Shown here piece by piece: positions 1-42,089 of a DNA stretch of 42,089 nt. Position numbers and translations under genes: made by a program. The notes beneath the pieces are model-generated. The model saw only the letters and a program-made list of their open reading frames with translations, had not been told where the DNA came from and ran no database searches. Position 1 is the first letter of the stretch; each line of letters starts with the position of its first letter. This stretch comes from Ignavibacteriota bacterium. GTDB lineage: Bacteria; Bacteroidota; Ignavibacteria; Tepidaquicellales; Tepidaquicellaceae. The stretch lies in assembly GCA_020437545.1 (NCBI GenBank), contig JAGQWH010000012.1, positions 1-42,089 of the forward strand. The letters are read 5' to 3'.

Positions 1-251
1 TATTGAATTGATTCTTATATTTTGTGTGTAAATATAATTTTTTGCATTTGCAAAAACAATACTATGATGAATTGAAAGTTGATTTTATCGGTAGCTTATT
101 CTGTTTTTTTAAAAAACCGGTTTCACATTTATTTTTAAAATATAAAATATCCTTATATCAAGATAAAAAATTTATTCAGATTTTTTTTTATAACTATTAT
201 TAACTCAATTATCCTTAAATTGCATCCATTCATTTAATTAAAAAACGTTTA

Positions 252-887
252 ATGGAAGTAATCACTGAGTTTTTTCAAAAGTTAGGCAATCTTGAAGAAT
301 TAGTAAAATGGGGTGGTCTGACGGTACTTATAATAATTATTTTTGCAGAAACAGGTTTACTGGTTGGATTTTTTCTTCCGGGTGATTCATTGCTTATCAC
401 AGCAGGTTTGATAGCGGCACAGGGATATCTTGATATAAATGTTATGATCATATCTTTGATTTTAGCAGCAATTATTGGAGATCAGGTAGGATATATTTTT
501 GGAAAGAAAACAGGACCTAAAATATTCAAACGCGAAAAATCAATTTTCTTTGCTAAAGATCATCTTGTAAAAGCTAACCAGTTTTATGAAAAATACGGAG
601 GCAAGGCAATCATTTTTGCAAGATTTGTTCCCTTTGCCAGAACATTCGCTCCGATTGTTGCAGGAGTGGCAAACATGAATTACAGAAAATTTGTAACATA
701 TAATATTGCCGGAGGAATTCTTTGGATAGTTTCGATGAGTCTGGCAGGTTATTATTTCGGGAACATACCTTTTGTAAAGAAAAATTTTGAATATGTAATT
801 ATTGGGGTGATAATCTTATCACTATTACCGGTAGTTATAGGATATCTGAAACACAGGAAAGAAAGCAGATTAGATTCTTTAAACTAA
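252..887 (+). CDS. DedA-family membrane protein (VTT domain)
   Basis: A 211-residue polytopic membrane protein of the DedA/SNARE-associated family. Members are half-transporter-like proteins implicated in lipid scrambling, undecaprenyl-phosphate recycling and membrane homeostasis. Visible features are an N-terminal hydrophobic helix (about residues 22-40), the re-entrant-loop motif FFLPGDSLLITAG (about 40-52), a second GDQVGYIFGKKTG segment, and the family's FARFVPFARTFAPIVAG stretch (about 122-138) with its conserved arginines, then two C-terminal helices and a basic tail. The length matches the family. It stands alone on the + strand and converges, 6 bp apart, on the flippase-like gene. The family is certain; the transported lipid cannot be read from sequence. 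Confidence 0.93.
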   Translation: MEVITEFFQKLGNLEELVKWGGLTVLIIIIFAETGLLVGFFLPGDSLLITAGLIAAQGYLDINVMIISLILAAIIGDQVGYIFGKKTGPKIFKREKSIFFAKDHLVKANQFYEKYGGKAIIFARFVPFARTFAPIVAGVANMNYRKFVTYNIAGGILWIVSMSLAGYYFGNIPFVKKNFEYVIIGVIILSLLPVVIGYLKHRKESRLDSLN

Positions 888-893
888 ATCTGA

Positions 894-1940
894 TTATTCA
901 CCTGACACTGACTCAGTATTACTTAATTGTCTGGCTTTTTTCAAATTTAAATTTTCCTTAAGAAAAAATATAGCTCCTACTAATACTAACCCGAGTAATC
1001 CAAGCAAATGGTTGACAGTAGCAAAACCAAATGCTGACTCTTTATCTATGCCGAAAATATTTACAAGAGTTGCCGTACAGAATAAATGATATATACCTGC
1101 AGAATTAGCAGGTAAAGGAATCGTCATTGCAAATGTTGCCATTGTAAGAACCAGATTTGCATCAAAGAAAGTAAGATTTATATTGAAAGCAAGTAATGTA
1201 AGATAAGTACCTGCAATATAAGTTACCCACATCAATATCGAAAGAACTAATATCTGAAAATAATATTTAGGGTGTTTGATAAAAAGAAATCCGCTGATAA
1301 GTGAGATAAAAAAATTGTGAACTTTCTGATGAAATTTTTCTGGAAGTATTTTTTTTGTGATCTTTTCTATTATTACTTCAGATTTTTCAAGATTAAAAAT
1401 TATCAATATCCCTATAATGACAAATGTAAGGGTTATAATTGAAGTATATAATGAAATTGCTTCAAGGTTGTATTCTTCAAAGGCTGCCGAGAGTTTATTT
1501 TTATAAAAGATCATACAGATACCAAAGGAAATAAGCACACTCAACAGATCAAAAACCCTTTCTACAAGTATTGTTCCGAAAGAAGAGGCTTTTGATATTT
1601 TTTCCTTATTTGCAAGTAAAACAGGACGGTATACTTCTCCGGCTCTGGGAATAATACTGTTCATCATATAACCGATCATCATCGAAGAATAAAGATTTCC
1701 CATTCCAATATCCTTTTTTAAAGGATCCAGAAAATATCTCCATCTTAATGCTCTGAAATATCCTCCGATAATTATTCCAATAAAAGCTCCGGCTATTGCA
1801 TAATAATAATTAGCATTTTTCAATACTACAAAAAGTTCATTGAAATCATTTCCCCTGAATGCCAGATAAAGGAAGAATAATGTTAAAGAAGTCAGTAATA
1901 CTACTTTAAGTATCTTTTTGTATTGTATTTTCAAATGCAA
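894..1940 (-). CDS. Flippase-like integral membrane protein (LPG_synthase_TM/YbhN type)
   Basis: A 348-residue protein with about eight hydrophobic segments. It matches the transmembrane domain shared by YbhN/AglD-type proteins and the N-terminal half of MprF, a family linked to moving or modifying lipids or lipid-linked sugars. Supporting motifs are the RALRWRYFLDP segment (about 64-74), the SSMMIGYMMNSIIPRAGEVYRP segment, split here as MIGYMMN and PRAGEVYRP (about 88-107), and the ILVERVFDLL segment. No MprF synthase domain is present. The start is uncertain: the first codon is TTG, and it overlaps the U-tract of a strong hairpin that lies just upstream. The TTG two codons later is an alternative. 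The function is inferred from family only. Confidence 0.85.
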   Translation of the reverse strand: MHLKIQYKKILKVVLLTSLTLFFLYLAFRGNDFNELFVVLKNANYYYAIAGAFIGIIIGGYFRALRWRYFLDPLKKDIGMGNLYSSMMIGYMMNSIIPRAGEVYRPVLLANKEKISKASSFGTILVERVFDLLSVLISFGICMIFYKNKLSAAFEEYNLEAISLYTSIITLTFVIIGILIIFNLEKSEVIIEKITKKILPEKFHQKVHNFFISLISGFLFIKHPKYYFQILVLSILMWVTYIAGTYLTLLAFNINLTFFDANLVLTMATFAMTIPLPANSAGIYHLFCTATLVNIFGIDKESAFGFATVNHLLGLLGLVLVGAIFFLKENLNLKKARQLSNTESVSGE

Positions 1941-1941
1941 A

Positions 1942-1976
1942 AAAGTTAAACACAGATTTAAAATGTGTTTAACTTT
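1942..1976 (-). terminator. Intrinsic terminator after lolA, abutting the next gene
   Basis: A perfect 13-bp stem (AAAGTTAAACACA with TGTGTTTAACTTT) encloses a 9-nt loop. On the - strand it is followed directly by a run of six T. It would end lolA transcripts, or act as an attenuator for the flippase-like gene whose TTG start overlaps the T run. Confidence 0.75.
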
Positions 1977-2000
1977 AATAAAATAAAATTAATTTTTTAA

Positions 2001-2627
2001 TTATCTGAGATCTATTACTTCAACTCCAGCCGGTGGAGTAAAACTGAATTTAGAAGAACTTAAGCCCGCATTAAGCGAAATATCTTTTAATGAATAGGTG
2101 TTTGATGATTCATTTGTGACGATATTGATCTTTCTTATCAGATCCTCATTCTTGTCTACCCATAATTTTGCCGATTTTACGGAACCGCTGCTTCTTGGTG
2201 TTAATTTAATTATATAACAATCAACTCCGCCTACATTTTCTTCGCCGTCAAGATCTGAATAAAAATTTTCCGGATAATTAAATAAAAATTTATTCGGGGA
2301 GAAAGAATTACCATCATCCTTATAATTATCTATTACGACCTGTTTTCTTCTTGGTGAATAAGACCAGGATGTTTTTCCGTCAGTAATGATAATCTGACCT
2401 CCGGCTTCTATTCTGTATTTGTCGGCTTTCTTTATATAGATAACTCCCGATGAAGAATTTGCTTTACCGCCTGAACTTTTGAGTGTTTGTGTAAATGTTG
2501 CCTTTGCATCAGTAATGTTTTCGTACTTTGACTGAACTTTCTTAATGATCTCCTGCGCATCCTGCGCAAAGGAAACTGAATTAACAAATATTACTGATAT
2601 TATTAAAAAATATTTTAGGGTTTTCAT
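2001..2627 (-). CDS. lolA: Outer-membrane lipoprotein carrier protein LolA
   Basis: A periplasmic chaperone that carries lipoproteins from the inner-membrane Lol transporter to the outer membrane. The 208-residue product begins with a signal peptide (MKTLKYFLIISVIFVNSVSF, cleavage likely before AQDAQE). The LolA-like half-barrel follows, with the IQSKY-type start (KVQSKYENITDAKATFTQ, about 30-47), a YRIEAGGQIIITDGKTSWSY stretch (about 72-91) and the typical SPRRKQVVID strand. The length is normal. It appears monocistronic: a promoter-like element lies just upstream and an intrinsic terminator follows. No LolB is seen here, as is usual in this phylum. Confidence 0.9.
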   Translation of the reverse strand: MKTLKYFLIISVIFVNSVSFAQDAQEIIKKVQSKYENITDAKATFTQTLKSSGGKANSSSGVIYIKKADKYRIEAGGQIIITDGKTSWSYSPRRKQVVIDNYKDDGNSFSPNKFLFNYPENFYSDLDGEENVGGVDCYIIKLTPRSSGSVKSAKLWVDKNEDLIRKINIVTNESSNTYSLKDISLNAGLSSSKFSFTPPAGVEVIDLR

Positions 2628-2647
2628 ATATGGTTTTATTGAATTTT

Positions 2648-2676
2648 AAGATACTTATTTACTTTTTCGATTTCAA
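2648..2676 (-). promoter_or_regulatory. Predicted sigma70-type promoter of lolA
   Basis: On the - strand TTGAAA is followed after 17 bp by TATCTT, about 20 bp upstream of the lolA ATG. The spacing is ideal and both hexamers are reasonable matches to consensus. This is inference from pattern only, in AT-rich sequence. Confidence 0.4.
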
Positions 2677-2756
2677 TTTAAATATTAATAAACTTTTTCA
2701 AACCCGGCTCCGGTAAAAATCTGTATTTTCAAATATTTCAGTAATTGTTAAAAACT

Positions 2757-3116
2757 TTATATCCATTCCTGATTATTTTTTGTAAGTGAATTTACAATTT
2801 CTCCCGTATTGATTGTTTCAGCAGGTTCAAACAGGATCACATGAACTTCCTCATCAGCTCTCGGACGATGTTCTGTACCTTTAGGAATAACAAGCATATC
2901 CCCTTCTTCCATGATCAGTGTCTTATCTCTTAGATCCATATACAATCTGCCTTTTACAACAAGAAACATTTCATCTTCTTCCTTATGGGAATGCCAGATA
3001 AAATCTCCCCTGAGTTTTGCAAACTTAATATGCTGTCCATTTAATTCTGCTGCAATCCTGGGATTATAATGATCAGAAAATTTCTTAAATTTTTCTTTAA
3101 TATTTATTACTTCCAC
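2757..3116 (-). CDS. Small cupin-domain protein
   Basis: A 119-residue single-domain cupin. Motif 1 is visible as WHSHKEEDEMFLVVKGRLYMD (about 41-61 in two pieces, WHSHKEEDE and FLVVKG), supplying the His-X-His and Glu metal ligands. Motif 2 is GDMLVIPKGTEHRP (about 72-85), supplying the final His. This suggests a metal-binding beta-barrel, either an enzyme or a sensor of small molecules; no substrate can be named. The start codon is GTG. It lies 38 bp downstream of the SRPBCC gene on the same strand and may be co-transcribed with it and with the DUF2061 gene. Confidence 0.85.
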   Translation of the reverse strand: MEVINIKEKFKKFSDHYNPRIAAELNGQHIKFAKLRGDFIWHSHKEEDEMFLVVKGRLYMDLRDKTLIMEEGDMLVIPKGTEHRPRADEEVHVILFEPAETINTGEIVNSLTKNNQEWI

Positions 3117-3154
3117 TTGTCCGGAAATTAAATTTTAAAAAATCATTTCAATAA

Positions 3155-3616
3155 TCAGTTTTTTTCAGGAAATATATCTTTTAATTTTTTTTCTCTGTAG
3201 TTGAAAATTGATTCGACCTTCTTTTTAACAATTAGATTATGGGGAATAAATTCCAGTATACCTCCGGGAGAACGATAATTAACCTTATCCTTCATAATTG
3301 TATTTCCATTTGACTCCTCAAAAAAATGTTCGTGTATCCAAGTATTGTAAGGTCCTTCTATCTGTGTATCTTCAAAACGATTTGGAGGCTCCCATTTTGT
3401 TATCTCGGTTTTCCAGTTGAACGGAATTCCGTTTAATCGGATTTTATAATCTATGATAGTTCCCAGTTTCATTTCTATCGGTAACTGAGTTATTATTTTG
3501 AATCCCAGCACCGGAGGCGTTATCAGATTTAAGTTTTCTGCTTTACTGAAAAAATCAAAGACGTTTTCAATATTATCATTTATAATTGTTTCTCTTTTTA
3601 ATATATGATATTTCAA
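3155..3616 (-). CDS. SRPBCC (START-like) ligand-binding protein
   Basis: A 153-residue protein of the SRPBCC/polyketide-cyclase-like fold. The N-terminal strand and helix are typical (ETIINDNIENVFDFFSKAEN, about 9-28), followed by NLITPPVLGFKI and a WKTEITKWEPPNRFEDTQ segment (about 68-85) like the dehydrase/cyclase and ribosome-associated toxin relatives. The C-terminal helix ends in a basic tail. It has no signal peptide, so it is probably cytosolic. The start is a TTG without an obvious Shine-Dalgarno, so the exact N-terminus is soft. It lies 39 bp from the DUF2061 gene upstream. The ligand is unknown. Confidence 0.8.
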   Translation of the reverse strand: MKYHILKRETIINDNIENVFDFFSKAENLNLITPPVLGFKIITQLPIEMKLGTIIDYKIRLNGIPFNWKTEITKWEPPNRFEDTQIEGPYNTWIHEHFFEESNGNTIMKDKVNYRSPGGILEFIPHNLIVKKKVESIFNYREKKLKDIFPEKN

Positions 3617-3655
3617 AAACTTAAACTTTAATTAAAAAATACATTTTAAATAATT

Positions 3656-4093
3656 TTATCTGACTCTTGTTAAACGCAGCCAGAGTCTTTCATGAAAATA
3701 GAAAAGTATCATTTTAGTAAACACTTCTGTAAATCCAATTTGAAATGCGCTGGAATAATTGCCAGTGACAAAAAACGCGATCAATATTGTATCAATGGTT
3801 CCGACTATTCTCCAGCTGATTCCTTTCATTACACTCCTGGTGTGTTTATCTTCCGCTACTTTTATACCTGATCCGGTGACGATCTCTTTTTTACCTTTTT
3901 TAGTTAAGCCCCATGCTCTTTCATGTAAATAATAAAGAAATATCTTCGTTACAAGTTCGATGCCTCCTATCTTTAATGCTTTGGATACATCACCAGTAAA
4001 GAGCCATGAAAGAAAAATTGTATCCAGTGTTCCTATTATACGCCATGTTACACCCTTGAGCAGACTTACTTTCCGGGATTCAATTGTAAGCAA
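3656..4093 (-). CDS. Tandem DUF2061 membrane protein
   Basis: A 145-residue protein made of two copies of the short membrane domain DUF2061. Copy 1 (about 8-62) contains LLKGVTWRIIGTLDTIFLSW and FLYYLHERAWG. Copy 2 (about 87-141) contains VMKGISWRIVGTIDTILIAF and ILFYFHERLWLR. Each copy has two hydrophobic helices ending in a conserved HER motif. Many members carry a single copy, so this is an internal duplication. In other bacteria such domains occur fused or next to sulfate-assimilation genes, but nothing of that kind is here. The start is TTG with a stop codon closely upstream and no clear Shine-Dalgarno. The biochemical role is unknown. Confidence 0.85.
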   Translation of the reverse strand: MLTIESRKVSLLKGVTWRIIGTLDTIFLSWLFTGDVSKALKIGGIELVTKIFLYYLHERAWGLTKKGKKEIVTGSGIKVAEDKHTRSVMKGISWRIVGTIDTILIAFFVTGNYSSAFQIGFTEVFTKMILFYFHERLWLRLTRVR

Positions 4094-4284
4094 ATAATTA
4101 TTAAAATTTAAATTTTATTTCTAACGTTTTAAAGTTCACTTAAATTATATTTTCACAAATAGTCATCAATATAAAGCAATTAATTTCTTTCGGATAAATT
4201 AAAATAAAATCCATGAATGTTTTAACACGTAAAATGCTCAAACAATTTTATGAAATCAAATCAATACTTTTTACATTTATAGAC

Positions 4285-4311
4285 TTGAATAAAAATTATA
4301 GGAAATATAAT
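4285..4311 (+). promoter_or_regulatory. Predicted promoter of the tRNA-Gly/tRNA-Cys pair
   Basis: TTGAAT and a perfect TATAAT are separated by 15 bp (16 if CTTGAA is taken). The -10 box ends 12 bp before the first base of tRNA-Gly, a typical position for a tRNA promoter. Confidence 0.5.
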
Positions 4312-4323
4312 TTGTACTCGTTT

Positions 4324-4396
<73 letters not shown>

Positions 4397-4441
4397 CTTT
4401 TCATTTGTAAAATGTATATCTGTCTGTGTTTGATTCTAAAA

Positions 4442-4502
4442 AACATTGAACATTGATCCGCCTCGGCAGATTGAACATTGAACATTGAACAATGAACATT
4501 GA
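4442..4502. repeat. Heptamer repeat AACATTG between two tRNA genes
   Basis: Copies of a 7-bp unit (AACATTG/ATTGAAC) fill most of the spacer. Two units lie at the start and four to five at the end, one of them with a point change (AACAATG). They are split by a short GC-rich piece, CCGCCTCGGCAG. The array runs to within 5 bp of tRNA-Cys. Confidence 0.85.
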
Positions 4503-4506
4503 CTCT

Positions 4507-4580
4507 GGTGTGGTACCCAAGTGGCTTAAGGGGAAAGTCTGCAAAACTTTTATTCGACAGTTCGAATCTGTCCCACACCT
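4507..4580 (+). tRNA. tRNA-Cys (anticodon GCA)
   Basis: A 74-nt cloverleaf. The acceptor stem is GGTGTGG/CCACACC and the anticodon stem is AAAGT/ACTTT with loop CTGCAAA, giving GCA. The T-arm has TTCGAAT in the loop. The discriminator is T, the expected U73 identity element of tRNA-Cys. No CCA is encoded. It is followed by a second heptamer array and a strong terminator. Confidence 0.96.
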
Positions 4581-4587
4581 CTTTATT

Positions 4588-4616
4588 AGTATTGAGTATT
4601 GAGTATTGAGTATTGA
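4588..4616. repeat. Heptamer repeat ATTGAGT after tRNA-Cys
   Basis: Three exact tandem copies of ATTGAGT, with partial copies at both ends, begin 8 bp after the tRNA-Cys 3' end. The period of 7 bp is the same as in the neighbouring arrays although the unit differs. Confidence 0.9.
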
Positions 4617-4620
4617 AACA

Positions 4621-4658
4621 AAAAAGGTTATCAATTTATATTGATAACCTTTTTTTTT
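4621..4658 (+). terminator. Intrinsic terminator of the tRNA transcript
   Basis: AAAAAGGTTATCAA pairs with TTGATAACCTTTTT around a 6-nt loop (TTTATA) and is followed by extra T. The A run on the left side would let it work in both directions, which would also serve the - strand transcript of the small membrane protein and gap. Confidence 0.85.
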
Positions 4659-4707
4659 GAAACATTATTTGAAAATATATTAAATCCAATTAGTTTAAAT
4701 CAATATA

Positions 4708-4742
4708 ATCAACTATCAACTGTCAATTATCAACTATCAACT
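4708..4742. repeat. Heptamer repeat ATCAACT overlapping the end of a gene
   Basis: Five tandem units of ATCAACT, the middle one changed to GTCAATT. The array runs into the stop codon of the - strand small membrane protein gene, so the end of that reading frame is formed by the repeat. Confidence 0.85.
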
Positions 4743-5004
4743 ATTTCTTTCTGTAATCTTTATATTTTTTACTCCCGCCAAAATACACAGCTAATGCAAC
4801 CAAAAGATGTATCCAGAACCATGGTGAATCTGTTCCCAGATTCTGAGCAATATAAATGATGATCAAAGCTCTGGGAATAAATACAGTCAGCAATATATCA
4901 CCAATAAAAGGTACAGTATTCAGAGGTATCTGATGAAGCAAATAATAGATTATCAAAATAGTTCTCGGAAGAAATAAACTAACTACAAGAAATAATGTAT
5001 CCAT
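4741..5004 (-). CDS. Small membrane protein of unknown function
   Basis: An 87-residue protein with three hydrophobic stretches: residues 4-25 (LFLVVSLFLPRTILIIYYLL), about 33-55 (FIGDILLTVFIPRALIIIYI) and about 63-75 (FWIHLLVALAVYF). It ends in a basic tail (GGSKKYKDYRKK). Two PR(A/T)LIIIY-like motifs suggest an internal two-fold repeat. I do not recognise a named family and assign no function. It begins 17 bp after the end of gap, so it is probably co-transcribed with it. Its stop codon lies in a heptamer repeat. Confidence 0.7.
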   Translation of the reverse strand: MDTLFLVVSLFLPRTILIIYYLLHQIPLNTVPFIGDILLTVFIPRALIIIYIAQNLGTDSPWFWIHLLVALAVYFGGSKKYKDYRKK

Positions 5005-5021
5005 TTTTATTTAATAATGAA

Positions 5022-6014
5022 TTATGCAATTCTTTTTAAAAGATCTACAACCCTGCAGCTGTATCCCCATTCATTATCATACCAGCCTACAACTTTCACA
5101 AGTTTACCCATAGCCATTGTCGAAAGAGAATCGAAAATACATGAGCTGGAATTCCCTACTATATCACTTGAAACTATAGGATCTGCAGTAAATTCAAGAA
5201 TTCCTTTCATTGTTTCCTCTGATGCTTTTTTCATGGCTGCATTTATCTCATCCTTGTTTGTTTCTTTTTCCAGTTCACATACAAAATCCGTAATTGATCC
5301 GTCCGGTGTCGGAACTCTCAATGCAAATCCGTCAAGTTTTCCGGCAAGGTGAGGAAGAACTTCACCTACTGCTTTTGCTGCACCTGTAGAGGTAGGGATA
5401 ATATTTACAGCTCCTGCCCTTGCTCTCCGGAGATCCTTATGAGGCTGGTCAAGAAGTCCCTGATCATTTGTGTATGAGTGGATAGTTGTCATGAAACCTT
5501 TTACTATTTTAAAATTGTCATCCAGAACTTTTACCATCGGAGCCAGACAATTTGTTGTACACGACGCATTGGATATTATTTTCATTTCATTTGTCAGAAC
5601 CGAATCATTTACTCCTAAAACAACAGTTGCATCCAGTTTATCTTTAGCCGGAGCAGTTAAAATAACTTTTTTTGCTCCTCCCAGAATATGCAGATTCAAT
5701 TTCTCTTTAGTTGTAAATACACCTGTAGACTCGATCACTACATCAGTATTCAGATCTCCCCAACCAAGTTTTGTAGGATCCTTTTCAGATGTTATCTTTA
5801 TCTCATCTCCGTTTACACTGATTCCATTTTCAGTTAATTTTACTTCACCGTTAAACCTGCCATGTATTGAATCATATTTCAATAAATGAGCTAATGTCTT
5901 ATTATCTGTAAGATCATTTATCCCTACAATATCAAATCCGCCAAGATCAAGCATTCTTCTTAATACAAGTCTGCCAATCCGTCCAAATCCGTTTATTCCG
6001 ACTTTTACAGCCAT
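5022..6014 (-). CDS. gap: Glyceraldehyde-3-phosphate dehydrogenase, type I
   Basis: Converts glyceraldehyde 3-phosphate, NAD and phosphate to 1,3-bisphosphoglycerate in glycolysis, and the reverse in gluconeogenesis, in the cytosol. The 330-residue product has the NAD-binding [10 protein letters not shown] (7-16), the active-site SNASCTTNC with Cys152, the partner His in [10 protein letters not shown] (about 177-186), and the substrate-site [10 protein letters not shown] segment. The length is normal. The ATG is preceded by a clear CGGAGG Shine-Dalgarno, and a promoter-like pair lies about 35 bp further up. It is the first gene of a likely two-gene transcript with the small membrane protein. 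Confidence 0.98.
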
Positions 6015-6049
6015 TAAAAACCTCCGTTTACTTTTAAGTTTAATTAATT

Positions 6050-6078
6050 AAGATATTTTACAAATTACTTATTCACAA
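6050..6078 (-). promoter_or_regulatory. Predicted sigma70-type promoter of gap
   Basis: On the - strand TTGTGA and TATCTT are separated by 17 bp, upstream of the gap Shine-Dalgarno and start. The -10 box is the same as that proposed for lolA. Pattern-based only. Confidence 0.4.
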
Positions 6079-6218
6079 TAAGAGAATCAATTTAGAATCT
6101 TGGTAATTTGTTTAATAAGCAATTAAGTTTTGACCGGATCTGCCAATTTTTGATTTTCGTATTGTAAATTAAAAGTTATTCCTACATTTTTATTTTTTCT
6201 TAATTTAATATACAATTT

Positions 6219-6716
6219 ATGAAAAAATCCGAATCGGAAATACTGGCTGAAGTGTACGAAATGGTCAGAGGTTTATCAATATTTTATTTATCTAATCTCT
6301 CAAAGATAGATATAGACAAAAGAATAGAAGCAGACGGTATAAAATACAACAGCGCATACTGGATCGCAGCTCATCTGGTCTGGACAGAACATTCCCTGAT
6401 TTTAAATGGTATCGCAGGTGAAGACATGAAAATTGATTGGTTAAATGATTATGCGTATGGCTGTGATCCCGATAAAATAAAAAATAAACCGCCAATAGAA
6501 GAAGTTTTGAAAACAATGGATGAGGTTCACGAAAAAGCATTAACAGTAATTAAGAATCAAACAGATGAACAGCTCGATGAAGACAATTTATTCGGTGAAT
6601 CATTTGGAGGATCCAAAAGTAAACGTACTTTAATTATCCATGCTATAAGACATGAACCAATGCACATAGGACAATTATCGTGGATTTTAAAATCCAACGG
6701 TTTGACTTTTGCCTGA
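6219..6716 (+). CDS. DinB-like metal-binding protein
   Basis: A 165-residue protein of the DinB/YfiT four-helix-bundle superfamily, whose members bind a divalent metal through three histidines; many act in thiol-dependent transfer reactions or stress responses. The likely ligands are His52 (AAHLVWTEH) and His145 and His149 in HEPMHIGQLSWIL near the C-terminus, the hallmark of the family. The length is normal and there is no signal peptide. It is transcribed divergently from gap and followed by its own terminator, so it is probably monocistronic. The substrate is unknown. Confidence 0.85.
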   Translation: MKKSESEILAEVYEMVRGLSIFYLSNLSKIDIDKRIEADGIKYNSAYWIAAHLVWTEHSLILNGIAGEDMKIDWLNDYAYGCDPDKIKNKPPIEEVLKTMDEVHEKALTVIKNQTDEQLDEDNLFGESFGGSKSKRTLIIHAIRHEPMHIGQLSWILKSNGLTFA

Positions 6717-6851
6717 TACTTTACTTGTTTTAAATATTTTCTTTCGAAGATTAATTTTTGTTTTTAAATTTCTTATATTTTTCAGCAGATATTATTTCTG
6801 TTTTGAATATCTGAAAAATTAAAAAATCCACTTAAAACTTCCCAAAACCAT

Positions 6852-6882
6852 AAAAAACTGTTAATTAATTAACGGTTTTTTT
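6852..6882 (+). terminator. Intrinsic terminator after the DinB-like gene
   Basis: AAAAAACTGTTAA pairs with TTAACGGTTTTTT around the loop TTAA (one G-T pair), and the T run continues downstream. It separates the DinB-like gene from the efp-accBC transcript. Confidence 0.75.
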
Positions 6883-6988
6883 AATTTTTTTGTGAAAAAC
6901 GTTAAAATCTATTAATTGATTTTACATTTCATTATACTTATTTTGCAAAACAAAAAATTTTATCAAATTATAAAGAAATAATTATCAA

Positions 6989-7552
6989 ATGGCAACAACC
7001 TCAGATCTAAAAACAGGAGTTATTATAAATTATAATAATGATTTACATTCTATTGTATCTGTAGAACACAGAACACCCGGAAATCTAAGAGCATTTTATC
7101 AGGTAAAGATGAAGAATCTTAAAAACGGAAAAATGATCGAAAATCGTTTCCGTTCAGGAGAATCTGTACAGATAGAAAGACTTGATTCAGGAAATTATCA
7201 GTATTTATATAAAGATGGTGATGATTATGTTTTTATGGATAATGAATCATACGAACAGGTAAATATTTCCAATGAGTTTATCGGAAAATCGGGAGATTTT
7301 ATAAAAGAAGGAGAGACAGTTCAGATATTTTTTCATAACGGAAAACCAATGTCGGTAGAAGTACCGCCTCACGTATTCCTTAAAGTAATATCTGCCCCTC
7401 CGGGAGTAAAAGGAGATACTGCAACAAATGCTACAAAAGTTGTTACGCTTGAGACCGGCGCAACTATTAACGCACCGTTATTTATTAATGAAAATGATGT
7501 TTTACGGGTAGATACCAGAACAGGTGATTACATTGAGCGTGCAAAGCAGTAA
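6989..7552 (+). CDS. efp: Translation elongation factor P
   Basis: Binds between the P and E sites of stalled ribosomes and promotes peptide bonds at polyproline stretches. The 187-residue length and three-domain layout are normal: KOW-like N-domain, then two OB domains ending in the [10 protein letters not shown] signature. The tip loop reads [11 protein letters not shown] (28-38). Alignment with the E. coli loop PGKGQAF puts Asn32 where the modified Lys34 normally is, and where EarP-type EF-Ps have Arg. So neither the lysylated/hypusine-like nor the rhamnosylated form is predicted at this position. Arg34 lies two residues further on. It leads an efp-accB-accC cluster, an order seen in many bacteria. 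Confidence 0.97.
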
Positions 7553-7587
7553 CTCATTATAATTTTAAAAAAAATCAAATAACAGAT

Positions 7588-8082
7588 ATGAAAATGGATT
7601 TAAATTACATAAAAAAGCTTATAAAGATTCTTGATACAAGCAACATTTCTGAAATTGAGATTGAAGAGGAAGGGACAAAATTAAAACTTTCCAAACCAAA
7701 ACCTAAAATTACAGCCGGTTATTCTCCTGTAAATATGGTTCCGGCACAGAATATGGTAACTCAGGATATTATTCAGGCAGGAAATTCTGCTGAATCAGTT
7801 ACAAAAAATGAATCCAAACCTGCCGAACCAAAGAGTGATAATCTTTTTGAAGTCAAATCACCTATGGTAGGTACATTTTACAGATCTCCTTCACCGGATG
7901 CTGATGCTTACGTTAGTGTCGGAAATGACGTTTCTCCCGGTACAGTTTTATGTATTATAGAAGCAATGAAACTCATGAATGAGATTGAATCAGAAATCTC
8001 AGGTAAGATCGTCAAAATACTTGTTGAGAATGCACAGCCTGTAGAATATAATCAGCCGCTATTCTTAATTGAAAAAAATTAA
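7588..8082 (+). CDS. accB: Biotin carboxyl carrier protein of acetyl-CoA carboxylase
   Basis: Carries the carboxybiotin group between the biotin carboxylase and carboxyltransferase parts of acetyl-CoA carboxylase, the first step of fatty-acid synthesis. The 164-residue product has an N-terminal helix region, a flexible linker rich in Ala, Pro, Lys and Asn (about 40-85), and the C-terminal biotinyl domain with [13 protein letters not shown] (91-103) and the biotinylation motif EAMKLMNE with Lys128. A second ATG two codons on is a possible start. It lies 35 bp after efp and 66 bp before accC. The carboxyltransferase subunits are not in the window. Confidence 0.97.
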
Positions 8083-8148
8083 AAATTCCAATCACAGATT
8101 CATATATAATCAACATTTCTGCAGAATTATATATACATTAAACAGATT

Positions 8149-9486
8149 ATGATAAAAAAAATACTGATTGCAAACAGAGGTGAAATAGCATTAAGAATAA
8201 TACGAACCTGCAGGGAAATGGGAATAAAAACAGTTGCTGTTTATTCTGATGCGGATAAAGATTCTTTGCATGTAAGATTTGCCGATGAAGCGGTATGTAT
8301 AGGCGGTTCGGTTTCCAAAGAAAGTTATTTAAATATACCCAGAATATTATCAGCTGCTGAGATCACAAATTCAGATTCAATTCATCCGGGTTATGGATTT
8401 CTTGCTGAGAATGCCGATTTTGCTGAGATATGTATAGATTCAAAACTTAATTTCATCGGACCGTTACCTTCAATGATCACATCGATGGGTAATAAATCTT
8501 TTGCTAAAGATACAATGCGTGACGCAGGTGTTCCTGTAGTACCGGGAAGTGACGGTGTTGTTGAAAATCTTGAAGATGCAAAAAAGCTTGCAATGAAGAT
8601 AGGTCTTCCGATCATGATAAAGGCATCTGCCGGCGGTGGCGGAAAGGGTATGAGAATTGTGCGTGAAGAAAGTGAAATAGAAAGCGCTTACTCAAATGCA
8701 AAGGCTGAAGCTTCAAATTCATTTGGGAATGATGATATTTATATTGAAAAGTTTGTAGATAAACCCCGGCATATTGAAATTCAACTGCTCGGAGACAAAC
8801 ATGGGAATATCATAACTTTGGGTGAAAGAGACTGCTCGATACAAAGAAGGCATCAGAAACTAATTGAGGAATCCCCTTCCCCTTTCATTGATGATAAAAT
8901 CAGGGAAGAAATGTGTAATGCGGCTATCCTTGGAGCAAAATCAGTGAATTATCTTGGTGCCGGAACAATAGAATTTTTAGTTGATAAGGATAAGAATTTT
9001 TATTTTATGGAAATGAATACCAGGATACAGGTAGAGCATCCTGTCACAGAGGAGATAACCGAAACTGATCTTATTAAAGAACAGATCCGAATTGCAAATG
9101 GTGAAAAGCTCAGTAAGAAAAAAATTAAATTAAGAGGTCATTCTATTGAATGCAGGATAAATGCTGAAGATCCTGATAATAATTTCAGACCGTCTCCCGG
9201 AATAGTTACAGCATTCAACCAGCCGGGTGGAAACGGTATCAGAGTTGACACACATTGCTATACAGGATATATGATTCCCCCGTTTTATGATTCAATGATC
9301 GGCAAACTTATAACTTATGCTCCTACTAGATATGATGCAATTAGAAAAATGTCACGCGCTCTTGATGAATTTGTAGTAGAAGGTATAAAAACCACTATAC
9401 CATTTCATCAGATGATAATGCAGAATGATAAATTCCTGAATAATGATTACGATACAGGATTTATAGATACATTAAGAAAGGAATGA
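8149..9486 (+). CDS. accC: Acetyl-CoA carboxylase, biotin carboxylase subunit
   Basis: ATP-dependent carboxylation of the biotin on AccB using bicarbonate. The 445-residue product begins with the family signature [20 protein letters not shown]. The ATP-grasp glycine loop is [12 protein letters not shown] (about 159-170), and the catalytic/metal region [16 protein letters not shown] (about 288-303) is intact. The C-terminal domain includes [12 protein letters not shown]. The length is typical of AccC. It lacks any fused biotinyl or carboxyltransferase domain, so it is the stand-alone subunit that works with the upstream accB. Confidence 0.98.
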
Positions 9487-9551
9487 TTTTTCTTTTATTC
9501 CGTAACATCTCATGTCCAACACCGTTATAAAAATCAATTGAATTTTAAAAA

Positions 9552-10202
9552 ATGAAGAAGTTTAACATATACGTTTTAATTTTAATAATTACAGTTATTT
9601 CATCAGCTGTATATTCCTTTTCTATTGCTCCGAAAGAAACGACTACATCAGCTGATAAAAATAAAACTACATTAGAAAATAAGAAGCAAAGAGATCCTGC
9701 GGATCAGAATACAAACAAAGATCCGGTTAATACTAATAAATCTGATGCATTTGCAGACTCACTAAAAAAGGCTCAGCTGGAAAAACAGAATAATCCGCAG
9801 GAAGGTCTTCAAATTGACACAGCTATCACTAATTCAACTATTCAGACCACAATTCAGCAAGATACTGTTCAAAGACTGGATTCTGCTCTAGTTCAGGAGA
9901 TCTCTGAAAACACAATGACCAATACGAGACTTTTCATATATATACTGTTATCAGTATTAGGTCTTGCGTTATTCTTTTATATTTTTGTCATTACGCTATT
10001 CAAAACTTTTCATAAAAAAAAATCAACCCGCCAGTCGCTTCTTCTTAGCTGGAACTTATTCTTTATTGTAACTCTTATCTGGATTTTCATTATATGGGGA
10101 CTTGTAGCAGGTTTCTGGACTGCAGCTTCATTTATGATCGTTGTGATTTTTCTATTTATAATAAGTTTGATTATGACTATAATTGCTATCAAATCTAAGT
10201 AA
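9552..10202 (+). CDS. Unrecognised membrane protein with disordered linker
   Basis: A 216-residue protein that I cannot place in a family. Residues 4-23 form a signal peptide or first transmembrane helix (YVLILIITVISSAVYSFSI). About 24-125 is a low-complexity stretch rich in Lys, Asn, Thr, Gln and Asp, probably disordered. Three hydrophobic helices follow (about 127-150, 162-184 and 188-213) with the basic loop FHKKKSTRQ between the first two. It is 65 bp after accC, 59 bp before the FabI-like gene and two genes upstream of the tubulin-like gene, all on one strand. A membrane role for that cluster is possible but unproven. Confidence 0.65.
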   Translation: MKKFNIYVLILIITVISSAVYSFSIAPKETTTSADKNKTTLENKKQRDPADQNTNKDPVNTNKSDAFADSLKKAQLEKQNNPQEGLQIDTAITNSTIQTTIQQDTVQRLDSALVQEISENTMTNTRLFIYILLSVLGLALFFYIFVITLFKTFHKKKSTRQSLLLSWNLFFIVTLIWIFIIWGLVAGFWTAASFMIVVIFLFIISLIMTIIAIKSK

Positions 10203-10261
10203 TTTTTTAAAAAAATCGGTTTTTCTTAACATTTTATTAAACTATATCACAGATATTTTTT

Positions 10262-11056
10262 ATGAGTAAATATTATGCATTAATTCTCGGAGCTTCCAGT
10301 GGTTTTGGAAAAGCAATTTCACTTGCACTTGCAAAAGACGGTGTAAATATAATCGGTGTTCATTTAGACAGATCTACTACTATGCCGGATGTCGAAAAAC
10401 TGATATCTGATATTAAAGCAACAGGATCAGAAGCTCATTTTTTCAATGTCAATGCAGCCGACCCGAAAAACCGGACGAATGTTATGGATCAGGTTGAAAA
10501 GATATTATCTGAAAATGAAGGCTCAACTATAAAAGTATTTCTTCATTCACTTGCATTCGGAACTTTGAAATTATTCATTGCAGATGATCCTGCCGATGAG
10601 ATCAATCAGAAACAAATAGAAATGACACTCGATGTAATGGCAAACAGTCTTGTTTACTGGACACAGGAAATTGTAAACAGGAAATTAATGATAAGAGGCG
10701 GTAAAATCTATGGTATGACATCTTCAGGCGGACAAAGACAGATTGAATTTTATGGTGCGGTATCTGCTGCTAAAGCATGTATGGAATCATACATAAGACA
10801 GCTTGCAATGGAACTCGGAAGATTTGGTATTTCAGCAAATTCTTTAAGAGCCGGTGTGACAGAAACTCCTGCATTAAGTAAAATCCCAAAAAGCAAAAAT
10901 ATTATTGATAATGCAATACAGAGAAACCCTGTTCACAGACTGACCACTCCGGAAGAAGTAGCATTGTTTGTTGTTGATAATTACAAACAGGATTCGCACT
11001 GGATGACAGGTAATGTCATAAATCTTGATGGTGGTGAAAGTGTAGTTGAATTATAA
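10262..11056 (+). CDS. FabI/FabL-like enoyl-ACP reductase (short-chain dehydrogenase family)
   Basis: A 264-residue Rossmann-fold reductase, probably the enoyl-ACP reductase that completes each cycle of fatty-acid elongation. The nucleotide loop is GASSGFG (10-16), of classical SDR form. The stretch HSLAFG (95-100) resembles the FabI HSIAFA segment. The active site has Tyr164 and Lys171 spaced Y-X6-K, as in FabI and FabL rather than the Y-X3-K of most SDRs. A Ser sits where FabI has its second tyrosine, so it is a divergent type. The downstream accB-accC context supports a lipid role. The alternative is an SDR oxidoreductase acting on another substrate. Confidence 0.75.
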   Translation: MSKYYALILGASSGFGKAISLALAKDGVNIIGVHLDRSTTMPDVEKLISDIKATGSEAHFFNVNAADPKNRTNVMDQVEKILSENEGSTIKVFLHSLAFGTLKLFIADDPADEINQKQIEMTLDVMANSLVYWTQEIVNRKLMIRGGKIYGMTSSGGQRQIEFYGAVSAAKACMESYIRQLAMELGRFGISANSLRAGVTETPALSKIPKSKNIIDNAIQRNPVHRLTTPEEVALFVVDNYKQDSHWMTGNVINLDGGESVVEL

Positions 11057-11122
11057 TTATAATTGTTTTTATTAAAATGTTAAAGAAATTTTGATCAGAA
11101 TATTCATAAATCAGATTCAGAA

Positions 11123-14100
11123 ATGGAAGGTAAAATAATTTTAAGTAACGAAATCGAAGCAGCTGACAGTAATATGATACTGGATATTTCTGCCAAAGAA
11201 AAACTTGAGCTTAAGACTCAGGAATTAATGCCGACTATTTTGATCGGACTTGGCGGAACCGGTAAAGAAGTTTTATTAAGAATCCGTAGACAATTTGTCG
11301 AAAAATACGGCTCAATAAATGACTTCCCCATATTATCATATTTATACATTGATACGGATAATGCGCCTTCAGAAGAAAGCGGTATTGCCAGGGAAAGAGA
11401 TTACCTGATAAATGAGATCGACTTTCAACCTTCAGAAAAAATATTTCATCCCGTAAATCCTTCCGATTACATATACAGAATTCAGGATGTTCCGCACATC
11501 AAAGAATGGCTGAGCACTACCGGTGAGATCGCCAAACTCGGAACAATGAACACCGGCGCGGGGCAGATCAGACCGGCTGCAAGGCTTGCATATTTTCATA
11601 ATTATGATGAGATAGTTGCTAAGCTTACAGCTGCTAAATCAAGGATCACTGATTCGAGATCTATAAACCGTGTAAAAGATATTCATAAGATAAAAAATGT
11701 TAATACAGATAAAATAAATGTTTATGTAATTACATCCGTCAGCGGCGGTACAGGTTCAGGAATGCTTCTGGACATGGGATTTCTTATCAGAAGTATTTTT
11801 AGGAATCAGGCTGTTTCCACATGCTATGTCGTTCTTCCGAAAGTATATCAGGCATACGGTAAGGAAAGAGTTTTTGCAAACGGATATGCTGCTTTGAAGG
11901 AATTTGAATATTACAATTTAAAGAATACATTTGAAGTCTCATGGAAAAAAAACGAACCTCATATTTTTCAGCCGGGTGTATTTGACGATACTTATATTAT
12001 TGACGGTGAAAACTCCAAGAACCTTTCTTTGTCTGATCAGAATAACAGGGATATTTACAAAATGCTTGCCGATACGATATTTCAGGATTTTTCAAATTCG
12101 GATTTTGCAAATTACAAAAGAGGAGTAAGAGTTAATCTTGTTCAGTATAAACAAAGACTCTGGCCGGATGACAATTCCGTTACTGATAATACATATTCAA
12201 GAAAATATTCTACACTTGGGCAGGCTACTATCTCTATACCTGTAGACAGGATCATTATTTCCTGTGCATATAAATTGTGTGAGGATATAATTAATTACTA
12301 TCTTACTTATGCCGAAGGTTCACAGAGCGAAGTTGATAATTATCTTATAAAGGAATTCCTTCCGGAATTAGGACTGCTTGAATCAAAAAATAAATTTCAG
12401 CTTCTTGATTCTCTGTATAAAAGCGGAGAAAAGACTTCGATCCAGTCTAACATTAAGACTTTCCTTACAACACTTCAGAATGATCTTATAAGCGGTAAAC
12501 GCGGAAGCAACTGGTCTTCTTATCTTCTTAATGAAAAAATGAAATTTGATACAAATTTCAAAGATGACAGTGATATTAACCGTCAGGGAATGTATCTTTC
12601 TCAGATATTTTCAAACAGGACAAAGAATATTCAGAATATAATCGGAGACAGAGACAGGAATGTCATCGGTAATCTCGAGAGAAAAATAAATGCACTGGTC
12701 AATGATTCTACAAGAGGAGTATTTTATGCTATTAATCTTCTGAAGCGTTTACAGTTTGTTCTAACAGACGGAAATTTTGATTACATCCCGAAATATGAAA
12801 AGGAGATCAAAGACCTTCAGTCAACTGTTACAAAACTTGATGCTGAATTCAGAAGAAGATTTCAGGAGCTGAAAGAAGACGAATCAAGATCCAAGATAAA
12901 TGTACTCAGAAAATCCGCAATGCAGGGTTCTCTCGAGAAAGTACTCTCTGTGATGGAAGAGTATTATAATGCTCTCATAAAATTAAAATCCAGATACTAT
13001 GCTAGAGAAATAGCTTTGAGAATATTATCATTGATAGAGACAAGAGAAAAGACAGTTAATGACAAAATTCTTTCCACCGGTCTCATCTCAGACCTGAATA
13101 AATTAACCGGTAATCTTGGTGTATTAAAAAATAACTTCCAGAAAAAATATAAATATTTTATTCAGAAGCATGAAACAAGTTTCAACATGATGGTTTATGA
13201 ACCCGATGAAGTCAGCAATGAATATTATGTAAGATATATAGGGACAGGTCAGAAAGCACAGGAGAACATTAAAAACCTTTCGAACAAACTTTTAAAAGAT
13301 CTTGGTGCATCTGATGTTACTGACATAGTGAATATTCTGAGAGAGCGGGATGCGCAGCTCATAGAGAATAAAATGCTGGCATTTGCCAAGAAACAGTTTG
13401 ACGGAATCAGAGAAGATTACAATATTACAGATATTCTTTTTGACAAGGATGCAATAAGAAGCGAATCCAAGATAAGAGGAATGTTTAATCAGGCATTCCC
13501 ATGGCTCCGGACAAGAGAGATCCCGGGAAGTTTCAAACTTGACGAATCTGCTAAAAAATATTATGTAGGTATTAAAACTAATACACCTTCATTCAAAAAA
13601 TTTCAGTCATTGATCCAGTCTATTGCCGGAGCAAATGTCGAGTTTAAAGATTCTGCAGATAACTCTTCAATTACATTTTATTCTGAATGGGCAGGGCTTC
13701 CTTTCTTTTACTCATATACGATTGCAGAGGAAATGAAACCTTATTATAAACAGCTTTCCCAAAACCATAATGTGGATCTGCATATAAATAAGAATCATTT
13801 CATTTATCATGACATTATACCGTTAAATGATGAAGAAAGAGTAAGACTTGATGAAGCATATAAAGCTTATCTTCTCGGACTGATATTTGGAGTGTTTGAT
13901 GTTATTCCTGAGACCGAATCTTCAAAAGCTATTTACAAATATACAAAGCAGGAAGGAATTACCGTTAAGAGAGTTGAACAACTTGGTATTGAATCAAGAT
14001 TAATAAACAGACTTTTTGAAGAACAAGGAAAAGATGCTTTGAGATACCGGATTTTAAAAGATGCAGAAGATATTCAGAATAAGTTTTTTAAAACTAATAA

Positions 14101-14536
14101 ACTTGCTGAAATGCTTTCTATTTATGAATATTATTATGACGAAATCTATAAGCCGACTGAATTTGAGATCTCAGGTGATGCGAAAAGGAAAGTTGAGACT
14201 TATCAATATAAAATTTTAAGAAACCTTTCTAAAGAAATTGAAGACAAGATCAGTTTAAATGAAAAAGCCGGGTTTACTTCTAAAGTAATTAATTATAAGC
14301 ATAATCCTGATGAAATATCAAAGCTTATCGGTGACGGGATGAAGAGAGTCCTAAAAGTAGAAGAAATACTTTCTGATTCTGATGAACCCGCAGATGAAAC
14401 TTTTGATATGCCGCAAATTAAAAATAATGTCAAAGTCTCAAAATCCAAACTAAAGGAATACAAAGAAGCACTGGATGAAGGACTTATTTCACAGGAAGAA
14501 TATGATAAAGCAAAAAAAGAATTTTTAAATATATAA
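11123..14536 (+). CDS. Large tubulin/FtsZ-like protein with C-terminal SHOCT-like segment
   Basis: An 1137-residue protein whose first ~270 residues carry the nucleotide-binding loops of the tubulin/FtsZ superfamily: LIGLGGTGKEVLLRI (40-54), NTGAGQIRPAARLA (143-156) and the G-box SVSGGTGSGM (205-214), equivalent to the GGGTGTG signature. This resembles the Pfam Tubulin_2 group. About 470-700 is helical and charged, with probable coiled coil (for example YEKEIKDLQSTVTKLDAEF). The last ~31 residues, LKEYKEALDEGLISQEEYD and onward, look like a SHOCT oligomerisation hairpin. There is no signal peptide or clear membrane helix. A zinc-ribbon gene starts 3 bp after its stop. GTP binding and polymerisation are inference; the cellular role is unknown. 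Confidence 0.8.
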   Translation: MEGKIILSNEIEAADSNMILDISAKEKLELKTQELMPTILIGLGGTGKEVLLRIRRQFVEKYGSINDFPILSYLYIDTDNAPSEESGIARERDYLINEIDFQPSEKIFHPVNPSDYIYRIQDVPHIKEWLSTTGEIAKLGTMNTGAGQIRPAARLAYFHNYDEIVAKLTAAKSRITDSRSINRVKDIHKIKNVNTDKINVYVITSVSGGTGSGMLLDMGFLIRSIFRNQAVSTCYVVLPKVYQAYGKERVFANGYAALKEFEYYNLKNTFEVSWKKNEPHIFQPGVFDDTYIIDGENSKNLSLSDQNNRDIYKMLADTIFQDFSNSDFANYKRGVRVNLVQYKQRLWPDDNSVTDNTYSRKYSTLGQATISIPVDRIIISCAYKLCEDIINYYLTYAEGSQSEVDNYLIKEFLPELGLLESKNKFQLLDSLYKSGEKTSIQSNIKTFLTTLQNDLISGKRGSNWSSYLLNEKMKFDTNFKDDSDINRQGMYLSQIFSNRTKNIQNIIGDRDRNVIGNLERKINALVNDSTRGVFYAINLLKRLQFVLTDGNFDYIPKYEKEIKDLQSTVTKLDAEFRRRFQELKEDESRSKINVLRKSAMQGSLEKVLSVMEEYYNALIKLKSRYYAREIALRILSLIETREKTVNDKILSTGLISDLNKLTGNLGVLKNNFQKKYKYFIQKHETSFNMMVYEPDEVSNEYYVRYIGTGQKAQENIKNLSNKLLKDLGASDVTDIVNILRERDAQLIENKMLAFAKKQFDGIREDYNITDILFDKDAIRSESKIRGMFNQAFPWLRTREIPGSFKLDESAKKYYVGIKTNTPSFKKFQSLIQSIAGANVEFKDSADNSSITFYSEWAGLPFFYSYTIAEEMKPYYKQLSQNHNVDLHINKNHFIYHDIIPLNDEERVRLDEAYKAYLLGLIFGVFDVIPETESSKAIYKYTKQEGITVKRVEQLGIESRLINRLFEEQGKDALRYRILKDAEDIQNKFFKTNKLAEMLSIYEYYYDEIYKPTEFEISGDAKRKVETYQYKILRNLSKEIEDKISLNEKAGFTSKVINYKHNPDEISKLIGDGMKRVLKVEEILSDSDEPADETFDMPQIKNNVKVSKSKLKEYKEALDEGLISQEEYDKAKKEFLNI

Positions 14537-14539
14537 TTA

Positions 14540-14923
14540 ATGCCGACATACGAATATAAATGCGATAACTGCGATCATCTCTTCGAAATTTATCAGTCGA
14601 TGAAGGATGATAAATTAACCAAATGTCCGGAATGCGGAAAGAAAACACTGAGAAGATTAATAGGTACCGGAGGCGGATTGATATTTAAAGGGAGCGGATT
14701 TTATTTAACTGATTATAAGAATAAACCTTCAGAGAAGACTGCTTCTTCACCTGCATCAGCAAACTCTGAAACAAAAGGAACAGGATCTTCCGAAACCGGC
14801 AAAAAAGAAACTACAGGTAAAGAAGATAAAAAATCTGTTAAAACAGATTCAGTAAATACAAATTCTGATACTTCAACGAAAAAAAACAGTTCTAAAGATA
14901 CTAATGTAAAATCGGATAAATAA
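14540..14923 (+). CDS. FmdB-family zinc-ribbon protein
   Basis: A 127-residue protein with an N-terminal FmdB-type zinc ribbon: MPTYEYKCDNCDHLFE with Cys8 and Cys11, then KCPECGK with Cys29 and Cys32. The conserved glycine-rich end of the domain follows (GGGLIFKGSGFYLTDY, about 49-64). The rest (about 65-127) is a low-complexity tail of Ser, Thr, Lys, Asp and Asn. The domain is common and small, and usually lies beside translation or metabolic genes; no activity is established. The 3-bp spacing to the tubulin-like gene implies translational coupling. It converges on lptB with 4 bp between the stops. Confidence 0.88.
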   Translation: MPTYEYKCDNCDHLFEIYQSMKDDKLTKCPECGKKTLRRLIGTGGGLIFKGSGFYLTDYKNKPSEKTASSPASANSETKGTGSSETGKKETTGKEDKKSVKTDSVNTNSDTSTKKNSSKDTNVKSDK

Positions 14924-14927
14924 TTGA

Positions 14928-15677
14928 TCACTGCTGATCTTTTAGTAAATATCTGTCAAGATTGAAATTCTGTCCAAGATAGAATTTTTTTACCATTTCA
15001 TCATTAGCAAGTTCCTGAGCATTTCCCGATCTGAATATTTTACCGTCAATAAGTATATAAGCCCGGTCAACTATAGATAAAGTTTCATGCACATTATGGT
15101 CAGTGATAAGAATTCCGATTCCCCTTTTTTTAAGAGTACCGATTATTTTCATGATCTCTTCTGAAGCAATAGGGTCGATCCCGGCAAATGGTTCATCAAG
15201 CAGAATAAACTTTGGATCTGAAGCAAGACATCTTGCAATTTCGGTTCTTCTCCTTTCACCACCCGATAAAACATAGCCATAAGAATCTCTTAATTTATCA
15301 ATATGAAATTCCTTCATTAGACTTTCACATTTCTCTTCCATTTCATTTTTATCAAGTTTCATGAACTGTAATATTGACAGGATATTTTCTCTTACAGTTA
15401 ATTTTCTGAAGACAGAAGCTTCCTGTGGTAAATAGCCTATCCCGATCCTTGCTCTTTTGTACATAGGCAGTTTTGTTATATCCTCTTTTTCAAATTCAAT
15501 TTCACCTTCATCAGGTTTTATCATTCCTGTGATCATGTAAAAGGTAGTTGTCTTACCGGCTCCGTTGGGACCCAGCAGACCAACTATTTCACCTTGCTTT
15601 AACTTGAGTGAAACATTATTGACTACTGCCCTTTTCTTATAAATCTTTACTAATCCTGTTACTTTCAGTTCGATCAA
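14928..15677 (-). CDS. lptB: Lipopolysaccharide export ABC ATPase LptB
   Basis: The cytoplasmic ATPase of the LptB2FG transporter that extracts LPS from the inner membrane. The 249-residue product has Walker A GPNGAGKT (36-43), Q-loop [14 protein letters not shown] (82-95), ABC signature LSGGE (137-141), Walker B FILLDEP (157-163) and the switch His194 in ITDHNVHE. The LPQEAS and FAGIDP motifs are characteristic of LptB rather than other small ABC ATPases. The start is TTG, with an in-frame stop a little upstream. It follows pdxJ by 10 bp on the same strand. LptF, LptG, LptC and LptA are not in the window. Confidence 0.95.
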
Positions 15678-15687
15678 TTTACTAATT

Positions 15688-16407
15688 TTATTTTTTAAGA
15701 TTTAAAAGATCGAGCATATCTTTTACTGCCCTTTCAAGTCCTGTAAAAACTGCTCTCGATATTATTGAGTGACCGATACTAATTTCACTGATCTCTGATA
15801 TAGCTGCAACCGGCAGAACATTCTGATAATTTAATCCATGTCCTGCTGTCACTATCATTCCAAGCTCTGAAGCTAATCTTGAAGTAACCGCTATTTTGCT
15901 TAATTCAGTCAGAATCTCTTTTTCAGATCTGACATTGGCATACTTACCTGTATGAATTTCTATGATATCAGCTTTTATTTCAAATGCCATATCTACACTG
16001 GCAGGATCAGGATCAATAAACAGACTGACAAGAATATCTTTGGAATGCAGTTCAGATATTATATTTTCAAATCTGCTTTTATCAGCTAAAATATTCAATC
16101 CGCCTTCTGTCGTAAGCTCCTGTCTTTTTTCAGGAACAAGCGTTACAATTTCCGGAAGAGTATCTATGGCAATTTTCAGCATTTCATCAGTCGCGGCCAT
16201 TTCAAGATCAAGTTTGGTTTTAACGACCTCTCTTATTAATTTCAGATCCCTGTCATTTATATGTCTTCTGTCTTCCCTTAAATGACAAACTATACCGGCA
16301 GCACCTGCTAATTCACAAATCCCTGCCGCTATCACAGGATCAGGTTCGTTCTCCCCGCGCGCTTCACGGATTGTGGCAACATGATCTATATTTATTGCAA
16401 GTTTCAT
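15688..16407 (-). CDS. pdxJ: Pyridoxine 5'-phosphate synthase
   Basis: Condenses 1-deoxy-xylulose 5-phosphate with 3-amino-2-oxopropyl phosphate to make pyridoxine 5'-phosphate in the DXP-dependent vitamin B6 pathway. The 239-residue TIM barrel shows the N-terminal [16 protein letters not shown] (3-18), [13 protein letters not shown] (38-50), the LEMAATDEM stretch (about 72-80) and the C-terminal [18 protein letters not shown] segment that holds the substrate-binding His. The length is normal. It is the first gene of a pdxJ-lptB pair spaced by 10 bp. Confidence 0.97.
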
Positions 16408-16505
16408 TTTTGATTTTTTTTATTTTACCAGTAAAAATATATAACGAAAATTTATCTAAAAATACTTATTTAAATCTGAAATTAAAAAGTAAAGTCAGAT
16501 AATTA

Positions 16506-16535
16506 AAAAGGTAATCAAAGAATTGATTACCTTTT
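16506..16535 (-). terminator. Intrinsic terminator after the PorV-family gene
   Basis: AAAAGGTAATCAA pairs perfectly with TTGATTACCTTTT around AGAA. On the - strand the T run follows the stem. It lies 38 bp beyond the stop of the PorV-family gene and insulates pdxJ-lptB from it. Confidence 0.75.
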
Positions 16536-16572
16536 ATAATTTAACTTATTTTGATTATTACTTTAATTGCAA

Positions 16573-17607
16573 TTAGAATCCTAAAGTAACCGTAAAGTGC
16601 TGATTGTTATCAAAGAAAGATTCAGATCCTTTGTAAGCATAATCAAATCCGATATTCATTGATCCGGCATTGTAGTTAAGACCTGCACCGAATGTTAAAC
16701 CGGTAAAGGCTCTGTCACTTGTATTGTCCTGATCAGTGAACTGATATCCACCTCTGATGTAAACAATTTTATTGTAGTTGTATTCTGCACCAAGGTTATA
16801 ATCATCAGATGAAAAACTGTTTGCCTGATATGTTCCGTTAAGCATGACATTGTTTTTCTTGTCTAATCTGAAATCATAACTTAATCCTAAAGAGAATGAA
16901 GTTGGTAATTCAAAATCCTCAAGAATAATGCTTCTTGGCTCAAGATTCTGTCCCGGAGCTGAACCCGATGGCGGGTAGAATGATTCAAGGTCTGCACCGG
17001 TAAAAGCCATAGCAGGTCCAAGATTCAAAAGAGCAACTCCGAATTGTAATCCGGATCCTATAACGTTATACTGTAAACCGAAATCAAAGGCTACACCTTT
17101 TGCTGATTCCCGGCTTATTTCTTCATAGAGGACTTTCAGAGTTGTTCCGAAAGCGATCCTGTCTGTCATATTCCTTCCATAGGATAATCCGATGGTAAGA
17201 TATGTCGGTGAAAATGTCTCACCTGTTCCGTCAGGACTGTTTGTTGTAGTTACTTCAATATCTCCAAAGCTCATTGCTTTTACTGAGATACCGAATGTTC
17301 CTACGTTTGGTAATTTATAAGCACCTGCAAAATAATTAAGATCTATATCTGCAATGTACTTTTGATTGGAGAACATTACTTCTCCAGTTTTTGTGCTTAA
17401 ATATGATAGCCCTGCAGGATTCCAGTAGATAGCATCCAGACCTGTGGTTGTTGCTAGGTTAGACCCACCCATGGAAGTTCCTATAGAACCTACCGGAATA
17501 AGTAATTCCGCAGCAGATGACAGACCTATTTTATTTTTAGGACCGGCAACCAGGCAATTACTTATAAGGGTTATTGTTAGAAATATTGTAAAAACTATTT
17601 TTTTCAT
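16573..17607 (-). CDS. PorV/PorQ-family outer-membrane beta-barrel protein
   Basis: A 344-residue exported protein with a signal peptide (MKKIVFTIFLTITLISNCLV). The family signature SAAELLIPVGSIGTSMGG and LDAIYWNPAGLSYL (about residues 31-66) follows, as seen in PorV, PorQ and UPF0164/FadL-like barrels. The remainder is alternating beta strands and turns, ending in HFTVTLGF with the aromatic last residue expected of an outer-membrane barrel. PorV is the shuttle and acceptor protein of the type IX secretion system, but many paralogues exist, so a specific T9SS role is not shown. It is the last gene of a run with the 1088-residue protein and the TonB receptor. Shine-Dalgarno AAGGAG precedes the ATG. 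Confidence 0.88.
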   Translation of the reverse strand: MKKIVFTIFLTITLISNCLVAGPKNKIGLSSAAELLIPVGSIGTSMGGSNLATTTGLDAIYWNPAGLSYLSTKTGEVMFSNQKYIADIDLNYFAGAYKLPNVGTFGISVKAMSFGDIEVTTTNSPDGTGETFSPTYLTIGLSYGRNMTDRIAFGTTLKVLYEEISRESAKGVAFDFGLQYNVIGSGLQFGVALLNLGPAMAFTGADLESFYPPSGSAPGQNLEPRSIILEDFELPTSFSLGLSYDFRLDKKNNVMLNGTYQANSFSSDDYNLGAEYNYNKIVYIRGGYQFTDQDNTSDRAFTGLTFGAGLNYNAGSMNIGFDYAYKGSESFFDNNQHFTVTLGF

Positions 17608-17642
17608 TTTTTTCTCCTTATTAAAAAAACATTTAGTTTATC

Positions 17643-17672
17643 ATTATGCCTGCCGCTAAAGGCAGGCATAAT
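17643..17672. repeat. Perfect 12-bp inverted repeat (tgcctgcc...ggcaggca)
   Basis: ATTATGCCTGCC and GGCAGGCATAAT form a perfect stem around GCTAAA. No T run follows on the - strand, so it is a weak candidate for a terminator. It looks more like a REP-type or mRNA-stabilising hairpin between the 1088-residue protein gene and the porin gene. Confidence 0.8.
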
Positions 17673-17682
17673 AAAGTTTTAA

Positions 17683-20600
17683 TTAAAATGTATCTAGTCT
17701 CTCTTCAGGTGTAAATATTGCAACCTTCAGAGTTTTCACGCCAATGCTGCCTGCATCTACTATTATAATATACATTCCGCTTGCAACCGGGATCTGCGAT
17801 GCATTCTGCATATTCCATTTTTCAAGCGAATTATTTGGATCCGGATTATTTCTTTGAATCGAACTTACAAGTGTACCATCAAGCGAATATATATAAATAT
17901 TACATACTTGTGGTAAATGACTTATATAAATAAATCTTGCAAATGGATCTGTTTCTAAACTGTTGGTACCGTAATAAGGATTTGGATATGCATTTACCTC
18001 ACTAAGATTATCCTTTGCTATTGTCGGATTAGCTATTGATGTTCCATTGACATTCCAGGTATACTTCACAGGATATCCGGGAACAAAATCCGGTCTGGTA
18101 ACGATGTAAGGTGAAACTGTTAAAGTATCACCGGTAGTCCATGTTAATGGAGCTCCGTTTACTGTTTTCCTTCTAGGTAACCAGGCATACATTATATCCA
18201 TTGATGAGAATCCGTTAGCACCTCCTGCAATACCGGGAGTCTTTGCCTGGTATATTGGAGCCGGTGTTTCACTGTATGAGGATGCTAAGATATAGGTATA
18301 TTCGAATCCACCCATACCTGATCCGTCAGGATTCCATGTACCGCTTGCATCTGCATCAATAAAAGCAACATTCAGTTTTCTCAGAGCGCCACCGGATGAA
18401 TCAAGGTTATCCGCTGCATAAACACTGAACGGAATACTTACCATGTCTTTATATGGAGTAAGTACTAAGTTTGTATCAGTTGTCAATACGTTTTCATTAT
18501 TTGTATTGGCATATCTGTACGCCATTGAGTTTTCTCCGAAAACCATTTTAATAGTTCTTAATGGTCCTCCGTTTAGCATTGGATCATTTGCACCTCCGGC
18601 AGGAGTAAACTGAGATCCATTAGCTTTGACTCTTGTAAATGAATTCCTGAAAGACTGACTATATGGCCAGCTGATTCCAAGACTTCTGCTCTGGAACTGA
18701 CGTTTGATAATTTTTACATTGCTTGTTGCTGCATTTGTTATAGCTGTAGTATCGGGTCCTGTAAACCACTGACTGTTAGCCGGTGAATATGTCCAGGCGC
18801 CTGTATTTGTGTTTGTTGATACATTATTTGTAATTGCAACCGGATCATTCTGATCCAGAATAATTCCTGAATCCTGAATATTTTTATGTACCATCAGGAA
18901 TCCGTCAACAATTGCTGCTGTATCCTGTGTTCCCGTAAAGTCTGTCTGATTTGTTAACAAAGTAGATGTCGTACCTCCCATGGTCCTGTCAAGATTCCAT
19001 ACAGTTGCACCGTTAGCCTGACCATAATAAGATACATACGTAGCTGATAGCAGTTCAAGCGGAGAAACAACAATAGGCATTGAACCGAGATCACTCTGAT
19101 TGGTTGGTATAGTATCTCCTACATTATTATATACAACAGTTCCCAAAGTTAAATTCTGAGGTATAACCTGTTGAATATTTGTTGATGTTATAGGTGTTTC
19201 TGCAACTTTTGGAGCTGAGAAAGGTCCACCCAGTGAATCATAATAATAAGCCGTTACAACCACTCTGTATTGAGTACCGTTATTGAGGATTGTATTGTTT
19301 TCATAATCTCTGTCCATTACAAAATATCTTGATATTCCATTATCAAAACCTTTCTGAACCACATAATAAATGAATGTACCGAATTCATTATTAAAGACAC
19401 TGTCCTTAATATCTGTAATTCCATCATTAATATCATAAGTAGCCATCAGGATCCTGTCTTCCGGTAAACTTCCGGTTGCGCCTGCTTTGATCTGATATAA
19501 ATTATAACCCTGGAATTTATAGACACCATTTGACAATTTATTTGGTATCGAGATCTTTTCGGCTGTATCACTCCATGAAAGATAGATCTGACCGTTACCC
19601 GGAGCATACACTGAAGTTGGAACTACAGGTGGTGAATTCGGAACCTGAAAATTATTGTCAAAAATTCTCTGTGCAAGAATATCTGTACTTCTTAATGAAG
19701 TTATACTTGCAAGGTTACTTGTTCCTCTGGCGATAACCTGAGCAACAACAATAATTTGTGTATCACCCGGATTCATAGTAAATGGACCCGTGCTCTGAAT
19801 AAATCTCACGTCATTCTGTTGTGACATAAGCCAACCTGAATTAGTTACAGGATCACCTGTGTAACATGCTGTTACTGTATCCCCGGAATTTGGGTCTACC
19901 CATGATTCTCCGGTTTTCCATTTTCCTTCCATAACCCTGTATGTTTCTGTAGGATCCTGAGGATCAGCAGGTGGAGGAGATCCGTTATTGTAGAAATTGA
20001 ATACGCTAAGTCCTATATCTTTGAAATTAGGTTTAACGATAAGATTATTACTTCCGGGAGGACTGTAATAAGAAACTGTATCGCCCGGAGAAGCTACTAA
20101 TGCTCCTCTGAAGAAGTCAAAGCCTACTGCAGGTGGAGCAGCTCCGTAAACACCGTCATTATTAGTTGCATTATAGGTATAACCTAAATTTAAATCTAAA
20201 TCCACGCCAACTTTATCATCTGTAGCTGTTCCAAGATCATCATCTGACCATTGAGCAAGATAAGTATTAGTCCATACATTTGTACTTCTGTTGATAATTC
20301 TGTATTCCTGGAATACAATGTTTCCTAACGGACCATTAACATTGTATGCCCAGTTAGTCTGAAGTACCTGTGCCTGTAAAGAAGCTAAACTTGCATTATT
20401 TGATCCGTGCGGATAATCTACATATGAATAAAACTGAGTCTGAGATCCGAGAAATAATGGATTCCCTAATGAATCAGTATATGCACCTTGATTAACCGGC
20501 CAGTTTAGATAATCAGAAGAAGTAGTGTTACCTTCATAGATATTATAGATTTTATAAGCCGGATCATTACTTCCTTCTGCCTGTCCACTGTTACTCCAGT

Positions 20601-20949
20601 ATCCGGGAGAATAGTCATAAGAATATTCAGCTACTGCTATTAATGTGTCATTTCCAACTACACATCCAAGCCAAAGTCCGGAAGCATATCTAGCTGTCTT
20701 ACCTGAACCTTTTGGCCATTCAAATCCGGCGTTACCGGTTGATGGGTCCCTGTTAAAAGAACCATTTGTCCTGAACCATGTATTTATCTGATTTGCATTA
20801 AGCTGAGCAGATGTTACCGCAAAAACCTGGTTAGGATTTGTGTTCCTGTTATCTACATTGTTGTTATTTCGGGGTTGATCATTTGGCTTAAACCCGTAGA
20901 ATATTACAAGTATGACAGGAACAATAAAAATTAATATTTTTTTAACCAT
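17683..20949 (-). CDS. Large exported surface protein with T9SS-like C-terminal domain
   Basis: An 1088-residue exported protein. Residues 4-19 form a hydrophobic signal or anchor (ILIFIVPVILVIFYGF), followed by an Asn-rich low-complexity stretch (about 25-41). The long middle part is rich in Asn, Thr, Tyr, Ser and Gly, with fibronectin-type-like strands (SVYAPGNGQIYLSWSDTAEK, about 442-461). The last ~108 residues begin EVNAYPNPYYG, like the beta-sandwich sorting domain of T9SS cargo, but continue beyond it with FTPEERLDTF instead of ending in a KKMMLIK-type strand. No catalytic motif is seen. Its position between the PorV-family and TonB genes suggests a surface assembly; the function is unknown. 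Confidence 0.75.
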   Translation of the reverse strand: MVKKILIFIVPVILVIFYGFKPNDQPRNNNNVDNRNTNPNQVFAVTSAQLNANQINTWFRTNGSFNRDPSTGNAGFEWPKGSGKTARYASGLWLGCVVGNDTLIAVAEYSYDYSPGYWSNSGQAEGSNDPAYKIYNIYEGNTTSSDYLNWPVNQGAYTDSLGNPLFLGSQTQFYSYVDYPHGSNNASLASLQAQVLQTNWAYNVNGPLGNIVFQEYRIINRSTNVWTNTYLAQWSDDDLGTATDDKVGVDLDLNLGYTYNATNNDGVYGAAPPAVGFDFFRGALVASPGDTVSYYSPPGSNNLIVKPNFKDIGLSVFNFYNNGSPPPADPQDPTETYRVMEGKWKTGESWVDPNSGDTVTACYTGDPVTNSGWLMSQQNDVRFIQSTGPFTMNPGDTQIIVVAQVIARGTSNLASITSLRSTDILAQRIFDNNFQVPNSPPVVPTSVYAPGNGQIYLSWSDTAEKISIPNKLSNGVYKFQGYNLYQIKAGATGSLPEDRILMATYDINDGITDIKDSVFNNEFGTFIYYVVQKGFDNGISRYFVMDRDYENNTILNNGTQYRVVVTAYYYDSLGGPFSAPKVAETPITSTNIQQVIPQNLTLGTVVYNNVGDTIPTNQSDLGSMPIVVSPLELLSATYVSYYGQANGATVWNLDRTMGGTTSTLLTNQTDFTGTQDTAAIVDGFLMVHKNIQDSGIILDQNDPVAITNNVSTNTNTGAWTYSPANSQWFTGPDTTAITNAATSNVKIIKRQFQSRSLGISWPYSQSFRNSFTRVKANGSQFTPAGGANDPMLNGGPLRTIKMVFGENSMAYRYANTNNENVLTTDTNLVLTPYKDMVSIPFSVYAADNLDSSGGALRKLNVAFIDADASGTWNPDGSGMGGFEYTYILASSYSETPAPIYQAKTPGIAGGANGFSSMDIMYAWLPRRKTVNGAPLTWTTGDTLTVSPYIVTRPDFVPGYPVKYTWNVNGTSIANPTIAKDNLSEVNAYPNPYYGTNSLETDPFARFIYISHLPQVCNIYIYSLDGTLVSSIQRNNPDPNNSLEKWNMQNASQIPVASGMYIIIVDAGSIGVKTLKVAIFTPEERLDTF

Positions 20950-20978
20950 TGTTTATCCCTCTTAAATTTTTTTAAAAT

Positions 20979-21009
20979 ACCGGGTAAATATAATAACTAA
21001 TTACCCGGT
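20979..21009 (-). terminator. Probable terminator after the TonB receptor gene
   Basis: ACCGGGTAA pairs with TTACCCGGT around a 13-nt AT-rich loop, 13 bp past the stop codon on the - strand, followed by TATTTT and an A/T run. The T tract is imperfect, so some read-through into the 1088-residue protein gene is likely. Confidence 0.55.
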
Positions 21010-21021
21010 TATTATATTAAA

Positions 21022-23853
21022 TTAGAAACTTAACTGTGCTCCGAACCTTATTTGTTGAGGAGGTCCAAAGTTATTCACATTGTTTGATCTTAAATTATAT
21101 AAATATTCATACTCTGCAGATGTTGTTCCATTTGCAGGATTTTGATATGATGAAGCTACGTTTTGTCCTTGCTGAGTATTAAGATAACCGGTAGAACTAG
21201 GTGAACCGCTGCTTTCCCATACGGAATTTACTAATTCTGAATTCAGCAAATTGATTATATATACATAAACATTTAAATTCATTTGACTGAAAGAAAATGT
21301 TTTATCAACTCTCATATCAATCTGATTATTCCATGGAGTGTATACACCATTAATTGATGACTCTAAAGGTGCACCTGCTCCTGTTGAAGAAAATGGATCA
21401 GAAGATGGGTTTTTCAGAGTATAAGGTCTTCCGCTGTTATAAGAATACTGGAAGTTTATACCTGCCTGAGACAATACATCACCCCAGAAACCTTTTGGTA
21501 CATCTGTTTTTCCAAATCTGTAATCAACGTTGATAAGACCGGTATGTCTTTGGTCATAATTTAAAGGAGATGTAAGTTTTGGTTGTCTTGTTCCTAACCA
21601 TGCTGCTGTTGCTGCTGCATCAGGATTGGATCCGGTACCTGAAGCATATGCAAGTCCGTAAGACATATTGAATGCGAGTCTGTTGGTTCTTCTTAGATCA
21701 ATAGAAACGTCAAATCCTCTGAGTGTTCCATAATCAAGATTTTCATAAACCTGAAGCTGATTAGGTAGCTGAGGATATTTTTGAATTCCTATAAGATCAT
21801 ATGTATCTTTGTAATAAGCAGTTAAACCTACTGATAAAGCATTTCCAACCTGCTGTTTTACACCAATTTCATAAGCTGTAGTTCTTTCAGGCTGAAGATT
21901 TGGATTACCGAAAGATCCGGCAAATCCTGATGTATTTACCCAGTAAGAAAGATTGTCTCTTCCGATATATAAATTCTCAAGAACGGGCATTTGAATAAAT
22001 TGTCCAAACTGAGCATGGAAGATTGTATTATTTGTAACCGGGAATGAGAAACCGATCCTCGGACTTACTGCTGATGTAGCAGGTACGTCATCCGTAAAAT
22101 CAGCATCATCAAGAGCATTTGGATCACCGTATTTTGTGATATTTGTAATATCTCTTATTCCCCATGTATTAGCATTTAGATAGTCCCATCTTAAACCTAC
22201 ATTCAATGTGAAATCTTTGAATTCAAGTTTATCCTGTAAATATATAGCAGCAACTATAGGATGTTTTGCACCGTTTACACCATCATCAACTTCTTGTGTA
22301 TAATTAAAATTGTAACCGTAGTAATTAGCAAGTAAGATATTATTGTAAATTGCCTGTAACGAATCCTGATTCTGAACATTCTGATAATTGATTGCTCTTA
22401 AAGGATTGTTCTGGTAATATCTGATAGTGTTATATCTGTAACTTCCTCCGAATTTGATCTCGTTTTCTTTATACTGTGTTGTTAAGTTTAAAGAACCTTC
22501 CCAATATGAAGTATTTGAATGCTCGAAGAAATTTTGAACTCTTCCATAAAGTGCAAACTGATTATATGCATCAAAACTAATGTTTGTTCCATTATTTCTT
22601 GAACCGTATTCTACGAATCTATCCTGGAAAAATGGATTTTGCTGTGTGTTTTCTACATCAAAAAAATTAAACTGTAATTCATAAAATGTTTTTGGACTTA
22701 ATACCTGATTGATCTTTGCATAATATTGTCTGTTATTGGTAATAAGATCCGGATTGTTCTGATAATTATATAACATGTAAGATCCGATATACTGTCTTGC
22801 GTCTACATCGGAATTGTTTACACCCATCTTTAATTGAATCGGTGTATTTTTGTTAAGCTCAGAAAAATCAAAATTCATTTTTACGTTATATGCCCATGAA
22901 CCTGAACTGGCACCGGGTAAAACATTATTATATAAACCCAGTTGATCTGCATTCCATGCAGGATTCTGTACTAAATTCCAGTTTCTTTCATATCCACCGT
23001 AAAAATTAATAAATCTTGATAGCTTTTTTGTAGGAATTAATGGTCCACCAAAAGACAGGTTATAAACATTATATCCCTGTGAATAATCCTGAGCTAAGAA
23101 TCCGTCAGTGATACCTTCAATAGAACCGCTGTATCTGTCTGTACCGGATTTAGTTGTAACATTAATGATACCACTAAGTACGTTTCCGTATTCTGCACTG
23201 AAACCACCTGTTAATACAGCTAATTCTTCAAGTGTATTTGTGCTAACTAATGCAGTTGAAGTTCCGTCAAGAGGATTGGTTGTTAAAACACCATCCACAA
23301 TAACGGCTGTTTCACTTACTCTACCACCTCTGATATTTATGCTTGTACCTTTTTCGTCCTGTACAACACCTGCAGTAGTGGAAGCAAGATTCTGAATACC
23401 TCTTATTCCTGAATTATCAATAAATTCTTTATTGATGATCTGACCGCTCTGGTCAGGTGAAATTGCACTTCTTTTTCCTACAATTTCAATTTCGTCAGTT
23501 GATATTTCACTTCCGGCGACTCTTAAAGCAAAATCAGCTCTTGAAGTTAAATCAGCTGAAACTTTTAAATCTGTAACAGTCTGAGGGTCGTATCCAATGT
23601 AGGATGCCTGAACGTTATATGTTCCAACATCTACATTTAAGATTGTGTACTCACCGGATTCATCTGTTATAGCACCAAGAGTAGTATTAGCTACTTTGAT
23701 AACGGCTCCTATTAAAGGAGATTTATCTTTGGCGTCAATAACCTTACCGGTGATCTTCCCGGTTGTTCCCTGCTTATCCAAAGCGAATGAATTGCTGAAA
23801 ATAAAACTAAGAACAATCAATAGGGAAAGCATAAATTTTAATGTCGTGGTCAT
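21022..23853 (-). CDS. TonB-dependent receptor with N-terminal carboxypeptidase-regulatory-like domain
   Basis: An outer-membrane beta-barrel, 943 residues from the chosen ATG. The frame stays open 87 bp further upstream, but this ATG has a strong AAGGGGGA Shine-Dalgarno and gives a proper signal peptide (MTTTLKFMLSLLIVLSFIFS). Next come a CarboxypepD_reg-like domain (GKVIDAKDKSPLIGAVIKV), a plug domain (INIRGGRVSETAVIVDGV and LSGIINVTTKSGTDRYSG) and the barrel, ending in QIRFGAQLSF with a terminal Phe. Such receptors move large or scarce substrates using TonB energy, or act as SusC-like importers. No SusD partner is present, and the substrate is unknown. No TonB/ExbB genes are in the window. 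Confidence 0.92.
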   Translation of the reverse strand: MTTTLKFMLSLLIVLSFIFSNSFALDKQGTTGKITGKVIDAKDKSPLIGAVIKVANTTLGAITDESGEYTILNVDVGTYNVQASYIGYDPQTVTDLKVSADLTSRADFALRVAGSEISTDEIEIVGKRSAISPDQSGQIINKEFIDNSGIRGIQNLASTTAGVVQDEKGTSINIRGGRVSETAVIVDGVLTTNPLDGTSTALVSTNTLEELAVLTGGFSAEYGNVLSGIINVTTKSGTDRYSGSIEGITDGFLAQDYSQGYNVYNLSFGGPLIPTKKLSRFINFYGGYERNWNLVQNPAWNADQLGLYNNVLPGASSGSWAYNVKMNFDFSELNKNTPIQLKMGVNNSDVDARQYIGSYMLYNYQNNPDLITNNRQYYAKINQVLSPKTFYELQFNFFDVENTQQNPFFQDRFVEYGSRNNGTNISFDAYNQFALYGRVQNFFEHSNTSYWEGSLNLTTQYKENEIKFGGSYRYNTIRYYQNNPLRAINYQNVQNQDSLQAIYNNILLANYYGYNFNYTQEVDDGVNGAKHPIVAAIYLQDKLEFKDFTLNVGLRWDYLNANTWGIRDITNITKYGDPNALDDADFTDDVPATSAVSPRIGFSFPVTNNTIFHAQFGQFIQMPVLENLYIGRDNLSYWVNTSGFAGSFGNPNLQPERTTAYEIGVKQQVGNALSVGLTAYYKDTYDLIGIQKYPQLPNQLQVYENLDYGTLRGFDVSIDLRRTNRLAFNMSYGLAYASGTGSNPDAAATAAWLGTRQPKLTSPLNYDQRHTGLINVDYRFGKTDVPKGFWGDVLSQAGINFQYSYNSGRPYTLKNPSSDPFSSTGAGAPLESSINGVYTPWNNQIDMRVDKTFSFSQMNLNVYVYIINLLNSELVNSVWESSGSPSSTGYLNTQQGQNVASSYQNPANGTTSAEYEYLYNLRSNNVNNFGPPQQIRFGAQLSF

Positions 23854-23922
23854 TTTTTTCCCCCTTTTAGAAAAAATTAAGTTAGTAATTTTTTTTGTCA
23901 TAGTCTTTCTTATTTTAAAAAA

Positions 23923-23961
23923 ACCCTCACAAAAATACAATTTCTTGCTTTTTATGAGGGT
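23923..23961 (-). terminator. Intrinsic terminator after the T9SS cargo gene
   Basis: ACCCTCACAAAAA and TTTTTATGAGGGT form a 13-position stem with one mismatch and a 13-nt loop. On the - strand the stem is followed by seven T. It lies 30 bp past the stop of the exported Asp-box protein and separates it from the TonB receptor. Confidence 0.7.
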
Positions 23962-23990
23962 CGGAATTATTTTAATGTAATAAACAATTT

Positions 23991-25772
23991 TTATTTAATC
24001 AACATCATTTTTTTTGTGTCTGTGAAATTACCTGTACTTAAGGTATAATAATAAATACCACTTGTTAAGTTGCTTGCGTTGAATGAAACTTCTTTTGTAC
24101 CTGGTGATACAAATTCATTGTTGATAAGTGTAGCAACTTTTTGTCCTTTAATGTTATAAACTTCTAAAGAAACATTTGATCCTTTTTGAATATCAAATCT
24201 GATAGAAGTAGATGGATTAAAAGGATTTGGATAATTTTGCTTCAATGAATAGTCAGATGGAACTGTGCTTGAGATCTCATTGATACTGGTTAGCGGAACC
24301 AAAACCTTCACTGAAGTAAAGTCTGCCGGTCCTGGAGGCTCGTTTGGTGCGAAAGCTCCTGCATAATTTTTAGTTTCTACAACTAATTGAACTTCACAAC
24401 CGTCACCTACTACTGCATTTGTTCTTGAGATACTTACATATCTGTAATCCATTAAAGGTGAAGCTGGTGTAATTCTTTCAGGAGTTGTCCAGGTTGCTCC
24501 ATTGTCATATGAAGTTGAGAAATAAATAGCATAATAAGTATTTGAATCAGCTGCCATTTCTGCTGTAGCAACATTCATAGCAATAAATAAAACATTGTTG
24601 TTTGAATTTCCGTTTACTTTTCCGATTGCAGGTCTGCAGATTGGAGTCATAACACCATTTTCAACACCATTATTCGGATAGAATGTTACGTTACTTTGAT
24701 TAGCTACCATTACAGGAATTCCACTGTTAACAGTTGGGTTCCAGCAATAAATTGAACTTGGTAAAGTTGGGAAAAATCCTGTTTCTGTAATATAGTCAAC
24801 TTCAAATGTTACACATGGTGTGTTTCCAAGATATACCATACTTAAACCTCTGAATGCTCCAAGTGTATCAACAGCAGGATTTGCATCATAGATCTTTATT
24901 GGTGTAGACCATGTAAGACCACCGTCCATTGACTCTCTGAATTCAACATCACCAAGATTAACTGCACCTTGTGAAATAAATGCATTTCCGATTCTTCCGT
25001 CTTCGCCTCTTGCAAGACAATATTGCTCTGCATTATCTGAAAGATAAGGATTCCATGGGCTGAATGTTCCCGGAGGAGCTAAATCTGATTGAGTGATTGT
25101 AGCAACTTCACCGTCTGTAGCATTTTGTGAAGAAGTTAATACCCATTTAATTGTACTTGAAATACTTTGTGTTGCAACGACTCTTCCCCAGATAAGAGAA
25201 TTTGCTCCTGATGTACCCGGATCAAATCTGCTCCATGAACCAAATCCAGGTCCAAGATCAGTGAAAACCTGACTTCTTGTTCCAACACCACCTGCACTTG
25301 TGTGCATAGTTACTATTGCAGATCCGTCTGATAAACCATCAATTGATGGGAAACCTGAAGCTGCAACATCAATGCTACCAAAATTTGTCCAGGTAACACC
25401 TCTGTCAGTACTTAATACATAATTAACAACTCTTGTACCGCCGAATACCGGTAAAACCATAACAGCTGAATGAACATAATCAGCATTATTAGGATCCTGC
25501 CATACTTCGTTGGTTGTACTGTTTGATTGTAAATCATAATATGAACTTAAACCAAAAGTGGAATATGTAACTGTTAATCCACCGGCTGTTGTCATTGGTT
25601 GTAAATTGTTGTCTGTAGTATTTTTTACAGATTTATTCAAATTTCTGGTACCGATTTCCGATCCATCTAATACTGTATTTTTTACAACTTTTCTGTCCTG
25701 TGAAAAAGATGTTCCTGCAGAAAAGATTGTTAAAATAAGTAAAAGTGAAAATGTTGTAAATTTTGTTAACAT
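23991..25772 (-). CDS. T9SS-exported protein with Asp-box (sialidase-like) repeats
   Basis: A 593-residue secreted protein. It has a signal peptide (MLTKFTTFSLLLILTIFSAG) and a beta-rich body with BNR/Asp-box motifs typical of beta-propellers: STDRGVTWTNFGS, SMDGGLTWSTPIK and SYDNGATWTTPER. The type A T9SS sorting domain is at the C-terminus, starting LKQNYPNPFNPSTSIRFDI at about residue 508 and ending GIYYYTLSTGNFTDTKKMML. It should be exported across the outer membrane by T9SS and anchored or released there. Sialidase activity cannot be claimed because no catalytic Arg triad is recognisable. GGAG lies 8 bp before the ATG, and a near-consensus promoter lies upstream. Confidence 0.85.
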   Translation of the reverse strand: MLTKFTTFSLLLILTIFSAGTSFSQDRKVVKNTVLDGSEIGTRNLNKSVKNTTDNNLQPMTTAGGLTVTYSTFGLSSYYDLQSNSTTNEVWQDPNNADYVHSAVMVLPVFGGTRVVNYVLSTDRGVTWTNFGSIDVAASGFPSIDGLSDGSAIVTMHTSAGGVGTRSQVFTDLGPGFGSWSRFDPGTSGANSLIWGRVVATQSISSTIKWVLTSSQNATDGEVATITQSDLAPPGTFSPWNPYLSDNAEQYCLARGEDGRIGNAFISQGAVNLGDVEFRESMDGGLTWSTPIKIYDANPAVDTLGAFRGLSMVYLGNTPCVTFEVDYITETGFFPTLPSSIYCWNPTVNSGIPVMVANQSNVTFYPNNGVENGVMTPICRPAIGKVNGNSNNNVLFIAMNVATAEMAADSNTYYAIYFSTSYDNGATWTTPERITPASPLMDYRYVSISRTNAVVGDGCEVQLVVETKNYAGAFAPNEPPGPADFTSVKVLVPLTSINEISSTVPSDYSLKQNYPNPFNPSTSIRFDIQKGSNVSLEVYNIKGQKVATLINNEFVSPGTKEVSFNASNLTSGIYYYTLSTGNFTDTKKMMLIK

Positions 25773-25842
25773 GTTTTTTCTCCTTAGTTTATTTTATTGA
25801 ATTAATGATTTTTTTTATTAGAGGGTCGTAAAAATTTTAATA

Positions 25843-25871
25843 AATATACTACTAATGCTGTAACTTGTCAA
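25843..25871 (-). promoter_or_regulatory. Strong predicted promoter of the T9SS cargo gene
   Basis: A consensus TTGACA -35 box and a TATATT -10 box are separated by exactly 17 bp on the - strand. The predicted transcript start lies about 65 bp upstream of the ATG, leaving a short AT-rich leader that contains CGACCCTC. This is the best promoter match I found in the window. Confidence 0.65.
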
Positions 25872-25920
25872 TATATTATTTCGTATTAAGAAACCTTAAA
25901 GTTACCGTAAATTTCATTAC

Positions 25921-26844
25921 TTACTTTTGCATTGATAATTTTAAATTTTTTATCTGAAAAAAAATATTTTCGGAAATTTTTCTTCTGCTCTGTATTGTTT
26001 TACCTGCAATATGGTTAGTAAGGATCACATTGTCAAGTCCTGTCAGTTCTTTATTTATAAATGGTTCATTGTTAAAAACATCAAGCGCCGCAAAATTTAT
26101 TTTCTTTTTTCTCAGCAAATCAATCAAATGCCGTTCATCCACAACATCCCCTCTTGAAGTATTTACGAATAATGTATCTTCTTTTAATAAATTTAATTTT
26201 TCTTTTGAAATAAATTTATAATTTTTTTTAGATAACGGAATGTGAACCGTTACAATATCACAGTTTCTTAAAAGAAAATTTAAACTTTTAAATTCAGTTT
26301 TTTTATATTTCGCTCTGACATTTTTATCAGTGTCATTAGCATATACCTTCATTCCAAATGCTTCGCTTAACTTCCCTACATAGCTTCCGACTTTACCAAA
26401 CCCGATAATTCCGATCTTCTTATCCTTTAATTCGTTTCTTTCAAAATCATAAAATTTAAATTTTCCTTTTCTTACTAAATTATCCGACAACAATATTTTC
26501 TTTTCCGATGCAATTAACAAACCCAAAGTATGCTCTGCTGCAGATATATTATTTGAATCGTCTGCGTTAAGAATAATTATTTTTTTCTTTCCGGCAAATT
26601 CAGTATCAATATGATCCGTGCCTTTTGAGCAAGTTGCGATGACTTTGAAATTTGTATCTTCGATAAATTTCCTGTCTATTTTTCTGATGCTCCTGATTAC
26701 AAGGATATCGTAAGAACTGTATTTACTTATTATTTCAGAATTGGAAATGCCGAATCTTAATTCGGCATTAAATTTATTTTTCGGAAGTTGCTTAAGACCG
26801 GCAGTATCTATTTCATCAGCTATTAAAATTTTAAGTTTGGTCAT
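25921..26844 (-). CDS. D-isomer-specific 2-hydroxyacid dehydrogenase (SerA-like)
   Basis: A 307-residue NAD-dependent dehydrogenase of the D-2-hydroxyacid family. The Rossmann motif GIIGFGKVG (145-153) follows the substrate-domain segment. The catalytic triad is intact: Arg231 in NTSRGDVVDE, Glu260 in VFNNEPF and His278 in LTNHIAGKT. The order and the TCSKGTDHID segment resemble the core of 3-phosphoglycerate dehydrogenase, but there is no ACT or ASB regulatory domain. It could therefore be a short SerA-type enzyme or a glyoxylate/hydroxypyruvate or erythronate-type reductase. The product is Lys-rich. It lies 54 bp downstream of ysxC on the same strand. Confidence 0.85.
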   Translation of the reverse strand: MTKLKILIADEIDTAGLKQLPKNKFNAELRFGISNSEIISKYSSYDILVIRSIRKIDRKFIEDTNFKVIATCSKGTDHIDTEFAGKKKIIILNADDSNNISAAEHTLGLLIASEKKILLSDNLVRKGKFKFYDFERNELKDKKIGIIGFGKVGSYVGKLSEAFGMKVYANDTDKNVRAKYKKTEFKSLNFLLRNCDIVTVHIPLSKKNYKFISKEKLNLLKEDTLFVNTSRGDVVDERHLIDLLRKKKINFAALDVFNNEPFINKELTGLDNVILTNHIAGKTIQSRRKISENIFFQIKNLKLSMQK

Positions 26845-26898
26845 TGTTCAATTAATTAATAACTTTTTAAAAACAGATCCCGGAACAATTGAGAATTC

Positions 26899-27489
26899 TT
26901 AATTATCGAGATGCTCTTCGATGAGTTTTAATATTTCATATTTCCCTTCTCCGGTTACAATTGAAAAAGGAATATAGTCAATACAGAGATCTTCATTGTT
27001 TACAATTTTTGAAGCCCTGTAAATTTGTTTCTGCATTTTGTTTGAGGAAATCTTATCTGACTTTGTAAGCACTACTGCAAATGGAATTTCATAATATTCA
27101 AGCCAGCTTACCATGAGTTCATCCAGATAAGTAGGTTCGTGTCTGGAATCGATCATCACAAATACAAGTTTTACATTTGATCTCTCGCTGATATAATCTT
27201 CTACTAATTTTCTCCAGCCTGCTCTGATCTGTTCGGGAACTTTTGCATAACCGTATCCGGGAAGATCCACCAGATAAAATTTTTCATTTATCAAAAAATA
27301 ATTAAGTTGTCTTGTCTTTCCCGGCACCGATCCTATCTTGGCCATTTTCTTTTTATTGCAGATCATATTGATCAATGAAGACTTACCTACATTTGATCTG
27401 CCTACAAAAACAAATTCAGATAATACAGAATTAGGCAATGCTCTCAGATCATAAATACTTTTGATGAATTCTGCTGATAATATTTTCAT
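26899..27489 (-). CDS. ysxC: Ribosome-biogenesis GTPase YsxC/EngB
   Basis: A GTPase of the TRAFAC class needed for maturation of the large ribosomal subunit. The 196-residue length is usual. The motifs are G1 GRSNVGKSS (30-38), G2 PGKTR (56-60), G3 DLPGYGYAKVP (75-85) and G4 TKSDK (142-146). The ATG is preceded by an AGGAGG Shine-Dalgarno. It follows the ribosomal operon but is separated from rplQ by a compound terminator. The next gene downstream is the 2-hydroxyacid dehydrogenase. Confidence 0.97.
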   Translation of the reverse strand: MKILSAEFIKSIYDLRALPNSVLSEFVFVGRSNVGKSSLINMICNKKKMAKIGSVPGKTRQLNYFLINEKFYLVDLPGYGYAKVPEQIRAGWRKLVEDYISERSNVKLVFVMIDSRHEPTYLDELMVSWLEYYEIPFAVVLTKSDKISSNKMQKQIYRASKIVNNEDLCIDYIPFSIVTGEGKYEILKLIEEHLDN

Positions 27490-27512
27490 TTTACCTCCTG
27501 TTTTTTAAACGA

Positions 27513-27571
27513 AAAATCCTTAACTAATATATCATTTTTTTGAAAAAAATTTTTATTTCGTTAAGGATTTT
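27513..27571 (-). terminator. Compound terminator at the end of the ribosomal operon
   Basis: AAAATCCTTAAC and GTTAAGGATTTT form an outer 12-bp stem. Inside its 35-nt loop, ATTTTTTT and AAAAAAAT around a G can form a second A/T hairpin. On the - strand a T5 run follows the outer stem, 16 bp beyond the rplQ stop. Confidence 0.7.
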
Positions 27572-27586
27572 AAAATTTGAAAGAAA

Positions 27587-28165
27587 TTAACTTTCTTCAG
27601 ATTTCTTTTTTGTGCTTTTTCTAGTCTTCGGCTTCTTTTCTTCTTTAGTTTCAGTTTCTGCTTTCTTCTCTTTTACTTTGCCTGCTTTTTTCGGGGCTTT
27701 CTTTTCAGAAGTTTTCTTAGCCTCTGTTGTTCCTTTTTCATCCGCATCCTTAACCGGCTCTTCTTTAGCTTTTATAAAATTATAATCTACGAATTCTATA
27801 ATGGCAGTTCTTGCACCGTCTCCGTATCTGTTCCCGGTTTTCAAAACCCTTGTATATCCTCCGGGTCTGTCTCCGACTTTTAATCCAATCTCATCAAATA
27901 ATATGTTCAAAGCTTCCTTATTGTTAAGAAATTTTCTTGCTTCTCTTCTCAGATGAACGTTTTTTTCCGGAGCAGTATCCCTGTATTTAAGAGCTTTCTT
28001 TGCCTTTGAGACCAGAGGCTCGATTACAGTTCGTAATTCTTTTGCCTTTGCTTCGGTAGTTCTGATTCTTTTATTTAATATTAAAGCTATAGATAAATTT
28101 GACAATAGAGCGCTTCTGTGACTCGCTGTCCTGTTTAATTTTCTGCCTTTTTTTCTGTGTACCAT
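27587..28165 (-). CDS. rplQ: 50S ribosomal protein L17 with long charged tail
   Basis: L17 lines the large subunit near the peptide exit tunnel. The core (about 1-125) is clear: MVHRKKGRKLNRTASHRSAL at the start, then AKELRTVIEPLVSKAKK and RPGGYTRVLKTGNRYGDGA. The protein is 192 residues, against roughly 115-130 in most bacteria. The additional ~60 residues at the C-terminus are mostly Lys, Glu, Ala and Thr (EKKAPKKAGKVKEKKAETET and more) and are presumably disordered. It is the last gene of the operon, 31 bp after rpoA. Confidence 0.97.
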   Translation of the reverse strand: MVHRKKGRKLNRTASHRSALLSNLSIALILNKRIRTTEAKAKELRTVIEPLVSKAKKALKYRDTAPEKNVHLRREARKFLNNKEALNILFDEIGLKVGDRPGGYTRVLKTGNRYGDGARTAIIEFVDYNFIKAKEEPVKDADEKGTTEAKKTSEKKAPKKAGKVKEKKAETETKEEKKPKTRKSTKKKSEES

Positions 28166-28196
28166 GAGATTCTAAATGTTCTTTTATGAAATATTT

Positions 28197-29201
28197 TTAA
28201 ATAACAGGTTCTTCTTTTAGATATTTATCCACATCCATTCCGAAAGTTAATCCGAAATTTTCTATTAACTCACCTAACTCTGCAAGTGATTTTCTTCCAA
28301 AATTTCTGTAATGAAGCATTTCACCTTCGTTTTTACCGACAAGATCAGCAATAGTCTTGATGTTTGCAGATCTTAAACAATTCTGCGATCTGACTGACAG
28401 ATCAAGCTCATCAACAGGCATAATCAGAATTTTTCTGATCATTTCATGCTCTTCATCTTTTTCTGTTTTTACCGGATCTTCAACTTTTTCGATCTGCTTT
28501 GGATTCAGGTTCAGGAATAACTGCACATGCTCCTGCAATAAAGTTGATGCATAGACTAATGCATCTTCAGGATTAATTGAACCGTCAGTTGTGATCTCCA
28601 GTATAAGTTTTTCGTAATCAGTTCTTTTGCCAACTCTTGTATTTTCTGTGATGTAATTTGCAACTCTTACTGGTGAGAATATAGAATCCATAGGAATGAA
28701 CTCAAGTGGCAGATTTGCCTGTTTGTTGTCCTCCGAAGGTACATACCCAACTCCGGTTCCCATTCTTAACTCAATGTTAAGATTTGCATCTTTATTTAAA
28801 GTGGCGATATATTTATCAGGATTTAAAATTTCAAAATCCGATGTATGATCCTGAAGATCTTTCGCAGTAAATTTATGAGGTCCCTTTAAGTTAAATTCAA
28901 TTTTCTGAGATTTTCCGGTAAGGTCCTTAAATCTGACTTCTTTAAGATTAAGAATTATTTCTGACAGATCTTCTACTACTCCTTTTAATGTCGTGAACTC
29001 ATGCGGCGCATCGTTTATTCTGATTGCAATTATAGCACTTCCCGGCAGAGATGAGATCAGAATTCTTCTCATAGAGTTTCCAAGGGTCACTCCATATCCT
29101 CTCTCCAGAGGCTGAACTATAAATCTACCGAATGTATCAGTGTAAGAAGATTCCTCTTTTACAATTGATTCCGGCATTTGAAAATTATTTATCTTCATCA
29201 T
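28197..29201 (-). CDS. rpoA: RNA polymerase alpha subunit
   Basis: Scaffold for assembly of RNA polymerase and contact for upstream promoter elements and activators. The 334-residue product has the dimerising N-terminal domain (RFIVQPLERGYGVTLGNSMR, about 26-45, and ISSLPGSAI) and the C-terminal domain with the helix-hairpin-helix region DLSVRSQNCLRSANIKTIAD and GRKSLAELGELI (about 265-320). An acidic linker, PVKTEKDEEHEM, lies between them. Two adjacent ATG codons could serve as the start. It sits between rpsD and rplQ, the usual order of the alpha operon. Confidence 0.99.
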   Translation of the reverse strand: MMKINNFQMPESIVKEESSYTDTFGRFIVQPLERGYGVTLGNSMRRILISSLPGSAIIAIRINDAPHEFTTLKGVVEDLSEIILNLKEVRFKDLTGKSQKIEFNLKGPHKFTAKDLQDHTSDFEILNPDKYIATLNKDANLNIELRMGTGVGYVPSEDNKQANLPLEFIPMDSIFSPVRVANYITENTRVGKRTDYEKLILEITTDGSINPEDALVYASTLLQEHVQLFLNLNPKQIEKVEDPVKTEKDEEHEMIRKILIMPVDELDLSVRSQNCLRSANIKTIADLVGKNEGEMLHYRNFGRKSLAELGELIENFGLTFGMDVDKYLKEEPVI

Positions 29202-29234
29202 ATTATTCTTGTCTGTTTTTATTTTATTTTAAAA

Positions 29235-29864
29235 CTATTTTGAATACAACTCGACTATGAGCTGTTCATTTGCAACAAAAGGAACTTCAGCTCTATCCGG
29301 CTCTTTCATAAATATTCCCTTCATGTTTGCCTTATCCAGTGAAAGCCATGTAACCATCATGTTATCTTTGATTCTTTTCATAGAATCATGAATAAGTTCC
29401 AGTTTCTTACTCTTATCTCTTACCTGTATTGAATCCCCTGATTTTAAAAGATAGGACGGAATATTTACCATTTTACCGTTAATAGTAAAATGCTTGTGTA
29501 TAATAAGTTGCCTTGCAGCTTTTCTTGAAGGCGCTAACCCAAGTCTGTATACTGTATTGTCAAATCTTCTTTCCAGAAGCTTCACAAGATTATCACCGGT
29601 TACACCGGTTTTTCTTGATGCCTCTGCAAAATATCTCCTGAACTGATTCTCAAGAACACCATAAGTTTTTCTTACTTTCTGCTTTTCCCTTAACTGAATC
29701 GCATAGTCTGAGATCCTTGATCTTCTTGATAGTCCGTGCTGTCCCGGAGGATAATTTCTGCTTTCAATCGGACATTTGTCTGAGAAACATTTTGTTCCCT
29801 TAAGGAACAATTTCATTCTTTCTCTTCGACATAATTTACAACTTGGTCCTGTATATCTTGCCAT
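29235..29864 (-). CDS. rpsD: 30S ribosomal protein S4, zinc-binding form
   Basis: A primary 16S rRNA-binding assembly protein, and in many bacteria the autoregulator of the alpha operon. It has 209 residues. Four cysteines near the N-terminus (Cys9, Cys12, Cys26, Cys31; SCKLC...KCFSDKC) form the zinc-finger version of S4. The S4 RNA-binding domain follows (LLERRFDNTVYRLGLAPSRK, about 95-114, and LIIHKHFTINGKMVNIPSY). It lies 37 bp after rpsK and 33 bp before rpoA. Confidence 0.98.
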   Translation of the reverse strand: MARYTGPSCKLCRRERMKLFLKGTKCFSDKCPIESRNYPPGQHGLSRRSRISDYAIQLREKQKVRKTYGVLENQFRRYFAEASRKTGVTGDNLVKLLERRFDNTVYRLGLAPSRKAARQLIIHKHFTINGKMVNIPSYLLKSGDSIQVRDKSKKLELIHDSMKRIKDNMMVTWLSLDKANMKGIFMKEPDRAEVPFVANEQLIVELYSK

Positions 29865-29901
29865 TTATTTTTTTTTGATCTTTTAAAATTCTGTTTTATG
29901 A

Positions 29902-30288
29902 TTATTGTCTTCTTTTCTTCGGAGGTCTGCACCCGTTATGTGGCAAAGGTGTTATGTCCTTTATAGACGTAATTTCCAGCCCTGCTGTATTGAGAGATCT
30001 TATTGCTGCATCTCTGCCGGAGCCAACTCCTTTGATAAGCACTTCGACCTTTTTCATTCCTACATCCATTGCTGCTTTTGCTGCTGATTCAGCAGTAAGC
30101 TGCGCCGCAAAAGGGGTATTCTTTTTCGAACCCTTGAATCCCATTTTTCCGGAAGATGCCCATGCAACCGTATTTCCGCTTAGATCTGTCAGGGTAACTA
30201 TAACATTGTTGAATGTAGCTTTTACATGTGCTACACCGTTTGCATCTACCTGAGCTTTCTTCTTTGTCTTTTTAAAATTCTTTGCCAA
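29902..30288 (-). CDS. rpsK: 30S ribosomal protein S11
   Basis: A platform protein of the small subunit. The 128-residue sequence is standard: [20 protein letters not shown] (about 25-44), [15 protein letters not shown] and the C-terminal [18 protein letters not shown]. It starts with TTG, giving [11 protein letters not shown]; an in-frame TAA five codons upstream rules out an earlier start. Only a weak GAG precedes it. It lies between rpsM and rpsD as usual. Confidence 0.98.
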
Positions 30289-30355
30289 TTTTAACTCTGT
30301 TTATTTAATATAAAATTTTTTATACAAATTATAATTCCGTTACTCTAAAAGGAGA

Positions 30356-30739
30356 TTACTTCTTAGCCGCTACTTTCTTCTTACCTGCGACAGTTTTTTT
30401 CTTTCCTTTTCTCGTTCTGGCATTTGTCTTGGTCCTCTGTCCTCTGACAGGTAATCCTCTTCTGTGTCTTTTTCCCCTGAGAGTTCCGGTATCCATTAAT
30501 CTCTTAATGTTCATTGCTATCTCAGATTTCAGAGCGCCTTCTACTTTTATCTCATTTGTTATTCCGGCTCTGATCTGATTTACTTCATCGTCAGTCAGCT
30601 GGGATACTTTCTTATCCTCACTGATTCCTGCCTCTAACAATATTTTTTTTGCAGTTGATAGTCCGATCCCAAATATGGATGTAAGTCCTATCACTACTCT
30701 TTTATTTTTCGGTAAATCTACTCCGGCTATTCTTGCCAA
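30356..30739 (-). CDS. rpsM: 30S ribosomal protein S13
   Basis: A head protein of the small subunit that contacts the P-site tRNA and 50S bridge B1. The 127-residue sequence begins [20 protein letters not shown] and contains [20 protein letters not shown] (about 91-110). The tail is Lys-rich ([17 protein letters not shown]), slightly longer than in E. coli. The start codon is TTG with GGAG seven bases upstream. It lies 36 bp after rpmJ. Confidence 0.98.
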
Positions 30740-30775
30740 TTTATTTCTCCTGAAAGATTATTTTTAAAATTATTT

Positions 30776-30889
30776 TTAACCCTGTCTTTGCTTATGCTTT
30801 GGATTTGTGCAAATTACCCTTACAACGCCTTTGCGTTTTATGATTTTACACTTCGAACAAATTTTTTTTACTGAACTCCGCACTTTCAT
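30776..30889 (-). CDS. rpmJ: 50S ribosomal protein L36
   Basis: The smallest ribosomal protein, 37 residues, found by translating the gap between infA and rpsM. It starts [15 protein letters not shown] and ends PKHKQRQG. The zinc ligands Cys11, Cys14, Cys27 and His32 are all present, so this is the zinc-binding form. It starts 31 bp after infA and ends 36 bp before rpsM, the conserved infA-rpmJ-rpsM order. Confidence 0.97.
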
Positions 30890-30920
30890 AATATTACTGT
30901 TATGTTTTTATTGTATATAA

Positions 30921-31139
30921 TTATTTGTATCTGTATGTGATCCTGCCCTTGGTAAGATCATATGGTGAAAGCTCAACTGTTACTTTATCACCCTGAAGTA
31001 TTCTGATATAATTCATTCTCATCTTACCTGATATATGTGCAAGAATCTCATGACCATTCTCTAATTTTACCTTAAAATTAGTGTTTGGTAAAATTTCTGA
31101 TATTATTCCGTCAACTTTTATCGCTTCTTGTTTTGCCAT
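30921..31139 (-). CDS. infA: Translation initiation factor IF-1
   Basis: Binds the A site of the 30S subunit during initiation. The 72-residue OB-fold protein is standard: [20 protein letters not shown], then [19 protein letters not shown] and the end [16 protein letters not shown]. It begins 20 bp after the map stop codon and is followed by rpmJ. Confidence 0.98.
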
Positions 31140-31159
31140 TAATCCTTTTCAGATCTGTT

Positions 31160-31915
31160 TTATATTGTTAAAATCTCAGCCTTGCCTTTGCTTACCAGTA
31201 CTGTATGTTCAAAGTGAGCAGATGGGGATTCATCTTTCGACGAAATTGTCCATCCGTCATTTCTCTGATAAACTTTATGTGTTCCGTAATTAACCATCGG
31301 TTCGATTGCTATTACCATTCCTTCAAACAACTTTTGTTTTGATTCAGGACTGTAAAAATTCGGTATTGCCGGCTCTTCATGTAAATTTTTTCCGATTCCG
31401 TGTCCAACCAGTTCCCTTACTATTCCGTATCCCGAACCCTCTACATAATTCTGAATTGCAACTGAAATATCATTTACTTCATTTCCATCGACAGCCATTG
31501 CAATTCCCTTATATAATGACTCCTGTGTGACTTTTAATAACTTCGAGATCTTTGGTGATATCTCACCGACTGCAAATGTATTTGCACCGTCTCCATAATA
31601 TCCGTTTTTCTTTACACCTACATCTATTGAAACAATATCTCCGTTTTTCAAAACCCTTTTTCCGGGTAATCCATGAACGACTTCTTCATTGACTGAAATG
31701 CAACTGCTAGATGGAAATATCTTTCTGTCTACTTTATAACCTTTGAATGCAGGATATGCATCCTTTGAAATTATAAAAGCTTCAATCTTTTTGTCAAGCT
31801 CTTCGGTTGTTATTCCTTCTTTTACAAATTCCTTTATATACTTGAATACTTCTGAAACTATCTTACAACTTTCTTTTATTAATTCTATTTCTTTCTGAGT
31901 CTTAATTAAAGACAT
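31160..31915 (-). CDS. map: Methionine aminopeptidase, type I
   Basis: Removes the N-terminal methionine from nascent proteins. The 251-residue product is the short type I form without an N-terminal SH3 or zinc extension. Metal ligands are visible: the aspartates in SIDVGVKKNGYYGDGA, the His in VGHGIGKNLHEEP, the Glu in AIEPMVNYG and the Glu in HFEHTVLV. It starts 4 bp after secY. In many genomes adk lies between these two genes; here it is absent. Confidence 0.97.
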   Translation of the reverse strand: MSLIKTQKEIELIKESCKIVSEVFKYIKEFVKEGITTEELDKKIEAFIISKDAYPAFKGYKVDRKIFPSSSCISVNEEVVHGLPGKRVLKNGDIVSIDVGVKKNGYYGDGANTFAVGEISPKISKLLKVTQESLYKGIAMAVDGNEVNDISVAIQNYVEGSGYGIVRELVGHGIGKNLHEEPAIPNFYSPESKQKLFEGMVIAIEPMVNYGTHKVYQRNDGWTISSKDESPSAHFEHTVLVSKGKAEILTI

Positions 31916-31919
31916 ATAC

Positions 31920-33254
31920 TTATCTTCTCGTTTTCAGTTTACCGGTTTTCATGAATCCGTCATAGTGTCTCATAAGCAGGTGTGATTCTATCTGCTGTAA
32001 AGTATCCAGCGCAACACCAACTATGATAAGAAGACTTGTTCCTCCGAAAAATGATGCCAGTCCTGTTGTTACTCCAAGCTTCATCAGGAATGTCGGCAGT
32101 ATAGCTATTATTGCCAAAAATATAGCGCCCGGTAATGTTATCTTTGTTAATATGTTATCAATATAATCTGATGTCGGTTTACCCGGTCTTACTCCCGGAA
32201 TAAATCCTCCCTGCTTTTTCATGTTATCCGATACATCTTTCGGATTGAATGCAATAGCTGTATAAAAATAAGTAAAGAATATGATCATCAATGCGTATAT
32301 AACTGAATAAAACCAGCTTGTGTAATCAAAATATTTCGAAATTCCCTGCATGAACTCACTATTAGGGAAGAATGATAAAACTGTACTTGGAATAAACATT
32401 ATAGACTGAGCAAAAATCAGTGGCATAACACCTGCTGAGTTTACTTTCATCGGAATATACTGAGTGACACCTCCGAATACTTTTCTCCCGACTACCCGTT
32501 TAGCATATTGAACTGGTATTTTCCTCGTTGCTACAGTTACAGCAATTACACCTGCTACTATAAATAAGAACGCTGCTATATAAACTAATTCTATAAGTAA
32601 ATTTCTTGCGCCCGATGAGACGATCTGATATTCATCAAATACTGAGTAAGGAAATCTGTCTATGATACCAATGAAAATAATAAGAGAAATACCGTTTCCG
32701 ATTCCACGGTCAGTGATCTGTTCACCAAGCCACATCATAAAAATTGTTCCCGCCGTCAGAATAATTACAGTAGTGATCGTAAATAAGAATCCTGATATTT
32801 CCGAACTTATTACACTGACATCATTTACATTTCTGCTGGCAAGCTGAACACTTACTCCCCAGGCCTGCAATGCTGCCACAGGGATCGTACCTATTCTTGT
32901 AAGCTGATTAATCTTTTTTCTTCCTTCTTCTCCTTCTTTCTGAAGCTTCTGGAAATAAGGGAAGACAGCTCCTAAAAGCTGTATAATGATCGATGCACTG
33001 ATATATGGCATAATGCCAAGTGCAAATATAGCTGCATTCTTAAATGCACCTCCTACGAACATATCATAAAGACCGAATAAAGTATTTGAAGCCTGATTTT
33101 TCTGAGCTTCAGCAAGTATACCTGCATCTATTCCCGGAAGCGTAATGTGAGCTCCGATCCTTACTACTACAAGAATAGCAAGCGTGAATAAAAGCCTGTT
33201 CCTTAACTCCTCGATCTTGAATATATTCCTGAAACTCTCTATAAATCCACTCAT
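31920..33254 (-). CDS. secY: Protein translocase subunit SecY
   Basis: The channel-forming subunit of the SecYEG translocon in the inner membrane. It has 444 residues with ten hydrophobic helices. Recognisable segments are LRNRLLFTLAILVVVRIGAH (about 17-36), PYISASIIIQLL, the GIGNGISLIIFIGII stretch, and the C-terminal loop SDNMKKQGGFIPGVRPGKPT (about 344-363) that contacts SecA and the ribosome. The start ATG overlaps the rplO stop by 4 bp (ATGA), so the two are translationally coupled. map follows after 4 bp. Confidence 0.98.
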   Translation of the reverse strand: MSGFIESFRNIFKIEELRNRLLFTLAILVVVRIGAHITLPGIDAGILAEAQKNQASNTLFGLYDMFVGGAFKNAAIFALGIMPYISASIIIQLLGAVFPYFQKLQKEGEEGRKKINQLTRIGTIPVAALQAWGVSVQLASRNVNDVSVISSEISGFLFTITTVIILTAGTIFMMWLGEQITDRGIGNGISLIIFIGIIDRFPYSVFDEYQIVSSGARNLLIELVYIAAFLFIVAGVIAVTVATRKIPVQYAKRVVGRKVFGGVTQYIPMKVNSAGVMPLIFAQSIMFIPSTVLSFFPNSEFMQGISKYFDYTSWFYSVIYALMIIFFTYFYTAIAFNPKDVSDNMKKQGGFIPGVRPGKPTSDYIDNILTKITLPGAIFLAIIAILPTFLMKLGVTTGLASFFGGTSLLIIVGVALDTLQQIESHLLMRHYDGFMKTGKLKTRR

Positions 33255-33709
33255 ACTATGACTGCTTTTCCTCCGCCTTTTTCAATCTTATCAATAGCAG
33301 TTTTACTGAAAGCATTCGCAGTAATTTCTATTTTGGTTTTAATATCTCCGTTACCTAATACTTTTAAAGGCTTGTTTCTTCCCTTTATAAGTTTATTGGT
33401 TAACAAATATTCTTTATCAATTTTAGTCTCGGAAATCTTTCCGGAATCAATCAATGCCTGAATATCATCAAGATTGATAGTAATATATTCAACTCTGTTA
33501 ATGTTTTTAAATCCGAATTTCGGAACTCTTCTCTGTAAAGGCATCTGTCCGCCCTCAAACCAGGCTCTGAATTTAGCTCCCGATCTGGAATGCTGACCTT
33601 TGTGACCTTTTGTGGAAGTACCTCCGTATCCTGAACCCTGACCTCTTCCAACACGCTTTTTCTTTTTTCTTGAACCTTCAGCGTATTTTAAATTACTTAA
33701 AATGTCCAT
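33251..33709 (-). CDS. rplO: 50S ribosomal protein L15
   Basis: A late-assembly protein of the large subunit. The 152-residue sequence has the Gly/Arg/Lys-rich N-terminal extension (KKKKRVGRGQGSGYGGTSTK and KGQHSRSGAKFRAWFEGGQM, about 15-56), the PLQRRVPKFGFKN motif and a C-terminal globular part ending in GGGKAVIV. Its stop codon overlaps the secY start by 4 bp. Confidence 0.98.
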   Translation of the reverse strand: MDILSNLKYAEGSRKKKKRVGRGQGSGYGGTSTKGHKGQHSRSGAKFRAWFEGGQMPLQRRVPKFGFKNINRVEYITINLDDIQALIDSGKISETKIDKEYLLTNKLIKGRNKPLKVLGNGDIKTKIEITANAFSKTAIDKIEKGGGKAVIV

Positions 33710-33793
33710 CTTAAAATCTGAATTTTATATTTAGAAAACTGATAATTCTTTTAGTGTATTTTTTAATCTCTGATTAAACGGATATTACTGCAA

Positions 33794-33982
33794 TTACTTT
33801 GTCTCTTTGTAATCTTCCTCGACAGTTACAAGATGCTTTACCACATTGATCATTCCTCTGATCTGAGGAGTATCATTCTTTACGGTAAAATAATTCGGTC
33901 TCCCTAATCCTAAAGCCTCAATTGTAAGTTTCTGTTTCTTTAATCTTCCTATGATACTTTTTGTTTGTGTGATCTTTAGCAT
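33794..33982 (-). CDS. rpmD: 50S ribosomal protein L30
   Basis: A 62-residue large-subunit protein. [20 protein letters not shown] and [20 protein letters not shown] match the bacterial L30 core, followed by [14 protein letters not shown]. The length is usual. It lies 51 bp after rpsE and 84 bp before rplO in the standard spc order. Confidence 0.96.
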
Positions 33983-34033
33983 TTGTTTCTTTTTAAAATT
34001 ATTCTTTATGAAAATAAAATATTAAACCGCTTG

Positions 34034-34549
34034 TTAATTGTTAAATAATTCCTGTAACGACAATCCTCTTCTGTCCGCTGTTTTCTTGGCATCGCTGAGT
34101 GATAATAAGGCTTTCATTGTTGCCTTCACTACGTTGTGAGGATTTGCAGATCCGAGGATCTTTGTCAGAACATCCTGTACTCCTGCTGATTCCAGTACAG
34201 CTCTCACTTTACTTCCGGCTATTATTCCGGTACCGGGTGAGGCTGGCTTTAGCAATACTCTTGCTGCTCCGTATTTTCCTATGATCTCATGCGGTATCGT
34301 ACCTCTGATGATAGGTACTTTGACTACATTCTTTTTGGCATCCTCTACGCTCTTTCTGATAGAATCAGTTACCTCGTTTGCTTTACCAAGTCCTATTCCA
34401 ACATGCCCTTTACCGTCACCTACTACAGATACTGCCGAAAAGCTGAATCTTCTTCCGCCTTTTACTACCTTCGCAACTCTGCCGATGGAAACCATCTTCT
34501 CTTTTAACTCTAACTCTCCTGCTTTGAAAACTTTTGTCTTTTTTATCAT
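34034..34549 (-). CDS. rpsE: 30S ribosomal protein S5
   Basis: A small-subunit protein important for decoding accuracy and mRNA unwinding at the entry site. The 171-residue sequence has the double-stranded-RNA-binding-like domain ([20 protein letters not shown], about 16-35), the [20 protein letters not shown] segment and the C-terminal [15 protein letters not shown] and [15 protein letters not shown] segments. The gene lies directly downstream of the embedded tRNA-Gln, 70 bp from its CCA end. Confidence 0.98.
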
Positions 34550-34619
34550 TAAATTATAAATTTCTTTCTGATTCTAAATAATTCTTTTTGATTCTGTTTT
34601 AATCTGTTATAATCTGTAT

Positions 34620-34693
34620 TGGTTCTCAGGGGAGGAGTCGAACCTCCACGTACGGCTCCAAAAGCCGCTGTCCTGCCATTAGACGACCCGAGA
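34620..34693 (-). tRNA. tRNA-Gln (anticodon TTG) inside the spc operon
   Basis: A cloverleaf on the same strand as the operon. The acceptor stem is TCTCGGG/CCTGAGA with one G-T pair. The anticodon stem GCGGC/GCCGT holds loop TTTTGGA, giving TTG, and the T-arm is GGAGG-TTCGACT-CCTCC. The discriminator is A and the CCA end is encoded, unlike the Gly and Cys tRNAs at the other end of the window. It lies 47 bp after rplR and 70 bp before rpsE, with no separate promoter or terminator that I can see, so it is likely cut out of the ribosomal-protein mRNA. Confidence 0.95.
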
Positions 34694-34740
34694 TTGTTTG
34701 GTTTATTATCTGTCAAAACTTACAAATATACTGAATATAT

Positions 34741-35112
34741 TTAGAAGTTTAAACCACCTTCTCTGGCTCCATCGGCGAGTGCTTTCACTCTGCCATGGTA
34801 CAGGTATCCGTTTCTGTCAAATACTACCTGATTAATATTTGATGCTTTTGCCTTTTCAGCTGTGATCTTGCCAACTTCCTTGCTCTTTCCGATCTTTCCC
34901 TTTATTCCGGAGATCTTTTCTGCTACATCTTTCGACTTTGTTGATACGGATGTTATTGTTTTTGCATTCACATCGTCTATCAACTGAGCATATATATGAT
35001 TTGAGCTTCTGTAAACTACTAATCTTGGTTTCTCAGATGTCCCGCTTACTTTCTTTCTTATCTGATGTCTGATTCTTTCGAGTCTTTTTTTACTTTTTTG
35101 TATTTGATTCAT
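34741..35112 (-). CDS. rplR: 50S ribosomal protein L18
   Basis: Binds 5S rRNA together with L5 and contacts the central protuberance. The 123-residue sequence has the basic N-terminus [19 protein letters not shown] (about 6-24), [20 protein letters not shown], and the C-terminal [20 protein letters not shown] and AREGGLNF. The length is normal. It is the last ribosomal gene before the embedded tRNA-Gln and begins 17 bp after rplF. Confidence 0.98.
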
Positions 35113-35129
35113 GATCTTTTCTGATAATT

Positions 35130-35669
35130 TTATTTTGCTGCTGCTTTTCCTGCTTTTCTTCTTACTACTTCATTCTCATATTTAATTCCTTTACCTTTAT
35201 ACGGCTCAGGTAATCTGAATGATCTGATCTTTGAAGCAACCAGTCCTACAAGATCTTTACTTATTCCGTTAATGACTACTGTGTTAGGATTTGGAACTTC
35301 GATCGTAATGTTATCCGGCGGACAAAATACTGTCGGATGTGAAAATCCAAGCATAAGTACAAGATTGTTTCCCTTTAATTCCGCTCTGTATCCGATACCA
35401 ACGAGTTCAAGTTTTTTCTTAAACCCTTCATCTACACCTGTTACCATGTTGCTTATAAGTGATCTGTACAATCCATGCAAAGCTCTGTTCCTTTTGGAAT
35501 CATCTTTTCTGGTAACATTTAATTCGCTACCATTGATATCTACCTGTATTCCGTCAATAATATCAAGATTTAATGTTCCCTTTGGTCCTGCTACTTCGAT
35601 GTTTTTACCTTTTTGAGTAACTTTTACTTTATCCGAAATATTAACAGGTTTTTTTCCTATTCTGCTCAT
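35130..35669 (-). CDS. rplF: 50S ribosomal protein L6
   Basis: Lies near the factor-binding site of the large subunit. The 179-residue protein contains the two similar L6 domains, with [20 protein letters not shown] at the start, [20 protein letters not shown] (about 85-104), and the C-terminal signature [20 protein letters not shown] (about 154-173). The length is normal. It is spaced 22 bp from rpsH and 17 bp from rplR. Confidence 0.98.
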
Positions 35670-35691
35670 TAGTTTTTAACTTTTTTAATTT

Positions 35692-36090
35692 TTACCAGAT
35701 CTGGCAGACAACTTCTCCGCCGACTTTCATATCGCGGGCTTCTTTGTCTGTCATTAAACCCTTGGATGTTGATATAATTGCTATTCCGTATCCGTTTCTT
35801 ACTCTTGGAATGTCTTCTGAATTCACATATCTTCTTATTCCGGGTCTGCTGATTCTTTTCAGACCTAAAATGACACTGTCTCCGTCAGAATATTTTAATC
35901 TGATCGAAAGCATTTTAAATTTCTTTTCTGTTTCGATTATCTTATAATCCTCAATAAAAGAAGACTTTTTAAGAATTCCGCTGATGGATTCCTTAAATTT
36001 TGATGATGGAATATCCACAGTTTTCTTTCCTGCTTTAAGTGCATTCCTTAATCTTGTTAAATAATCCGAAATAGGATCCGTCATTGACAT
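35692..36090 (-). CDS. rpsH: 30S ribosomal protein S8
   Basis: A primary 16S rRNA-binding protein, and the translational regulator of the spc operon in E. coli. The 132-residue sequence begins MSMTDPISDYLTRLRNALKA (a start at the second Met is possible) and ends with the family signature GIAIISTSKGLMTDKEAR and GGEVVCQIW. It lies between rpsN and rplF in standard order. Confidence 0.98.
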   Translation of the reverse strand: MSMTDPISDYLTRLRNALKAGKKTVDIPSSKFKESISGILKKSSFIEDYKIIETEKKFKMLSIRLKYSDGDSVILGLKRISRPGIRRYVNSEDIPRVRNGYGIAIISTSKGLMTDKEARDMKVGGEVVCQIW

Positions 36091-36134
36091 TTATTATTTC
36101 TCCTGATATCCGTTTTGACACGGATGTTAAATTT

Positions 36135-36404
36135 TTACCAGCTTGATTTTACTATTCCAGGGATCTTTCCCTCTAATGCTAACTCTCTGAATACTAACCT
36201 CGATAATCCGAACTTTCTGTAATATCCTCTTACTCTTCCTGTCATGTTACACCTGTTGTTTAATCTCGTTGCACTGCCGTCTCTTGGTAGTTTCTGCAAT
36301 GCTTCATAATCACCTTTAGCTTTTAATTCTTTTCTGAGATCAGCATATTTTGCGACTATGTTTTCTCTTCTTTTTTGTTTTGCTATTAATGCTTTTCGTG
36401 CCAT
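36135..36404 (-). CDS. rpsN: 30S ribosomal protein S14, zinc-independent form
   Basis: An 89-residue head protein of the small subunit. This is the longer C-minus form: the CXXC pairs of the zinc-binding S14 are absent, while [20 protein letters not shown] (about 49-68) and the C-terminal [11 protein letters not shown] are present. It starts 10 bp after rplE. L36 and S4 in this operon, by contrast, keep their zinc cysteines. Confidence 0.98.
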
Positions 36405-36414
36405 TTTTAATAAC

Positions 36415-37077
36415 TTATTTTAAATTAGTTGTTTCTCTTTTTATAAAAGGTAATCCGAATCCCTTAAGCAATTCAAGAGACTGCTCATCTGTCTTCGCTG
36501 TCGTTACGAATGTAAGATCCATTCCTGATATCCTGTTTACATTATCAACATTTATCTCAGGGAATATTATCTGCTCTTTTACGCCGATACTGTAATTTCC
36601 TCTTCCGTCAAAACTCTTGTCTGATAATCCTCTGAAATCCCTGATCCTCGGAATTGAAATATTGATGAACCTCTCAAGGAATTCATACATTCTTGCATTC
36701 CTTAATGTTAACTTAACTCCGATATTCTGACCTTCTCTCAGCTTGAAATTTGAAACTGATTTCTTTGCCTGTACTACAGCCGGCTTCTGACCGGTTATGG
36801 CTTCGATCTCTTTTACAGTCGTGTCAATAAGTTTCGCATCAAGTGTAGCTGCTCCGACACCAACATTTATATTGATCTTCTGAAGCTTAGGCGCCTGCAT
36901 TACATTCTTGTAATTGAATTTCTTCATAAGCTGCGGTACAACTTTTTCCCTGTAATGCTTTAAAAGATTTACCGGAACTTTTTCTTCAATGAAAACTTCT
37001 CCGGATTCTTCTTTTCTATCTTCACCTTTTTTCTTGGTATCAGATTCTTTCTTTTTTTCTAATTTAGTTTTTGCCAT
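36415..37077 (-). CDS. rplE: 50S ribosomal protein L5 with charged N-terminal extension
   Basis: Binds 5S rRNA and forms an intersubunit bridge. The L5 core is clear: [20 protein letters not shown] (about 39-58), [20 protein letters not shown], and the [16 protein letters not shown]-like stretch [20 protein letters not shown]. The product is 220 residues, about 40 longer than the usual ~180. The excess is an N-terminal Lys/Glu/Asp-rich segment (about 1-36; [20 protein letters not shown]) with no known counterpart in E. coli. It lies 8 bp after rplX. Confidence 0.98.
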
Positions 37078-37085
37078 TTTTATTA

Positions 37086-37436
37086 TTAACTGATAATAAT
37101 TTCACCGGATTTCTTGCTTGTTCTCATTCTTGAGAACTTACCGGTAGTTTCATCTTTTATTAATTTCATTCCGATCCTTGTCGGCTCATTGGTCTTAGGA
37201 CATATCAGCATTACATTGCTGATCTTGATCGGGGCTTCCCTTTTTACAATTCCGCCCTGCTGATTCTTCTGACTCGGCTTCGTATGCTTATGCATAATAT
37301 TCACACCCTCTACTATCACGCTGCCTTTGGCTCTGTCTATAAATAATACTTTTCCGACTGCACCTTTAGAGTTACCTGCCGTAACTTTTACTGAGTCGTT
37401 TTTCTTAATTCTGGTTTTAAACTTTTTTTCCTGCAT
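37086..37436 (-). CDS. rplX: 50S ribosomal protein L24
   Basis: An assembly initiator of the large subunit, located at the tunnel exit. The 116-residue KOW-domain protein shows IKKNDSVKVTAGNSKGAVGK (about 10-29), VEGVNIMHKHTKPSQKNQQG and the C-terminal VMLICPKTNEPTRIGMKLI. The length is slightly above E. coli's. A heptamer repeat array separates it from rplN, leaving a 105-bp spacer that is among the largest gaps in the operon. Confidence 0.97.
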   Translation of the reverse strand: MQEKKFKTRIKKNDSVKVTAGNSKGAVGKVLFIDRAKGSVIVEGVNIMHKHTKPSQKNQQGGIVKREAPIKISNVMLICPKTNEPTRIGMKLIKDETTGKFSRMRTSKKSGEIIIS

Positions 37437-37482
37437 AATTTTTAAACTCTGTTTAACTTTTTAATTTAAAGCCCAAACTTTA

Positions 37483-37531
37483 AACTTTTAACTTTCAACT
37501 TTCAACTTTTAACTTTCAACTTTCAACTTTT
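37483..37531. repeat. Heptamer array with 21-bp superperiod inside the ribosomal operon
   Basis: Seven exact-length units of AACTTTY lie head to tail between rplN and rplX. The last base follows the order T, C, C, T, C, C, T, so the array also has a 21-bp higher-order period. Degenerate units extend it on both sides (about 37474-37537). The array is transcribed as part of the spc mRNA. Confidence 0.9.
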
Positions 37532-37541
37532 AACTTAAAGA

Positions 37542-37910
37542 TCAGATTACTTCCGGTGCCAGAGATATTATCTTCATGAATTGTTTATCTCTGAGCTCCC
37601 TTGCAACAGGTCCGAATATCCTTGTACCTTTAGGCTCATTCTGCGCATTTATAAGTACAGCTGCATTTTCATCAAACTTTATATATGTACCGTCTTTTCT
37701 TCTGGTCTCTTTAGCAGTTCTGACGATCACTGCTTTTGAAACTTCACCTTTTTTAACAGTGCCGCCCGGTATTGCAGTTTTTACGGTCACAACTATCACA
37801 TCGCCAACTCCGGCATATCTTCTGTCAGATCCGCCTAATACTCTTATGCATCTCACTGACTTCGCTCCCGAGTTATCTGCAACTACTAAATTAGTTTCTT
37901 CCTGTATCAT
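37542..37910 (-). CDS. rplN: 50S ribosomal protein L14
   Basis: Lies at the subunit interface and binds 23S rRNA. The 122-residue sequence is standard: [20 protein letters not shown] (1-20), [20 protein letters not shown], and the C-terminal [20 protein letters not shown] with SLAPEVI. It lies 31 bp after rpsQ. Its end abuts the heptamer array. Confidence 0.99.
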
Positions 37911-37941
37911 TTATATTTGCTTTTAAATATATTTTAATAAT

Positions 37942-38403
37942 TTATTTTACTTTTTCAACTATTTCAACAAGTCTCCATCTTTTGGTCTTGCTCAATGGTC
38001 TTGTCTCCATGATCTTTACTTTATCTCCGATATCGCAGGTATTATTCGGATCATGCGCTGCAAACTTTGTTGTCTTCTTATAATACTTCTTATAAATAGG
38101 ATGTATTACTTTTTTCTCTTCGCTTACAATGATGGTCTTATCCATTTTATTGCTCAGTACTTTTCCTATTCTGGTCTTTCTCATACCAGTGTGAGAAGTT
38201 TTCTTTTTCACTTCTTCAGTCTTCACTTCTTCTGTTTTCACTTCCGCTGCTTTCACTGCTTCTGCTGCTACCGGTTCGGCTTTCGCTTCTTCAGTTTTTG
38301 TTTCTGCAGTTTCCGCTGTACCGGCTGCCACTTCTTCTGTTTTCACTTCTTCAGGTTTAACTTCTTCCTGGTTACCTTCTTCGTTTTTTACTTCTTCAGA
38401 CAT
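37942..38403 (-). CDS. rpsQ: 30S ribosomal protein S17 with 73-residue acidic repeat extension
   Basis: A primary 16S rRNA-binding protein. The OB-fold core spans about residues 74-153 ([20 protein letters not shown], then [20 protein letters not shown] and [11 protein letters not shown]) and alone would have the normal S17 length of about 80. In front of it is a Glu/Lys/Val/Thr/Ala-only stretch built from imperfect EEVKTEE repeats. No stop interrupts the frame, and the start ATG lies 30 bp after rpmC. The internal Met74 has no visible Shine-Dalgarno, so the long form is favoured. It is predicted to be disordered and strongly acidic, which is odd for an rRNA-binding protein. Confidence 0.93.
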
Positions 38404-38433
38404 CGGCTGTTATTAATTTTTCTGTTTATTTTA

Positions 38434-38655
38434 TTAAGAATTTTTTTTCACAAAGTTTTCGTTTATCTTGAGCTCTTTTTCTCTAAGCAATGTTTTGATC
38501 TTTGCTATATCTCTTTTGGTGTTTGTAAGAGATTTGTAATTTTCAAGCTGTCCTGTAGAATGCTGAAATCTCAGATTTTCAAGTGCTTCATAGCTGTCCG
38601 CCAAAGTGTTTTTCAGATCTTCAACCGACATTTCTCTTATTTGATAAGTTTTCAT
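38434..38655 (-). CDS. rpmC: 50S ribosomal protein L29
   Basis: A small helical protein at the tunnel exit, contacted by trigger factor and SRP. The 73-residue sequence has EMSVEDLKNTLADSYEALEN (about 8-27), LRFQHSTGQLENYKSLTNTK and the DIAKIKTLLREKELK end typical of L29. It lies 10 bp after rplP and 30 bp before rpsQ. Confidence 0.96.
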   Translation of the reverse strand: MKTYQIREMSVEDLKNTLADSYEALENLRFQHSTGQLENYKSLTNTKRDIAKIKTLLREKELKINENFVKKNS

Positions 38656-38665
38656 TTTTAAATTA

Positions 38666-39076
38666 TTAGTCTATTCTTTTTACGAATTTTGTTTTGATCG
38701 GAAGCTTGTGAGTGGCAAGTCTTAATGCCTCTTCAGCAATTGCCTGTGATACTCCGTCAATCTCAAATAATATTCTACCGGGTCTTATTACTGCTACCCA
38801 GAATTCCGGAGCTCCTTTTCCTTTTCCCATTCGTGTCTCTGCAGGTTTTTTTGATACCGGCTTATCCGGAAATATTCTGATGAATACTCTTCCGTCTCTT
38901 TTCATATGTCTTGTAAGAGCTATCCTTGCTGCTTCGATCTGTCTGTCTGTGATCCAGCCCGGCTCCATAGCTTTTAGTCCGTATGTTCCGAAAGATACTG
39001 TAAATCCTCTCCCGGCATTGCCTCTCAAATGTCCTCTCTGGGCTTTTCTGAATTTAACCCTTTTGGGCATTAACAT
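38666..39076 (-). CDS. rplP: 50S ribosomal protein L16
   Basis: Organises the A-site region of the large subunit. The 136-residue sequence begins [20 protein letters not shown] and contains [20 protein letters not shown] (about 59-78), [16 protein letters not shown] and the C-terminal [23 protein letters not shown] sits 8 bases before the first ATG; the second ATG, two codons on, gives the more usual MPKRVKF start. Confidence 0.98.
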
Positions 39077-39132
39077 AGTCTATTCTCCAATTCTGAATTA
39101 ATTTCTAATTAATTCTCGGTTTAAAATTTATT

Positions 39133-39765
39133 TTAATTTCTTGATAACTTTTCGCCTTTACAGATCCATACTTTTACGCCTATTGCTCCGTAGATTGTAT
39201 GCGATGTGACAGATGCATAATCAATGTCCGCTCTTAAAGTCTGCAGTGGAATTCTTCCTTCTTTATACTGCTCTGTTCTTGCGATCTCCGCTCCGCCTAA
39301 TCTTCCCGCGCACATTATCTTGATCCCTTCAGCACCCATTCTCATTGTGGAAGTTATTGCCGATTTCATGGCTCTTCTGAATGAAACCCTGTGTGCCAGC
39401 TGTCCTGCAATGTTTTCCGCTACAAGCGCTGCATTTAACTCAGGTTTCTTTATTTCGAATACGTTTATCTTGACTTCTTTATTAGTGATCTTCTTAATTT
39501 CACTTTCAAGCTGGGAAATTTCTTTTCCGCTTTTTCCGATCACAAAGCCGGGTCTCGAAGTGTGAATTGTCAGAGTGATCTTCTTTAAGGTCCGCTCAAT
39601 AGTAATATTTGCAATTCCTGCTTTTTCAAGTCTCTTTTTTAAATAAGTCCTGATCACAGAATCTTCCATTAGCTTTTTTGCAAAGCTTTTGTCATCATAC
39701 CAGTTTGAATCCCAGGTATTTATTACCCCTAATCTGAATCCTACCGGGTGTGTTTTTTGTCCCAA
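39133..39765 (-). CDS. rpsC: 30S ribosomal protein S3
   Basis: A head protein at the mRNA entry tunnel with helicase-associated KH domain. The 210-residue sequence starts [20 protein letters not shown], has the KH motif [20 protein letters not shown] (about 68-87) and ends in the conserved [20 protein letters not shown] and GAIGVKVWI segments. The start codon is TTG, with AAGGAG five bases upstream. The length is at the short end of the family, without a long C-terminal tail. Confidence 0.98.
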
Positions 39766-39790
39766 AAAATCTCCTTATGATTTTTAAATG

Positions 39791-40144
39791 TTATTTGGTT
39801 TCTTCTAATTGCTCTACTACAACAGTTAAATGAGCTGATCTTTTCTGAATTCTGTTTGCTCTTCCCTGTGGTGCCGGAAGTACTCTTTTCATCGACGGTC
39901 CTTCGTTTACATATGCTTCTCTTATCACTACTTCATTCTGACTTAGTCTGCCCGAATCAAGTTTATTGACAAGATTACTGTATGCAGATGTTACAGTCAT
40001 TTCCACTACTTTGGCCGCTGCCTTGTTTGTGAATTTTAATATGCTGATAGCTTCATCAACTCTTTTATTCCTTACGAGATCAACTACTAATCTCATTTTT
40101 CTCGGGGATGTACCTATATATCTCTTTAATGCTCTTGCTTCCAT
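39791..40144 (-). CDS. rplV: 50S ribosomal protein L22
   Basis: Lines the peptide exit tunnel; its loop is where macrolide-resistance changes occur. The 117-residue sequence has YIGTSPRKMRLVVDLVRNKR (about 9-28), the conserved VIREAYVNEGPSMKRVLPAP (about 72-91) and the loop and end GRANRIQKRSAHLTVVVEQ. It starts 3 bp after rpsS. Confidence 0.98.
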   Translation of the reverse strand: MEARALKRYIGTSPRKMRLVVDLVRNKRVDEAISILKFTNKAAAKVVEMTVTSAYSNLVNKLDSGRLSQNEVVIREAYVNEGPSMKRVLPAPQGRANRIQKRSAHLTVVVEQLEETK

Positions 40145-40147
40145 TGT

Positions 40148-40432
40148 TTACCTTCCCCCTTTCTCGTCTTTTCTTTGCCCTGCGTGAGCTCTGAAAGTAC
40201 GTGTATGTGAAAATTCTCCGAGTTTGTGACCGACCATATTTTCCGATACATATACAGGGATAAATTTATTCCCGTTATGCACTGCAAAAGTATGCCCTAC
40301 AAAATCAGGCGAGATCGTACATGCTCTTGACCAGGTCTTGATGACTTTCTTCTGATTCTGGGCATTTAGCTTGTCGATCTTTTCTACTAACTTGAAATCG
40401 ATATGAGGACCTTTTTTTAGAGATCTTGACAT
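40148..40432 (-). CDS. rpsS: 30S ribosomal protein S19
   Basis: A head protein that forms a complex with S13 and contacts the A-site finger. The 94-residue sequence is standard: [20 protein letters not shown], then [20 protein letters not shown] (about 32-51), and [20 protein letters not shown] (about 61-80), ending in [15 protein letters not shown]. It is spaced 4 bp from rplB and 3 bp from rplV. Confidence 0.99.
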
Positions 40433-40436
40433 TTAA

Positions 40437-41258
40437 TTATTTCCTTTTCTTTACGATAAACTTATTTGAAATATTCTTCTTTTTTCTTGTCTTGTAACCT
40501 TTTGCAGGTAATCCCCACGGACTGACCGGATGTCCTCCGCCTGAGGTCTTTCCTTCACCGCCACCCATCGGGTGATCTACAGGATTCATCGCTACTCCTC
40601 TTACATGTGGTCTTCTTCCCAGCCATCTTGATCTTCCCGCTTTACCTAAGCTTATGTTCTCGTGATCTATGTTGCTAACCACGCCTAAAGTCGCCTTGCA
40701 GTTGTTGTTGATCATTCTTACTTCACCTGAAGGTAATTTTATCTGTGAATATTTAACGTCCTTTGCAACTATCTGTGCTGATGTGCCTGCGCTTCTTGCG
40801 ATCTGTCCGCCCTTGCCCGGCTTCATCTCTATATTATGAATGAAAGTTCCGACTGGAATGGATGAAATAGGCAGCGTATTTCCTGATTTCAATTCCGCTT
40901 CATTCGAAGATTCGATCTTTTCTCCGACTTTAATTCCGTCAGGAGCTATAATATAATTTTTCTCGCCTGAAACATATTTTATCAATGCGATCCTCGCGGT
41001 TCTGTTCGGATCGTATTCAATTGCTATTACTTCAGCTTCCGAACCATTGGTCCTCTTGAAATCAATAATTCTGTATCTTCTTTTATGTCCGCCGCCTCTG
41101 TGTCTTGAAGTAACCCTTCCGAGATTGTTTCTTCCGCCGGATTTCTTAAGAGGAGCTAAAAGAGATTTTTCCGGTTTCGACTTTGTGATCTCGTCAAAAG
41201 AGGATACGCTGTAGTATCTCGTAGCCGGTGTCATCGGTTTTAATTTTCTAAGTGCCAT
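40437..41258 (-). CDS. rplB: 50S ribosomal protein L2
   Basis: A primary 23S rRNA-binding protein needed for peptidyl-transferase activity. It has 273 residues, the normal length. Segments visible are [40 protein letters not shown] (about 39-58), [11 protein letters not shown], and the C-terminal signature [20 protein letters not shown] (about 220-239) with the conserved His. It is the first gene of this strand's operon in the window. The genes expected just upstream (rplW, rplD, rplC, rpsJ) are missing. Confidence 0.99.
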
Positions 41259-41746
41259 CAGTTATTGTTGTCTAAATTCTAATTAATTCTGAATAAATCT
41301 TTTGTATTTCTTTCGTAAATTTCCGGTTAAATTTTTTACAACTATAAAAATTTTCATAAAACTTTCCGAATCTGATTAAAATAGTTGTCTTACTTTTTAG
41401 TTTTTTATTTCTCTTTATCCCGGTTTTTCCCTGTTTTTATTGCTCTGCAATAAATTTCAAAAATGTCAATACAATTTTGTATCTGTTACGATTTTTGGGA
41501 AAACTTCAAATTACGGAAAATGCTTTGCAAAGTCAATACAAGAAACGGGTGAAAAAGCAAAAATTTAAAACATTTTTCAACATACCCGGCATTGTTTATC
41601 CAAAAATTTTTACCCTTTGATTCTGAGCCGGAATTGAACTATTGGAGGGCATTTATTTCAATGACTTCTTAGCTTTTCAGGGGATGCTTTTTAATTAAAT
41701 TTAAAAGATTCTACACGTGCACAATCTTTACAGAATTATTCCCGGA

Positions 41747-41810
41747 TTTGTCATCCCAGCCAGCCCATACTTAGTCTCCCAGCCCGCCCAAACTTTGTCA
41801 TCCCAGCCAG
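41747..41810. repeat. Three imperfect 23-24-bp direct repeats
   Basis: TTTGTCATCCCAGCCAG occurs exactly at 41747 and 41794, with a degenerate copy (TTAGTCTCCCAGCCCG) starting at 41771, giving a spacing of 24 and 23 bp. There is no coding frame through it. Confidence 0.8.
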
Positions 41811-42034
41811 TCTTCCTTGAATACTATTTCAGTATGAAATGATTTTTTTTATCAGCAGGCGAGAGCGGGAATCCCGGAATAATATCCGGAGCGCATATAT
41901 CAACCAGAACTGTCATTCGTGCTTCTACCACACTATCATCCATGCAATTCCCACAATCCCGGAAATAGTTTTGGATAAATTCATGAGTTTAATAAATCTT
42001 TCCTTTCTTTAAAATATTCAGGTTTTAGTTTAAT

Positions 42035-42066
42035 GGATCCCCGGCAGAAGCATGCAGGGATGACAG
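42035..42066. repeat. Dispersed-repeat-like element (GGATCCCC...GGGATGACAG)
   Basis: A GC-rich segment with ATCCC and GGGAT arms around GCAGAAGCATGC. It resembles the short GGGATGAC-type palindromic repeats scattered between genes in many bacterial genomes. A related GC-rich piece (GGCGAGAGCGGGAATCCCGG) lies at about 41858-41878. Only one copy is in the window, so dispersal is inferred. Confidence 0.4.
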
Positions 42067-42089
42067 TACTTATTTATGCGCTTCGTCAG

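Follow-up and report, generated by a model that had tools for sequence, protein, structure and literature searches.

The FtsZl1 family was described by Makarova and Koonin (2010) as proteins with an FtsZ-like domain, a coiled coil and a helical end (PMC2875224), and it has been equated with the Pfam family PF13809, Tubulin_2 (PMC9871819). FtsZl1 proteins are typically found together with a canonical FtsZ in the same genome, and in the majority of contexts their operons encode a vWA protein and often a GTPase, a kinase or OmpA (PMC2875224). The published function, membrane remodelling, is a prediction from genome context; the T6-H7 region could not be confidently identified by those authors, who allowed for FtsZl1 filaments built through some new mechanism and, as the less likely case, for no filaments (PMC2875224). 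The proteobacterial FtsZl2 proteins are without the coiled coil and have an alpha/beta C-terminal region of ~300 aa (PMC2875224). No experiments on any FtsZl1/Tubulin_2 protein were found in the literature searched. Plasmid-borne relatives are annotated as 'tubulin-like doman-containing protein'; on plasmid pTHEOS01 of Thermus oshimai (L049), a vWA gene overlaps the beginning of Tubulin_2, upstream lies a gene for a TROVE-domain protein, and brxL is found downstream.

The window analysed in this work (the whole stretch of 42,089 nucleotides, from an Ignavibacteriota bacterium, genome G000) carries an intact ORF for a 1137-aa protein (P0001; positions 11123-14536, plus strand) that is assigned by its Pfam match to the known FtsZl1/Tubulin_2 family. 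PF13809 aligns with residues 39-390, the nucleotide-binding domain (11237-12292), over profile positions 1-355 of 356, with an E-value of 1.4e-70 and 238.8 bits (cut-off 27). An earlier note on this DNA had regarded the protein as an orphan that, apart from its loops, a helical middle and a SHOCT-like end, matched nothing recognisable over about 850 residues and would be new. The Pfam match rejects an orphan family, the similarity to a protein of Azospirillum sp. TSA2s plasmid p2 (WP_136701486.1) extends over P0001 residues 33-925 (24% identity, E 1e-53) and so covers most of those 850 or so residues, and the family had already been described in 2010 (PMC2875224). Assignment to FtsZl2 was also rejected on the length of 1137 aa, the full-profile PF13809 match and the long-range similarity to FtsZl1-type proteins.

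The glycine loops that the same note had placed at residues 42, 143 and 207 were confirmed at these positions: the T1 loop GLGGTGKE (residues 42-49; 11246-11269), the T3-like loop NTGAGQIRP (residues 143-151; 11549-11575) and the T4 signature loop SGGTGSGM (residues 207-214; 11741-11764), all on the plus strand. Among 20,000 shuffles of the protein sequence with the same composition, a T1-like loop appeared five times, a T4-like loop 0 times and the two together 0 times. In the family-level lineage of the window genome (f1; 29 genomes compared), the T1, T3 and T4 loops of the orthologues are conserved at 98-100% identity, the T4 signature being invariant, and GLGGTG and SGGTGSG are present in every full-length orthologue compared. 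Loss of the loops in orthologues, which had been raised as a point against the reading, was not seen in f1, and the three loops are largely preserved (GAGQIR included) in G115, a relative from another class of the same phylum that aligns end to end with P0001 at 24% identity. The Pfam match and these loops together support the earlier placement in the tubulin/FtsZ superfamily. The apparent break in the G021 gene is a scaffold run of N, and its reading as a pseudogene was rejected.

Next, we compared the nucleotide domain with FtsZ. A profile of 15 FtsZ proteins of the class gave a weak match (E 0.013), and five unrelated families, drawn as a control from these same loci, scored E 0.098-0.99 against the FtsZ profile. 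The low-stringency profile alignment brings T1, T2, T3 and T4 into the same order as in FtsZ, with the T1 loop on FtsZ T1, IDTDNAP on the T2 region NTDTQAL, the T3-like loop on RGLGTG and the T4 loop on GGGTGTG; it did not resolve T6 to T7. The canonical FtsZ of the same genome, which shares this order, is a 420-aa protein with the single FtsZ_C match (G000:C222), follows an apparent FtsA gene on a different contig, and has no detectable C-terminal similarity to P0001. Pfam found no FtsZ_C domain in P0001, and no conserved T7 synergy-loop motif (NxDxxD) was found in its nucleotide domain, in agreement with PMC2875224. The view that the protein is not FtsZ and stands outside any division cluster is borne out by these results. 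A PDB sequence search returned no FtsZ and no tubulin. AlphaFold models of the full-length protein and of residues 31-400 reached pLDDT values of 32.7 and 35.9, respectively, because the input sequences were too alike (alignment rows 81-98% identical), and a Foldseek search with the domain model, itself of low confidence, found no significant match (no hit below E 0.16), tubulins appearing only among chance matches (E >=0.55). The tubulin-type fold is therefore a prediction from sequence.

Residues 401-1070 (12323-14332, plus strand), the helical middle and C-terminal region, are conserved lineage-wide, have no transmembrane segment and may contain the coiled coil that the earlier note had proposed; their helices are predicted by the low-confidence AlphaFold model only. 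At the end of the protein, a probable SHOCT domain (PF09851; residues 1109-1134; 14447-14524, plus strand) scores E 8.7e-5 and 22.6 bits in the window protein, below the Pfam cut-off of 27, and is detected at E <= 0.01 in all 17 full-length f1 orthologues, which favours the SHOCT-like end suggested earlier. G115 has GYF_2 where the f1 orthologues have SHOCT, and the tail of the Azospirillum protein also aligns with this GYF_2 end, not with SHOCT. The neighbours of these two relatives also differ from those in f1: OmpA, DUF4384 and caspase-family genes in Azospirillum, and in G115, next to its Tubulin_2 (L046:9035-12658), genes for a TPR protein and for two proteins of ~500 aa that match no Pfam family. 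Initial experiments on SHOCT gave no support for self-oligomerisation, and binding or localisation roles have been proposed (PMC3581485). We infer that the SHOCT/GYF_2 tail may be an exchangeable docking module.

Tubulin_2 is a single-copy gene in f1 and is present in 23 of its 29 genomes. It was found in 0 of the 15 genomes examined from a second family of the same order. In a phylum-wide sample of 198 genomes, 3 have a match above the Pfam cut-off, and two of the three belong to f1. Public contigs near-identical to the window are titled Ignavibacteria. No relatives were found among viral contigs and phages. For Tubulin_2, the dN/dS of the closest species pair is 0.014, compared with 0.015 for EF-P, 0.009 for AccC and 0.018 for LptB, and we concluded that Tubulin_2 is under purifying selection of the same strength as EF-P and AccC. 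The Tubulin_2 tree broadly matches the tree of neighbouring genes, which indicates mostly vertical inheritance within f1. One long branch, that of G017 (L043), measures 0.92 versus 0.23 for the housekeeping neighbours; its sister genomes G024 and G025 are without Tubulin_2, and relaxed constraint before loss is possible. In G003 and G015, there was no match to the SDR or LptB of the conserved run at the thresholds used, and AccC was only distant; the whole gene run may be absent or diverged in these two. The missing Tubulin_2 of G026 is not counted as a loss, the contig ending at the site in an assembly gap.

The gene occupies an operon-like position in a run of plus-strand genes that starts with elongation factor P (6989-7552) and continues with the biotin carboxyl carrier protein AccB (7588-8082), the biotin carboxylase AccC (8149-9486), a lineage-specific membrane protein that we call TM216 (9552-10202), a FabL/FabI-like enoyl-ACP reductase of the SDR type (10262-11056), Tubulin_2, and an FmdB-family zinc ribbon protein (14540-14923; TIGR02605, E 1.4e-20) that begins 3 bases past the Tubulin_2 stop codon. 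LptB (14928-15677, minus strand; TIGR04406, E 1.2e-110) is convergent and bounds the run, nearly always together with PdxJ. The lipid-synthesis and translation neighbourhood reported from the window is therefore correct, and the run proved to be fixed among orthologues: its order is conserved in 17 of 18 assembled loci spanning both sides of Tubulin_2, in some carriers another gene has been inserted after SDR and before Tubulin_2, and the distance from the Tubulin_2 stop to the FmdB start is -1 to 39 bases in 19 of 20 loci. A promoter and terminator scan was uninformative, the sites being no commoner than in shuffles. In G020 (L039, L086; C16:51883-71336), some 15 kb of other genes separate Tubulin_2 (C16:51883) from the side of SDR and TM216 (C16:70887), both TM216 and Tubulin_2 being retained. 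Further downstream (16407-17607), PdxJ in the window is followed directly by a PorV-like gene; most relatives (L028-L045) have a block of about three genes, for proteins of some 455, 307 and 254 aa, between the two, so that this block has been moved or lost here.

The locus thus resembles described FtsZl1 systems in the FtsZ-like domain at the N-terminus, whose nucleotide loops are conserved, the large C-terminal extension and the canonical FtsZ alongside. It differs from them in that Pfam found no vWA protein, P-loop GTPase, protein kinase or OmpA among the window neighbours, where a fixed housekeeping run stands instead, and in the near-general presence in one lineage, the SHOCT tail and the lineage-specific TM216. 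In TM216, a variable linker joins a hydrophobic segment at the N-terminus to three TM helices at the C-terminus, arranged around a conserved basic loop (the HKK.STRQS region); TM216 matched no Pfam family and has three to four TM segments versus 0 in the Tubulin_2 protein. Across the 29 f1 genomes, both genes are present in 22, neither in 5, and the two mismatches (G019 without TM216 and G026 without Tubulin_2) have contig breaks at the site; the absence of TM216 from G019, at a contig end, is likewise not counted as a loss. Fisher's exact test gave 1e-5 when the two gapped genomes were left out and 3e-4 when they were counted, values that are not true probabilities, given the relatedness of the genomes and the linkage of adjacent genes. 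In G016 and in G024/G025, TM216 and Tubulin_2 are both absent while the intervening SDR is retained, and as G017, the sister of G024/G025, has both genes, two separate losses are suggested. The remaining double absences are less informative, G003 being 77% complete and both G003 and G015 being without the SDR and LptB matches. Outside f1, no TM216 was found in the phylum sample of 198 genomes, and this sample includes the Tubulin_2 carrier G115, which counts against the pairing. TM216, which is linked to Tubulin_2 by co-occurrence and gene order, with perhaps two independent losses, is probably its partner or anchor.

The best explanation, which we hold tentatively and at somewhat short of an even chance, is a branch of FtsZl1, specific to the lineage and inherited vertically, that forms a nucleotide-binding polymer or scaffold, tethered via TM216, with a role at the envelope. 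The N-terminal tubulin-type domain would bind guanine nucleotide, possibly with GTPase activity, and would assemble the long helical protein into a cytoplasmic polymer or large scaffold, in keeping with the earlier suggestion of a large scaffold protein. TM216 would anchor the Tubulin_2 protein, which is without a TM segment of its own, to the inner membrane, and the SHOCT tail would dock a further partner. The job would be organisation or remodelling of the envelope and probably not cell division, because a normal FtsZ is present. Against this explanation stand the low confidence of both structure models, the weak FtsZ profile match and a link between TM216 and Tubulin_2 that comes only from co-occurrence and gene order.

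The absence of the T7 motif makes GTP-driven polymerisation by the FtsZ route doubtful, and for the same reason the strongest rival is a static scaffold or switch that binds GTP and forms no FtsZ-like filaments, its helical body and SHOCT tail building a complex with TM216 and others. This is possible, on the unlikely side, and it draws further on the T6-H7 region that was not confidently identified in FtsZl1, with a non-filament option allowed as the less likely one (PMC2875224). Against it stand the full conservation of T1, T3 and T4 and the chance that T7 may be unrecognisable at such divergence, in which case a missing motif is weak evidence.

We consider it improbable that the protein is an accessory of fatty-acid synthesis or lipid export, that is, a scaffold that would physically organise, at the membrane, either the acetyl-CoA carboxylase with the enoyl reductase or LptB. 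Such a role would fit the position of Tubulin_2, which almost all carriers keep fixed between AccC/SDR and LptB, and a plausible co-transcription; however, G016, G024 and G025 have AccC, SDR, FmdB and LptB without Tubulin_2, G020 keeps TM216 and Tubulin_2 with the two halves of its run far apart, and the genes around it may form nothing more than a housekeeping operon. A cytoskeleton for cell shape, acting with MreB or replacing it, is suggested by the tubulin superfamily and by presence in most but not all f1 members, and it is very improbable: MreB-family matches occur in 29 of 29 genomes irrespective of Tubulin_2, which also rejects MreB as a trait co-varying with Tubulin_2. Least probable of all is a conflict or signalling component, as for the plasmid FtsZl1 genes adjoining caspase-like or BREX genes (the Azospirillum member beside OmpA and caspase-family genes, the Thermus member next to a vWA gene and near genes for TROVE and BrxL), since in f1 the gene is a single copy in a conserved housekeeping run, mostly vertical, with the low dN/dS given above and no match to PADLOC defence-system models.

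A bolder form of the tethered-polymer explanation, which we regard as unlikely, is a third housekeeping cytoskeleton beside FtsZ and MreB: an FtsZl1-type polymer that lacks T7, assembles by a new mechanism, is anchored by the previously undescribed TM216 and constitutes a minimal, two-gene machinery for membrane remodelling. What is new is the lineage-wide presence, the fixed run, the housekeeping constraint without the usual FtsZl1 neighbours, the pairing with TM216 and the SHOCT tail; no two-gene housekeeping form with TM216 was found in the literature searched, and this form is the part worth following. In it, a single co-inherited membrane protein takes the place of the changing multi-gene FtsZl1 cassette. 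The question of FtsZl1 function is thereby narrowed to a two-protein system, open to expression and imaging in a laboratory host.
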